A DNA stretch of 64,000 bases from Rhodospirillales bacterium (lineage in GTDB: Bacteria; Pseudomonadota; Alphaproteobacteria; Rhodospirillales; JAPHRK01): NCBI GenBank assembly GCA_026196105.1, contig JAPHRK010000031.1, positions 48,719 through 112,718 on the forward strand, read 5' to 3'. Shown here piece by piece: positions 1 through 64,000 of this stretch; position 1 is the stretch's first letter; the number at the start of each line of letters is the position of its first letter. Below the pieces are notes generated by a model that was not told the DNA's origin, ran no database searches, and saw only the letters and a list, made by a program, of their open reading frames with translations. The position numbers were made by a program, and so were the translations under genes.

Positions 1-1
1 T

Positions 2-109
2 GGCCTGGCGATCTGTAAAGAGATCATAACTCAGATGGGTGGTCAGATAGATTATCGCAACAGAGATGAAGGTGGAGCTACCTTCTGGTTTGGTTTACCT
101 GTAGCATGA
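2..109 (+). CDS. Sensor histidine kinase, C-terminal fragment (HATPase_c end), truncated by window start
   Basis: Frame 2 reads GLAICKEIITQMGGQIDYRNRDEGGATFWFGLPVA*, the G2-box/C-terminal end of a HATPase_c domain. Confidence 0.85.
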   Translation, partial: GLAICKEIITQMGGQIDYRNRDEGGATFWFGLPVA

Positions 110-300
110 TCTTTGAGTGCCTAAAGAATAATTTATTTATCACTCAACAACCCCCCTTGCACCCCTAAAGTATATGTGTATAGTGCGCCACCTTGAAATA
201 ACTCCTTGCCGGGATGTCCCGGCTATGCCCGTTTGAGTGCAATCACTGTAAAGGCGGTGGTCGCATTAGGGGTTGAGAAAAGCCAGAGGGAGATCTCTAT

Positions 301-768
301 ATGCCTTTATACGAAAGCGTAATTATTGCGCGTCAGGATATTTCTGCCCAACAGGTAGAAGCTATTGCAGACGCTCTTACGTCGGTTATTGAATCCGGTG
401 ACGGCAAAATTGCCAAACGGGAATACTGGGGCCTGCGCAAGCTAGCCTACCGCGTTAAGAAAAACCGTAAGGGTCACTACGTCCAATTGGACATTGATGC
501 CCCTTCAGCTATCGTCCATGAAATGGAACGTCAAGTTCGTCTTCACGAAGATATCTTACGTTACATCACCATACGTGTTGACGAATTAGACCCAGAGCCT
601 TCAATCATCATGCAAAACAAGGACCGTCGTGATGACCGTCCTCGCCGTGATGATCGTCCTAACAGGGATGATCGGCCTCGCCGTGATGACCGTCCTCAAG
701 AGGACAGTCCAGCAGTTGAAGCCGTAGAGGCCGTAGAAGCAGCCCCAGCTGAAGGAGATGCAGAATGA
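301..768 (+). CDS. rpsF: 30S ribosomal protein S6 with Arg/Asp-rich C-terminal extension
   Basis: [15 protein letters not shown]... S6 N-terminus; followed by rpsR and rplI. Confidence 0.97.
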
Positions 769-1037
769 GTGCTCCAGAAAGATCAGGTGGTAGTGGCGGT
801 GGTGCAGGCGGTGGACGCCGTCCTTTCTTCCGTCGTCGGAAGACTTGCCCGTTTTCCAGTGCTAACGCCCCAAAAATTGATTATCGCGATACCAAAACCC
901 TGAGCCGTTATATCTCAGAGCGTGGTAAAATCGTTCCTAGCCGTATCACAGCGGTTTCTGCCAAGAAACAACGTGAATTGGCAAAAGCGATTAAGCGGTC
1001 TCGCTTTATGGCACTTCTACCTTACGTCCTCGACTAA
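765..1037 (+). CDS. rpsR: 30S ribosomal protein S18
   Basis: [11 protein letters not shown]...[51 protein letters not shown]. Confidence 0.98.
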
Positions 1038-1110
1038 GGTAATTTGTCCTTAGGCAATAGTTCTTTGATCAGGAAGCGCTGTTGACCGGGACAACGAAAA
1101 GGCAAAATCG

Positions 1111-2070
1111 ATGCGAAGAGAAACACTCATCGCGATAGCAGCCGGGGGGATAAGCGCTTTGCTTACCCTTTCAGTAGCAACTGGGTCGGTGGCATCCGTC
1201 TTTTTCGTTTATTTGGCTCCCCTCCCCCTCATGATTGTGGGGTTAGGGTTTGGGAGCAAAATGGTAGTTTTTGCCGCAGCAAGCGGTGCAGTTGCAGCTT
1301 TTGCAACAAGTGGTTTGTTTGCAGCGGTGTTTTATACCCTGATCAATGGACTTCCAGCGGTGCTGGTAGCCCGGCAGGCTCTTCTGAGCCGAGTATACGA
1401 AGATGAAAATGGAGAAACCATAACAAATTGGTACCCTCCAGGCCCCATCCTAGCCATGCTCGCAGCTATGGGAGCAACGTTGTTATTACTCGCAACGTTT
1501 CTCACAAGTGGTTCGGAAGGGGGAATTGAAGGCGTTATTGGAGCTACATTAAGCGAAGGATTCGCGGCAATGGCTCCTCAGCTTTCGGAAGAGGAACGAG
1601 GCAATATTATTAAACTACTTGTTCCTGGTTTTCCAGCAGCTGTAGCGGTTTCATGGTTGGTCATGACCGTCATTAACGGTGTTTTGGCACAGTGGGTTCT
1701 CGCTAGATCAGAGAAAGCCCTCAGGCCTAGCCCCAAGATGGCAGATTTTGATCTCCCCGGTTGGGCTTCATGGGCGCTTGTTGGTGCTGGAGTTCTGGCT
1801 CTCATTGGTGAGGGTCAAATTGAATATTTAGGCGAAAATCTTACTGTGATTTTAGCCGTGCCGTTTTTCTTTCTCGGGCTTGGTGTTTTCCATGCCTTAG
1901 CAAGAAATGCTCCATCCCCCGGGATGTTGTTGGCGGCATTTTATATGTTGTTATTTGTGGTGTCCGCGTGGGCTGCCTTGGTAGTCGCCGGATTAGGATT
2001 TATTGAGCAATGGGCCCGTCTGCGCCAGCGTTATGCTGCAGCCGCCGACAACGGTCCGGAGGACGAATAA
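1111..2070 (+). CDS. DUF2232 family multi-pass membrane protein
   Basis: Hydrophobic multi-TM protein between rpsR and rplI, the usual alphaproteobacterial location of DUF2232 proteins. Confidence 0.8.
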
Positions 2071-2699
2071 TGGAAGTTATCCTGCTGGAACGCATTGAGA
2101 AGCTGGGTCAGATGGGAGACGTAGTCGCTGTTAAAGCTGGTTACGCCCGCAACTATCTGTTGCCTCAAAAGAAAGCAATGAGATCTACCAAAGCTAATCT
2201 CGCTTTCTTTGAAGGCCAAAAAGCACAACTTGAGGCCGAAAGCCTTAAGCGTAAAGAAGAAGCTGAAGCCGTCGCCGCCAAAATGGACAGCGTCATGGTT
2301 GATATGATCCGTCAAGCTGGCGAAAGCGGCCAACTCTACGGGTCAGTTAATAGCCGTGATATTGCCGATGGCGTAACGGAAGCTGGCTTCACAATCAGCC
2401 GCAGCCAAGTTATTTTAGCATCACCAATTAAATCATTGGGTCTGTTCAAAGTGACTGTAGCTTTGCATCCTGAAGTTAACGTTGAAGTAACAGCAAACGT
2501 TGCCCGTTCTGCTGACGAAGCCAAAATTCAGGCTGAAACTGGTGAGGCTCTGATCTCTGTTGAAGAGGAAGAAGATAACGAGCCTAAGCTCCAAACTTAC
2601 TCCCCTGACCAAGATCTAGAAGCTGAAGCCGCTGAAGAAGAAGCTGCAGTTGAAGCCGAAGTTGTTAAAGAAGAGACAGAAGAAGAAGTTTCCGAATAA
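2070..2699 (+). CDS. rplI: 50S ribosomal protein L9 with acidic C-terminal tail
   Basis: [39 protein letters not shown] at 2070 overlaps the upstream stop (ORF track start 2010 is over-extended). Confidence 0.97.
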
Positions 2700-2722
2700 T
2701 TTTTGGATTTTCTTTTCGAAAT

Positions 2723-2762
2723 AAAAAACGGCGTGTCAATTAATCGACACGCCGTTTTTTTA
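2723..2762. terminator. Rho-independent terminator (bidirectional) between convergent rplI and arsR-family gene
   Basis: aaaaaacggcgtgtc-aattaatc-gacacgccgtttttt, 15-bp perfect stem with A/T tracts on both sides. Confidence 0.9.
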
Positions 2763-2780
2763 TCAGTAATTCGAGAATTT

Positions 2781-3137
2781 TTAAGCAGCTTCAGCCGTTT
2801 TTTGACCTGGGCCAGCATCTGGTGAGCAGAAGAGTTGATAGAGCAACCCAATCACTTGAGCGACCTCACTGCTGGCTAAGCTATAATATATTTGCTTAGA
2901 TTCACGACGAGTAGAAACAAGGCCATCCATACGCAAACGTGCCAGTTGCTGAGATAATGTTGGCTGGCGAATACCAAGAAGCTCTTCTAACTCCCCAACA
3001 TTTTTCTCACCTTCAGCCAATTTGCAGAGAATAACCAAGCGATTATCATTGGCCATCGCTTTCAAGAAAGAGCTTACTCTTCCTGCATTCTCAAACATTT
3101 CCTCTAAATTCATTTCTATTTTTGGAATTGCGTTCAT
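2781..3137 (-). CDS. ArsR-family transcriptional regulator, SqrR/BigR-like (persulfide-sensing type)
   Basis: ArsR winged helix (GELEELLGIRQPTLSQQLARLRMDGLVSTRRESKQIYYSL) plus Cys38 (VILCKL) and Cys104 (LYQLFC). Confidence 0.85.
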   Translation of the reverse strand: MNAIPKIEMNLEEMFENAGRVSSFLKAMANDNRLVILCKLAEGEKNVGELEELLGIRQPTLSQQLARLRMDGLVSTRRESKQIYYSLASSEVAQVIGLLYQLFCSPDAGPGQKTAEAA

Positions 3138-3409
3138 ATCGACACTCAGTTTCTGTAAATTTTTATAACCACATACCAGCTATAAATAATACATATACAC
3201 TATTTTGCAAGTGTGCGTAATAATTTTATTAGTACATTTTATTTTAGTATTTTTTCTCTCCTTCTATTCGTTTGATTCTTTATGTTAGGATGTTCTAAAC
3301 TATAAAACATGAATATGTTGCATTGCTTTGCTAACAAAAAATAACAGACAAAAATAGTTAGCTATAAGGCTTGTTTTAATGGGAGTAGGAACTTTTTAGG
3401 AGTTTCAAA

Positions 3410-3904
3410 ATGTCAGAACAAAATACGAAGAGCATGAGTATCATTGTCACCAAGGGGACATTGGATTGGGCCTACCCACCTTTTATCCTAGCGACAACAG
3501 CAGCAGCTATGGACGTTAAAGTGACGATGTTTTTCACTTTCTATGGCCTGCAACTACTGAAGAAAGAGTTAGATCATCTGCAAATCTCAACCCTTGGCAA
3601 CCCTGCAATGGAAATGCCTATGATGGGTATGCATATGACCATGCCCAATATTATGTCTACAATTCCTGGAGTCGATGCAGCCTGCACCTCCATGATGAAG
3701 AACTTGATTAAGAAAAAAGGGGTCGCCTCTATTCCTGAACTTCGGGAAGCCGCGATCGATTCGGACGTCCGTATGATCGGTTGTCAGATGACCTTGGACC
3801 TTTTCGAGATGGACAGCAAAGACCTTATTGAAGGCATCGATGTTGGTGGTGCAGCCACTTACATGGAGAGTGCCCTCAAATCAGACATCAACCTTTACAT
3901 CTAA
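3410..3904 (+). CDS. DsrE/DsrF/DrsH-like family protein (DsrE2 type)
   Basis: SIIVTKGTLDWAYPPFILATTAAAMDVKVTMFFTFYGLQLL ... MIGCQMTLDLF, typical DsrE2-family pattern with conserved Cys. Confidence 0.85.
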   Translation: MSEQNTKSMSIIVTKGTLDWAYPPFILATTAAAMDVKVTMFFTFYGLQLLKKELDHLQISTLGNPAMEMPMMGMHMTMPNIMSTIPGVDAACTSMMKNLIKKKGVASIPELREAAIDSDVRMIGCQMTLDLFEMDSKDLIEGIDVGGAATYMESALKSDINLYI

Positions 3905-3937
3905 ACTTGATAGAGAAAACAGCGGAGGAAGCTAAGT

Positions 3938-4162
3938 ATGACTGTAGAATTAGACGCCAAGGGACTTACCTGCCCTATGCCAATCCTAAAAGCTAAAAAA
4001 GCCATTAAAGGCATGGGCGGCGGCGAAATGCTTAAGATTGAATCAACCGATGCCGGTTCAGTTGCCGACTTTGAATCATTCTGTCGCAACGGCGGCCACG
4101 AACTAATGGAAAGCAATGAAGATGGTGGCGTTTACACCTTCTTGATCAAAAAATCTGCTTAA
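3938..4162 (+). CDS. tusA: TusA-family sulfurtransferase
   Basis: LDAKGLTCPMPILKAKKAIKGM (CPxP motif). Confidence 0.9.
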   Translation: MTVELDAKGLTCPMPILKAKKAIKGMGGGEMLKIESTDAGSVADFESFCRNGGHELMESNEDGGVYTFLIKKSA

Positions 4163-4183
4163 AGCCTAAGCTAGATAAAAATT

Positions 4184-4217
4184 AAAACCGCCGCTTTTTT
4201 AAGGGGCGGTTTTTTTT
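4184..4217 (+). terminator. Rho-independent terminator after tusA
   Basis: aaaaccgcc...ggggcggttttttttt. Confidence 0.85.
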
Positions 4218-4310
4218 ACATTTCTTTTCAATCCTTGAGAAGCTGCTCTAGGTATGAATAATCAACTTTAATAATAAAGCTATTCTACAGTTGGAAAGAG
4301 AGGCCCTCAA

Positions 4311-5948
4311 ATGAGTTCCAAGTTTGCTCCGTTCGATCACGCTAAAAAATGTGCAGAATTTTCCCTGCCGATCCCTAGCGATTATAACTTCGCTTTTGAC
4401 GTTGTCGGGAAACGCGCTCAGGAAAACGATAAGACGGCTCTAATCGCCATTAATCGCAGCGGCGATAAAGTCACCCACCATAGTTATTCTGATCTCGATA
4501 GAGGCTCAAACCGTTTTGCTAATGCTTTGATGGCGCTTGGCGCTAACAAAGGTGACTCTACAATTGTTCTCATTCCTCGTATTGTTGAATGGTACGAAGT
4601 TATTTTAGGCTGCACAAAGGTTGGTGTTGTCGCTATGCCCGGCACAAACCTGCTCACAGCTAAAGATATTGAATATAGAGTCAATCGTGCAGGTGCCAGG
4701 CTTGCCATTGTCACCAAAGAGCATGCAGACAATGTAGACAAGATCAAAGCTAATTGCCCAACACTTGAGCTTTTGATTGTTATTGGAGAAACCCGCGATG
4801 GCTGGTCTACCTATGAAACAATTACTAAAGCAGCTGCCGATACAGTTGATCGGGCGAAACTGCCTAAAACCCAAGTAGATGAATTAATGTTGATCTACTT
4901 CACCTCTGGCACGACTTCTCTGCCCAAGATGGTAGGACGTGATCATTCATATGCCTTAGCTCACTCGATTACGGGTGATTACTGGATGGACCTTAAAGAG
5001 AGCGACATCCATTGGACCCTAACCGATACAGGTTGGGCCAAAGCCGCTTGGGGGCTTTTGTACCCCCCTCTTCTCGCGGGTTCGACAATTTTGCTTTACG
5101 ACGGCGAAGGTTTTGATGCCGAAATGCACCTTAAGATCATTGAGGAACAAAAAGTAACAACCTTCTGCGCCCCTCCAACCATTTACCGTGTCTTAGCCCA
5201 AATGGATATTTCCGGTGCGGATGTTAGCTCGCTACGCCATTGTTTTGGCGCTGGTGAACCCTTAAACCCAGAAGCCATGCGCTCCTGGAAAGAGGCTACG
5301 GGCTGCGATATTTATGATGGTTACGGACAAACAGAAACCGTCAATATCGTTGCTAACTTCCCCGGTATGGAAGTTCGCCCAGGCTCCATGGGGAAACCTG
5401 TCCCTGGTGTGGAGGTTGGTATCATTGATGACGATGGGAATATTGTTCCTGATGATGAGGTCGGTCATATCGGCGTCAAAATAACCGAGCCATACCCTCC
5501 AGGGCTATTCCATGGCTATTATAAAGACGAAGAAGCCACCAAGAAGTCCTTCCTGAACGGTTGGTACTATACAGGCGACACAGCCACCCGGGACAAAGAT
5601 GGATATATCTGGTTTGTTGGCCGCTCAGACGACATCATTAGCTCATCTGGCTACCGTATCAGCCCCTTTGAGGTAGAAAGCGCTGTTATCGAACATGAGG
5701 CCGTTCTTGAATCTGCTGTTGTAGGCAAACCAGATGAAATGCGCGGCGAAATCGTCATGGCCTTCATCACCCTGGCCCCTGGCTATGAACCATCAAAAGA
5801 ACTCGAAAAAGAGATCCAAGATTTCGTCAAAAATCTTACAGCTCCATATAAATACCCCCGCAGAATAGAATTCCGCGAGGCTCTCCCTAAAACAATCTCC
5901 GGCAAAATCCGACGAGTAGAGTTAAGGGAAGAAGCCATTAAGATGTAA
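4311..5948 (+). CDS. Acyl-CoA synthetase (AMP-forming; medium-chain/acetyl-CoA synthetase-like)
   Basis: ANL-superfamily motifs YFTSGTTSLPK, DGYGQTE, WYYTGDTA, PKTISGKIRR. Confidence 0.92.
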   Translation: MSSKFAPFDHAKKCAEFSLPIPSDYNFAFDVVGKRAQENDKTALIAINRSGDKVTHHSYSDLDRGSNRFANALMALGANKGDSTIVLIPRIVEWYEVILGCTKVGVVAMPGTNLLTAKDIEYRVNRAGARLAIVTKEHADNVDKIKANCPTLELLIVIGETRDGWSTYETITKAAADTVDRAKLPKTQVDELMLIYFTSGTTSLPKMVGRDHSYALAHSITGDYWMDLKESDIHWTLTDTGWAKAAWGLLYPPLLAGSTILLYDGEGFDAEMHLKIIEEQKVTTFCAPPTIYRVLAQMDISGADVSSLRHCFGAGEPLNPEAMRSWKEATGCDIYDGYGQTETVNIVANFPGMEVRPGSMGKPVPGVEVGIIDDDGNIVPDDEVGHIGVKITEPYPPGLFHGYYKDEEATKKSFLNGWYYTGDTATRDKDGYIWFVGRSDDIISSSGYRISPFEVESAVIEHEAVLESAVVGKPDEMRGEIVMAFITLAPGYEPSKELEKEIQDFVKNLTAPYKYPRRIEFREALPKTISGKIRRVELREEAIKM

Positions 5949-5978
5949 GTGGATTTCCCTCCCCCTCAACATTCATCG

Positions 5979-6017
5979 TCATATCCGGATTCGGTCCACT
6001 AGAGTCCGGATATGACA
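5979..6017. repeat. Inverted repeat / hairpin with 12-bp perfect arms
   Basis: gtcatatccgga-N15-tccggatatgac. Confidence 0.85.
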
Positions 6018-6095
6018 GTTTGAATATTGTCATTTCTAAAATCATAACCATATGCTTTCCATTATCGTTTCAGCTAATAAGGGAAGGTGTATGAA

Positions 6096-6755
6096 ATGAA
6101 TAATAAAACAAGAATGACTTTTGTTGGTGCAGCAACAGGTTTGATGCTGGTAATTGGTAGCCCTATAGCCCTCGCAGGTGATCATTCAATGGGTTTCTTT
6201 GTCACCAGCAGCAGCATGGGTGATGGTGCCAATCTTGGTGGTTTAGCGGGAGCAGACGCCCATTGTACTAAACTTGCAGAAGCAACAGGTTCCAAAGGGC
6301 GAGATTGGAAGGCTTATCTTTCTACCCATGTAGAAGGTGGTAAGCGAGGTATCTCTGCGCGAGACCGTATCGGAAAAGGTCCATGGTACAATGCCAATGG
6401 TGAATTGATCGCCAGTGATCTTGATCAACTTCATATCATGCCCAATATTATCAAACGCACCGCCGTAGATGAAAACGGCAAACAGGTTAAAGGCAGAGGC
6501 GACAAGCCCAATGAGCATGATATCCTGACAGGGTCAAAAGATGATGGCACCGCCTTCTTCCCATGGGAAAAGGGGGATCACACCTGCAGCAATTGGACGA
6601 GCAATGACAAAGGCAGCGCCTCAGTTGGTCATCACGACCGACACGGTGGTGGCAACACATCTTGGAACAACGCCCACCACACTCGTGGTTGTAGCCAAGA
6701 TAACTTAAAATCAACCGGTGGGGTCGGTTTGTTTTATTGCTTCGCTGCTGATTAG
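6096..6755 (+). CDS. Secreted lectin/endostatin-like (C-type-lectin-like fold) protein
   Basis: Signal peptide, then MGFFVTSSSMGDGANLGGLAGADAHCTKLA...AYLSTHV...GPWYNANGELIA...RGCSQDNLKSTGGVGLFYCFAAD, pattern of proteins commonly annotated as lectin. Confidence 0.7.
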   Translation: MNNKTRMTFVGAATGLMLVIGSPIALAGDHSMGFFVTSSSMGDGANLGGLAGADAHCTKLAEATGSKGRDWKAYLSTHVEGGKRGISARDRIGKGPWYNANGELIASDLDQLHIMPNIIKRTAVDENGKQVKGRGDKPNEHDILTGSKDDGTAFFPWEKGDHTCSNWTSNDKGSASVGHHDRHGGGNTSWNNAHHTRGCSQDNLKSTGGVGLFYCFAAD

Positions 6756-6791
6756 AAGAATTTATGACATACATGAGTGGGGTAATATATG

Positions 6792-7502
6792 TTATTTTGC
6801 CCCACTCATAATCTTGTCATAGGTGCCATCTAGCTTCATTGCCTTAAGGGAAGCTTCCATCTTTTTCGTCAGCTCGGCATGTTGCGGCCCGGCATGAATA
6901 TAAACATGGAGAAAATCAAGAGGGGGTTTGACAGCTTTTATTCCTTTATTTTTTAACTCTTCTGTTGCGAGCCATGAATTAACAATAAAAGGAATATTGA
7001 TAAAAACATCCGCACGCCCAGCAGCTACAAACTTGAGGCCTGCTTCTGCACTGGCAACAGGAATAAGATTTTTGTGGATTGGCTCAAGGTTTAACTCAAT
7101 CACAGCCCAACCCCGTGGATAGGCAACTCTATAAGGTTTCAAGCTCTCCCAACCGTTAATTTTAATGTCATCTCTTGTAGCATAAGCAAAGTACGGATGA
7201 CTTGCGATGGGTTCAGAAATTTTAATAATACCATATATATCTTTCCCGAACCCATCGACACGCGACCAGTCACCATCAATTCTCCCACTTTTAAATAACT
7301 GTTTTGCCCGATGAGCAGGTAGTGCAATGATGGTAATTTCTTGACCACTGCGGGAACCTATTTCATCAGCAAGAGACTGGGTAATTTGAAAACCATGAGT
7401 CCCATCTTCTACGCCAACGAGGGCAAAGCTCAAAGGTTCTGCAAAGGCAGGGAAAGTTACACTCAAAAACAATATAAAAGCGGCGAGTATATTTCTTTTC
7501 AT
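6792..7502 (-). CDS. Periplasmic substrate-binding protein, SBP_bac_3-like
   Basis: Signal peptide and bacterial solute-binding fold signatures (e.g. WAVIELNLEPIHKNLIPVASAEAGLKFVAAGRADVFI). Confidence 0.65.
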   Translation of the reverse strand: MKRNILAAFILFLSVTFPAFAEPLSFALVGVEDGTHGFQITQSLADEIGSRSGQEITIIALPAHRAKQLFKSGRIDGDWSRVDGFGKDIYGIIKISEPIASHPYFAYATRDDIKINGWESLKPYRVAYPRGWAVIELNLEPIHKNLIPVASAEAGLKFVAAGRADVFINIPFIVNSWLATEELKNKGIKAVKPPLDFLHVYIHAGPQHAELTKKMEASLKAMKLDGTYDKIMSGAK

Positions 7503-7560
7503 GAGGTTATCTCCAAAGAGATGTTACCTCAAAAAGCTATAAACACCTAACTCCAAGGGT

Positions 7561-8208
7561 TTAGGTCCAAGGTTGGGCAATCCCTTCAGTTTCAAAGGCG
7601 CCAATAACTGCAGGATTAACTTCCATTTGCCTGATAAAAGCATCAAGATTAGAGAAACTCCGAGGTTTGTTCTCAATTAGGCGACACCAGCGACAAAGCA
7701 TGAAAAGGTAAAAATCAAGGAGGCTTAGCTTTTCCCCGAGCATATAAGGCCCACTGGTCCCCATGGCTTCGTCAACAATTGTCAACATTTCTCCAAGGCG
7801 TTCCGCTGCTGCAGCCTTCACATTGGCAGCGGCTTCTTCAGAGCCATCAGCCGTATAACGGTCTGGATAATAAAACATCAGAACTTCAGTCTGAATTGTA
7901 TTGGTAAAATACATCAACCACCGATAAAGCACGGCCCTCTTTTCGGTATTGAGAGCGGGAGCAAGCTCTGCTTCCGGGTGTTTGTCCGCAAGATAAAGAC
8001 AAATAGCCGCCGTTTCAGGCAAGGTAAAGTCACCATCTACTAAAACCGGAATACGACCGGCTGGATTTAGCTTTAAATATTCTGGTGATTTGTGGGCATT
8101 GCTAGCACGGTCAACCAAAATCAGTTCATAATCCACACCGATAGCCTTAAGCATCATATGTGGAGTTAGGTTGGCATTTCCTGGCGAATAATGGAGTTTA
8201 TACATCAA
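7561..8208 (-). CDS. Glutathione S-transferase family protein
   Basis: MYKLHYSPGNANLTPHMMLKAIGVDYELILVDR...YLKLNPAGRIPVLVDGDFTLPETAAICLYLAD. Confidence 0.92.
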   Translation of the reverse strand: MMYKLHYSPGNANLTPHMMLKAIGVDYELILVDRASNAHKSPEYLKLNPAGRIPVLVDGDFTLPETAAICLYLADKHPEAELAPALNTEKRAVLYRWLMYFTNTIQTEVLMFYYPDRYTADGSEEAAANVKAAAAERLGEMLTIVDEAMGTSGPYMLGEKLSLLDFYLFMLCRWCRLIENKPRSFSNLDAFIRQMEVNPAVIGAFETEGIAQPWT

Positions 8209-8278
8209 TGGCTTCCTTAGTAGCGAAGGAAGCCATCATGACCTGATAATTAGCGCCAATGCCAGCAAAACTTATCTC

Positions 8279-9217
8279 CTAGCTCCTATGATCTCCATAA
8301 TAAAGGTTCACCACATGCTGAGCTTCTGCAAAGAAAAGCCAACGTTCCGTGACAATCCCGATGATAGTGAAGATGAGAGCGTGGATGGCAAAAGTTGCAG
8401 CCAGTCCGCTTGAGACAAAAACGGTAGCAACGGTCAAAATTATTGGGATAACAAACAGAGTAATCACCGAAATACGTCGCAGCTTATCGGCATGCTTACG
8501 AGCAACTTGGAAACCCATTTCTCGCTGTACAAAAGTGGCATTGGTATTTGGAGAAGACAAAGATGTAACCTCTCCAATTGTCCCCAAGCCCGTTGCTGAA
8601 CCCGCTTTATAAGGCATGGGATCGACTTTCCAGAAACCGATTTTGCCAACCCAAGCCAGAACCAAAGAACCGACACAGAGCATCGTAATATTCTGTGAAT
8701 GAGCCCCTAATAGATTTTGCAAAGCGTTGAGCAGCACAGCGCCAGTTGCCAGCCCTAAAACCATATAGTTAAACGGTGTCCACTTGTTTGCCCATGAAGG
8801 AATGGTACGTAGCGTCCCATAGATCATACTGGTGCAGAACACTGTAGCTGCAGCGCCAAGGGCTGAGAGAACCCCCATCACGGCCCAAACCCCAGAGGTA
8901 TCTCCAAGGTATAGCCAACCGTAAGCAAAAAGTACCGTTGGCCCATAGGTAAAAATCGCCAAAACACCTTCCCGAGAAAGCCAAGAAGATTGCCATTGGG
9001 TCAAAGCACGCCATGCCCGCTCTGGATGACCAAGATGGAAGGTCGAAGAGAGCAGCCCAAAGGTAATCAAGCCTAATGACAAACCAAACCCCATCCAACC
9101 TAATGCTGGGTCGGCAGGAACGGCTTCTATGGCACTAAAGAGCCCAAGAAGGAACAACAAACCATACCCGGCTCCGGAAGCGGTGGTGAAGAAGATGACG
9201 GAATAGGCAGGAGTCAT
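8279..9217 (-). CDS. soeC: DmsC-like membrane anchor subunit, probable SoeC
   Basis: NrfD/DmsC multi-TM protein, 1-nt overlap with soeB-like gene. Confidence 0.8.
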   Translation of the reverse strand: MTPAYSVIFFTTASGAGYGLLFLLGLFSAIEAVPADPALGWMGFGLSLGLITFGLLSSTFHLGHPERAWRALTQWQSSWLSREGVLAIFTYGPTVLFAYGWLYLGDTSGVWAVMGVLSALGAAATVFCTSMIYGTLRTIPSWANKWTPFNYMVLGLATGAVLLNALQNLLGAHSQNITMLCVGSLVLAWVGKIGFWKVDPMPYKAGSATGLGTIGEVTSLSSPNTNATFVQREMGFQVARKHADKLRRISVITLFVIPIILTVATVFVSSGLAATFAIHALIFTIIGIVTERWLFFAEAQHVVNLYYGDHRS

Positions 9218-9939
9218 TAGCTTAACACCTTATCAAGCCAACCCAGGAAACCTTTTTCAGGTGCATCTAGGAGTTGGTTTGGTTTTTCATCAAGTTGACG
9301 AGGGCGTGGAGGAAGGTATTTATTGACCGGTTTGGTATCCATTTCCGGCATCAAATCATAACCGCCGCGCTCCGCTGACATTTTCGAAACGTCAGAGTTT
9401 GGATCAGCAAAATCACCAAAATGCCGCGCCCCAGCCGGACAGGTAATCACACAAGCCGGAAGCCGTTCCCACTCTTCCAGGTTTTCATTGTAAACCCGGT
9501 CAACGCACAGGGTGCATTTCTTCATTACCCCTTCATCTTCGTCAAATTCTCGCGCCCCATAAGGACAAGACCAAGAACACAGTTTGCAGCCAATACATTT
9601 GTCATGATCGACAAGGACAATACCATCCTCACCTCGTTTATAGGAAGCTCCAGTAGGGCATACAGTCACACAAGGGGCATCTTCACAATGGAGGCAAGAG
9701 CGTGGGAAATAAACCGCGCGGCCCGATTTGCCATCATCGACTTCATAGCCGTGAACTCGGTTAAACCAGACTCCAAACACATCATTACCGTATGGCTCAT
9801 GATCGGTCAGAGGGGCCGAATGCCCGCCAGTATTCCATTGTTTGCAGTTCACCGCACAAGCATGACAACCAACGCAAATGTCCAGGTCGATCACCAGACC
9901 CAGCTTTTTGGGCGGCAGAGAAGAAGGAAGCATGGTCAT
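9217..9939 (-). CDS. soeB: 4Fe-4S ferredoxin-type electron transfer subunit, probable SoeB
   Basis: Several CxxCxxCxxxC clusters (DICVGCHACAVNCKQWN, CLHCEDAPCVTVCPTGA, KCIGCKLCSWSCPYGA). Confidence 0.88.
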   Translation of the reverse strand: MTMLPSSLPPKKLGLVIDLDICVGCHACAVNCKQWNTGGHSAPLTDHEPYGNDVFGVWFNRVHGYEVDDGKSGRAVYFPRSCLHCEDAPCVTVCPTGASYKRGEDGIVLVDHDKCIGCKLCSWSCPYGAREFDEDEGVMKKCTLCVDRVYNENLEEWERLPACVITCPAGARHFGDFADPNSDVSKMSAERGGYDLMPEMDTKPVNKYLPPRPRQLDEKPNQLLDAPEKGFLGWLDKVLS

Positions 9940-12797
9940 GACGACATTCCCTTCTTCTTGAAATTCGCTCCGTAACGAAGGATGTCTGGTCGTTTTTGCA
10001 TACCTTCAGGTAATTTGACTGTCTCAAATACAGGTTCTGAGCGCTGGTTAGGTTTGGCATTAACCTTCTCAACCCGCACCCGTACATCAAACCAAGCACC
10101 CTGCCCGGTCACTGGATCAGAACAAGATTGAGCATAGCCGTGTTCATCCGCCGGAAGCCGTTCATCAATTAGATGATTGAGTAAAAACCCTTCTTGAGCT
10201 TCTTTAGCGTCCGGTTCTAAGTTCCAAGCCCCAGAGCGCTTGCCAATGGCATTCCAGGTCCAGACCGTATCCTCGTTAACCCCATCCATCAGTTCAACTT
10301 GAACCGTGATCTCACCGTTACGGCTGGAAACTTTGACCCAATCACCATTCTCAATCCCCATTTTCTCCGCTTTTTTGCGAGACATATGGAGATTGTTACT
10401 GCCGTGAATTTGTCTCAGCCATGCGTTTTGAGTTCCCCAAGAATGGTACATGGCTGCCGGGCGTTGCGTCAGGGCATGCATTGGGAATTCTTCGACCCCT
10501 TTTTGCTCATTCTCAAAAGGTGTGTACCAAATTGGCAAAGGATCAAAATAAGTTTCAACCCGCTTACGATGACTTTCTGGCGGTTGAACTTCGCCTTTGC
10601 CTTGGGCTGCTAAACGGAATTTTTGCATTGGCTCACTGTAGATTTGCCCAATGATTGGTTTGGCCGAACCAATGAAACGCATATCGGCAGCATATTCGAG
10701 ATAATCTTTATTGATGGTCTTAAAATAACGCTGCTCAGGAGCTAGCTCCATGCGCCAGAAGCATTGGTTGGCAATGTATTTTTCTAACTGGCGCTTGTTC
10801 GGTGCCCCAACGCCTAATTCATCCCCATCTTCACCCCGCCACCCGGCAAGCAAACCAACGCCGGGAGCTCGTTCATGGTTAATAATGTAATCAGAGTAAC
10901 CACCAGGGTATTTGGCTTCCCCCCCTTCATTGGTCAAACCAGGAAGGCCAAGCCTTGCCCCAAGTTCAATGATCACATCCTGGAAAGGCCGCACATCTCG
11001 ATTGGGTTTAACAACAGGTTGGCGAATGGAATCAGAAGGGCCGTCCGCATCACATATGGGGCGGTCCAGCAGGGAAATACAGTCCCAGCGCTCCAGATAA
11101 GTGGTGTCTGGTAAAATCAAATCAGCAAAAGCGACAGTCTCTGAATAATACGCGTCAGAATAGATGATTTTAGGGATTTTATATTCCCCGGTTTCTTCAT
11201 CTTTGTCCGTCAGCATTTTGATGGTCTCGGCGGTATTCATCGTCGAGTTCCAGGCCATATTAGCCATGTAGAGGAACAAAACATCTACGGGGTATGGATC
11301 ACCACGCCAAGCATTGGAAATCACCATATGCATCAAGCCATGAGCCGACATAGGGGCATCCCACGAGAAGGCTTTATCAATACGTTGTGGCTTACCGTCG
11401 TCATCAACCAACAGGTCTTCCGGTGCAGTCACATAACCCAGATGACCGCCAGCTAAAGGCGTGTTTGGTTTAATATCTTTGAGCATCCCTGTCGGCTTAG
11501 GCATGGAGTCCAAACCTTTAGGATAAGGCGGCTTAAAGCGCATCCCACCAGGGGCATCAATACTCCCAAGCAGAATTTGTAGAACATGAATAGCCCGACA
11601 AGTGTGGAAGCCATTCGAGTGAGCCGAAATGCCACGCATAGCATGCATAGCCACAGGCCGACCCACCATTTTGTCATGTTTACGCCCGCACCAATCGGTC
11701 CAAGGAATATACAGGGTTAGCTCTTCCTCGAAAGCCGCATGCGCCATCTCTGCAGCAATGCGTTTGATGGTAGCCCCGTCTATGCCTGTTTCTTCAGCCA
11801 CGGCATCAGGACTATATTTTTCCTCCAAGTAACGCTCTGCAAGAATATGGAAAACAGGTTTGGCTATTCGCCCATCAGCCAGGGTAAATTCACCCTTTAA
11901 GGCTGGCGAACTATCTTTGCCATTTGACGGTACAGGCTTGCCGAGATTTACATCCCAGCACAGTTCATTACCTTCCTCATCACGGACAAACAACCCATCT
12001 TCATCACCATCTTGGATGACTAGGTTCACTGCATTTGAATAACGCTTGAGATATTCAACATCGACCTTACCCGCACGTAAAAGTTCATGGATAAGTGCGA
12101 GAACAAAGAGGCCATCCGTTCCTGGTTTAATCCCGAGCCATTCATCAGCAAGAGCTGCATACCCTGTACGGACAGGGTTGATTGAAATGTATTTTCCGCC
12201 CTGCCCTTTAAGCTCACCTAGGCCCCGCTTAATTGGATTGCTATCATGATCTTCAGCTACCCCGAACATGAGGAAATATTTGGTATGCTCCCAATCGGGC
12301 TCAGAGAATTCCCAGAAGGCACTGCCGATGGTATAGATACCAGCCGCTGCCATGTTGACGGAACAAAAACCACCGTGGGCTGCATAATTAGGCGTACCGA
12401 ATTCCTTCGCCCACCAACCCGTTAAAGATTGGCTTTGGTCACGACCAGTAAAGAAAGCAAGTTTTTCCGGGGCCGTAGAGCGCACATCACCAAGCCATTT
12501 GGTAGCGATCTCCATCGCCTCTTCCCACTCGATCTCCTCAAATTCACCTGCACCACGTTCACCAACTCGCTTTAATGGTTTGGTTAATCGAGCCGGAGAA
12601 TTGTGCTGCATAATCCCGGCAGAACCCTTAGCGCAAAGAACACCTTTATTGATCGGATGGTTGGGGTTTCCCTGAATATAGCGAACCTCACCATTGGTCA
12701 GATGCACCTTAATGCCGCACCGACAGGCGCACATATAGCAGGTGGTATATTTTATCTGATCTGAAACGTGAGGCGATAACTCAATATCGCGACTCAA
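9936..12797 (-). CDS. soeA: Molybdopterin oxidoreductase catalytic subunit, probable cytoplasmic sulfite dehydrogenase SoeA
   Basis: CYMCACRCGIKVHLTNGEVRYIQGNPNHPINKGVLCAKG; no twin-Arg signal at the N-terminus; operon with ferredoxin and DmsC-like anchor. Confidence 0.82.
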   Translation of the reverse strand: MSRDIELSPHVSDQIKYTTCYMCACRCGIKVHLTNGEVRYIQGNPNHPINKGVLCAKGSAGIMQHNSPARLTKPLKRVGERGAGEFEEIEWEEAMEIATKWLGDVRSTAPEKLAFFTGRDQSQSLTGWWAKEFGTPNYAAHGGFCSVNMAAAGIYTIGSAFWEFSEPDWEHTKYFLMFGVAEDHDSNPIKRGLGELKGQGGKYISINPVRTGYAALADEWLGIKPGTDGLFVLALIHELLRAGKVDVEYLKRYSNAVNLVIQDGDEDGLFVRDEEGNELCWDVNLGKPVPSNGKDSSPALKGEFTLADGRIAKPVFHILAERYLEEKYSPDAVAEETGIDGATIKRIAAEMAHAAFEEELTLYIPWTDWCGRKHDKMVGRPVAMHAMRGISAHSNGFHTCRAIHVLQILLGSIDAPGGMRFKPPYPKGLDSMPKPTGMLKDIKPNTPLAGGHLGYVTAPEDLLVDDDGKPQRIDKAFSWDAPMSAHGLMHMVISNAWRGDPYPVDVLFLYMANMAWNSTMNTAETIKMLTDKDEETGEYKIPKIIYSDAYYSETVAFADLILPDTTYLERWDCISLLDRPICDADGPSDSIRQPVVKPNRDVRPFQDVIIELGARLGLPGLTNEGGEAKYPGGYSDYIINHERAPGVGLLAGWRGEDGDELGVGAPNKRQLEKYIANQCFWRMELAPEQRYFKTINKDYLEYAADMRFIGSAKPIIGQIYSEPMQKFRLAAQGKGEVQPPESHRKRVETYFDPLPIWYTPFENEQKGVEEFPMHALTQRPAAMYHSWGTQNAWLRQIHGSNNLHMSRKKAEKMGIENGDWVKVSSRNGEITVQVELMDGVNEDTVWTWNAIGKRSGAWNLEPDAKEAQEGFLLNHLIDERLPADEHGYAQSCSDPVTGQGAWFDVRVRVEKVNAKPNQRSEPVFETVKLPEGMQKRPDILRYGANFKKKGMSS

Positions 12798-12954
12798 ACC
12801 TGCCCCACCACAAATGATGAACCCATGACAACACCTAATCCCTGTTATTTAAATTTGTTTTTTCTAATTTATATTTTTCGAATATACCAGAAACAACAGA
12901 TATTACCTAGAACTATTCGATCTTTCTGAACCAAGGCAAAAAAAGAAAGATTTC

Positions 12955-13866
12955 TTATACCTGAGAATCTCGATCAACTTCCTCTTGAACCCAATCAAAA
13001 AATGCCTTGACCTTGGGCTGTTCCATTGATGGTTCTGGTGTCACGACGAAATGAGAGAATTCAGAAGGACGGCTTTCTGCAAAGGGGCGGACGAGACGCC
13101 CTGCGGCAAGATGCTCTTTGGTCATCGAGGAACGTCCAATCCCTACTCCGTAGCCCGTCAACAACAAATCTATGAGGGCGTTTGAATCTGAAACGCCTAG
13201 TCCTTTGTTAGGTTCAATGCCTTTGACCCCTTCCTGGGCCAGCCAAAAACCCCATGTTGTAGAAGGTTCCATCGTCAAAGCAGCGCAATCATGAACGAGC
13301 TCAAAATTTTTAAGATCACTGAATTTTGTTAAAGGATGAGGGCCATTTAGGAGCATGGGACTACAAACCGGGTAAACCTCCTCAGTCATAATCAGCTTTG
13401 AGTAAAGCCCAGGATAAATGCCAAGGCCATAACGGATACCAATATCAAAGGGATCTTTTCGGAAATCCACTGAAGTTTCGTCGTAAAAAATATCAACAGA
13501 GAGATCAGGGTAGCGCTCAAGAAAACGCGGAATTCTAGGAATTAGCCAAACCTTCCCAAAGGACGCAAGAGCGCTAATGCTCAAACGCCCTTCAACGCCC
13601 TTCTCTTTTAAACGACTCCCTGCTTTAACAAGGGTTTCAAAGCCGGCCGTTAAACCAGGTAAATATCCCCTGCCTGCTTCGGTCAATTTTAATCCACGAG
13701 GCATCCTCTCAAAGAGTTCAACCCCAAGAAACAGTTCAAGGTTTTTAACCTGATGACTAATTGCTGCTGGGGTAACATTGAGTTCCTGGGCAGCACTTTT
13801 AAAACTGTTATGACGGGCAGCCGCTTCGAAGGAACGAAGGCCATTCAAAGGAGGCAATTTATTCAT
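12955..13866 (-). CDS. LysR-family transcriptional regulator (GcvA-like)
   Basis: LPPLNGLRSFEAAARHNSFKSAAQELNVTPAAISHQVKNLE. Confidence 0.93.
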   Translation of the reverse strand: MNKLPPLNGLRSFEAAARHNSFKSAAQELNVTPAAISHQVKNLELFLGVELFERMPRGLKLTEAGRGYLPGLTAGFETLVKAGSRLKEKGVEGRLSISALASFGKVWLIPRIPRFLERYPDLSVDIFYDETSVDFRKDPFDIGIRYGLGIYPGLYSKLIMTEEVYPVCSPMLLNGPHPLTKFSDLKNFELVHDCAALTMEPSTTWGFWLAQEGVKGIEPNKGLGVSDSNALIDLLLTGYGVGIGRSSMTKEHLAAGRLVRPFAESRPSEFSHFVVTPEPSMEQPKVKAFFDWVQEEVDRDSQV

Positions 13867-13983
13867 AGCACATCTCCATGGCTTAGTTTTTGTATCTCTT
13901 TATACGAAATATTCTCGTTTGTGCAATAATATTACTTTTGCATAATAGAGATAGTAAACAACTTGAGAAAGATGGAGAGGGTC

Positions 13984-14223
13984 ATGAACACATGCGTACA
14001 CACCAGCGATAAACATGTAAATTACACTGTTGAATCAAGAGATGGATTTTGGACAAAAGTTGCCAATACATTTGTGATGGTTTCAGACCTTTTAGCGACA
14101 TGGCATCAGCGCACAGGACAGCGAAAAGCCCTTCTGTCTTTAGATGACCGCATACTTAGCGATATTGGTATTAGTCGTGCACAAGTTGAACAGGAAGCAA
14201 ACAAACCTTTCTGGAAGGAATAA
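13984..14223 (+). CDS. DUF1127 (YjiS-like) small protein
   Basis: C-terminal LLSLDDRILSDIGISRAQVEQEANKPFWKE. Confidence 0.88.
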   Translation: MNTCVHTSDKHVNYTVESRDGFWTKVANTFVMVSDLLATWHQRTGQRKALLSLDDRILSDIGISRAQVEQEANKPFWKE

Positions 14224-14244
14224 AACAATTTCGCCCTTAACCTG

Positions 14245-15216
14245 TCAGTTAACTGCATGCTTTGCCATTAATCGACGGAATTGATGATAATTCAAATTTA
14301 AAAGTTGCGCCGCATCTGTTTGATTGTGGCGCGCTTCTGCCAAAGCTTTTTGAATCAGGGTTTTCTCAACGCCATTTACAGTTTGCTTAAAGTCTTTAGG
14401 AAACTCACCAACTTCTAAAACTTCGTCACTCTCATCCTGCCGCCAGGGACTGGCAAAAGGGTCAAAAACAATATGGTTCAACGGTTCTTCAGAAACCCCA
14501 TGACGGTGAACGCTGCGCTCAACCACGTTTTTTAACTCACGAACATTTCCGGGCCAATCGTGGGATAGCAACGCCTGCTCAGCATCTTTTGAAAAACCTG
14601 AAAATAGAGGCCAGCCTAACTCTCGTACCATGTCCAAGGCAAAAGAATGAGCGAGCAAAGGAATATCAGTGAGACGGGCTCGTAAAGGGGGCACATTGAC
14701 CACGTCAAAGGCCAAGCGGTCTAACAGGTCTTCCCGGAACTTCCCTTCACGGGCTAGAGCTGGCAGGTCGACATTTGTTACCCCGACTACTCGAACGTCC
14801 ACATGAATGGTTTCCGATCCACCAACCCGTTCAAACTCTCCATATTCAAGAACACGTAGAATTTTTTCCTGGGTAGCCGGTGCAGCAGTCGCAATCTCAT
14901 CAAGGATAAGGGTCCCTCCATCGGCTCTCTCAAACCGACCTAAGTGCCGACGTTCTGCCCCGGTGAAGGCACCCACCTCATGACCAAACAATTCTGTATC
15001 TAACAAGGATGCGGTGAGAGCAGCGCAATTCACCTTAAGCAAAGGACCTTCCCAACGGTTGGAAAGATAATGGAACCTCTCCGCCACTAACTCCTTACCA
15101 CAGCCTCGTTCCCCAATCACTAAACAAGGCTTCCTTAAGCTTGCCAGGCCAGAGACCTGTTCAAGGGCACTCAGAAAGACGGGGTCTTCTCCAACAATTG
15201 CTTGCTTAATATCCAT
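14245..15216 (-). CDS. pspF: Phage shock protein operon activator PspF (sigma-54 enhancer-binding protein without receiver domain)
   Basis: AAA+ GERGCGKELVAERFH, ELFGHEVGAFTGA, C-terminal Fis HTH; divergent from pspABC. Confidence 0.94.
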   Translation of the reverse strand: MDIKQAIVGEDPVFLSALEQVSGLASLRKPCLVIGERGCGKELVAERFHYLSNRWEGPLLKVNCAALTASLLDTELFGHEVGAFTGAERRHLGRFERADGGTLILDEIATAAPATQEKILRVLEYGEFERVGGSETIHVDVRVVGVTNVDLPALAREGKFREDLLDRLAFDVVNVPPLRARLTDIPLLAHSFALDMVRELGWPLFSGFSKDAEQALLSHDWPGNVRELKNVVERSVHRHGVSEEPLNHIVFDPFASPWRQDESDEVLEVGEFPKDFKQTVNGVEKTLIQKALAEARHNQTDAAQLLNLNYHQFRRLMAKHAVN

Positions 15217-15318
15217 TTTAGTGTTTTCCGTTATCGTTTATTTACATTTTATAGCACTTGTACCCACTATTTTGAAAGTAAAAATATTAATATCGTTTAT
15301 TTTCAACGCTCTAACTTT

Positions 15319-15334
15319 TGGCACAGTACATGCA
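15319..15334 (+). promoter_or_regulatory. Sigma-54 (-24/-12) promoter of pspABC
   Basis: TGGCACAGTACATGCA: GG-N10-GC spacing, upstream of pspA and divergent from pspF. Confidence 0.85.
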
Positions 15335-15375
15335 ATTTAGACAGCAACAGACAACTTAAGACGAAGGTAAAGACA

Positions 15376-16050
15376 ATGGGCATTTTCTCTCGGTTTACAG
15401 ACATCATGAACGCCAACATCAACTCCATTCTTGACCGGGCAGAAGATCCCGAAAAAATGGCCCGTTTGATGATTCAAGAAATGGAAGAAACACTCGTTGA
15501 AGTAAGATCTTCAGCAGTGAAAAGCATTGCCGATAAAAAAGAAATCGAACGACGACTTGAAAAACTCAATCAAAGCCAAAAAGAGTGGGAAGAAAAAGCT
15601 GAATTTGCCATCAGTAAAGGCCGTGAAGATTTAGCCAAAGGAGCTTTGATTGCCAAACACAAACTTTCTGACCAGGCAATTGTTCTAGAATCTGAACTAA
15701 TCATCGTTTCTGAATCTCTGCAAAAGTACAACGACGACATGAGTAAGCTTCAAGCCAAGCTTGAAGAAGCGAAAACCAAACGCAAATCTGTAGAAATCCG
15801 TATGAAAGCTGCACAAAAGCGCGTTAAGATACGCCAGACTTTACACGATGGGCGGGTTGATGAAGCTCTTTCCAGATACGATAGCTTAGAACGGCGCATT
15901 GATGAGCTTGAAGCAGATGCCGAAGCTTATGATCTTGGCAAAGATACAGTGCCATCGTTGGAGCAAGAGCTTGCTGACCTGGAAGCTGAAAATGGAATTG
16001 CAGACGAGTTAGCAGCCCTTAAGAAAAAAGTCAGCAAGAAATCAAAGTAA
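15376..16050 (+). CDS. pspA: Phage shock protein A (PspA/IM30 family)
   Basis: MGIFSRFTDIMNANINSILDRAEDPEKMARLMIQEMEETLVEVRSS; start revised from 15202. Confidence 0.96.
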   Translation: MGIFSRFTDIMNANINSILDRAEDPEKMARLMIQEMEETLVEVRSSAVKSIADKKEIERRLEKLNQSQKEWEEKAEFAISKGREDLAKGALIAKHKLSDQAIVLESELIIVSESLQKYNDDMSKLQAKLEEAKTKRKSVEIRMKAAQKRVKIRQTLHDGRVDEALSRYDSLERRIDELEADAEAYDLGKDTVPSLEQELADLEAENGIADELAALKKKVSKKSK

Positions 16051-16089
16051 GGCTCATGTTGGGCTTTCAGAATCAAAGGCGGTTAAACA

Positions 16090-16344
16090 ATGATCATAGG
16101 TTCAGTTTCATTCATTATTGTGGTCTTGATAATCACGGTGATCGTGCCGCTTTTTATTATCCTTCACTATATAACCAAGTGGAAAATTATGAAGGCGCAA
16201 GAAACAAACCTGGGCGATGGGCGTGTTGCGGTTGATATGAGCAAACTTGAAGCGCTATCTAAGACAGCCAAAAAGCTGGATGAAAGGGTTCAAACCCTTG
16301 AAAAGCTACTTGATTCAGAAGCCCCTGGTTGGCGTGATAGTTAG
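16090..16344 (+). CDS. pspB: Phage shock protein B
   Basis: Short single-TM protein with C-terminal coiled coil (LEALSKTAKKLDERVQTLEKLLDSEAPGWRD), between pspA and pspC. Confidence 0.92.
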   Translation: MIIGSVSFIIVVLIITVIVPLFIILHYITKWKIMKAQETNLGDGRVAVDMSKLEALSKTAKKLDERVQTLEKLLDSEAPGWRDS

Positions 16345-16353
16345 GAGATTACA

Positions 16354-16806
16354 ATGGGTCATCATAGACGAAAGTATCGAAAACAAGGTTGTAGCGAACA
16401 TCGCCGCAACGGAGTCATCTACCGGGTAACTAAGACCGTTGGTGAGAAGCTCGACCTCAAACGTAAATGGGTTTTGTTTGGCTTCATTGCTCTTTGTATC
16501 CTTAACTTCCCCCTCGCCGCCTTCTTATTCCTCCTCGCTTGGTTCTGGACCGACCACCCTGGGAAACTGGAAAACTGGTGGGGAAACGCGAAAGCCAATT
16601 TCAATCCAAGCTTTGCCACAGCCAATGCAAGCCCAGATGCCTCCCCCCAAGGTTCGGCATCAGAAACAACTTTCGAAGCAGATCCTTTTTTCGAAGATCT
16701 AAAAAAGCAGTTCGACGATCTAGAAACCCGCACAGGTAAGATGGAAGAACAGGTTACCTCTGAAGAATTTAACCTAAGGCAAGAGTTTAAAAAAATGGAA
16801 GACTGA
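16354..16806 (+). CDS. pspC: PspC-domain envelope stress protein
   Basis: PspC-like TM segment KWVLFGFIALCILNFPLAAFLFLLAWFWTDHP following pspB. Confidence 0.85.
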   Translation: MGHHRRKYRKQGCSEHRRNGVIYRVTKTVGEKLDLKRKWVLFGFIALCILNFPLAAFLFLLAWFWTDHPGKLENWWGNAKANFNPSFATANASPDASPQGSASETTFEADPFFEDLKKQFDDLETRTGKMEEQVTSEEFNLRQEFKKMED

Positions 16807-16843
16807 AGCGCTAGAGTTTGGTAGCAGAAAAATAGGAAGAACC

Positions 16844-17032
16844 GTGTCTGATTTATTTGAATCGCTCACTAACAACATGCCATGGAGATTTTATGCGTGG
16901 ATTGTTGCCCTAATCAGCCCTGGATTTGCTTTCTTTTGCGCCAGGGCAGATAACTGGAATGCAACATGGGTTTTCACAGCATTTGCTGTAATTGCGGCAA
17001 TTAGCTTACTTGTTGGACACAGAAGAAATTAA
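16844..17032 (+). CDS. Small two-TM protein at the end of the psp operon
   Basis: 62-aa ORF with two hydrophobic segments, 38 nt after pspC, same strand. Confidence 0.55.
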   Translation: MSDLFESLTNNMPWRFYAWIVALISPGFAFFCARADNWNATWVFTAFAVIAAISLLVGHRRN

Positions 17033-17108
17033 CAAATGCTATTTAACCTCCTCTGGGCAAGAGCCTTTTGAGCAAAAGATAAAAAAACTTAGTAAGTGTA
17101 AAGCGCAA

Positions 17109-17942
17109 TTACTTTTCTGTTGCGAGACGGATAAGTATTTTTTTAGCTGTTTGACCGACCTTATCACTCCTTCCGTCAGCAGCTTTAATCAAAGTATTAA
17201 CAACACCCACATGGTCTTTTGCATTCTCATAGAGTGACCATTCAGCAGAATAACCATTTAACAGATTAACACTTTCTTCTTTGCCTGATTTAGTCTTTTC
17301 ATCCAGTTCCTTAAGGCGTGTGATGAGTTCTTCCTTTGGCATCCAATATTGAAGTTGTTCAAGAATAAGCTGAGTATAAAAGTTATCGCCAGTGGCAAAA
17401 AAAGCGACCCATGCAACATCAAGATCATGCGGACCATTTAGCTCTAAGCGCTTGAAATTAAATGGGCGTTTTGCCTGAAGGTTTTTAAAAAGTTTATCTG
17501 CTTCACCTTTTGCATCCTCTCCGACATAATCGATAAAAGATTTATGCAATATTTCAACGATCTCATTTTTGTTCTTCAAATTCGTTGATGAAACCGAATC
17601 AGCGATTATAAAATGATGTACATCATTTCCTTTTTTTATCACATGTTTGGCAACGCTCATCGCTTTTTCAGGTTGCTCCATCAAAGCATTTGCAAAAAAA
17701 GTAAGGAGTAAATCAAATTTATTTTCATGCCGTGAGGCGTCTTTACCGAGCAATTGAAACCGATCTTTAACTTTAACAAACAGTTTTGTCGCTACAATAA
17801 GGTTCTTTTCTTCATAGTAATACTTAGTTGTGTCCCAAAATTTTTTGCCGGGATCATTCGCAAACGCTTCAACAGGCAGCACGACTAGAAGCAAGAGTAC
17901 AAGACAGGAAATATAAAAAAAAGAAGCCGCTGAAGTTTTCAT
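17109..17942 (-). CDS. Hypothetical exported protein
   Basis: Internal Met gives a good signal peptide MKTSAASFFYISCLVLLLLVVLPVEAFA. Confidence 0.6.
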   Translation of the reverse strand: MKTSAASFFYISCLVLLLLVVLPVEAFANDPGKKFWDTTKYYYEEKNLIVATKLFVKVKDRFQLLGKDASRHENKFDLLLTFFANALMEQPEKAMSVAKHVIKKGNDVHHFIIADSVSSTNLKNKNEIVEILHKSFIDYVGEDAKGEADKLFKNLQAKRPFNFKRLELNGPHDLDVAWVAFFATGDNFYTQLILEQLQYWMPKEELITRLKELDEKTKSGKEESVNLLNGYSAEWSLYENAKDHVGVVNTLIKAADGRSDKVGQTAKKILIRLATEK

Positions 17943-18100
17943 GTCTTGCCCTACCCAAAATTTACAATGGGCCACTATCATATATTTTGTATTTACAAGC
18001 AATATCCAGGATAAGGAGAGGCGTTACACGTCGAAAAGCAACTTAACTTATATCGGTATTATTCAGAAAGAAGAAACGAATAAGCCCAAGCTTTAAAGAC

Positions 18101-18745
18101 TTAACCAGCCGCTTCTTTCATGGCCTTGATGTTCCCGGCGTAATCACCGCCTTTAAATGTGGCGCTACCAGCAACACAGATATTTGCTCCAGCATCTTTT
18201 ACCGCCTTGATGGTATCGACATTAACACCGCCATCCACTTCAATATCTATCGGACGATCACCAATCATCTGGCGGAGGCGTTTGATTTTGTCGAGTTGGG
18301 AATTGATAAATTTTTGTCCGCCAAAACCGGGATTAACGCTCATCACCAAGATCAGGTCAATTTCATCAAGAACGTAGTCGAGGCTATCAATATCAGTAGC
18401 AGGATTGAGAGAAACACCTGCTTTTTTGCCCATGCCTCGGATCATCTGTAAGCTACGGTGCAAGTGAACATCAGCTTCAGCGTGAACGGTAATATAATCT
18501 GCCCCAGCATCAGCAAAAGCTTGTAGATAAGGTTGGGCCGGATTGATCATGAGATGTACATCAAAGGGTAGATCAGAGTGAGGGCGCAAAGCCTTCACAA
18601 CGTCAGGGCCAATGGTAATATTTGGCACATAATGCCCATCCATCACATCCACATGAATCCAGTCTGCCCCTGCTTCAGTAACAGCACGAACTTCTTCACC
18701 CAGTATAGCGAAATCTGCGGAAAGGATTGATGGTGCAATTTTCAT
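18101..18745 (-). CDS. rpe: Ribulose-phosphate 3-epimerase
   Basis: [13 protein letters not shown]...[17 protein letters not shown]...[11 protein letters not shown]. Confidence 0.97.
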
Positions 18746-18771
18746 TGGTTTAGCCCTTCTCAATATCTTAT

Positions 18772-18797
18772 GTCATTCCCACTTTCGCAGGAATGAC
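18772..18797. repeat. Short palindromic intergenic element (gtcattcc...ggaatgac)
   Basis: gtcattcc-N10-ggaatgac; resembles the right end of the repeat at 57369-57453. Confidence 0.65.
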
Positions 18798-18815
18798 AGT
18801 CAAAGCGTAACGGAG

Positions 18816-19880
18816 TTACTGAACTTTAGGGTCCAGGCCACCAGCGGCATAACGGTCTGCCATATCGGTGAGTTTTGCCACCTTAATTTTTGAAGCCTGA
18901 CCAGCAGTATTAAAAGCTTCGTAACGGCTGAGGCAAAGCTCGGTCATGGCAGCGATAGCAGGTTTCAAGTAAGCCCGTGGATCGAAAGCTTCTTTTTGCT
19001 CAGTCAGCACCCGGCGGATTTGCCCGGTGATTGCCATGCGGTTATCTGTATCAATATTGACCTTACGGACGCCGTACTTAATACCCTTAACGATCTCTTC
19101 TAAAGGAACACCATAGGTTTGTGGCATCTCACCACCAAACTCGTTTATGATATCTTGAAGTTCTTGAGGCACTGAGCTGGAGCCGTGCATCACCAAGTGG
19201 GTGTTTGGCAGTTTGGCGTGGATTTTCTCAACTACATCCATGGCTAAAATATCGCCTGTTGGCTTGCGGGTGAATTTGTAAGCACCGTGAGAAGTCCCCA
19301 TAGCAATCGCTAAAGCATCCACTTTGGTTTTAGCGACAAAATCAGCGGCTTGCTCTGGGTCTGTCAAGAGCATGTCTTTATCGAGTTTACCTTCAAAACC
19401 ATGGCCGTCTTCTTTTTCACCTTCACCAGTTTCAAGCGAACCAAGGCAACCCAGTTCGCCTTCAACAGAAACACCCACCATGTGGGCCAAGTCTGTGACC
19501 GCTTTGGTGACTTCAACATTGTATTCATAAGAGGCGGGCGATTTGCCATCAGCTTCTAAAGAACCATCCATCATCACGGATGAGAACCCAGCCGCCACAG
19601 CGGAAGCACAAGTGCGGGTTTCATTGCCATGATCAAGGTGCATGCAAACTGGAATATGGGGATACATCTCAACAGCAGCCTCAATTAGCTTACGCAATAC
19701 AATGTCATTAGCATAGCTACGAGCACCACGACTGGCTTGCATAATAACTGGAGCATCCGCTTTGTCGGCAGCAGCCATAATCGCCAGCATTTGCTCCATG
19801 TTGTTGATGTTAAATGCTGGAACCCCGTAGTCGTTTTCGGCTGCGTGGTCTAATAGCTGTCTCATGGATACTAAAGCCAT
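18816..19880 (-). CDS. fba: Class II fructose-bisphosphate aldolase
   Basis: [36 protein letters not shown] zinc motif. Confidence 0.96.
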
Positions 19881-19898
19881 AACGGAAAATCCCTTATT

Positions 19899-21872
19899 TT
19901 AAAGTTTGCTCTTTGCAGCAGCTGCAACGGCTTCTGCAGTAATACCAAAGTGTTTGTAAAGTTCACCTGCCGGAGCAGAAGCACCAAACCCAGTCATACC
20001 GACGAAAGTGCCGCCACCACCGATGTATTTCTCCCAGCCCATACCGAGAGCTGCCTCAACAGCTACCCGCACAGTATCTTCGCCAAGAACATCAAGGCGA
20101 TACTCAGCACTTTGAGCATCAAACAATTCCCATGACGGCATAGAAACCACAGCCGTTGGGATACCTTCTGCTTGAAGAATATCACGAGCTTCCATAGCTT
20201 GCTTTACTTCAGTTCCTGTACCGATCAGGGTCACCTTACGATCACCACCTTCGGCCTCTGCCAGGATATAAGCCCCTTTAGCACTGAGATTTTCATCCGT
20301 GTGCTCCGTCCGGTAGCACGGCGCTCCCTGACGAGATAAAGCCAAAGCCGATGGTGTTTTAGAAAGCTCAACTGCAACTGCCCAACATTCAGCCGTTTCA
20401 ACCGCATCCGCAGGACGCATCACCACTAAGTTAGGCATGGCCCGCATAGATGCAATGGTTTCGACAGGTTGGTGAGTTGGACCATCTTCGCCAAGACCAA
20501 TTGAATCGTGGGTTAATACATAAGCCACCCGTTTGCCCATCAGAGCAGAAAGCCGCATGGAACCACGCATGTAATCAGCAAATACCAGGAAGGTACCGCC
20601 ATAAGGCATGATACCGCCGTGCAGAGCTAAACCGTTCATTGCAGCCGCCATACCATGTTCACGCACACCATAGTACATATAACGACCATCAAAGTTGCCG
20701 GGTTCAACATCGCCAGTGCTTGGGGTTTTGGTCAGGTTAGAGCCCGTCAGATCAGCAGAACCACCAACCATTTCAGGAATAATAGCGGTCAAAGCATTCA
20801 GCGCTTCTTGAGAAGCTTTTCTTGTTGCCCAACCCGGCTTGTCTTCGCTCAATTGTTTTTTGTAAGCGTTGAAAGCATCCTTCCAACCGTTCGGGAGAGC
20901 GCCAGACATCAAGCGCTCAAACTCACCTTTAGCGCCGTCAGCATTCAAACGACCTTCCCAAGCTTCACGCGTACTTGAACCTTTAGCGCCAACAGCGCGC
21001 CAAGCATCAAGAACATCCTGAGGGATTTCAAATGGAGCCGCTGTCCAGCCAAGTTTTTCACGCATCCCAGCAATTTCGTCATCACCTAATGGAGCGCCGT
21101 GGGTGGAATGTGAGCCAGCTTTCGTTGGGGCTCCCCAGCCAATGGTGGTTTTGCAAGCAATCATCGAAGGGGTGTCGGTTTTTTGAGCCGCTTCAATAGC
21201 AACCGCAACCGCTTCTTGGTCATGACCATCAACCGCCTGAACATCCCAACCACTGGCTTTAAAGCGAGCAATTTGGTCATCATTAACGGTCTTAGAGGTT
21301 GCGCCATCGATGCAAATTTCGTTGTCGTCCCACATGACGATTAGCTTGCCAAGACCTAGACGACCCGCCATTGAAATGGCTTCATGACTAATACCTTCCA
21401 TCAAGCAACCGTCGCCAGCAATCACGTAAGTATAATGATCAACAATATCATCATTAAACTTGGCATTCATAAGCCGCTCGCCAAGGGCCATACCAACAGC
21501 TGTTGCGATGCCTTGCCCCAATGGACCGGTTGTCATCTCGATACCTGTTGCGTGACCATACTCTGGATGACCAGCCGTAATCGCGCCAAACTGACGGAAG
21601 TTGCTAATCTGGTCTTTGGTCATATCCTCATAACCCGTGAGGTAGAGGAGGGAATATAGCAGCATAGAACCGTGACCAGCCGAAAGAACAAAGCGATCTC
21701 TATCAGCCCAGTTAGGAGCTTTAGGGTCAAACTTCATAAAACGGGAGAAAAGTACGGTGGCAGCGTCGGCCATGCCCATGGGCATACCAGGATGGCCTGA
21801 GTTGGCTTTCTGAACGGCATCGGCAGAAAGAAAACGGATGGCATTAGCCATGGTTTCCGGGGCAACGGTCAT
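19899..21872 (-). CDS. tkt: Transketolase
   Basis: [40 protein letters not shown] ThDP motif. Confidence 0.97.
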
Positions 21873-22131
21873 AAATTCGTCTCCTCATGGGTGCCTGAAA
21901 TTTCTAGGCGAATGTTGCTTAAGCTTTTTGCCGATGTTGGCCCAAAAGTCCAGGACGGATACGCCTTGGGACAAAGAATCACGGGGATAACGAAGGAGAA
22001 AATGCTTATTTGTACCTTGATGGCATCTTGGGGCCGACTTTAGGGGGCTAAAGGGTGGAAAGGAACACCCTGTGGTGTGGGGTACGAATCTCTTTTCAGT
22101 AGGGATCGACCTACCCTATTAGGTAGTATAA

Positions 22132-22761
22132 TTATCCTGAAATTGTCCCGCGCAAATAACGAGAGATAGCCTGTGATCGACTACCAACACCCAACTTTTG
22201 ATAAAGATTTTTAAGGTGGAACTTGACGGTATTAAGGGAAATATTCAACGACTTGGCTATTTGACTATTTGTCAAACCATCTGCCAGCGCCTTCAGGAGT
22301 TCGGTTTCCCTCGGGGATAAGGTTTCTAGCGGGTCAGCTGTTGCCGCACCGACATCCATAAACGGAAAAACCATACTGCCACGCGATACCATAGAGACGG
22401 TTTCAACGAGTCGTTCCGGGGGTTCTTTCTTGGAACAAAACCCAGCAGCTCCTTCGATCATCGCCTGACGAGGAATGCTAACGCTTCCATCCCCTGTGTA
22501 GATCACAATCCTGGGTGCCCGGTGGTTTTCTTTAAGCCTGCGCAAAGCTTCCTGACCGGAGCAATAAGGCATATTCCAGCCCATTACTCCGATATCAAAG
22601 TTATGCCGATCAATGGCTTCCAAAAACCGGGCACTTTCGGTCATAGAAGCCTTAACGACAAAACGCGGATCGGTTTCAAACAGCTGGACAATTCCCGATA
22701 AAACCAGGGGAGAATTGTCACAAAGAACAAGACTGGTGATTTGTGACATTACATTAGGCAT
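22132..22761 (-). CDS. NarL/LuxR-family response regulator with atypical receiver
   Basis: C-terminal LSPRETELLKALADGLTNSQIAKSLNISLNTVKFHLKNLYQKLGV; Gly61 at the expected phospho-Asp position. Confidence 0.88.
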   Translation of the reverse strand: MPNVMSQITSLVLCDNSPLVLSGIVQLFETDPRFVVKASMTESARFLEAIDRHNFDIGVMGWNMPYCSGQEALRRLKENHRAPRIVIYTGDGSVSIPRQAMIEGAAGFCSKKEPPERLVETVSMVSRGSMVFPFMDVGAATADPLETLSPRETELLKALADGLTNSQIAKSLNISLNTVKFHLKNLYQKLGVGSRSQAISRYLRGTISG

Positions 22762-22852
22762 CCCTTATATTTACCCGAATGGGTAGGGATTGGCAATCTT
22801 TTGATAAAACTCTTCCTTGACCTTGTAGGGTACAAAAAGGAATGTTTAGGTT

Positions 22853-23164
22853 ATGGACGCAAAAACAAAAACCATCTGCCTTCTAATCCCTCTGACTTTC
22901 TTATGGTTTCTCATAGGAATCATCAACGGATTCTTCCTCCCCTTCATGTTCAAAGCCTATAGCGAGGCGGAAGTAACCAACTTCTTCATGCAGGTAACGA
23001 TTGTCAGCTTGATCTTTATGCCGATGACCTGCGTCACAACGGTTATTGGGGGATGGAGGCTATTCATTTCTGAGCGTTATAGCCTCGCCGTAAAAGTCGC
23101 CCTTATCCCCTTCCCTGTTGGTGCTCTTGTCGTTTGGGCTTACCAAGCTGCGGGATGGCCTTAG
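22853..23164 (+). CDS. Small multi-TM membrane protein
   Basis: 103-aa ORF with three hydrophobic segments. Confidence 0.5.
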   Translation: MDAKTKTICLLIPLTFLWFLIGIINGFFLPFMFKAYSEAEVTNFFMQVTIVSLIFMPMTCVTTVIGGWRLFISERYSLAVKVALIPFPVGALVVWAYQAAGWP

Positions 23165-23169
23165 TATAC

Positions 23170-23379
23170 GCAAACCGTTGGTTTGCTGCGTTTCAAACGC
23201 CACTTAGGTGTAAGGGAGTATCCCTAAAACCCTGAGGCTCACGGGCGACGCCGCCCGGGCTTGCAGTCACAAGCCTAAATTTCCCCTGGGCCATTGAGGC
23301 CCCGCGCAACCATTTGCGCGTAAGCCAAGCGCGAAGAGCGCGCTCCGTATCTGAGGGGCTAGCAAACCCTCAGGTTTGC
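23170..23379. repeat. Array of consecutive hairpins between tRNA-His and the upstream gene
   Basis: About nine short inverted repeats, bounded by gcaaacc-gtt-ggtttgc and gcaaacc-ctca-ggtttgc. Confidence 0.75.
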
Positions 23380-23392
23380 AAACAAAGCGCAC

Positions 23393-23425
23393 AAAAAAAA
23401 GGGCCAATCGAATTACGATTGACCC
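23393..23425 (-). terminator. Rho-independent terminator downstream of tRNA-His
   Basis: Minus strand GGGTCAATCG-TAATT-CGATTGGCCC followed by a T tract. Confidence 0.85.
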
Positions 23426-23433
23426 TTTAAATA

Positions 23434-23511
23434 TGGGGCGATTGAGGGGACTCGAACCCCCGGCATCCGGTACCACAAACCGGTGCTCTAACCAACTGAG
23501 CTACAATCGCC
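23434..23511 (-). tRNA. tRNA-His (anticodon GTG), CCA encoded, G-1 present
   Basis: Minus strand GGCGATTGTAGCTCAGTTGGTTAGAGCACCGGTTTGTGGTACCGGATGCCGGGGGTTCGAGTCCCCTCAATCGCCCCA; G-1:C73 pair typical of tRNA-His. Confidence 0.97.
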
Positions 23512-23653
23512 ATAATGTTGCGCCATCTACTACTCTGTGGACGAGTGTCAGTCAAGCGAGATTAAGGGCAAAGATAAATATTGCCACCAAAAGGCCTCTC
23601 ATTACATAATCACTTAAGAAAAATCAATCGGTCAACCAACGTGAGTAAAAAGA

Positions 23654-24499
23654 ATGGAAGAAAAAACCGAAGCTATGATAGAGACTATCGAAACTGTCAT
23701 ACAAGAAGTGACGAGTGCGTTAACGACCTACGGCTTAGATGTCATAGGCGCTGCCCTTATCCTTATTTTTGGCCTTTGGACAGCTGGAAAAGCTCAGAGA
23801 GTGACAGAGCGCTCACTTACTAAATCAGGTAAAGTCGATGTTACGATTGCCAAATTTTTTGCGAGCTTAGTTAAGTACACCGTTCTGATCGTTGTTGTTA
23901 TTGCGGTACTCAACCAATTTGGCATTGAAACAACCAGCCTTGTCGCAGTTGTCGGTGCAGCAGGCCTCGCAATTGGCCTCGCCTTACAAGGCACTTTAAG
24001 CAATGTTGCTGCAGGGGTAATGCTTATGATGTTTCGCCCCATAAAAGTTGGCGATTTCATAGAAGCCGCTGGACACGCTGGCACAGTTAAGGAACTCAAC
24101 CTTTTCGTCACCGAAATGGCGACCGGGGACAACGTGAAGATTATTATCCCTAACAGCAAAATTTGGGGTGATTCGATTAAGAATTACTCTGCCAATTCCA
24201 CCCGACGTGTCGATTTGGTTATGGGCGTTTCTTACGACGATGATATTGATGCCGCCACCTCGGTAATGAACAAAGTCATCAGCGAGGACGATCGTATCCT
24301 CAAAGACCCGGAGCCTTTTATTGCGGTTTCTGAACTTGCAGATAGCTCCGTTAATTTTGTCGTTCGAGTATGGGTGAACTCAGGGGATTATTGGGGGGTT
24401 AAATTCCACCTCACCAAAACCTTCAAACTTGCCTTTGACGAAAACAAAATCGGTATTCCTTTCCCAAGCACAACAGTGTATTTGGAAAAGAGCGACTAA
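23654..24499 (+). CDS. mscS: MscS-family small-conductance mechanosensitive channel
   Basis: VVGAAGLAIGLALQGTLSNVAAGVMLMMFRPIKVGDFIEAAGHAGTV. Confidence 0.94.
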   Translation: MEEKTEAMIETIETVIQEVTSALTTYGLDVIGAALILIFGLWTAGKAQRVTERSLTKSGKVDVTIAKFFASLVKYTVLIVVVIAVLNQFGIETTSLVAVVGAAGLAIGLALQGTLSNVAAGVMLMMFRPIKVGDFIEAAGHAGTVKELNLFVTEMATGDNVKIIIPNSKIWGDSIKNYSANSTRRVDLVMGVSYDDDIDAATSVMNKVISEDDRILKDPEPFIAVSELADSSVNFVVRVWVNSGDYWGVKFHLTKTFKLAFDENKIGIPFPSTTVYLEKSD

Positions 24500-24520
24500 A
24501 CTTCGTTTAGAATATAAATA

Positions 24521-24562
24521 ACAAAAGCCCCTTGGATATCTTTTATTCCAAGGAGCTTTTGT
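24521..24562. terminator. Bidirectional terminator between convergent mscS and methyltransferase genes
   Basis: acaaaagccccttgga-tatcttttat-tccaaggagcttttgt. Confidence 0.85.
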
Positions 24563-25260
24563 TATTTCTCTTTAGACAAAGACATAACCACAATCATATT
24601 GGCACTCCAAAATGGCGGCGGCTCAGTAAACACCCGGTTCATAATCCCAAAGGCAATATTTTCCATGAATTGTTTAAACCTATTCCCGCGTCTAACAGGT
24701 AAATGACGTTCAACCACGTAACCAGCAGCAAGGGCTAAATGGACAATACCAGAAGGGGCATAAACAGATTTATGGGTCAGGTCACCAAATTGATATTGCC
24801 AGGAAAAGGGCGAAGACGCATTAGGGATACGGATGATTATTTTTCCACCTTCCGCCAAATGTTCCCTAAGTTCAGATAGGAGCCTTTGGCCTTCAAAATA
24901 TGAAAAATGTTCAAAGAAATCGAACATGACAATTCGGTCGAACTGTTCACTTGGGTTCTTTAAAGCATCCCAGACATCACAGATCGTAACTTTCTCGGCG
25001 ATTGAGGGGGGCATATATCCCAAAGCATGGGCATCTCCATCGATGCCTTTGAAATTTTTCAGCCCCTTAGCTTCAAGATAAGCGAGAAATAAGCCCGTTC
25101 CTGTGCCGAGTTCTATAACTGAATGGTTTATATTTACTTGAGCAGGCAGCCAGAATTGTTGGTCAAAATTACGGATATGCTTTTTCCGAACTTCTGCTTT
25201 TACATAGACTCTGTGGCTATCGTAAACCTGATAAAAATCTTCTAGCTTCTCAAATTCCAC
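24562..25260 (-). CDS. SAM-dependent methyltransferase (class I)
   Basis: VIELGTGTGLFLAYLEAKGLKNFKGIDGD; FDFFEHFSYFEGQRLLSELREHLAEGGKIIIRIPN. Confidence 0.85.
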   Translation of the reverse strand: MEFEKLEDFYQVYDSHRVYVKAEVRKKHIRNFDQQFWLPAQVNINHSVIELGTGTGLFLAYLEAKGLKNFKGIDGDAHALGYMPPSIAEKVTICDVWDALKNPSEQFDRIVMFDFFEHFSYFEGQRLLSELREHLAEGGKIIIRIPNASSPFSWQYQFGDLTHKSVYAPSGIVHLALAAGYVVERHLPVRRGNRFKQFMENIAFGIMNRVFTEPPPFWSANMIVVMSLSKEK

Positions 25261-25353
25261 GTCAAAACCTTTTCCAACAATAAGTCATTGGGTCATCATT
25301 CAAGACCTTATAACACAATATTTTAAGGGTTACAGAACCAATAGGGCCTCTCC

Positions 25354-25895
25354 CTATCCAATCATCACAAGTCCTTTAGGGCTTTCTATTTTAGCTTGAA
25401 GAAAGGCTTTTCCATTTGCCAAAGGAATAACCTCAATCAATTGATCTCCATCTATAGCACAGAGCTCTTCATTAAGGTTTTAAGGTTGAGGGATAACAAG
25501 CTTTAAGTTAGCAAGACGACATCCGAAGTCCACCATATTCACGATAGGATGGAGGCCATCCGGCCATTGGGTAAGGGTAGAAGGCTTTCCAACCTAGTGG
25601 TCCTTGCAACCCTGGTAATCATACGAGGTTTCTCGGCTAGCTGTTCTATTAATTCTTAATCATCAAGGCAAAACCAACGAGGCCACTTTGGGTTTTCTAG
25701 GTGCGGGGCTATGGCAATGACTTCAAGATAATGCCCATTGCCTAAGGACATTATTAAGTTGTGAGTCCCCATAGTTAAATGTTCCCCGCCCGCGGGGTTT
25801 TCAACGCTTAGTTTTTCTAATAAATAATCAATGCCTTGCTCTAGCGTCTTCGCGGCAATGACCAAATGGTCTATTCCAAGAGAGTGCCTTGGCAT
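25354..25895 (-). pseudogene. Degraded VOC / glyoxalase-like-domain (Glyoxalase_3) protein gene
   Basis: N-terminal HSLGIDHLVIAAKTLEQGIDYLLEKL... intact for 79 codons; conserved residues continue after a TAA (ELIEQLAEKPRMIT) and in another frame (WPDGLHPIVNMVDFGCRLANLKLVIPQP*NLNEELCAIDGDQLIEVIPLANGKAFLQAKIESPKGLVMIG). Confidence 0.8.
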
Positions 25896-25898
25896 CTC

Positions 25899-26378
25899 CT
25901 AAAGCGCCATCTCCATAAAGATCACACCTTCTTTTCCTGAACCATCAACTTCTGAAAAGCCCATAGATTTATAGAGCTTAATTGCAGAAGCCAGGGTTTC
26001 TAGAGTATCTAGGCGCATGGTTTTATGACCTGCCATACGAGCAATTTCGACGGTCTTTTTCGCTAGGCGACGGCCCAAATGTGTTTCACGCCATTCACTG
26101 CGCACAAACAACCGTTTCATCTCACAAATATCGCCCTCGATCCACTCCAACCCAACACCGCCTGCAATATTGCCCTCATTATCTTTGGCAATCAGCAGGG
26201 CTCCTTTGGGGCGAGCATATTTCCCTGGCAAACTTGCCATTTCCTCTTCAAATCCCTCAAAGCATACGGGTTGTTTGAGCCATTTTTGATATTCAACAAA
26301 CAATTGACGCGCGTCTTCTATATCTGCAGAGCTTTGAGCTATAGAAATTATCGTGTCTTTAGACATATCACTCTTCAC
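25899..26378 (-). CDS. GNAT-family N-acetyltransferase
   Basis: EMKRLFVRSEWRETHLGRRLAKKTVEIARMAGHKTMRLDTLETLASAIKLYKSMGF. Confidence 0.93.
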   Translation of the reverse strand: MKSDMSKDTIISIAQSSADIEDARQLFVEYQKWLKQPVCFEGFEEEMASLPGKYARPKGALLIAKDNEGNIAGGVGLEWIEGDICEMKRLFVRSEWRETHLGRRLAKKTVEIARMAGHKTMRLDTLETLASAIKLYKSMGFSEVDGSGKEGVIFMEMAL

Positions 26379-27078
26379 TAAAATGGATGTTAATACGTCG
26401 ATTCATGCGGCCTTTTTTCTCAATCTTGCCAACACGCAATGGACCGATTTCACCAGTTGATCTTACATGAGTCCCGCCACATGGCTGTATATCAATATCT
26501 TCAATACCAATTACCCGAACAACGCCTTGTCCCATGGGCGGTTTGACCGACATGGTACGCACTAGCTCAGGGTTCGCTTCTAATTGTTCCTCAGTAATCC
26601 AATCGAAGCCAACTCGGGCATTCTTTTGGACCAACTCATTGAGCTTAGCTGTCAACTCGTCTTTATCAGGAGACTCTTCCAGGTCAAAATCCAAGCGACC
26701 TTTTTCTTCTCCGACAGAACCACCCGTCACCCCAGCATCAACCAGAGAACAAAGTAGATGCAAGGCTGTATGCATTCGCATCAGTTTATGGCGGCGATCC
26801 CAATTTAGATTAGCTGAGACGAGTTCACCAACATCAGGTTTCTCAGCACCATCAGCCAAAATATGGAGGTGAGCTCCTGTTCCTTTGTCTTTATAGCAAT
26901 CAACAACCGACATAAGTTTACCGCCAATTGTCTGCATAATTCCCATATCGCCTGGTTGTCCACCGCCGGCGGGGTAAAAGATTGTTTGGTCCAGTTCCAC
27001 CTGATTACCATTTACGGCAACCACTTTGGCCTTACACTTCTTTTTATATGCATCTTCACGGAACAATTCGATTGTCAT
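26368..27078 (-). CDS. AlaX-type alanyl-tRNA editing protein
   Basis: FYPAGGGQPGD; HTALH and CGGTH zinc motifs. Confidence 0.92.
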   Translation of the reverse strand: MTIELFREDAYKKKCKAKVVAVNGNQVELDQTIFYPAGGGQPGDMGIMQTIGGKLMSVVDCYKDKGTGAHLHILADGAEKPDVGELVSANLNWDRRHKLMRMHTALHLLCSLVDAGVTGGSVGEEKGRLDFDLEESPDKDELTAKLNELVQKNARVGFDWITEEQLEANPELVRTMSVKPPMGQGVVRVIGIEDIDIQPCGGTHVRSTGEIGPLRVGKIEKKGRMNRRINIHFSEE

Positions 27079-27178
27079 AGCATCCCTCGATAATAACGAT
27101 TAACCCCTCCCCTATTTTAGGGCGGGTTAATCGCTATTCAATACCCCTGTATATATACTTTGGTCCAGTGGATTGTCT

Positions 27179-27433
27179 TTAATCTTTCCAGAAAGGCTTA
27201 TCAGATTCACCCATAGCTTGGGCACGGGAAATACCGATATCTTTGAGCAGATCATCACTTAGTCCAGACAAAGCGTGGCGTTGCCTCGCCTTCTCACGCC
27301 GTTCCGCCATCCAATCGGTCAATTTCACTAGATCATTTGACAATAGCGTAACACCCGCCATTAGCCATGCTGACCAGCTAAGAGCAGGTACGTTACGAGA
27401 ATATCCTGGTATTGTATCGGTACAATTTGTCAT
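27179..27433 (-). CDS. DUF1127 (YjiS-like) small protein
   Basis: RHALSGLSDDLLKDIGISRAQAMGESDKPFWKD. Confidence 0.88.
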   Translation of the reverse strand: MTNCTDTIPGYSRNVPALSWSAWLMAGVTLLSNDLVKLTDWMAERREKARQRHALSGLSDDLLKDIGISRAQAMGESDKPFWKD

Positions 27434-27517
27434 AACACGCTCCTTTTTCCTTGAATTGTATCTATTTTTAACGGTATAATTGTCTCTCTTTTAAAAGTAA
27501 ATGGAAACATTGTATCC

Positions 27518-28906
27518 ATGACAATATGGACTCCCGACCTCAACGAATTCTCTGGCCCTCGGTACAAACGCATCGCTTCAGCTATTGGCGAAGCCGTTCT
27601 TCAAGGAACTCTGTCCCCAGGAGATCGCCTCCCCACCCACAGGGACCTTGCTTATAATCTACAAGTAACCGTCGGCACGGTGACCCGTGCTTACAAAGAG
27701 GCTGAACGCAGAGGGCTCTTAGACGGTGAAGTCGGGCGTGGTACTTTTGTCAAACAGCTTGAAACGCCGGAAAGTAAATTTGTCATTTCTGACATCAATA
27801 AATCAGGCGTCATTGATTTAGGCTTGAACTTCCCCCCGCCTGGCAATCGCGGCGAAGCTTTCCGCGCAACGCTGGAACAGCTTGCCATTGAACCCAATCT
27901 TCCAGCATTGCTCGACTATCATGCCGCCGCAGGAATTGACCGCCACCGAGCTGCAGGAGCCAAATTTATGAGTGGTTCAGGTTATATGCCTGATCCTCGG
28001 GAAATTCTTGTCACCAACGGTGCCCAACATGGAATGGCGGTTGCCCTCATGAGCCTTTGCAAGGCTGGTGATACCGTCCTCACAGAAGAACTCACCTACC
28101 CGGTCACAAAGGTCTTAGCCTCTCAATTAGGAATTAAACTTCATGGCATCGCCATGGATGGCGACGGCATGGTCCCTCAATCCTTAGAAGCTGCCTGCCA
28201 ATCCACAGGGGCAAAAGTTCTGTATTTCAACCCTTCTTATCACAACCCAACAGGTACCTATATGCCTGAAGCTCGGCGCAGAGAAATCGCGGAAATTGGA
28301 GTGCGTTATGGCCTTATTATCATTGATGATGATGTTTTTGGCATGATGAATGAAACCCCTGCCCTCCCTATGAGCGCCATCGCGCCAGATAATTGTTGTT
28401 ACCTCACCAGCACCAAAATCTTAGCTCCGGGGTTACGCATTGGTTTCTTACGAGTTCCATCAAAGCTCCTCCCCCTCTTTGAAACCTCTATTCGCACTAC
28501 TGGATGGATGGCCTCTCCAATCCAGGCCGAAATCGCCACCCGATGGATCAATGACGGCACTGCAAACAAAATCACTGAATGGCACAGAGTCGAAACCATT
28601 AAACGTCGCCGCTTAGCCAACCAGGTCCTTGGCCCCCATGGTCTAAAAGTTTCAGAAAAAGGTGCTTATCATATTTGGTTCCATCTGCCCGAACCTTGGC
28701 ATCAAGAAAAATTCATGGTCGAAGCTAAGAGCCGTGGGGTTAACCTCATCGGAGCAGATACCTTCGCCATTGGACGCAACCGCGCGCCCCATGCCATCCG
28801 CATTTGCTTAGGCTGTACCCATGAACGTGACGATGTCGAGACAGGACTAAATATACTTGCAGATATCCTTTCAAATACCATTTTAGCTAATGTAGCCGTT
28901 GTCTAA
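27518..28906 (+). CDS. MocR-type regulator (GntR HTH + class I aminotransferase domain)
   Basis: N-terminal GntR RIASAIGEAVLQGTLSPGDRLPTHRDLAYNLQVTVGTVTRAYKEAERRGLL and PLP-aminotransferase C-terminal domain. Confidence 0.94.
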   Translation: MTIWTPDLNEFSGPRYKRIASAIGEAVLQGTLSPGDRLPTHRDLAYNLQVTVGTVTRAYKEAERRGLLDGEVGRGTFVKQLETPESKFVISDINKSGVIDLGLNFPPPGNRGEAFRATLEQLAIEPNLPALLDYHAAAGIDRHRAAGAKFMSGSGYMPDPREILVTNGAQHGMAVALMSLCKAGDTVLTEELTYPVTKVLASQLGIKLHGIAMDGDGMVPQSLEAACQSTGAKVLYFNPSYHNPTGTYMPEARRREIAEIGVRYGLIIIDDDVFGMMNETPALPMSAIAPDNCCYLTSTKILAPGLRIGFLRVPSKLLPLFETSIRTTGWMASPIQAEIATRWINDGTANKITEWHRVETIKRRRLANQVLGPHGLKVSEKGAYHIWFHLPEPWHQEKFMVEAKSRGVNLIGADTFAIGRNRAPHAIRICLGCTHERDDVETGLNILADILSNTILANVAVV

Positions 28907-28978
28907 TAAGCCTAGCCTTGGTAGCTTAAATCTAAGGAAAATTGAACTGACAAACAAAAATTAAGCAAAGGCCAGTCG

Positions 28979-30058
28979 ATGAAAATTTATGTAGTTGATG
29001 ACGATCACGTCCAGCTAAATGTTACATCTTTAATTTTAGAAAGCGCCGGGCACCAAGTGAGCTCTATGGCTGGTGGCATTTTAGCTATTTCTGAAATTGA
29101 GCAACAAAAACCAGATTGTGTTGTCATCGACCTGATGATGGCAGAAATGGGGGGACTTGAACTCCTCAGCGAATTAAAGAAAAAACAGCGGCTTAAGAAC
29201 ACTAAATTCGTCATCGTCACAGGTCATAGCGATAAAGTTTGGCGCATTAAAGCGAAAGAAAAAGGGGCCGATGGCTTTATCCTAAAACCTATCAGTCAGG
29301 AGGACTTCTCGGCTAAGCTTGATGATATCGTCTCAGGAAAAACGCCTTTTGAAGTCGACATAAACAAAGCCACCATTGATCTCTACACCGCCTCAACGCC
29401 CAATGGTTGGAAAGCCTCTGTTGCCCTTGAGGAAATGGACATCCCTTATAATGTGCATACCGTTGACCTCAAAGGAGCAGAACAAAAGCAAGACTGGTTC
29501 CTTAAGATTAACCCTAATGGTCGCATCCCTGCCATTATCGACCAGGAAGCTGGTAATTTCCCCATATTTGAATCTGGCGCCATTCTGATTTACCTCGCTG
29601 AAAAAAGCGGCAAGCTCATGCCACAGGACGCCAAAGGCCGTTCAGAAGTCATTCAATGGGTGATGTTTCAAATGGGTGGATTGGGACCAATGATGGGGCA
29701 AGCCAATGTTTTCCATCGTTACTTCCCTGAGAAAATCCAACCCGCCATCGACCGCTATCAAAATGAAACCAAACGTTTGCTAACGGTGATGGATACCCAC
29801 CTCAAAGACAACTACTACCTCGCCAAAAAGTTCTCTATCGCCGACATCGCCAATTGGTGCTGGGCTAGAACCCATAAATGGTCCGGCGTCAAAATCGACG
29901 ACCTCCCTCACCTGCAACGCTGGCTAGACACCATAGCCGAGCGCCCCGCATGTCAAGCCGGTATCAAAGTACCTATAGACCTTGAAGAATTGCGAACAGG
30001 GGACGGTGAAGGAGCTAAAAAATTCGCTAAAGATGCACTGACTATGGTTCAGCGATAG
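28979..30058 (+). CDS. Response-regulator receiver domain fused to Nu-class (YghU/YfcG/Ure2-like) glutathione S-transferase
   Basis: Residues 1-120 REC (D7-D9, D51, T81, K103); from ~133 [37 protein letters not shown]...[15 protein letters not shown]; single uninterrupted ORF. Confidence 0.88.
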
Positions 30059-30153
30059 TTTTTAAGAAAGAAACTTATGGGCACTGCCTATTACCAGCAA
30101 AGGACTACGGGTCCTTTGACCTTATATGTTAGGCGGCTTTTTATGGGTGGTTA

Positions 30154-30498
30154 ATGGGATATTTGAAGAAAGCTTTGCACGGTGAAGAGCGCTTATGGGT
30201 TACGTTTTGGCTGTTTGGGGTGGCTGGCAATCTTTTCATAATTATAGCTATGGGAGTTGTAGCTACTTACATAACAACTAAACATCCACATAGTTTTTTA
30301 CGAACCTCCGAGTTTCCAATAATGGAAGCAATAGGGCTAACTTATATTCTATACTGTATTTTTTCGGTAGTTTGCACTTTAAACAGTGCATCAAAGTATA
30401 AAAGCTCTGTCGTATTAAAGGTATTAGCCATAGTAGGAATCCTATCTGTTGTTCTATGCGGGCTAGCTTTTACGTGGGGGCTCTTATTGTTTACGTGA
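30154..30498 (+). CDS. Hypothetical multi-TM membrane protein
   Basis: 114-aa ORF with three hydrophobic segments; local base composition is more AT-rich than flanks. Confidence 0.5.
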   Translation: MGYLKKALHGEERLWVTFWLFGVAGNLFIIIAMGVVATYITTKHPHSFLRTSEFPIMEAIGLTYILYCIFSVVCTLNSASKYKSSVVLKVLAIVGILSVVLCGLAFTWGLLLFT

Positions 30499-30637
30499 TT
30501 TTTAGATAACTATTAGAGAATTAAGGTCGACGACAGACACGGGCTTTGGGAGCCGTGACATATCCACGTCTCCTACAGCTACAAGCAAAGAGTCAAAAGA
30601 TAAGAATTCTTTGCGGGCTTGAACTAAATCTAAAAGC

Positions 30638-31438
30638 TTAGCCAGTTACCAATGGATGCCCATGGTTTAGAGGGCCGTGACCTTTGCCGTAACCTGGAGC
30701 GGTACGGATAGCTTCTAGGACGTAATCACGGGCGCGAGTTATAGCTTGTTTTATGGAGAGGTTTTGAGCGAGGCCGGCTGAGATGGCGGAGGCTAGGGTG
30801 CAGCCGGTACCGTGAGTGTGGGGGGTGTTAAAACGTGGGCTTTCGAAAGTCTCGACGAGTTCACCGTTGGCGAAGAGGCGATCCGTTACCATATCGCCGG
30901 GGATATGCCCACCTTTAAGCAGCACCATTTCGGCACCGAAGGCGCACAGCCCCTTACCCATTTGAACGATAGCTTCATCACCTTCAACTTCATGGCCCAC
31001 CAAGACTTCCGCTTCGGGGAGGTTGGGGGTGAGGACGGTTGCGAGGGGGATGATCTTTTCTTTGAGGGCGAGACTGGCTTCATTCTCTAACAAAGAGGCG
31101 CCGCCTTTGGCGACCATCACTGGATCAACAACAACGGGTATATTAGCAGAATAGTCGGCAATGCCCCGGTGCACTGCATCTATAATATCTGAGGAATGGA
31201 GCATACCAATTTTGATGGCATCAGCACCTAAGTCAGATAATACCGCTTTGATTTGCGCCTCGACGATTTCAGGCGGGATGCTGTGGATATCCGACACGCC
31301 GAGCGTGTTTTGAACGGTTACAGCGGTAACGGCTGTCATGGCGAAGCCACCAAGGGCGGTGACGGTTTTTATATCGGCTTGAATTCCAGCACCGCCACCA
31401 GAATCAGAGCCTGCAATGATAAGGACGCGCCCTTTCAT
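30638..31438 (-). CDS. thiD: Bifunctional hydroxymethylpyrimidine kinase/phosphomethylpyrimidine kinase
   Basis: VLIIAGSDSGGGAGIQADIKTVTALGGFAMTAVTAVTVQNT. Confidence 0.96.
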   Translation of the reverse strand: MKGRVLIIAGSDSGGGAGIQADIKTVTALGGFAMTAVTAVTVQNTLGVSDIHSIPPEIVEAQIKAVLSDLGADAIKIGMLHSSDIIDAVHRGIADYSANIPVVVDPVMVAKGGASLLENEASLALKEKIIPLATVLTPNLPEAEVLVGHEVEGDEAIVQMGKGLCAFGAEMVLLKGGHIPGDMVTDRLFANGELVETFESPRFNTPHTHGTGCTLASAISAGLAQNLSIKQAITRARDYVLEAIRTAPGYGKGHGPLNHGHPLVTG

Positions 31439-32784
31439 TAACCTACCGCCGCTTCAATTTCGCTAACGATATCGCCCACCACAGAATTCACCAAAGCTTC
31501 GTCTTCCCCTTCTGCCATTACACGGATGAGGGGCTCAGTACCTGATTTGCGAATGAGAATGCGGCCTGTGTCTTTAAGCCTCGCTTCACCTTCTAAAATC
31601 GCTTTTTGAACGTTAGCCGCTGACATAGGCTCGCCCCCACTGAAGCGCACATTTCTAAGCAACTGGGGCAATGGTTCAAAAACGCGGCACGCTTCGCTTG
31701 TGGTTTTGTTTTGTTCAACAATAACAGCAAGCACTTGCAGGGCAGCAACGAGGCCGTCCCCTGTGGTGGCATAATCGCCGAGGATAATATGGCCTGATTG
31801 CTCACCGCCAACGTTAAAGCCTTTAGTGCGCATATGTTCAACAACATAACGATCACCGACCTTGGTGCGTTCTAAGGTCAGTTTTTGGCTGGCGAGGTAA
31901 TGTTCTAACCCAAGGTTAGACATCACGGTCGCGACAATGCCGCCGCCTTTGAGTAAACCCCGTGAGTTCATATGTTGAGCGGCTACCGCCATCAACTGAT
32001 CCCCATCAAGCATGTCGCCATTTTCATCACAAACAAGCACACGGTCCGCATCCCCATCAAGGGCGATCCCAATATCAGCACCATGCGTAACAACCTGGCT
32101 CTGCATCAGGTCAGTCGCTGTAGACCCACAGTCTTTGTTGATGTTGTAGCCATCAGGAGAAACTCCGACGGGAATAACTTCTGCACCAAGTTCCCATAGC
32201 ACTTCTGGGGCGACTTTGTAGGCGGCGCCATTAGCACAATCGACAACGATTTTAAGACCATCCAAACGCAGGCCTTTAGGGAATGTGCTTTTAACAAATT
32301 CTGTATAACGACCCTTGGCATCTTCAAACCGCACTGCTTTACCAAGCTTGGAAGGTTCGGCGAGATGATCAGACAAACCATTGTTAACCAGGTGCTCAAT
32401 CTCCCCTTCAACCTCATCAGAAAGCTTGTAGCCATCCGGACCAAAAAGCTTGATGCCATTATCTTGGTATGGGTTATGAGAAGCTGAAATCATCACGCCT
32501 AGGTCAGCGCGCATAGAGTTAGTTAAGCGAGCGACTGCGGGGGTAGGCATGGGGCCAACAAGGAAAACATCCATGCCCATAGAGATAAAGCCAGCGGTCA
32601 AGGCAGGTTCAATCATATAGCCCGAGAGACGGGTGTCTTTACCGATGATTACTCGATGTCGGTGAGCACCACGGGTAAAGTACCGTCCCGCCGCCATACC
32701 CACTCTGAGAGCGGTCTCAGCGGTCATCGGGTCTGTATTTGCAGTCCCGCGAATTCCATCCGTGCCAAACAGCTTACGCGCCAT
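31438..32784 (-). CDS. glmM: Phosphoglucosamine mutase
   Basis: [36 protein letters not shown]. Confidence 0.97.
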
Positions 32785-32814
32785 ACTTATTTTGCCTTAA
32801 AATTAGAGTTTCCT

Positions 32815-33080
32815 TAGAGTAGTTTTTGATTAGGTTTACCCATTTGACCGGGATTATTTTAAATTGTGGTTAGGCAGGTCGTGCAGGGCGATGCGGGGCA
32901 TCGTACAAACGGCATAACGCAGCCACAATTTAAAATAACCCGGCCTTCGGTGGGGCAACTGAACGTTTTGGAGGGCGTCGCGGAGCTTGAACGATGAACC
33001 ACATCGCTCGGTGCACCGCTCCTACCCAAAACGATCATTTGCCTCCATCAAATGGGTAAACCTAATCAAAAACTACTCTA
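32815..33080. mobile_element. MITE-like element with 33-bp perfect terminal inverted repeats and nested internal hairpins
   Basis: Left arm tagagtagtttttgattaggtttacccatttga (32815-32847), exact reverse complement at 33048-33080; inner IR 32848-32869/32923-32943; hairpin 32889-32903. Confidence 0.75.
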
Positions 33081-33216
33081 GTGCGGTTATAACGGCAAAT
33101 CTTTAACATTCCACTATTTGTTCAGTCCAAAAGGGTAAAAGTTATTAACCAAACCTTAAAGATGCTGGAAAACGTCCTCGTTTTTTGATATATTGACTCC
33201 GCACAAGGAGATTTTC

Positions 33217-33528
33217 ATGGCAGAGGTGCCAATTACGATTGAAGCATCGCAACGCTTAAATGCCGTTGTTGCCCAGTCTCAGCAACTGGTTGCTGAAGCA
33301 CGAGAACGCAACACTAAAGCCGTAGATGCTCGTGCGGATATTGCAGAGCGTCTACGCGATACGGCGAACATTAAAAAAGCGCGGGATGATGAAGAAGAAT
33401 TCAGGCTAGAATTACTTCAAAAACAACGAATTGATGACGAAATAAGGCAGCAAAATTTAGACGCTATTGATGCAGGACGCCCTGACCGCACCCTTCCTCG
33501 TGGTTCACTGGTCGATCTCCTTGCTTAG
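33217..33528 (+). CDS. Small charged coiled-coil hypothetical protein
   Basis: MAEVPITIEASQRLNAVVAQSQQLVAEARERNTKAVDARADIAERLRD...; preceded by aaggag. Confidence 0.6.
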   Translation: MAEVPITIEASQRLNAVVAQSQQLVAEARERNTKAVDARADIAERLRDTANIKKARDDEEEFRLELLQKQRIDDEIRQQNLDAIDAGRPDRTLPRGSLVDLLA

Positions 33529-36500
33529 GTCTCCATTTCATTTGGCGTAACTGGATTTTGGTTTTCTATTGATACTTGGTAAGATTGCTCTCCTGGAGTA
33601 GCAAAAGCAACCTCAGACCACTCAAGCTCATTGCCGTCTTCAGTCGTCATAGTTCCTGATTGAGTGACTGTATTCCCACCAACGACAACATTCTCTGCCT
33701 GAGGGTTTAGATTGATTGAAGTGATCCCAAAATCAGATAGATTTTTTATCTCGCCCGTATCTGTTATGCCGTCTGTATTGGCATCTTGCCATATTCTGAG
33801 GGAATCATAGATCTCATCTTGAGCATCAATTTTCCCATCAGCGTTTTGGTCGTGCATGCGTAAGACATCATAACTGGTCGAGCCTTCTTCCGCCTCTACC
33901 CCGCCCCATTGGAAATCTGGAGAAATAATCTCGTCAATGCTGTCGATTACATCATTTTCGTTAGTATCGACCACCAGCAAGCCATCATCCGCCCCGACCC
34001 AACCGGTAGCTTCTTTGGCGTCATCGCCATACATATCAAACTGAACGCCGGCATCCACACCAACCAACTCAATTCCATCACCATCTAAATCCATAACGAT
34101 TGGGTCGGTGTTCACCAAATTAATAGTCGTGCCAATCGGAGCAGACTCGGTACCAAAATCATCCCCAACTGTTAATGCGACAATCTTGCTTGCTGCGGCG
34201 TCTGTTGTACTGGTGAATGAAATACTTTGAATTGCAGTTTGATAATTGGCGATGGTGTCCACGCCGCTAATATTGAGAACACCGGTAGTTGAGTTAAAGG
34301 AAACCGTTAAGCTCCCAGGCGTTCCAACCGAAAGCACGTCGCCTGCAGCAAAGCCTCTAATCTCTATATGGGCATAAGAAAGTGTTGAAGAGTCATTATC
34401 AGCAATTGCCATGGTCCCGAATGGATTTATCGGCGTGTCGGCAACATAACAGTATTCCATGGAATTTGATGTATTGAGAAGAACTTCACTATTTTGGCCA
34501 ACGTTCGCGATGAAGACGTCATTAATACCGTCCCCGTTCAGGTCACCGATATCTGCATTTTGGTGATGCTGCGTATTTGTTGAAAAAGTTCCTGATGCAT
34601 TAACAGTAAAGGTTCCGGATCCATCATTGATCCAGTATTCTTCCTCACCATCCCAGCGTGTCGTGACAACATCAATATCGCCATCACCGTCTAAATCACC
34701 ACTGGCTGAACCCTCACGGTCAGCTCCAGCACCATAAGTTACCGCAGTGGCAAAACTAGAAGCACTTAATGGGTTTGCCGTGCCAGTGACATCACTATCA
34801 CCATTATTTAAGAAAAGTTTGTTTCCCGCATAACGGTTGGTCGTCCAAACATCCATCAACCCATCGCCATTAAAATCAGCAACTTCAACCCGATAGCTTT
34901 GAGCACCGCTCGTATCAAGAGTTCCCACTAGGGAAAAAGTACCGGCACCATCATTCTTCCATATTTCACTGGCTCCACCTCCACCACCAATGAGCATATC
35001 AAGGTCACCATCTTTGTCGAAATCACCAAACTCAGCATCTTGGTATTTTGTTCCAAGTGTTTGACCAGTGTCGGTAAAAGTGCCTGTGCCGTCGTTTGTA
35101 TAAACCTTTTTAAAGCCACCCGCTAAAACAACTAGGTCCGCATTCCCGTCATTATTGATATCTGCGACCCCGACATTGTGAGCTGCGGTGAAAGTATGTC
35201 CTGCCGTAAAGGTTCCGTCACCTTTTCCATCATTGTTGGCATCATCTCCCATATAGACAGTCCCGCTGGCGGAGACAAAGTCGATGACCCCATCATTATT
35301 GAAATCTCCGGTCGTCACATGCCCATTTACCGCAGCCACAACAGACTCCGCCCCAAAAGTTCCAAACCCGTCGTTAAGGCGGGTAACGGTTTGGGTTACG
35401 TTATTCCCTACTAGAATGGCGTCCAAATCACCATCATTGTCAATATCTGTCAGCTTCACATCCCGGTAGTTTGGTGTCGCCCCAAAATCTTGGTGGGAAG
35501 CAAAAGTGGCTGTGCTGCTTGAGCTTGTGATTTCTGGCGCAGCATGAGCAGGAACGGCTGTTGTATCAAATGAGCCATCTGAATTGAAGCGCTGTGAATG
35601 TACATCGGTATAAGTGCCGTCACTCGAGTTCCACGAAACCACAAAGTCACCATCGGAGAGAACCGTGACACTGGGTTCTTTCTGGTCGTTTGTAACGGTG
35701 GTGTTCACTCGGAATTCTGAACCCACCTTGGCACCTGCATTGTCATAAACCTGTCCATAAATACCGTAGCTGCTTACATTTCCAGAATCATCACCTTGCC
35801 CCTCCCAAACGACAACAAACCCTCCGCCGCTGAAAGCCTCAATATCAACTCCAGAATTACTTGTGCTTGACCCACCCTGAACATTGGTTGTTGTGGTATT
35901 CACAAGGAAATCAGTGCCAACAGCTGTACCGGTATTATCGATAATTCGGGCATAAACCCCGTTGGTATCTTCTGGACCCGAACCTTGCCATGCGACAATC
36001 ATATTGCCGTTGCTAAGGGCGGCGATTTTGGGGAACAGTTCACCGGTATTTTCTACCGGACTGATTTGAAACTCATCAGCCACCCAAGTGTCCAAACTAA
36101 TATCATAAACCCGACCTTTAATGCCCGTGTACCCGGTTGCGGCATCGGCCCAAACAACCATAATTTTGTCGTCCGTTGTCGACTGCGCCAGGTCCGCTCC
36201 CATTTGGTGCTGCAAGGTAATGACATTATTCACTTCAACATCTGCGACGACTTTCGTATTTGAAGAATCGAAGGTGGTAAAGAAAACGTCAGAATAGTTG
36301 GTGCTAGCCCCACCTTCATCCCGGAAAACAGCAGCAAACCCACCCCCACTAAGCGCCATAAGCTGAGGGTCTGTCTGGTTGCTGTTAGTGAAAGTATTAA
36401 TAACAAACTCGCCGCTCTCCTCAAGCCCCATGGCGCTGTAACGTTTGGCAACAACGTCATAATATTGGCCGTGAGTACCATCATAATCACCCCAGGCAAT

Positions 36501-39491
36501 AATAAAGTCCCCATCGGTAGTCCCTACAACGGCGGGAACATTTTGGCTACTACCGGTGATGGTATTAACCATAAATTCGTCACCCCGTTTAGAACCATCG
36601 GCGTTGTAGACTTGAGCAAAAACATCCCAACCAGAAGCTTGGTCTAGAGATTGCCAAGTAGTGACCCAACCACCATCTGCCAGGGCCGCTGTGCTCGACG
36701 CTGTCTGATTGTTCGCTGTATGGGTATTCACCAAAGTATCAGCAGGATTAACCGATATATTCGCCGTTGAACTCGTCGTGGCTATACCATCCGAAACGGT
36801 ATACTCAAAAGTCTCAGTTCCTAAATACCCTGGCGATGGCACATAAGTAAAATTCGTACCGTCATAATCCAACAGCCCATTAGTCAAAGCAACGGGACTA
36901 CCCCATGCGACCCCATCGGTAAACGCCTGCCCCGCGACTGATTTAAGAATTATTGTATCACCTTCAGGGTCACTGACATAAGCCAGCATTTCTGCAGGAG
37001 TGAAAACATGGGGTGTATCTACCTTGTCAGATTCATTGATAACAGTAGCAATTGGAGCTTCTTGAACCGGGGCAACATCCACAGTAACCACTTGGGTAAC
37101 AGTCCCCCCCGGGTTTCCATCACTTATTGAGATGGTGAAAGTATCGCTGCCATTATAATCAGCTGTTGGCGTATAGGTAAAATTACCAGCACTATCAATC
37201 GTCGCAGACCCGTTTGCGGGGTCACTGATCGAATATGTCAGAGGATCACCATCGGCATCTGTTGCCGTTACCTTCCCAGTTGCAACGCTGTCTTCTTTTA
37301 CCAGAAGATGAGGATTAATGGTTGGGCCTGAGATCGTACCATCATGGCTGTTTGATGATTGGTCAGTTGCTGTCCCATCACCAAAATCATAATAAAATCT
37401 CAAATTTGGATCAGAAGGCGTGACACCATTATTGTAAGACGTTGCAATCTCGGCATCTGTTAGCTTTGCATCCCAAAGAGCAATTTCATCCATGCTTCCA
37501 TCTAGTTGGTAATCATAGTTACCACTTGAATGAATTCCACCAATGCGAGGGTCTAAGTATGTATATGTTGAACCCGTCCAATGAGAGGTCGGAAGGTTTG
37601 GGACAGAGAAATCCCCATTAGCTGTACCACTAGCTTTACCATTTATATATAAGGTCGCACTGCTCCCATCAAAGGTCACGGCAACATGTGTCCATTCATT
37701 GGCAGCAACAGTGTCAGTACTATAAATATTGACACCATTCTGGGAATGGAAAACCAGTTGCCCTGGCGTTCCAATTATATTCGCATCACCTGAGTTAAGT
37801 CCGACACCGAATAGAGCCGTGGTGTTATTAAAATCTAGCTGATTAACAGTTAGAGCACTTCCGGTACCCGCTGTTGAGCCATCACCAATATCCGACAACT
37901 TTACCCAAGCTGAAATTGTCCCTGACGAGATATTGTTAAGCTGCTGCTCAGTCCCAATAATACTGTCATTCACTCCATCAAAGGCCATAACCTTTTGATC
38001 AAAGTTCGTGATCTTTGGAGGTATATTTTCAGGAAGTGGCGGCACATCAATACGCTCACCACCAATAATACGCTCACCACCAATAATCTTCCCTATATTA
38101 CCTCCGGTACCCTTACCAATATCACCACCGATTCCTCCTCCAATCTCACCACCAGTATTACCTCCAGTATTACCTCCAGTATTACCCCCAGTATTACCCC
38201 CAGACCCTCCTATTATATTGCCATTACCGTTGCCATCTCCACCGTCAACAGGCCCATCTGTTGTTGTATTGCCACCAGGGTTTGGCTGTGTCAGGCCCTC
38301 AAGGCCAACATCATTTGCAAAAGTTGAAATAGTTGATTGGGCTTCAGCTTCTGCATCACTTAATTCAGCTTCCGCTTCTGCAACTTTATCTGCAGCCGCT
38401 TGCTGTTCTTCAGGAGATAAATTTTTAGCCGCCTCAAGTTCATTTTTTGCTTCATCAACTCTTGCTTTGGCTTCGACCTTGGCAACAACTTTTTCAACAG
38501 CATTACGGAAGCCATCTGGCAAAGAATTTCCAGCATTTGGCAAGCTACTTAACGCCCCACCAAAACGGCTGCCGAGTTCATCTAAGCCAAGAGTTCTCGG
38601 AGGGGACATGCTCCCTGATGCAGCTGAAACTCCTTGGAACGGGCTATTGATAACGACAGGAGGTACATCAACACCCACAATTTGAATGGTGATTTCACCT
38701 GTCAGGATACTATTTCCACCGCCACTTCCCTTTTCGGCCAATAATACCGTATCTGTATCCCCGGTTTCTGGGTTAACGCTGACGGCTGCCGCAGTTCCAC
38801 GAATACCAATAGTGGCAATAGGGGTGGTTAGGGTCATGGCATCGGGAGAGACCTTCGCAAGTTGCCCACTCACAAATGACATAGCTCCTTTGACGAGGAA
38901 TAACCCTCCACTCCCCTCTTGGGTAGCCGGGTCATAGACCATATCGTCAATGGTCATGGCAGCGTCGCCATCAAGAGCTAAACTGCTTTCATCGGCGAAA
39001 GTGATCCCAACCGACCCTTCTTCTGAGGTCTCAATCACATCACCAGCATAAATTGGATCACCGTTATTTAGCTCAACAACAGTGCCATCAATACGTTTTG
39101 CAGTCACACTACCTTCTGCTGTCTCGACAACACCAATAGGAGAAGTGTCGGAGCCAGCCTGAGCTGTTTCAACTTGCGCATATTCACCAGGAGCACGTGG
39201 TCCCGCTAAGCGCTCGACGACCCAGCCAGGAAGTTCTCCTCCGTTGGCGAGCATAAGGTCTGGCAGAGAATCAAAATTAAAGTATCCCTTTACCAGGATC
39301 ATTGTTTCATTGTCAGGAGATAGGATGACAAGTTGGCCATCAACTAAGAGAAACTTGGCGTTTAAAATCCAATCAGCCGCTGGTAGCTCAACACCACCTT
39401 CTGTAGCGTTGACTTTAATAATTTCCTGTGGTGTCCCCTTCTGTTGAGAATTGGGACTTATGCTGTCAACCTTCTGGTTTGGTGCATTCAT
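33525..39491 (-). CDS. Giant (1988 aa) FecR/LamG/cadherin-like/FG-GAP repeat surface or type-I-secreted protein
   Basis: FecR-like domain (VTAKRIDGTVVELNNGDPIYAGDVIETSEEGSVGITFADESSLALDGDAAMTIDD), Gly-rich linker, LamG, VCBS/tandem-95-like repeats, FG-GAP DxDGDGxxD repeats, C-terminal EF-hand-like PIVMDLDGDGIELV module; no N-terminal Sec signal. Confidence 0.88.
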   Translation of the reverse strand: MNAPNQKVDSISPNSQQKGTPQEIIKVNATEGGVELPAADWILNAKFLLVDGQLVILSPDNETMILVKGYFNFDSLPDLMLANGGELPGWVVERLAGPRAPGEYAQVETAQAGSDTSPIGVVETAEGSVTAKRIDGTVVELNNGDPIYAGDVIETSEEGSVGITFADESSLALDGDAAMTIDDMVYDPATQEGSGGLFLVKGAMSFVSGQLAKVSPDAMTLTTPIATIGIRGTAAAVSVNPETGDTDTVLLAEKGSGGGNSILTGEITIQIVGVDVPPVVINSPFQGVSAASGSMSPPRTLGLDELGSRFGGALSSLPNAGNSLPDGFRNAVEKVVAKVEAKARVDEAKNELEAAKNLSPEEQQAAADKVAEAEAELSDAEAEAQSTISTFANDVGLEGLTQPNPGGNTTTDGPVDGGDGNGNGNIIGGSGGNTGGNTGGNTGGNTGGEIGGGIGGDIGKGTGGNIGKIIGGERIIGGERIDVPPLPENIPPKITNFDQKVMAFDGVNDSIIGTEQQLNNISSGTISAWVKLSDIGDGSTAGTGSALTVNQLDFNNTTALFGVGLNSGDANIIGTPGQLVFHSQNGVNIYSTDTVAANEWTHVAVTFDGSSATLYINGKASGTANGDFSVPNLPTSHWTGSTYTYLDPRIGGIHSSGNYDYQLDGSMDEIALWDAKLTDAEIATSYNNGVTPSDPNLRFYYDFGDGTATDQSSNSHDGTISGPTINPHLLVKEDSVATGKVTATDADGDPLTYSISDPANGSATIDSAGNFTYTPTADYNGSDTFTISISDGNPGGTVTQVVTVDVAPVQEAPIATVINESDKVDTPHVFTPAEMLAYVSDPEGDTIILKSVAGQAFTDGVAWGSPVALTNGLLDYDGTNFTYVPSPGYLGTETFEYTVSDGIATTSSTANISVNPADTLVNTHTANNQTASSTAALADGGWVTTWQSLDQASGWDVFAQVYNADGSKRGDEFMVNTITGSSQNVPAVVGTTDGDFIIAWGDYDGTHGQYYDVVAKRYSAMGLEESGEFVINTFTNSNQTDPQLMALSGGGFAAVFRDEGGASTNYSDVFFTTFDSSNTKVVADVEVNNVITLQHQMGADLAQSTTDDKIMVVWADAATGYTGIKGRVYDISLDTWVADEFQISPVENTGELFPKIAALSNGNMIVAWQGSGPEDTNGVYARIIDNTGTAVGTDFLVNTTTTNVQGGSSTSNSGVDIEAFSGGGFVVVWEGQGDDSGNVSSYGIYGQVYDNAGAKVGSEFRVNTTVTNDQKEPSVTVLSDGDFVVSWNSSDGTYTDVHSQRFNSDGSFDTTAVPAHAAPEITSSSSTATFASHQDFGATPNYRDVKLTDIDNDGDLDAILVGNNVTQTVTRLNDGFGTFGAESVVAAVNGHVTTGDFNNDGVIDFVSASGTVYMGDDANNDGKGDGTFTAGHTFTAAHNVGVADINNDGNADLVVLAGGFKKVYTNDGTGTFTDTGQTLGTKYQDAEFGDFDKDGDLDMLIGGGGGASEIWKNDGAGTFSLVGTLDTSGAQSYRVEVADFNGDGLMDVWTTNRYAGNKLFLNNGDSDVTGTANPLSASSFATAVTYGAGADREGSASGDLDGDGDIDVVTTRWDGEEEYWINDGSGTFTVNASGTFSTNTQHHQNADIGDLNGDGINDVFIANVGQNSEVLLNTSNSMEYCYVADTPINPFGTMAIADNDSSTLSYAHIEIRGFAAGDVLSVGTPGSLTVSFNSTTGVLNISGVDTIANYQTAIQSISFTSTTDAAASKIVALTVGDDFGTESAPIGTTINLVNTDPIVMDLDGDGIELVGVDAGVQFDMYGDDAKEATGWVGADDGLLVVDTNENDVIDSIDEIISPDFQWGGVEAEEGSTSYDVLRMHDQNADGKIDAQDEIYDSLRIWQDANTDGITDTGEIKNLSDFGITSINLNPQAENVVVGGNTVTQSGTMTTEDGNELEWSEVAFATPGEQSYQVSIENQNPVTPNEMET
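38050..38085. repeat. 18-bp tandem repeat x2 within giant gene
   Basis: atacgctcaccaccaata repeated exactly. Confidence 0.9.
38152..38199. repeat. 12-bp tandem repeat x4 within giant gene (encodes GGNT repeats)
   Basis: ccagtattacc[t/c] repeated four times. Confidence 0.95.
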
Positions 39492-39772
39492 CGGATTTTT
39501 CCATCAAGTATTTCTGATACTGTAGTATGACGTTTTATATTGTAACAGTTAAAATATAATCATGGGATGAATGACAAACAGTGATACCCATCACTCACTT
39601 GTGGGAATTTTAGATTAAATTGATTATCCAACATCTCATTTAAGGAAAATATTGTTTATTTTCAGTGTACTAAGAAATTATTAATAAACAAGAACCGTAA
39701 TTTTACGACAAACCAATCAACTTAACAGGCACCAACAAGAATAATGTTTTGATCTTGAGGAAACATTCTTGG

Positions 39773-40630
39773 TTACTTTGTTACTGAGTTCCATAGGGTT
39801 AAGGCTTGTTTTGCAGCAGCGACATCATGCACGCGAAAAATTTTTGCTCCTTGTTGGTAGGCTGCGATGTTTAGAGCAATAGTTCCTGGCTCTCGATTTT
39901 TCGGCCCGTCAATTCCAGCAATCCGACCGATCATACTCTTGCGGGAAATTCCTATTAGAATAGCACAGCCGATGTTTTTAAACCCTGAAAGGTTTTTAAG
40001 GAGGGCGAGGTTATGGTCATCGTTTTTACCAAAGCCTATGCCGGGGTCTATCGCAATTCTATTCTTCTCAATTCCAGCCTCAACGCAGGCTTTCACCCGC
40101 TCTTCTAGGTAACCATAAACCTCTTCAACGACATTTTCATAGTAAGGCTCTTGCTGCATGGTGCCAGGGCTACCAACCATGTGCATAAGCACAACACTGG
40201 CCTTTGAATTTGAAACGACAGACAAAGCGTCTGGGTCGTGGGTCAGGGCCGTAACGTCATTAACAATTACCGCCCCTGCTTCAAGAGCAGCAGACATCGT
40301 GGCAGCATTTCGGCTATCGACAGAAACCACAGCTCCCTTGGAAGCAAGTTCTCTGATAACAGGCACCACACGCTGTTCTTCCTCTTGGGGGGAAACTGGC
40401 ACAGCACCAGGACGGGTGGACTCTCCACCGACATCAAGGATATGAGCCCCCTCCTCCCAAAGCTTTAAGCCCTGAGCAACAGCTTTCTCCGTATCACTAA
40501 AATCTCCCCCATCGGAAAAACTATCCGGGGTGACATTAACGATTCCCATTAAGGTTTGTTGAGAAGAAGATTGCCCCTCAAACAGGAAACCCCGCTCTGA
40601 AGCAGCGGGGTTTTCTTTATTCATTGGCAT
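39773..40630 (-). CDS. folP: Dihydropteroate synthase
   Basis: LMGIVNVTPDSFSDGGDF; GESTRPGA. Confidence 0.96.
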   Translation of the reverse strand: MPMNKENPAASERGFLFEGQSSSQQTLMGIVNVTPDSFSDGGDFSDTEKAVAQGLKLWEEGAHILDVGGESTRPGAVPVSPQEEEQRVVPVIRELASKGAVVSVDSRNAATMSAALEAGAVIVNDVTALTHDPDALSVVSNSKASVVLMHMVGSPGTMQQEPYYENVVEEVYGYLEERVKACVEAGIEKNRIAIDPGIGFGKNDDHNLALLKNLSGFKNIGCAILIGISRKSMIGRIAGIDGPKNREPGTIALNIAAYQQGAKIFRVHDVAAAKQALTLWNSVTK

Positions 40631-40636
40631 TGTAGC

Positions 40637-42562
40637 TTAACCTTCAGGAACCGGATCAGCACCAAAGCCACCATCTTTTTTCGGCTTGCTACCGCTGTTT
40701 GGAATAGAAGATCGGCGACCGCCTTCTTGGGGAGGTTCATCATCATATTCTTTACGGTTCAGGGTTTCGCCTTTGAGCAAGATATCAATATCATCCCCTG
40801 ACAAGGTTTCGTATTGCAGGAGCCCTTGGGCCAGAATTTCCAACTGGTCATTATGATCAGTTAGGATTTTTCGCGCACCTTCGTAGCCTTCTTCAACAAT
40901 ACGACGCACTTCAGAATCAATTGTAGCAGCCGTCGTTTGTGAAACGTTTTGTGATTGAGCAACAGAGTGGCCGAGGAAAACTTCTTGCTGGTTTTCACCA
41001 TAAGTCAGAGGGCCGAGCTTTTCAGACATGCCCCATTCCGTCACCATACGGCGAGCCATATCAGTAGCCATTTTGATATCGCTTGACGCGCCAGTGGTTA
41101 CTTTCTCAGGACCAAAAATCAATTCTTCAGCAATACGGCCACCCATAGCAACAACAAGATCAGCTTTAAGCTTAGCAACAGAAACCGAAATCCGGTCTCC
41201 TTCAGGTAAGCGCATCACCATTCCCAGAGCACGACCCCGAGGAATAATGGTAGCTTTATGAATAGGGTCAGATTCTTCGCTGTGATGGGCACAGATAGCG
41301 TGTCCGGCTTCGTGATAAGCAGTAAGCTTTTTCTCTTCGTCTGACATAACCATAGAGCGGCGTTCTGCCCCCATCATGACTTTGTCTTTGGCTTCTTCAA
41401 ATTCATTCATGGTGACCATGCGTTTGCCCCAGCGGGCAGCCAGCAAAGCCGCTTCGTTGACGAGGTTGGCAAGATCAGCACCAGAGAAACCAGGCGTTCC
41501 ACGGGCAATGGTGCGGGCATTGACATCGGGAGCCAAAGGCACTTTGCGCATGTGAACTTTAAGGATTTTCTCACGACCAATAATATCGGGATTAGGCACA
41601 ACCACTTGACGGTCAAAACGGCCAGGACGCAACAAAGCCGGGTCAAGAACATCAGGACGGTTAGTCGCTGCAATCAGGATAACCCCTTCATTAGCTTCAA
41701 AACCATCCATCTCGACCAGCAACTGGTTCAAGGTTTGCTCACGTTCATCATTACCACCGCCAAGACCGGCACCACGATGACGACCGACAGCATCGATTTC
41801 ATCAATGAAGATAATACATGGAGCGTTTTTCTTGCCTTGTTCGAACATATCGCGGACACGGCTCGCGCCAACACCTACGAACATTTCTACAAAGTCAGAG
41901 CCGGAAATGGTAAAGAAGGGAACGTTTGCTTCACCCGCGATGGCACGAGCCAACAAGGTTTTACCTGTTCCTGGGGGGCCTACGAGCAAGCAACCTTTGG
42001 GGATTTTACCGCCAAGGCGCTGGAATTTTTGTGGGTCTTTTAAGAACTCAACAATTTCTTCAAGCTCAGTTTTGGCTTCATCAATTCCGGCAACATCTTC
42101 AAAGGTCACCCGGCCTTGTTTTTCAGTCAGCATCCGCGCTTTAGATTTACCAAAGCCCATGGCTTTGCCACCGCCGCCTTGCATTTGGCGCATGAAGAAA
42201 ATCCACACACCGATCAGGAGCAACATTGGGAACCAGGAAATCAACACACCAAAGAGAGAAGGAACCCCTTCCTCTGTCGGCTGAGCCGTCACCCGAACCC
42301 CGTTCTTGGTGAGATTAGGCACCAAAGTTGGATCATCAGGAGTATAGGTTTGGAATGAACGACCATCTTTGTAGTGCCCGGTAACCGTATTTCCTTGGAT
42401 TGTCACATCCATAACTTCGCCGCTCTCAACTGAGCCTAAGAAGTCAGAAAAGGCCAGTGATGTTTGTGGCCCCCGTGTCGATGCACCTTGAAAAAGGTTG
42501 AACAACGCGAAAACCAGTAGCGCTATAATAATCCAGAGCGCCATATTCTTGCTGAAGTTCAC
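40637..42562 (-). CDS. ftsH: ATP-dependent zinc metalloprotease FtsH
   Basis: [51 protein letters not shown]. Confidence 0.98.
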
Positions 42563-42669
42563 AGTGGTGGTCCTTCCGTAATCTGGCCTAAGCCATTTTT
42601 GTTCATGTCACCGCAACTCTCACGGCTTTTAAAATCTCATATGTTTTAAAACATAGTATGCCTGTTCTG

Positions 42670-43962
42670 TTAAGCAAGACGCAATCCTATGCCAAGGAGC
42701 GGATGAGCCGGAGAAAAGGCCATTTCTGCCACTTTTCTTGGGCTTTCACCACTTCCGCCCCGTATATACCCAAGGAGAGGCGCCGCTAACAGCCCTTTTT
42801 CATCCCAACAAGCGGGTAAAGTGATTAAAGCGGCCCGCATGACCTGGAAAGGAACAGTTTGTTCTTGTTTTAACTGAGCTAATCCTTCCTCACCAAGAGG
42901 CCGAAGAGTGAATGTTTCAAAAGCGGTAACCTTATAGCGTCGGTCCCAATGAATAACTTCTCCTGGCAAAACCTCATGATCCTGTGGAAAATTTCGATTT
43001 TCTCGCCAAATTGAAAGCAAATCCCTTTTCCGGCTTACGACACATCGCCCTAGCGTCCCTCTTGTTTTATTCTTTTTACTAATTAGGTTTTCAAAAAGGG
43101 CCTTCATATTTTTCCGACGTGGGCCGTAAATTCCCCCACCAACGGACAAAATGATTCTAGATAGGGCGCTTTCATCTATATTTGTGAGGTTTGAAAGCCC
43201 TACTTCTGCATAGCCGAAAGGGTGAAAGAAGGTGCTTTTTGCAAGTTCTCGTGCAATAGCCTCTTCTTTTTCTCTACGCAATAGGTGCAAAGCGTCAAAA
43301 TCACCTTCACCACTCTGTGCTGATTTCCTAACCCGAACTCGTTCAAAGCAACTGTCCTCATTACTGGGATCATCAATCCATTCTTGAGCCAATTCCTTTA
43401 AGGTCGCCGTAATGGTTTCTCGGTCCACGCCTAACAAAGGGCGTAACAAACGTAAATTTCTGGTTTCGATAACAGGCGCCATGGCTGCCAAACCATCAGG
43501 GCCACTGCCTTTATTTTTGCGGAGCTGATAAGTTTCCTTCTGATCATCAAAATGATGCCCCAAGAGAAGGTGGAGAATATTTTGAGATCGACACCATTCC
43601 TCCAGAAGTCTGTACCGGGCTTTGCGAGCCTGTTCCTGAAGAGCTGACGAGGGTTTCTCGCCTTGCCATGTGAGTGTGTGGTGCTCGATATTCCGTTCAG
43701 CCATCCAAGTTTTAACCTGGCCAGCTTCTTTGGCTGAACCAGAGCGCAGGCCATGATCTACTGTCAAAGTGACCAGTTTTCCCTTTTGGGCATCGGTCCA
43801 ACTTTTGGCTAGAAGAGCCAGAGCAAGGCTATCGCGCCCACCAGATAGGGCGACGGCTAAAGTCGGGGAATATTCATAAGGTGCAAAGGCTGCCATGGCC
43901 TTTGCAAAACAGGAGTCCGTGAGGGGCGTTGTCGCCCTAACACCCATTCCGTTTCTTTTCAC
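42670..43962 (-). CDS. tilS: tRNA(Ile)-lysidine synthetase
   Basis: LAVALSGGRDSLALALLA PP-loop; adjacent to ftsH. Confidence 0.93.
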   Translation of the reverse strand: MKRNGMGVRATTPLTDSCFAKAMAAFAPYEYSPTLAVALSGGRDSLALALLAKSWTDAQKGKLVTLTVDHGLRSGSAKEAGQVKTWMAERNIEHHTLTWQGEKPSSALQEQARKARYRLLEEWCRSQNILHLLLGHHFDDQKETYQLRKNKGSGPDGLAAMAPVIETRNLRLLRPLLGVDRETITATLKELAQEWIDDPSNEDSCFERVRVRKSAQSGEGDFDALHLLRREKEEAIARELAKSTFFHPFGYAEVGLSNLTNIDESALSRIILSVGGGIYGPRRKNMKALFENLISKKNKTRGTLGRCVVSRKRDLLSIWRENRNFPQDHEVLPGEVIHWDRRYKVTAFETFTLRPLGEEGLAQLKQEQTVPFQVMRAALITLPACWDEKGLLAAPLLGYIRGGSGESPRKVAEMAFSPAHPLLGIGLRLA

Positions 43963-44962
43963 GATCGGAGGCTTTTTTGATTTTGCTTGGTGCTCTGGGG
44001 AACTCTTTTCCTAATTTTGAAAAGGTCGCACAGGCTTCCCGTTTCTTATCTAAATTCCCAAGAGCCATACCAAGTTTTAACAAACCATCAGCAGCTTTAT
44101 TACCTTTGGGATCGAGGCGGTAACCTTCTAGGAAAATTTCTGCCGATTTAAGATAATCCCCTCGCACATAATGGGTTTCACCCAACCAGTAGCGGGCATT
44201 GCCAGCCAATTTATCTTTGGGATTGTCTTTAAGGAATTCGGTGAGGGCAACTTCTGCTTCATCAAAATTACCCGTCATCAAAAATTTGCGTGCGTTGTTA
44301 TACTGCTCAGCTACTGTAAGGGTTTTTGGTGCTGCAACTTGTGTAGCATTTGGGGGAGCTTTAGCAACAACTGTCGGTTTTGCCTGCTGTGTTTGAGCTA
44401 TAGCCTTTGCCTCAACCTCCTGAGTGGGAGGGGCGTTATCACTAACCGCTTTTAGCTCTTCTTCCGTCACTTGCCCAAATGTCGATGGTTTAGAGCCACC
44501 TTGAAGAGTTGTTGTTGGAATTTCCTTCGTCACCCCTTGAGTCGGTGGAATTTTAGCTACGCGAGGAGTGCCTCCTTGCGCAACAGCTCCTTGACCAGCA
44601 GCAGAAAGGCGGAAATCGATATCAGACATCAATTTGTCAATACGAGCATTCATCATTTGGATATCGTGAGCGAGAGACTCCACCGTTCCGGCGAGATTCC
44701 TCATCTCACTTTCCAATTCCCCCATGCGTACTCCGGCTTGGGCTGCACCAAGGCCTGAACCACTAGCAACAGCTGAAGCTGGGGGTGTCTGCCCTTTATA
44801 AACGGTAAGATTGAGGGTCTTAATATCCCGTTCGAGCCGCAACATGCGATCAATAACGGATTGCAAATCACTGTTTTGTGCTTTGGCAATTTGTGGAACA
44901 CTTATTGTTGCTAAGAGTCCAACCGCAAAAATGAAAGCAAATTTGCCCCAAGAACTTTTCAT
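43937..44962 (-). CDS. cpoB: Tol-Pal system coordinator CpoB/YbgF
   Basis: N-terminal coiled coil and TPR repeats (EQYNNARKFLMTGNFDEAEVALTEFLKDNPKDKLAGNARYWLGETHYVRGDY). Confidence 0.93.
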   Translation of the reverse strand: MKSSWGKFAFIFAVGLLATISVPQIAKAQNSDLQSVIDRMLRLERDIKTLNLTVYKGQTPPASAVASGSGLGAAQAGVRMGELESEMRNLAGTVESLAHDIQMMNARIDKLMSDIDFRLSAAGQGAVAQGGTPRVAKIPPTQGVTKEIPTTTLQGGSKPSTFGQVTEEELKAVSDNAPPTQEVEAKAIAQTQQAKPTVVAKAPPNATQVAAPKTLTVAEQYNNARKFLMTGNFDEAEVALTEFLKDNPKDKLAGNARYWLGETHYVRGDYLKSAEIFLEGYRLDPKGNKAADGLLKLGMALGNLDKKREACATFSKLGKEFPRAPSKIKKASDREKKRNGC

Positions 44963-45089
44963 CGGGATATCCTCAAATACCATACCAAAACCAGGAAGAG
45001 CTTACTATTTATCGACAAACAGGCAAAATTAAGGCGCGTACCTAGCGAGGCACACGCCTTAACTTATCAATAAACTCGTTACGACCTCA

Positions 45090-45578
45090 TTACTTGAGGA
45101 TGGTAACAGAGCGCCTGTTTTGTGACCATGCGGCGTCTTCGTGGCCAAGAGCAACTGGACGTTCTTTACCGTAAGAGACGGTTGAGATGCGGCTGGAGCT
45201 AACGCCAAGAGCAACCAAGTAGTCTTTAACGGAGTTTGCACGACGTTCGCCGAGTGCCAAGTTGTACTCACGGGTGCCCCGTTCATCACAATGGCCTTCA
45301 ACAACGATGGTTTTGTCCGAATACTTCTTCAACCAAGCAGCTTGTCCTTGGAGAACTCTTTGAGCGTCGCTATTGACGTTGTATTTGTCATAACCAAAGA
45401 ATACGCGGTCACCAACTGCGATAACCAAGTGCTCTTGACTACCAAGAACCGGACCGGAGCTTGATGAAGCAGTCATTTTGTCGCCGCTGCCATCAGTGGT
45501 CGCAGCTTTCTCAGGTGCGGTTTCACAAGCAGCCAGAAGAGCTGTTGCAGCGATGATGCTCAATACTTTTAAACGCAT
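45090..45578 (-). CDS. pal: Peptidoglycan-associated lipoprotein Pal
   Basis: Lipobox LLAAC; OmpA-like VEGHCDERGTREYNLALGERRANSVKDYL. Confidence 0.97.
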   Translation of the reverse strand: MRLKVLSIIAATALLAACETAPEKAATTDGSGDKMTASSSSGPVLGSQEHLVIAVGDRVFFGYDKYNVNSDAQRVLQGQAAWLKKYSDKTIVVEGHCDERGTREYNLALGERRANSVKDYLVALGVSSSRISTVSYGKERPVALGHEDAAWSQNRRSVTILK

Positions 45579-45772
45579 TTATAATCCCCCTTAGACGGAG
45601 TTAAATTTATCAAACCTAATTATGTTACAGGCTGTAACCAGACCAAAACCCCTTCGTACAACCTGAAACATCGAAATCCTTGAGAGAAAATATCCGAACT
45701 TGGACCCTCTTTGCAACCTGGATTAAACGCAAAGCCTACTTTTCTCAGAAATTTGACTATATTATTGATCTA

Positions 45773-47110
45773 TCAAGGAATCAAGGGGGACCACGCCGGG
45801 TCCGAAGCGCCAACAGGAGTCTTGATTTGCCGCTCGTTGTATCCAGTTAGATCAATGGTATAAAGTTTTGACCTCACATCTCCCTTTTTACCAACAGGTG
45901 TTTCCCTAAAGAAGGTAATCACACGACCATTTGGTGCCCATGTCGGTGATTCTACCAAGAATCCGTTTGAAAGGATTCGTTCACCACTTCCATCAGGGCG
46001 CATCACCCCGATGGAAAACACCCCACCTGTAAACTTGGTAAAGGCGATCAGATCACCCCGTGGAGACCACACAGGCGTTGCATAACGCCCTTTTCCAAAG
46101 CTTATACGCTTAACACCGCTACCATCTGAGCGCATAACATAAATCTGTTGAGTGCCCCCGCGGTCGGAGTTGAAGGTGACAAACTTCCCATCAGGAGAAT
46201 AGCTCGGTGAAGTATCAATCGCGCTGTGTTTTGTTAACCTTTTTACTCGCCGCGTCCGTAAGTCCATAGCATAGATTTCTGAGTTGCCATCCTTAGCCAT
46301 ACTCATGATCACGCTGTTGCCATCAGGGGCAAAACGAGGCGCAAAGGTCATGCCTGGGAAGTCGCCTAAAAGCTCTTGGCGACCCGAATCAATATTGAAA
46401 ATATAAACACGCGGTGTGTCATTAAAATATGACATATAGGTGATTTCTTGCAGAGTCGGAGAGAATCGGGGGGTTAAAACAAGGTTGCTGCCATCAGTCA
46501 GGAACCGATGGTTAGCACCATCCTGATCCATAATGGCAAGGCGTTTGATCCGATTAATTGGTGAGCCGGTTTCAGAAATATAAACTATACGGGTATCGAA
46601 ATACCCTGTCTCACCTGTAATCCGTTTATAAATCGCATCGGCAATTATGTGAGAAATCCGACGCCAGTTCTCGGGAACTGTGTAATAAGCCAGCCCGACC
46701 ATTTGTTGTTCAGCGAACACATCCCAAAGGCGGAACTCTACGCGCAAGCGACCATCAGGAGCCATTTTTGCACGGCCTTGCAATAATGCCTGAGCATTAA
46801 TGATCCGCCAATCCCCAAACCGAGGCAATGTCCGCATTTGTGCCTGGCTTTGAATAAAGGCTTTTTTATCTATGGGTTTGAAAAGACCAGAACGCTCGAG
46901 ATCAGCCGCAATCACCGCTGCGACATTACGCCCGTGAACTTTATCAACGGCGCTATCACCGACAAAATCTGTAATGGCGATGGGAAGAGCTTCGACCTTA
47001 CCTTGCGTAATATCAATTTTCAGTTCAGCAAAGGCTGATTGTCCACCAACAAACACGGTCAGGGCAGCAAAAGTTACGGCGACAAACAATTTTCTCATCA
47101 ACATTCCCAT
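45773..47110 (-). CDS. tolB: Tol-Pal system translocation protein TolB
   Basis: WD40-like beta propeller repeats; position between pal and tolA. Confidence 0.97.
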
Positions 47111-47114
47111 TTCC

Positions 47115-48014
47115 TCATTGGCCGAACATTTCTTTCGGATTAAACCTTAACGTCATAGATTTCCAGCGATCATATTTATCAAGTGGTAATTTGAACGGTT
47201 GGCAGCGAGGATTCAAGACCGCACGAAAAGCACTCTCGGCAGCCGCCCGATAAAATGAGTCACTAGACATGCGCGAACTATTTTTAATTTCTGCCGTTCG
47301 CACCTTACCATCTGGGTTCATCACTACAGCAATTTCAATAATTAAATTCTCCGCATCCTTTGCACCAGCAGGTAAACTCCAGCATTGAGCAATCTGGTGT
47401 CGCACAGCGTCGATCTCACTCAAAGTTATCGGTTTTGAGTGATCCATAGGCTTATCTGAAGAAGCTAAAACTTTAGCAATTTCTTGCTCGAAATCTTTTT
47501 TTGGTTCCTGTTTCTTCTTCGGTGCTGGCTTCGCAGGCTCTTGGCGCATTTGCTCTAAACTCTTGAGAACCGAAGCAAAGGCATCCGGTGGCTTAGGTTT
47601 ACGCTTAGGCTTTGCTTTAGCCAACCGTTGCGGCGCCTTTGGTTTAGGCTTCGCTACAGGCTCAGGCTTAGGTTCCGGCTTAGGTTTGGGTTTAGGCTTA
47701 GGTTTTGACTCTATGGGCAATGCAACAGCTTCAGGCTCCGGCTCTGGGGTTGGCGGCGGTGGTGGTGGCGCTTCAGCTTTTGTTGGCGGAGGCGGAGGTG
47801 GTGGAGTTTCTTTCTTGGGCTCAGCTTTTGGAGGTTCTGGTTTCGGTTTGGGTTTAGCTGCTGGTAAGTTAGTTTGTTCAGCAATATCCACCAACTCAAC
47901 AATCACTGGCGCTTCCACCAGCAATTCATCACTGCGAAGCAAAGGGATACCGAAATAACTCAGCACCACAACTACGCTGTGGATCAACAAGGAGATGATG
48001 ACACTTTTGCCCAT
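47115..48014 (-). CDS. tolA: TolA, Pro/Lys-rich with TonB-like C-terminal domain
   Basis: One N-terminal TM, P/K/E-rich linker, C-terminal TonB/TolA-like domain; tolQ-R-A-B context. Confidence 0.92.
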
Positions 48015-48024
48015 GGTTCTTAAG

Positions 48025-48471
48025 TTACTTCTTTTTCTCTGTTGGCAATTTAGTTACCAGAGCTACTTTTTTGAAGCCTGCCGCATTAATCGCCCCCATA
48101 ACCTTCATTACCCGACCATAGTTTATATTGGCATCCCCACGGACAAAAATACGGATATCAGGGTTATTACCTGTTACCGCCATCAATCGGGCCCCTAAAG
48201 CATTCAAATTGACAGAGGTATCTTGCAAGAAAATACGCCCAGTTTTATCCACTGAAACAGATAATGGTTCATCGTCACCTTGGATGACTGCGGCCTTGGT
48301 CTTGGGCAAATCAACCTGCACGCCAACAGTCAACAACGGAGCTGTCACCATGAAAATCACCAACAGAACCAGCATCACGTCAACCATAGGCGTGACATTA
48401 ATCTCAGCTATTGCAGTATAACCCCGCCGTCCGCCTTTTCGTTTTCCTCCGCCGTTAGTACCCATAGACAT
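48025..48471 (-). CDS. tolR: TolR
   Basis: INVTPMVDVMLVLLVIFMVTAPLLTVGVQVDLP. Confidence 0.96.
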   Translation of the reverse strand: MSMGTNGGGKRKGGRRGYTAIAEINVTPMVDVMLVLLVIFMVTAPLLTVGVQVDLPKTKAAVIQGDDEPLSVSVDKTGRIFLQDTSVNLNALGARLMAVTGNNPDIRIFVRGDANINYGRVMKVMGAINAAGFKKVALVTKLPTEKKK

Positions 48472-48473
48472 GA

Positions 48474-49226
48474 TTAGTGCACCTCGTCAGAAGAGGGGCG
48501 GACTTCATCCATTTGCCGTGACAAGATTGCGGAAAATTCACCAGCGAATGTTTCAAGCCGGCCGGCATAACGGTCTAAATCTCGAGAAATTTTGTTGTAA
48601 GCGACCACAGCAGGAATAGCTGCGACCAATCCGAGGGCTGTTGCAAACAAGGCCTCAGCAATCCCCGGAGCTACGACAGCGAGGCTAGTGCTTTTGGTGG
48701 TCGCAATGGCTTGGAAGCTGTTCATGATGCCCCAAACAGTACCGAACAATCCGATAAAGGGGGCGGTTGATCCTGTTGATGCCAGGAAGGTCATGTAACG
48801 CTCAACCCGGTCCATCTCGCGGGTCACTGTAATCTGCATAACCCGTTCAATACGATCAGCAAGGCTTTCACGCATGCTATCACTACGGCTGCCTGTACGT
48901 TGATGGGTGGTGCGCCATTCCCGCATTGCCGTGGCAAAAACCGCCGTCATCGGATCACCAGGATTATTCCCAATACGGTCAAAAAGAGCTTCCAAAGAAC
49001 CACCAGACCAAAATTCACTTTCAAACTTAGTGGCTTTAGAATTTAAGCGTTTAAGTTTAAAGGTTTTCTCAAAAATAATTGCCCAACTCCATACGGAAGC
49101 AACAACGAGAAGAATCATCACGCCTTTAACAATGAGATCCGCTCGCAAAAACAGGGCCAGCATGGAGAGGTCCTGGGCGGCAACGTTACCCCCTAAATTA
49201 ACCGCATCGATAACAGTATTTTCCAT
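48474..49226 (-). CDS. tolQ: TolQ
   Basis: MotA/TolQ/ExbB: FLASTGSTAPFIGLFGTVWGIMNSFQAI. Confidence 0.97.
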   Translation of the reverse strand: MENTVIDAVNLGGNVAAQDLSMLALFLRADLIVKGVMILLVVASVWSWAIIFEKTFKLKRLNSKATKFESEFWSGGSLEALFDRIGNNPGDPMTAVFATAMREWRTTHQRTGSRSDSMRESLADRIERVMQITVTREMDRVERYMTFLASTGSTAPFIGLFGTVWGIMNSFQAIATTKSTSLAVVAPGIAEALFATALGLVAAIPAVVAYNKISRDLDRYAGRLETFAGEFSAILSRQMDEVRPSSDEVH

Positions 49227-49229
49227 AAC

Positions 49230-49673
49230 TTAACTCTCAGTTTCTAAATAATATTCTTTTAAGGTATCGCGCACATTCTGAGGAATGCGCGCCGGGCGCC
49301 CATCTGATTTAATCACCACACAACGCACATCAACTTTAACCAGCAATTCCCCATCACGGTAAATGCCTTGCCGCATGCTCATACTTGCGCCTTTAAGTTC
49401 AGATACAATGGTTCGAACTTCTAAAGCCTCATCAAGACGGGCAGGAGAAATATAGTCAATCTCACAACGTCTGATTGCCCAATCCACCCCATGCTTTTTC
49501 TTCATTTCCCCGTGATCTAAATAGACCAAGCGCAGAAACTCTGTTCGTCCCCGTTCCGCAAATCTCAAATAATTGCCGTAATAGACGATTTGAGCCGCAT
49601 CGGTGTCTTCGTAATAAACCCGAACAGGGAACACATGCTCTTTACCTTCAAAATGTCCCGAAATATCACTCAT
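49230..49673 (-). CDS. ybgC: YbgC acyl-CoA thioesterase
   Basis: RVYYEDTDAAQIVYYGNYLRFAERGRTEFLR. Confidence 0.95.
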   Translation of the reverse strand: MSDISGHFEGKEHVFPVRVYYEDTDAAQIVYYGNYLRFAERGRTEFLRLVYLDHGEMKKKHGVDWAIRRCEIDYISPARLDEALEVRTIVSELKGASMSMRQGIYRDGELLVKVDVRCVVIKSDGRPARIPQNVRDTLKEYYLETES

Positions 49674-50713
49674 TAATTTTCCACATTATCTTCAAACAAA
49701 TCCGGTATATCCCGCCCTTTTGGAGCGGATAGCCCCAAGTGTTTATACGCTTTATCCGCCAGCATCCGTCCTCTTGGTGTCCGCATCAACAATCCCATTT
49801 GCATCAAGTACGGCTCAACAACCTCCTCAATGGTATCGCGCTGTTCAGACAAAGCTGCTGCCATGGTTTCAACCCCTACTGGGCCTCCGCGATAATTATC
49901 TGCAATGCAGGATAAATATCGACGATCCATAGAATCCAACCCAATTTTGTCGACTTCAAGGCGGTTTAAAGCTCTATCAGCATTTTCTGCATCAATAGAT
50001 TCAACCCCACCAACAGAAGCAAAATCCCGAACCCGACGCAATAGGCGCCCTGCAACACGAGGAGTTCCCCGTGAGCGCCGAGCAATTTCGGTCGCGCCAT
50101 CCTCAGTCAGGTTTGCACCAAGCACTCCTGCCCCGCGACGGATAATCCCTTTAAGTTCTTCTTCAGAATAAAAATTAAGCCGCAAGGGAATACCAAAACG
50201 ATCTCTTAATGGTGTGGTAATTAACCCTGACCGGGTCGTCGCCCCAACCAAAGTGAAGGGGTTAAGGTCAATCCGAATAGAACGAGCCGCCGGACCTTCA
50301 CCAATGATTAAATCCAGTTGAAAGTCCTCCATAGCAGGATAAAGCACTTCTTCTATGGCAGGACTAAGGCGATGTATTTCATCAATGAAAAGAACGTCAC
50401 GAGGTTCTAAATTGGTCAACAGGGCTGCAAGATCGCCAGCTTTAGCCAGAACAGGCCCTGATGTTGCACGAAAACCAACTCCTAATTCACGAGCAACGAT
50501 TTGTGCCAAGGTGGTTTTGCCTAAGCCTGGAGGACCATAAAGCAAAACGTGATCCATAGCTTCGCCACGAGATTGGGCTGCCTGAACAAAAACACGTAAA
50601 TTTTCACAAGCCTGTCGCTGCCCAGTGAAATCATCTAGGGTAAGCGGGCGTAGAGAACCTTCACCAGTATCAGCAGTCCCCTGCTCTGTCCCTATGACCC
50701 GTTCTTCTTCCAT
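49673..50713 (-). CDS. ruvB: Holliday junction helicase RuvB
   Basis: [40 protein letters not shown]. Confidence 0.98.
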
Positions 50714-51349
50714 CTAAAACCCTTTTGGACCGAGTTCTTTCAGTCCTTGTTTAATCAGCTTATCAACCGTGGCGTCATCCCCAAAGGCTGCAGCGGCCTG
50801 AGTAACGACACTAAGGGCTTCACTCCTACCGTATCCAAGGTTAACCAATGCTGAAGCCGCTTCCATTGTTACTGCTGGTGACGTTCCTGCTGTTGTTTTT
50901 TCTGACACTTCAGCAGACAAAGTTGTTCCAACACTACCTAAAGCAATGGCTCCAGCTTTTTCCTTAAGCTCAGTCAATATCCGTGTCGCGACTTTGGGAC
51001 CAACCCCATTGGCCCTCGTAATCGCCGCTTTATCTTGAGCTGCGATTGCCTGCATGATTTGATCAGGTGAGAGAACGCCCAAAATTGCTAAGCCCACTTT
51101 AGCTCCTACACCCTGCACGGTGATCAGCAACCGATACCAATCACGCTCAACTGAATCGATAAAACCATAAAGGTGGAATTGATCTTCACGGACATGGGTT
51201 TCAACAAACACTCGAACGGCTTCTCCTACACCGGGGAATTTTGACAAGGTTCTGTTAGAACAAAATACCAGATAACCAACGCCGCCGACATCAATAACGG
51301 CCCAGCCTTCACCTGATGAATCTAAAGTACCACTCAGTTTCGCAATCAT
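50714..51349 (-). CDS. ruvA: Holliday junction protein RuvA
   Basis: [34 protein letters not shown]-track start 51418 is over-extended. Confidence 0.96.
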
Positions 51350-51861
51350 TTTTTTGCTCCTGCCATAACCACAGCATTCTCCCATGCCCTTTGTGTAACC
51401 CGATGATGGGAATGACAAACAGCCACAGCTAAAGCATCTGCGGCATCTGCGGTTTTGATTTCACAACCAGGCAGCAAGCTTTTAATCATCATTTGAACCT
51501 GTTCTTTAGCCGCATGGCCTGTTCCAACAACAGATTTCTTGATAAGATTGGCTGAGTACTCAGCGACAGGAAGGCCTTTTTTCGCTGGAGCAAGAAGAAC
51601 AATCCCCCGGGCTTGTCCTAGCTTAAGCGTAGAGTTAGGGTTTTTATTGACGAAAGTTTCTTCAACAGCAGCTTCAGAAGGGTTGTAGGCATCAATTACC
51701 TCTCCGAGACCATCATAGAGTTGAACCAATCGCTCAGCGAGCGACCAGTCTTTATTGGTCCGCACGACACCATCGGCAACGTGGCGCAAACGATTGCCGG
51801 CAACATCGATAATCCCCCAACCGGAGATTTGCAAACCCGGGTCTAGCCCTAGCAGTCTCAT
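51346..51861 (-). CDS. ruvC: Crossover junction endodeoxyribonuclease RuvC
   Basis: [32 protein letters not shown]. Confidence 0.97.
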
Positions 51862-51888
51862 ATGTCCCTTCTTAAACTCCTTTAAAAA

Positions 51889-52641
51889 TTACCCAGCACT
51901 CAGCTTGGCTAAGACTTCATCGGAAACTTCAAAGTTAGAAGCAACTCGTTGAACGTCATCGTTGTCCTCAAGAACATCGATCATCTTAAGCAAACTCTCG
52001 GCCTTACCTTCATCTAACTCAGTGGTTGTCTGAGGTTTCCAATCAAGGCGCGCTTCATCAGCGGTTTCAAATGAGGCCTCAAGGCCTTCACGAACTGTGT
52101 TAAAATCATCAGGGTCACAGATAATTTCATGACCATTGTCATCTGAAACAACATCCTGAGCCCCGACTTCCAAAGCAGCTTCAAACATTGTGTCGGCATC
52201 AGTTTTATCCGCCCCATAGACAATCAAGCCAACCCGATCAAACATAAAGGCCACGGAGCCACTCTCCCCCAGATTGCCGCCATATTTGGTAAAAGCAGCC
52301 CGAACTTCGGAAGCACTACGGTTACGGTTATCGGTCAAAACATCAACGATAACAGCTACCCCGCCAGGACCATACCCTTCGTAGCGGACTTCTTCATAGT
52401 TTGCCGTATCATCCCCGCCAGCACCTTTTTTAATAGCCCGCTCAATATTGTCTTTAGGCATATTTTTGGCACGTGCCGCTGCAATTGCTGAACGAAGCCG
52501 GGGGTTCATATCAGGATCAGGTGCACCTAGTTTGGCCGCAACTGTGATTTCTCGACCGAGTTTTGAAAACTCTTTAGCCCGCTTTTTATCCTGAGCACCC
52601 TTACGGTGCATAATGTTCTTAAACTGGGAATGACCTGCCAT
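51889..52641 (-). CDS. yebC: YebC/PmpR family regulator / TACO1-like
   Basis: [32 protein letters not shown]. Confidence 0.97.
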
Positions 52642-52982
52642 TGCCGTCTTTCAACTCAACTTCTTGGGAAAATATATTCCAATGATACCACATGTTGCGA
52701 TTACTGCGAACAGTCTATCGCGCTAAATTTGGACGGCAATATGGCAGGAAAAATCCCAGAGGGAAAGACGTCCATGATGATTTTTTCAAGTCAAAATTTC
52801 CAAATTCACCCTTTTTAAGGACGAAGGGGGGTGCTAATCTCCCTTCATTGAAAATTGTCGTCATGAATTTTCGTCGTGAAAAAATAATAATCAACAATCT
52901 TTCTCCGACCAATTGAGCGTAAAAACCCCTAAAAATGCGGGATATACGATGATGACTATTTGGGTGCATAAAGGGAAAGCGG

Positions 52983-55067
52983 ATGAGCGATCAAGCTACT
53001 GTTGGGGTAAAAAAACATAAAACCGTTGGTGCAAAAATTCTTGCCAGCATTCTTATCATTCTTATTTTAGTCGCCGCTGCTGATTTCACTTTGGGAGAAT
53101 TCATCTCAAAGTCGGTTTCAAAGCAGTCTGACAGCATATTAAAAACTGCAGGCCAGATCATCGTCAAGAAAGATGAATTGATTAATGCTAACCTTGCTAA
53201 AGAGCTTAAGCTTAGCAACGATAAACTTATGATTTATCACGACCTGAATGAGGAAAGAGCCAGGACCAAAACAACGGAAAAAATCGCTTATTTAGCAGGC
53301 TCCCGCTTTGGCATTTCAACAAGCGTCGCGACCTTGACTGAAGCCGCTATGATGGGCGGGGATGCTGAAAAAATTCTGGAACTAATGGAAACACTGATCG
53401 AAAACCCAGATATTAAGTTTATTGATCTGTGGCGTATAGATGGTACCCAAGCCTTCCGTGACAACCTGACCATTGATGCTGTTAATACGTTCCTTGATGA
53501 CGAAGCATTTGAGCGACGTGATGAAGAAGAAGCCATTGCTCTAGAAGGCCCTCGCGCTGCAACCCTTAAGGCTGCTGTTGAAAGCCATAGCAATGAGAAA
53601 ACTCTACAAGGTGAAATAGAAGATGATGAAGGCAACAAAGAACAAGTCCTTTATTCATACTTCATCTTAGAAAACAAAGAACAATGCCAAGGATGTCATG
53701 GCGAGAATGATATCCCGCGTGGAGTTATTGAACTAGCTTTGTCAAATAGTGAGCTTCTGAAACTTGAAACAAAAGCTAAAGATGAGTTAGACAAATTAAA
53801 CCTGCATCAAGCTGATGAAGAGAAGAAACTTCTGGCAGGTAATAAAGCAAGACAAGCCAAAATTGTACAAGATTCACAAAGTTATTCGCAAGAAATGGCT
53901 GCAGCCAAAGAGTCCCTCCGCGACGTCCAAACTCAATCTAAAAACTGGAGCCTCTTTGCAAAATTTGGTTCTCTGATACTGAGTATTTTTATCATCCTTG
54001 CTCTCCTTCGGACTCTAGTTTCAAACCCCTTAAAACGTATGGCTGACGTTATGCGCAATATCTCAAAAGGTAACCTTGAAACTGAAATCCCTGACACTGA
54101 GAAAGAAGATGAGATTGGGCGCATGGCTCGTGCTGTGAGCGTTTTCAAAGAAAATGCCTTAGAGGTTAAACGACTGGAAGAAGAGCAAAAAGAATCAGAA
54201 GAAAAAGCCGCTGCAGCCCGCAAAGTTATGCTCGATAAAATGGCTGACAATCTTGATGCTAGTGTTGGTTCCGTTGTTCAAGCTCTTTCATCGACAGCAG
54301 GAGACATGCAGTCCTCTGCCCAAACTCTTCTCACTAATGCTGCAGAAACCATCAATAAATCTCAAACGGTCACGACAGCATCTGAGCAAGCTTCAAACAA
54401 TGTCCAAACCGTAGCTTCTGCTGCGGAAGAACTATCCATCTCCATTAATGAAATTAGTCGCCAAGTCAAAGAGTCAACGCGAGTTGCCGGCAATGCCGTT
54501 GAAGAAGCTGAACAGAGCAACATACTTGTTCGAGGCCTAGCTGAAGCCTCACAAAAAATTGGCGACGTTGTAAGCTTAATTACTGATATCGCAGAACAAA
54601 CCAATCTTTTAGCCTTGAACGCAACCATTGAGGCTGCCCGTGCAGGGGAAGCTGGCAAGGGATTTGCTGTTGTTGCTTCTGAAGTTAAAAACCTTGCGAA
54701 CCAAACAGCGAAAGCGACTGAAGAGATTTATACGCAGATCAATGAAGTACAAACAGCGACTGAAAGCGCAGTTGGTGCTATCGACCGCATTACTAAAACA
54801 ATCAGTAATATCAATGAAATTTCATCTGGGATTGCCGCTGCCGTTGAACAGCAAGGTGCCGCGACCCAAGAAATTGCTCAAAATGTTGAACAAGCCTCTG
54901 GCGGGACACAAGAAGTTTCAATCAATATTGGCGGTGTAACCGAAGCTGCATCACGTACAGACGAAACTGCTAATGTAATATTATCGGCTACAGGCGAGCT
55001 TTCTGAACAAGCAAAAACGCTTGCAGGTGAAGTAGAAAGGTTCTTAGTCGCAGTTAAAACTGGATAA
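52983..55067 (+). CDS. Methyl-accepting chemotaxis protein with DUF3365/Tll0287-like periplasmic sensor carrying CXXCH
   Basis: TM1, periplasmic domain with CQGCH (residues 235-239), TM2, HAMP, MCP signal domain ([31 protein letters not shown]). Confidence 0.92.
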
Positions 55068-55223
55068 ATTCTAGTAAACCATACTTAACGTATATTAGAT
55101 AAATACCCGGGTATACCCTAGGTTTTTGTAGGGTTTCTTGATAACAGTTAAGTTCTGTAGAAAGGATTAGAGTATTCTAGCGCCGCCGGTTTATTTAACT
55201 TATTGAACGATGCGAGAGTTTTG

Positions 55224-57350
55224 ATGCGTATTTCAGCTAAGCTTCCTCTAGTCACTGTTATCCTTGCTGTCGTTGCAACAGCAGCAACCGGGGTAATATC
55301 AGAAATGCAAGCAGCAAGGGCTTTAGAGGACTCCGCTCTTAGAAAATTAGAGGCTGTCCAAGAAGCACGTAAAACTCAATTAAGCAGCTATCTCGGTTCG
55401 ATTAAAGAAGACATCCAAAATATGTCTGAGAACGCAATGATCGTCGATGCAGTTCTCGATCTACAATATACCTTTGAGTCGGTTAAAGGCGGGCTACCAA
55501 CATTAAAAGATATGTTTGTGACAAAAAACCCAAACAAAAAGGCCGAAAGATATAAAATGGCCAAGTCGGGTAGCACTCGGTATTCAAAAACCCACGCCAC
55601 AAACCATCCTGTATTTCACCGTTTTGTTGAACGCCGCGGTTACAAAGATATTATCCTGATCGATGCCAACGGAAATATTGTATATACCGTGTTCAAAGGG
55701 GATGACTACGCCACAAATATTGAAACTGGCCCCTGGAAAAAAAGCCACCTGAACACTTTATTTCAAAAACTAAAAAAGAATGTTAAACCCGGGTTCGTAG
55801 CTTTTACTGATGTGAAAGCCTACCCTGCCAAAGACAATGAACCTGCAAGTTTTATTGCGACTCCCATGGTTGATGGTGAAGAGTTCCTAGGCGCACTCAT
55901 TTTCCAAATGCCCGCTGATCGTATCAACCGGATCATGCAAAACAGAGCTGGTATGGGGGAAACTGGTGAATCATATTTAGTTGGTACTGATTACTTAATG
56001 AGAAGTAACTTAGGCCTTAGCGAAGAACCAACAATTCTCAAAACTGAAGCAAAGTCAGCCTCTGTTGAAAAAGCATTAGCAGGCGAAAAAGGGATTATGG
56101 TAACGAATGATTATAAGGGGGTAAACTCATTGTCCGCTTATAGTCCCATTGATTTTATGGGAGTGCGTTGGGCTGCTATAGCTGAAATTTCGATGGCCGA
56201 AGTTGATAAACCAGTTAAAGCTCTTAAGATTACTTTAGTGGTCTCTGCTTTGGTTATTGGTGCCCTTATCGGCATTATCGGCATGTTCTTTGCCAGAACG
56301 ATTACCAAGCCTATTAACGTCATGGCCGAACGTATGCGTGAACTCTCCAAAGGGGATCTAGAGGTCATTATCCCAGACTTGGACCGGCAAGACGAAATAG
56401 GGCGTATGGCTCGTTCCGTTGAGGTGTTCAAAGAAAATGCCATTGAAGTAAAACGCCTAGAAGCTGAGCAAAAAGAGGCGGAACAAAAAGCCACTGACGC
56501 TAGACGACAAGTCTTGGACAAAATGGCAAGCGACTTGGAAACAAGTGTCGGTAATGTAGTCAAAGCTCTCTCAACCGAAGCAGATGAAATGCAGACATCG
56601 GCTCAGACCATGCTTGATAATGCCGATGAAACCAACACACGTTCGACTTCTGTTGCTTCAGCCTCAGAGTTAGCTTCAGATAATGTACAAACTGTGGCTT
56701 CTGCTGCAGAGGAACTGTCCAGTTCAATTAGTGAAATTAGCGGCCGTGTTGCTGATTCAACTCGTGTTGCTGCCGATGCAGTGAAAGAAGCGGAACAAAG
56801 TAATGAGCTAATCAAAGGCTTGGCTGAAGCTTCTCAGAAAATTGGCCATGTGGTGAGTATGATCACAGATATTGCTGAACAAACCAACTTACTGGCTTTA
56901 AATGCGACGATCGAAGCTGCCAGAGCCGGGGACGCTGGTAAAGGCTTCGCAGTAGTGGCTTCTGAAGTTAAAAATCTTGCCAACCAAACAGCAAAAGCCA
57001 CCGACGAAATCAATGGCCAAATCAATGAAGTACAAGGGGCAACCCAACACGCGGTTGATGCCATTGAGCATATTACAGTGACCATTGGAGAAATCAGTAA
57101 TATTTCTTCAAGCATTGCGGCGGCTGTCGAAGAGCAAAGCGCCTCTACCCAGGAAATTGCCCGTAACGTTGAACAAGCCGCTGGCGGTACTCAAGAAGTT
57201 TCAACCAATATTATTGGAGTTACTGAAGCAGCACGCCAAACTGATGAAACGGCAAGAGTAATTCAAAAAGGTGCGAAAGAACTTTCAAGTCACGCCGACG
57301 CCCTATCAAGTGAAGTAGAGAAATTCATTACCGCAGTTCGGACTGGGTAA
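55224..57350 (+). CDS. Methyl-accepting chemotaxis protein with Cache-like periplasmic domain
   Basis: N-terminal TM, ~270-residue periplasmic region, HAMP and MCP signal domain nearly matching the upstream MCP. Confidence 0.93.
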   Translation: MRISAKLPLVTVILAVVATAATGVISEMQAARALEDSALRKLEAVQEARKTQLSSYLGSIKEDIQNMSENAMIVDAVLDLQYTFESVKGGLPTLKDMFVTKNPNKKAERYKMAKSGSTRYSKTHATNHPVFHRFVERRGYKDIILIDANGNIVYTVFKGDDYATNIETGPWKKSHLNTLFQKLKKNVKPGFVAFTDVKAYPAKDNEPASFIATPMVDGEEFLGALIFQMPADRINRIMQNRAGMGETGESYLVGTDYLMRSNLGLSEEPTILKTEAKSASVEKALAGEKGIMVTNDYKGVNSLSAYSPIDFMGVRWAAIAEISMAEVDKPVKALKITLVVSALVIGALIGIIGMFFARTITKPINVMAERMRELSKGDLEVIIPDLDRQDEIGRMARSVEVFKENAIEVKRLEAEQKEAEQKATDARRQVLDKMASDLETSVGNVVKALSTEADEMQTSAQTMLDNADETNTRSTSVASASELASDNVQTVASAAEELSSSISEISGRVADSTRVAADAVKEAEQSNELIKGLAEASQKIGHVVSMITDIAEQTNLLALNATIEAARAGDAGKGFAVVASEVKNLANQTAKATDEINGQINEVQGATQHAVDAIEHITVTIGEISNISSSIAAAVEEQSASTQEIARNVEQAAGGTQEVSTNIIGVTEAARQTDETARVIQKGAKELSSHADALSSEVEKFITAVRTG

Positions 57351-57368
57351 TTAATTTACGCACCAAAC

Positions 57369-57453
57369 GTCATGCCCGACTTGATCGGGCATCCAGAGTC
57401 ACAAATTCCACCGTTTATCACTTACGCTGGTTTCCTGCTTTTGCGGGAATGAC
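57369..57453. repeat. Palindromic intergenic repeat (gtcatgcccgacttgatcgggcat ... ttgcgggaatgac)
   Basis: Two internal hairpins; gtcat/atgac ends; pattern familiar from alphaproteobacterial intergenic REP-like elements. Confidence 0.75.
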
Positions 57454-57481
57454 TGTGCTTTTTACTTTAACAGGAAGTTCG

Positions 57482-58294
57482 CTACGAAGGCATGATTGGA
57501 ATCAGGCGGGGGCCAATCCTTATGGGAGAAACTTTTGTCGCCTTACCTGTACGATCATCGGTTTCTAGATAAAAGGCGCAGAGCGTCCCCTCCCCTTCAG
57601 AAGGTTCCAAGCGATTGCCAGGGACTTTCTTCGTAAAGCGGGCAATTGCGACTTCCTTTTTCATGCCAATCACCGAGTTATAGTTCCCACACATACCAAC
57701 ATCGGTTTGATAGGCAGTGCCACCGGGTAAAATCTGAGCATCGGCACTGGGAATGTGAGTGTGGGTGCCACAAACCATAGAAACCCTGCCATCAAGGAAA
57801 TGCCCCATTGAAAATTTTTCGCTGGTCGCTTCAGCATGTATATCGACTAGGATTGCATCCACAGTTGAACCCAGCCTGTATTTTGTTAGCTCTCGGTCCA
57901 CGGCTGCAAAAGGATCATCCATGGCATCCATAAACAACCGCCCTAAAACTTGCATCACAAGGACCTTACGGCCTTTAGCTGTTGTATAAAGCTGTGCACC
58001 CCTGCCCGGTGTTCCGGCAGGATAATTTAAGGGACGAATTAATTTTGGGTCTGTTTCAATATATGAAAGGATTTCACGCTGATCCCATACATGGTTTCCT
58101 GTGGTAATCGCGTCGGCACCTTCCTCATATATTTCTTTGCAAATTTTCGCAGTAATACCAAAACCATGGGCGGCATTTTCACCGTTTACCATAACAAAAT
58201 CTAATTTTAGCTCTTCACGAAGACGGGGAAGGTTATCCTGGAGAACTTGGCGACCTGGTTTTCCAACGATGTCACCGCAATAAAGAATTCTCAC
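57482..58294 (-). CDS. YmdB-family metallophosphoesterase (TIGR00282)
   Basis: MRILYCGDIVGKPGRQVLQDNLPRLREELKLDFVMVNGENAAHGFGIT...GNHVWDQ. Confidence 0.94.
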   Translation of the reverse strand: MRILYCGDIVGKPGRQVLQDNLPRLREELKLDFVMVNGENAAHGFGITAKICKEIYEEGADAITTGNHVWDQREILSYIETDPKLIRPLNYPAGTPGRGAQLYTTAKGRKVLVMQVLGRLFMDAMDDPFAAVDRELTKYRLGSTVDAILVDIHAEATSEKFSMGHFLDGRVSMVCGTHTHIPSADAQILPGGTAYQTDVGMCGNYNSVIGMKKEVAIARFTKKVPGNRLEPSEGEGTLCAFYLETDDRTGKATKVSPIRIGPRLIPIMPS

Positions 58295-58316
58295 TCAAAA
58301 TCTCCCTTAAACATAT

Positions 58317-58913
58317 TCAAAACTTAATAGCCCCCTCTTCTGTCACCACCCCATCAAGCTTTTGGTCAAAAGGGCCTGTCGGTACTTTTTCAACTTGTTG
58401 ACAAGAGAAACCAGCACCGAAGGCAAGAATGTCCTCATTTCTGCGTAATAATTCAAGGGTGCGATCATAATAACCTCCCCCATACCCTAAACGCGCCCCT
58501 GACATATCAAAACCAACAAGGGGGACAATTATAATCTTAGGGAGGAGAATTCCGTTGTATTCCGGGGGAGTGAGCACACCGAACTTGCCACATACGAGTT
58601 TAGTATCTGGTGTCCAAGACCGGAAAGATAATGCTTGGTCTGCTTCCTCAACCACAGGGAGGGAACAACGGATATTGTGTTGAAAAACTTTTTGAAGAAA
58701 CGATTCGGTACTTATCTCAGATTTGATTGGCCAATAGGCAGCCAGAACATTTTCAGTTTTTAACAGAGAGTTTGTTCTTAAGAATTGGAATAAATTTTCA
58801 GCGAAATCTTCACTGGCCTTTTCCCCAAGTTCCTTCTTCGCTATGACCCGACGCGCCAAAAGTTCCTGTCTTAGCTTTTTCTTATTTACATCTATTGAAG
58901 AAGTTTGAACCAT
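58317..58913 (-). CDS. 5-formyltetrahydrofolate cyclo-ligase
   Basis: KKKLRQELLARR...GARLGYGGGYYDRTLE; downstream of zapA and 6S RNA. Confidence 0.92.
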   Translation of the reverse strand: MVQTSSIDVNKKKLRQELLARRVIAKKELGEKASEDFAENLFQFLRTNSLLKTENVLAAYWPIKSEISTESFLQKVFQHNIRCSLPVVEEADQALSFRSWTPDTKLVCGKFGVLTPPEYNGILLPKIIIVPLVGFDMSGARLGYGGGYYDRTLELLRRNEDILAFGAGFSCQQVEKVPTGPFDQKLDGVVTEEGAIKF

Positions 58914-58924
58914 TTATATTTTGT

Positions 58925-59095
58925 ACACGAGAGTAAAGTGTGGCGCCACGACAGCCGTCGGCTTGTAGAATCCAACCAAGGCCCACCTTAACAGGTGGGT
59001 GCCGTAAATAACGAGCCCACGGGCCCGACAGGGACAGCTCCCTAATTTTAAGTATTGGCCCTAGGGATAAATAAACCTAACGCAAAGCGCAGCAA
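58925..59095 (-). ncRNA. ssrS: 6S RNA (SsrS), boundaries approximate
   Basis: 170-nt structured intergenic region on the minus strand between zapA and 5-FTHF cyclo-ligase, the conserved location of ssrS; contains long imperfect hairpin segments such as GCACCCACCTGTTAAGGTGGGC. Confidence 0.75.
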
Positions 59096-59108
59096 CCACA
59101 GTCCTTAT

Positions 59109-59444
59109 TTATAACGCCTCTACCTGCTCTGCAATGCTTTCTATGCGTTCTGCTAAATCACCCATAGCATTGTTCAGCTCTGCATCTAGCTGAGCTTCCT
59201 TCGCTTGGCTTACCCTGCCTGAGGAAACTTTTTCCATTTCAGCATAAGCATCAGAGAGTTCATCAGCCAGAAGAAGGTTGGTCATTAACAGCAAACGGGA
59301 TTCATCAATCTGCCCTACAGCAGCAACCAACTCCTGAATGCGTTTATCAACATACTGGGAGAGTCTTGTTAGGTGAGCTTCTTGCCCATCATCACAGGCA
59401 ATTTCATATTTGCGTGCATTAACTGTAACAGTGATATGGGCCAT
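59109..59444 (-). CDS. zapA: Cell division protein ZapA
   Basis: ITVTVNARKYEIACDDGQEAHLTRLSQYVDKRIQELVAAVGQIDESRLLLMTNLLLADEL. Confidence 0.94.
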   Translation of the reverse strand: MAHITVTVNARKYEIACDDGQEAHLTRLSQYVDKRIQELVAAVGQIDESRLLLMTNLLLADELSDAYAEMEKVSSGRVSQAKEAQLDAELNNAMGDLAERIESIAEQVEAL

Positions 59445-59479
59445 AGCTTGGTACTTTCCCCTGCCAAGTAGATATAATT

Positions 59480-59701
59480 TTAACTCTCAACTGACGTTTT
59501 AAGCTGTCCGATCACCTTATCAAGGCGCTTTGAAACAGTACTGGTCGCATCTCTTAGGGCTGCATTTTCTAGACGCATCTCATTCAAACGATCGGCAGGA
59601 GTTTGGACTTCCATCGCTTTTTCCAAGCGAGAAACAGCCTGTTCTAATCGCTTTTTAGATTTTTCCAGACGACTTGAATTTGCACTTGTCTTGTCGACCA
59701 C
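59480..59701 (-). CDS. Small coiled-coil protein (DUF4164-like) upstream of zapA
   Basis: SRLEKSKKRLEQAVSRLEKAMEVQTPADRLNEMRLENAALRDATSTVSKRLDKVIGQLK. Confidence 0.65.
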   Translation of the reverse strand: MVDKTSANSSRLEKSKKRLEQAVSRLEKAMEVQTPADRLNEMRLENAALRDATSTVSKRLDKVIGQLKTSVES

Positions 59702-60054
59702 CAGCCTTTTGCCTCTCTGTATTGCCTTGATTATTGATCGAAAGCTCCAAGGTTGGGCAAGAATAGGCTCCGAGAGGAATTTTCGTCAACAGTTTAAAGG
59801 CTTGGCAGCACAAATTAACACGTAAGTTGAGCGAAAAAAGGCTATGCATAAGTTTTTATATCACCCAGCATAAGTTTTTTTTTAGCTCAAAGGCCCTAAA
59901 CCTTCAAGAATCCAGTTGACGAATGAGGGCTATACAGGGATGGTTCGCACAACTTTTAATCTAAGTGATTTTTCACACAGAGCTGTACATTGCATAGCTC
60001 TAATGTACAATTTATCTGCATTTAAGCGGAGAACGTAATTTAACGGAGGATATA

Positions 60055-61062
60055 ATGGCGGTTCGGGTAGCTATCAATGGATTTGGACGTATTGGTCGTT
60101 TAGCTTTTCGGGCGATCTTAGAGTCCGGAAGAACAGACGTAGAAGTGGTTGGTATTAACGACCTTGGTTCCATCGACGACAACGCACACCTTTTAAAATA
60201 TGATTCCGTTCACGGTGTCCTGCCTATGGATGTTAATATCGAAGGCGATGTGATGAAGGCAGGTGGACACACGATAAAAGTTACCTCTGAGCGCGACCCA
60301 TCTAAACTACCTTGGGGTGATTTAAACGTAGATTTGGTTTACGAATGCACAGGCATCTTCGCCAGCAAAGAAAAAGCACAAGTACACCTAGACGCTGGCG
60401 CCAAGAAAGTTCTGGTATCTGCTCCCGCCGCTAACGCTGATCTAACTGTTGTCTATGGCGTTAACCACGACCAACTAAAAGCTGAGCACACAGTCGTGTC
60501 TAATGCCTCATGCACCACAAACTGCTTAGCACCAGTCGCTAATATTCTTAATCAAACAGTTGGCATTGAACATGGCTTCATGACCACCATCCACGCTTTC
60601 ACAGGGGACCAACGTACCGTTGACACCCTACACGCTGACCCACGTCGGGCGCGTGCTGCTGCTGTTTCAATGATCCCAACCTCAACTGGTGCAGCTAAAG
60701 CCGTTGGTTTGGTTCTGCCTGAATTATCGGGTAAACTAGATGGAACCTCTATCCGCGTTCCAACCCCTAATGTTTCAGTGATTGATCTTAAGTTTGTTGC
60801 AAGCCGCAGCACAACGGCAGAAGAAATCAATGCAGCGATGAAAGCCGCTGCAGAAGGCCCTCTTAAAGGTGTTCTTGGTTATGAAACGGCTCCTTTGGTT
60901 TCTGTAGACTTCAACCACAACCCGCACTCTTCTACCTTTGATGCAACACAGACCAAAGTTATGGAAGGTACTTTCGTCCGTATCCTCAGCTGGTACGATA
61001 ACGAGTGGGGCTTCTCTAATCGCATGAGCGATACCGCTATTGCGTTGATGAACGCCAAATAA
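60055..61062 (+). CDS. gap: Type I glyceraldehyde-3-phosphate dehydrogenase
   Basis: [29 protein letters not shown]. Confidence 0.98.
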
Positions 61063-61086
61063 ACGAAACACATCGTATCTTTTTTA

Positions 61087-61122
61087 AAAGGTGGAGCTTC
61101 AAAAAAAGCTTCGCCTTTTTTT
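61087..61122 (+). terminator. Rho-independent terminator after gap
   Basis: aaaggtggagctt-caaaaa-aagcttcgccttttttt. Confidence 0.8.
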
Positions 61123-61149
61123 AATAAAATTATGTAACCCTCCTCTTCC

Positions 61150-61545
61150 ATGAACATGAAAGCGATCACGATTTACCGCCTGGAGCATGCCAGAGCGGCC
61201 TTAAAAATTGCTGCAGAATATCAGGTTCCTGTCATTTTGCTGAGCCCGCTTAATGGCGCCCAACAAATGGGTGCTGAAGTCTTTCAAACCATTATTGATA
61301 TAGCTGGGAAAATGAACCCAAAAGCTGATTACGCTTCAGTTTTAGATTGCGGAGATGAACCTGGATTGGCGCTGAATGCACTTAGACTTGGAATTAAAGC
61401 TATCAGTATTCGTGAAAAGAACGAAAAAGTAATTGATATTGCTAATCAAACTGGAGCAGTCGTCTTTGAGCGACCAAAAGACGCTCTAGATTTATTACCA
61501 ATTGAAGATTTTGAGGCAGCTTGCCTTGATTGGTTATCAACCTGA
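61150..61545 (+). CDS. Conserved hypothetical protein
   Basis: 131-aa ORF between two terminators; AITIYRLEHARAALKIAAEYQVPVILLSPLNGAQQMGAEVFQTIID. Confidence 0.7.
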   Translation: MNMKAITIYRLEHARAALKIAAEYQVPVILLSPLNGAQQMGAEVFQTIIDIAGKMNPKADYASVLDCGDEPGLALNALRLGIKAISIREKNEKVIDIANQTGAVVFERPKDALDLLPIEDFEAACLDWLST

Positions 61546-61580
61546 GCCGCCGCGAGGGAGAGCAGCGGCTCAGTTTTTTT
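61542..61580. terminator. Terminator between convergent genes
   Basis: ctgagccgc-N14-gcggctcag then ttttttt. Confidence 0.85.
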
Positions 61581-61590
61581 AGAAACAGAA

Positions 61591-61962
61591 CTATTGAGCT
61601 TTAATATATTCAATAACCGCTTTTCTTTGACCAGCTTTTTTTAAACCAGCGAAAGCCATTTTTGTTTTTGGGACCAATTTCTTAGGTTTTTTCAGGTATT
61701 TATCCAAGGTTGCTTCATCCCAAGTCAGGCCAGATTTTTTCATAGCTTTGGAATATTTAAAACCTTCAACTGCAGCTGCAGCACGACCAACAACACCATA
61801 AAGATTTGGGCCGACTTTGTTTTTGCCGCCTTCTTTCACTGTATGACAAGCTTTGCATTTTTTGAAAACTTTTTTACCATCTGCAGCTTGAGCAGAAGGA
61901 GCTGCGGCACTAAGGGCAATAGCTAAGCCAAGAGCGATCGGTCCGAGAGCACTGAATTTCAT
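61591..61962 (-). CDS. Class I cytochrome c (c2-like)
   Basis: Signal peptide; [25 protein letters not shown]; distal KTKMAF Met ligand. Confidence 0.93.
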
Positions 61963-62100
61963 CTTCTTTTCTCCAATTATTTTAAAATTAAAATCAAAAT
62001 TTGCTCATTTGATACTCCATATGTGTCAGAGGGATAAAAGTGGTTCACATTTTTTTTGATTATTTTATCATTTTTTGGTCCATAATTTAAGGCACTCTTG

Positions 62101-62126
62101 GTGAACCAATTTCAAAATACGGTTAC
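62101..62126 (+). promoter_or_regulatory. Candidate ECF-sigma promoter, copy 1
   Basis: gtgaaccaatttcaaaatacggttac; same motif upstream of 63192. Confidence 0.65.
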
Positions 62127-62164
62127 AAAGAGAAAACCAGCGTTTACTAGGCAAGGGAAATAGG

Positions 62165-62524
62165 ATGAATCGTTTAAACCTAACTTGTTGGGGATTGTTA
62201 GCTTTCTTTGTTTTGGCTCTGCCAACAAAGGCAGAAGCTTTTTGCATCCTTAATCAATCACAAGCAAAGCTCCATGTTATTGCTTTAGACGCCAGTGGTT
62301 ATAATGCGGATATAGCCCCTAAAAAAAATTCTTGCTGCAAGGCTAATATTTGCAAAGGAAACAAACAAACGAAGGAAACCTCCGTTCTTGTGGTCACCCG
62401 TTATATCCCAGTTGCTGAAGACAATCGACCTGGCTGGTTAGCAGAATGCAAAGGAAAGCTAAAAGCCGATGACACCTTGGTGGTCAAAGGAAATGATAAA
62501 AAAATTTCCTGTTCATTGAAGTGA
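62165..62524 (+). CDS. Small exported Cys-containing hypothetical protein
   Basis: Signal peptide MNRLNLTCWGLLAFFVLALPTKAEA; six Cys in the mature region; 17 nt upstream of sigma gene. Confidence 0.7.
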   Translation: MNRLNLTCWGLLAFFVLALPTKAEAFCILNQSQAKLHVIALDASGYNADIAPKKNSCCKANICKGNKQTKETSVLVVTRYIPVAEDNRPGWLAECKGKLKADDTLVVKGNDKKISCSLK

Positions 62525-62541
62525 TGTGAGTAGACCCTAAA

Positions 62542-63129
62542 GTGGCTCTTTTAACCCCCCAGCCAAACGACCCTGACGGCCCGTTAGTTCTTGCCGCCTT
62601 AGAGGGTGATATAAATGCGTTCGGCACTTTGGTGGGGCGGCTGCAAGGGCGTGTTTATGGGTTCATCCTTCGACATGTAAAAAACCCAAATGATGCAGAG
62701 GACCTCACACAAGACACTCTGCTTGAAACCCATCGCAAATTAGCCAACTTCCAGGGAAATTCAAAATTTTCAACTTGGGTTCTAGGCATCGCCTTAAATA
62801 TCGCCCGCAATTACCGCCGTCGCACTCCCCAGTATCGTTATCCCCATGTGGGAGACGATGAAATCCCCGAAACCCCTGATATGAAGTCTGACCCCTACCG
62901 GGAAACAGAGAACAAAGCTTTTGCCCAATCTCTTCAAGAGGCCATTAACACCTTGCCTGAAGATGTTCGCGAGGCTTTGGTGATGGTGTCTCTTGAGGGT
63001 ATGGGATATCAAGAAGCCGCTGAGGTGGTCGGCATTCCAACTGGAACGATGAAAACCAGGGTTTTCCGTGCCAGAAAGATGCTCCGTGAACATCTTAAAA
63101 AACACGATAAGGAAGAATTTATTGAATAG
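62542..63129 (+). CDS. ECF-type RNA polymerase sigma factor (GTG start)
   Basis: Sigma-70 region 2 (DAEDLTQDTLLETHRKL) and region 4 (LPEDVREALVMVSLEGMGYQEAAEVVGIPTGTMKTRVFRARKMLRE). Confidence 0.95.
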   Translation: MALLTPQPNDPDGPLVLAALEGDINAFGTLVGRLQGRVYGFILRHVKNPNDAEDLTQDTLLETHRKLANFQGNSKFSTWVLGIALNIARNYRRRTPQYRYPHVGDDEIPETPDMKSDPYRETENKAFAQSLQEAINTLPEDVREALVMVSLEGMGYQEAAEVVGIPTGTMKTRVFRARKMLREHLKKHDKEEFIE

Positions 63130-63154
63130 TGAACCAATTTCGATAAACGGTTAC
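63129..63154 (+). promoter_or_regulatory. Candidate ECF-sigma promoter, copy 2
   Basis: gtgaaccaatttcgataaacggttac. Confidence 0.65.
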
Positions 63155-63191
63155 TTAGAGTTCAGTTAGATTTTGATGTAGTGGATAAGCC

Positions 63192-63959
63192 ATGAAAGAA
63201 GACGAACAGGAACTAATCAGCCGAGGCCTTGATGCCGATCTTAACCGCCAGGAAATGCGCAAGCTTTATAAGCTGGTGGCTAAGGACGATGAGGCACGTG
63301 TGGAAGCAGGTGAACTCGCTGAACTGGAAAACGATTTAGCTTTATTAGCTGCAACATCAACTGAGACAGAGCTAACCCGTGATTTCGCGGCTGAAATCCA
63401 AGCTTCCATGATTAAAGCTGAAGCCAAACCAAAAGTAGGCCTTATAGGTAAAGCCTGGAAGTGGCTACGTTCCCCAGATGGCCTATCCATACAACCACTA
63501 TCTTTTGCCTCAGGCATTGCTATTGCCGCCGTTGCACTCTTTATGGTGAACCCGGTAATGACCGAACTTCAGCCTGAGGAAGCCCGATTTATTGTCAACG
63601 ACATGCAATTTACCAAAGCTCAAACAACGGTGGATTGGACCTATCAGTTTATTGTCACCCCTGGCGGTGCCACTCGTGTGGCTCTTGACCAAGGGGATGA
63701 CCTTCCCATGCACTTCCAATTTGAATCATCTGATAACGTTCCCCTCGTGGTTTCTCACGAAACACCAGGACGCAAAAAAACACCGTCTAAAAGCTTCACA
63801 GTTGACGGTATCGGGTTTGCAACTTTGATGAAACCTCTTGCAGGTGATTCTATCGTTGTCCATAACAATGGCAAAGTCCCGGTCGTGGTTTATGCTTATA
63901 CCAACGGTTATGGTGGCTCTGGCGTTTTTCCTGATAAGAACAGTAGCAAAGCTCTTTAA
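63192..63959 (+). CDS. Putative anti-sigma factor, single-TM
   Basis: N-terminal helical cytoplasmic region, TM FASGIAIAAVALFMVNPV, C-terminal periplasmic domain; directly downstream of ECF sigma. Confidence 0.7.
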   Translation: MKEDEQELISRGLDADLNRQEMRKLYKLVAKDDEARVEAGELAELENDLALLAATSTETELTRDFAAEIQASMIKAEAKPKVGLIGKAWKWLRSPDGLSIQPLSFASGIAIAAVALFMVNPVMTELQPEEARFIVNDMQFTKAQTTVDWTYQFIVTPGGATRVALDQGDDLPMHFQFESSDNVPLVVSHETPGRKKTPSKSFTVDGIGFATLMKPLAGDSIVVHNNGKVPVVVYAYTNGYGGSGVFPDKNSSKAL

Positions 63960-64000
63960 GAACTCTGCATCAACAAGTTTAATACAGACAAATTTCCTCA

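Follow-up and report, generated by a model that had tools for sequence, protein, structure and literature searches.

A single gene in the window, the 64,000-nucleotide stretch of DNA that was analysed (C59:48719-112718), encodes a receiver (REC) domain joined to a Nu-class glutathione S-transferase (GST). The gene, on the forward strand, is one uninterrupted frame of 359 codons. Pfam assigned Response_reg (PF00072) to residues 3-114 (E 1.2e-24), GST_N to residues 132-208 (E 9.5e-16) and GST_C to residues 246-323 (E 1.2e-9), with all three matches exceeding the curated cut-offs. A preliminary description of this DNA had proposed the single frame and the domain identities, and both are borne out. 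Chance does not account for the matches, as 80 loci encode GSTs that share 57-75% identity with the GST half, and 17 single-domain response regulators match the REC half at 36-44% identity. Judged by its sequence, the open reading frame is a real gene and probably functional. The gene and its features are as follows.

28979..30058, + strand: REC-GST fusion gene; single ORF of 359 aa with an ATG start, stop codon included (Pfam)
28979..29344, + strand: REC (receiver) domain, residues 1-122 (PF00072, conserved columns, model pLDDT about 95)
28997..29005, + strand: acidic triad D7-D8-D9 of the REC active site (sequence position)
29129..29131, + strand: phospho-acceptor Asp D51, invariant across relatives
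29285..29287, + strand: K103 of the REC active site, in LKP (sequence position)
29345..29371, + strand: linker, residues 123-131 (PFEVDINKA); coil in the model, at lower confidence and without secondary structure
29372..30055, + strand: Nu-class GST domain, residues 132-359 (Pfam, orthologue alignment, fold match; T132 lies at the orthologues' start Met)
29396..29407, + strand: TPNG motif, residues 140-143 (alignment; PMC3995644 section 22; PMC5892560)
29570..29575, + strand: E198-S199, glutathione-binding dipeptide (position; PMC3995644 section 22)
29753..29755, + strand: R259, probable counterpart of the Arg that reaches the second glutathione from the other subunit (conserved column; the exact equivalence is inferred)

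The residues that mark PF00072, an acidic pair or triad, a phospho-acceptor Asp, a Thr/Ser and a Lys, are found in the fusion as D7-D9, D51, T81 and K103. Each of these, and the TPNG motif of the GST half, is at the position given in the preliminary description; F100 is also present. All 21 columns conserved among the 17 single-domain relatives are retained (21/21). Like the fusion's REC, the single-domain response regulators of the same order have the same length and all the conserved REC residues, but they end after REC, whereas in the fusion a GST then follows. The lineage is made up mostly of such regulators from this order together with proteins joining REC to a metallo-beta-lactamase fold, and in a tree the fusion REC sits at an unresolved fork.

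Genes adjoining the related single-domain regulators encode class III cyclase, PAS-GGDEF, SpoIIE-like or hybrid kinase proteins. The gene next to the best-matching REC relative (in G002) was considered as a kinase and rejected, as it proved to encode a PAS-GGDEF protein. The fusion's own genome encodes a class III cyclase with 70% identity to the regulators' neighbour elsewhere (L197 8337-10670; G000:C57:44339-45712). No REC gene is beside this cyclase on C57; perhaps the regulator has moved or been lost, and the locus does not point to a kinase. Upstream of the fusion itself, the gene for a GntR/aminotransferase (MocR-type) regulator ends 72 bases before the start, and none of the neighbours examined could be identified as a histidine kinase. 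At another locus, L181 (1468-2409), the sequence reads as one protein with a cNMP-binding (CRP-like) domain and, after it, a REC from this lineage.

For the GST half, the earlier assignment to the Nu class holds. The nearest PDB entries by both sequence and fold are solved Nu-class structures of Pseudomonas aeruginosa PA1623 (6tah, 6tum, 4eci), some of them glutathione-bound and with 62-64% identity over the GST domain. The fusion has in common with the Nu-class (Main.2) enzymes PA1623, YfcG, YghU and NaGSTNu the fold, the Thr-Pro-Asn site and the Gln, Glu, Ser and Arg residues for glutathione. The motif of the class (PMC3995644 section 22) is represented by T140, N142, Q169, E198 and S199, and by R259 through its alignment with RY of YfcG-like proteins. 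T140 and N142 are the counterparts of the Thr and Asn that activate the glutathione thiol (PMC3995644 section 22; PMC5892560). At about 90 columns that are over 90% conserved in 80 standalone orthologues, the fusion departs at only one (V228). As the preliminary description had supposed, both halves thus look competent, with nearly every conserved residue kept in each. Orthology to YghU or YfcG was rejected: the scores against their NCBIfam equivalogs, NF008731 (167.1 bits, cut-off 325) and NF010579 (161.2 bits, cut-off 332), are below the curated cut-offs, though the class is the same. The orthologues at 57-75% identity come from records labelled Alpha-, Gamma- and Deltaproteobacteria and Myxococcales, and some of these GST genes are close to genes that we read as coding for an amidohydrolase, an acyl-CoA dehydrogenase or other catabolic-looking proteins.

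Nu-class sites hold two GSH or one GSSG (PMC3995644, PMC5892560). In the Nu-class dimer each subunit's second glutathione is contacted by an Arg from its partner (PMC5892560). Both disulfide-bond reduction and removal of glutathione from conjugates are known in vitro for these enzymes (PMC3995644, PMC5892560). By analogy the chemistry of the fusion's GST could be disulfide-bond reduction or that of a glutathione-lyase, the sequence being compatible with either; the GSH/GSSG disulfide reductase of the preliminary description is thus one candidate activity. The genome has 119 REC matches and 11 GST_N matches; among the latter, the fusion's is the only one whose frame exceeds 267 aa. One match (C59:56705-56893) belongs to a second, standalone GST within the window (7561-8208, - strand). 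The fusion seems to be the sole close copy of either half in its genome, since the next closest GST is 53% identical and the next best REC match 30%.

To place the joint we aligned the fusion with the 17 single-domain regulators and with four GSTs that stand alone. The regulators end by about residue 122, so that the REC half spans their full length, and the standalone GSTs begin at 132/133. T132 aligns with the GST start Met (T-I-D-L-Y versus M-I-D-L-Y), and its codon is ACC, two bases from ATG. The standalone Nu-class relatives seen lack an N-terminal REC; the fusion lacks the GST start Met. Between codons 57 and 153 of the fusion frame there is no in-frame ATG, GTG or TTG, and codon 153 is already past the TPNG motif. 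The whole GST can therefore be translated only as part of the fusion. As read from this alignment, two genes have been joined cleanly, each over its whole length.

The preliminary description had held that orthologues split in all close relatives would point to a sequencing or assembly error merging two genes. Every orthologue seen of each half is indeed split, which is what an artefact would predict, but an artefact is not thereby shown, as the GST begins with a Thr codon that differs from ATG at two positions, and no stop separates the halves. Such an error would have to lose both a stop and a start, with no other in-frame start nearby. The joint also coincides exactly with the domain ends, the gene is interior to a long contig (C59:77697), and the GC3 of each half is within the range of the neighbouring genes. 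We regard an erroneous merger of two genes at the REC/GST boundary as very unlikely.

In an AlphaFold2 model the protein forms two well-folded domains with a coil between them. The pLDDT is about 95 for REC and mostly 70-92 for GST, lower toward the C-terminus. The pTM of the fusion is 0.63, and the orientation of REC relative to GST is therefore uncertain. With a flexible linker and this modest pTM, no fixed interface between the domains is predicted.

Proteins joining REC to a metabolic enzyme are known and have a narrow phyletic distribution (PMC5847659 section 14). With REC and an enzyme domain on one polypeptide, the fusion has the architecture of a response regulator with an enzymatic output. 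We suggest that a response regulator of the single-domain type gained a whole Nu-class GST at its C-terminus when two complete genes fused. The GST part would be a dimeric glutathione-dependent enzyme, acting through the Thr-Pro-Asn site in disulfide-bond reduction or deglutathionylation. A histidine kinase encoded elsewhere would phosphorylate D51, and GST activity would change in response. Dimerisation, glutathione chemistry and REC phosphorylation are taken from what is typical of the two families, and control of one domain by the other, directly or by recruitment, is a plausible inference. The two domains in one frame, their conserved active sites, a joint lying precisely between two gene lengths, the lost GST start, the well-folded domains of the model and the precedent of REC attached to metabolic enzymes favour this account as a whole, to which we give nearly, though not quite, an even chance. 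Counting against it, the fusion was found in a single genome, so no selection can be demonstrated, no histidine kinase was identified beside the gene, and no fixed domain interface is predicted. GSTs, moreover, are as a rule constitutive dimers, so dimerisation of REC need not alter the GST. The boldest proposal, that phosphorylated REC directly switches or localises the Nu-class GST and so makes glutathione chemistry the output of a two-component system, is a tentative one that we hold to be possible but somewhat doubtful.

REC might instead serve as a docking tag, with the phosphorylated domain binding a partner and placing the GST at a site or in a complex while catalysis is unchanged. Standalone receivers have no output domain and must work through other proteins; the fusion's REC belongs to a lineage of such receivers, and the linker is flexible in the model. 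No partner was identified, however, and we consider docking rather unlikely. Less likely again is a neutral fusion confined to one lineage, in which the GST works as before with REC as a passenger, or vice versa. Its presence in only one of the genomes searched and the standalone state of all the GST orthologues seen would fit such an event, but the active sites of the two halves are intact, and no further close copy of either half seems to be present in the genome. The logic might also be reversed, the GST being a sensor whose binding of GSH or GSSG alters phosphorylation or docking of REC. The capacity of Nu-class sites for either ligand (PMC3995644, PMC5892560) is consistent with this, and yeast Ure2p, in which a GST fold is used in regulation, is among the structural relatives. 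The catalytic residues, however, are conserved with those of the standalone enzymes, as expected of a working enzyme, and we consider a sensor very unlikely.

Should phosphorylation indeed control the GST, a signal would act on glutathione conjugates or on the redox state of thiols with no transcriptional step between. Little is known of what Nu-class GSTs do physiologically (PMC5892560). That one of them is naturally fused to a phosphorylation switch suggests a tie between their activity and signalling in at least one organism, and this one protein allows the tie to be put to the test.

To determine how common the architecture is, we searched 60 relatives at E <= 0.001 (the 60 listed include no other genome from the same family), 317 genomes of the order, 385 of the class, 399 of the phylum, 369 of another class and 15 from an order where close GST orthologues abound. 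Across more than 1,000 genomes from these overlapping sets, the 80 named loci, plasmids and viral contigs there was no second REC-GST fusion, at E-value limits that were mostly strict and could have passed over one that has diverged strongly, and in a named collection that may leave out records very close to this genome. REC was likewise absent from the GST orthologues at the 80 named loci. Adjacent unfused REC and GST genes were close same-strand neighbours only at L132, which was rejected as an unfused precursor because its GST comes ahead of a CheY-like gene from another lineage.

The earlier claim that REC rarely has a redox enzyme as its output stands in part: the fusion does not recur in the genomes searched, but a redox precedent is already published, as REC with thioredoxin reductase was reported in metagenomes (PMC5847659 section 14). 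The fusion resembles the REC-enzyme response regulators of that report in composition and narrow distribution, and differs in its output, a GST. No description of a GST as a REC output was found in the literature searched. What appears to be new is the GST as the partner enzyme; the joining of REC to a metabolic enzyme is already known.

A more widespread REC-enzyme fusion is that with a metallo-beta-lactamase fold, found in proteins of the same order in which REC is related to the fusion's and the enzyme differs. Several genomes of the order encode such a hydrolase (L177 251-1480, L178, L184 and L188), its fold being read from a sequence motif, FWGVRGTLPVPG. The fusion's own genome probably also encodes one (C76:199864; L199 4850-6079). 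Elsewhere in the window, 33525-39491 (- strand) encodes a repeat-rich and probably secreted protein of 1988 aa, with FG-GAP-, LamG- and cadherin-like stretches recognised by eye.
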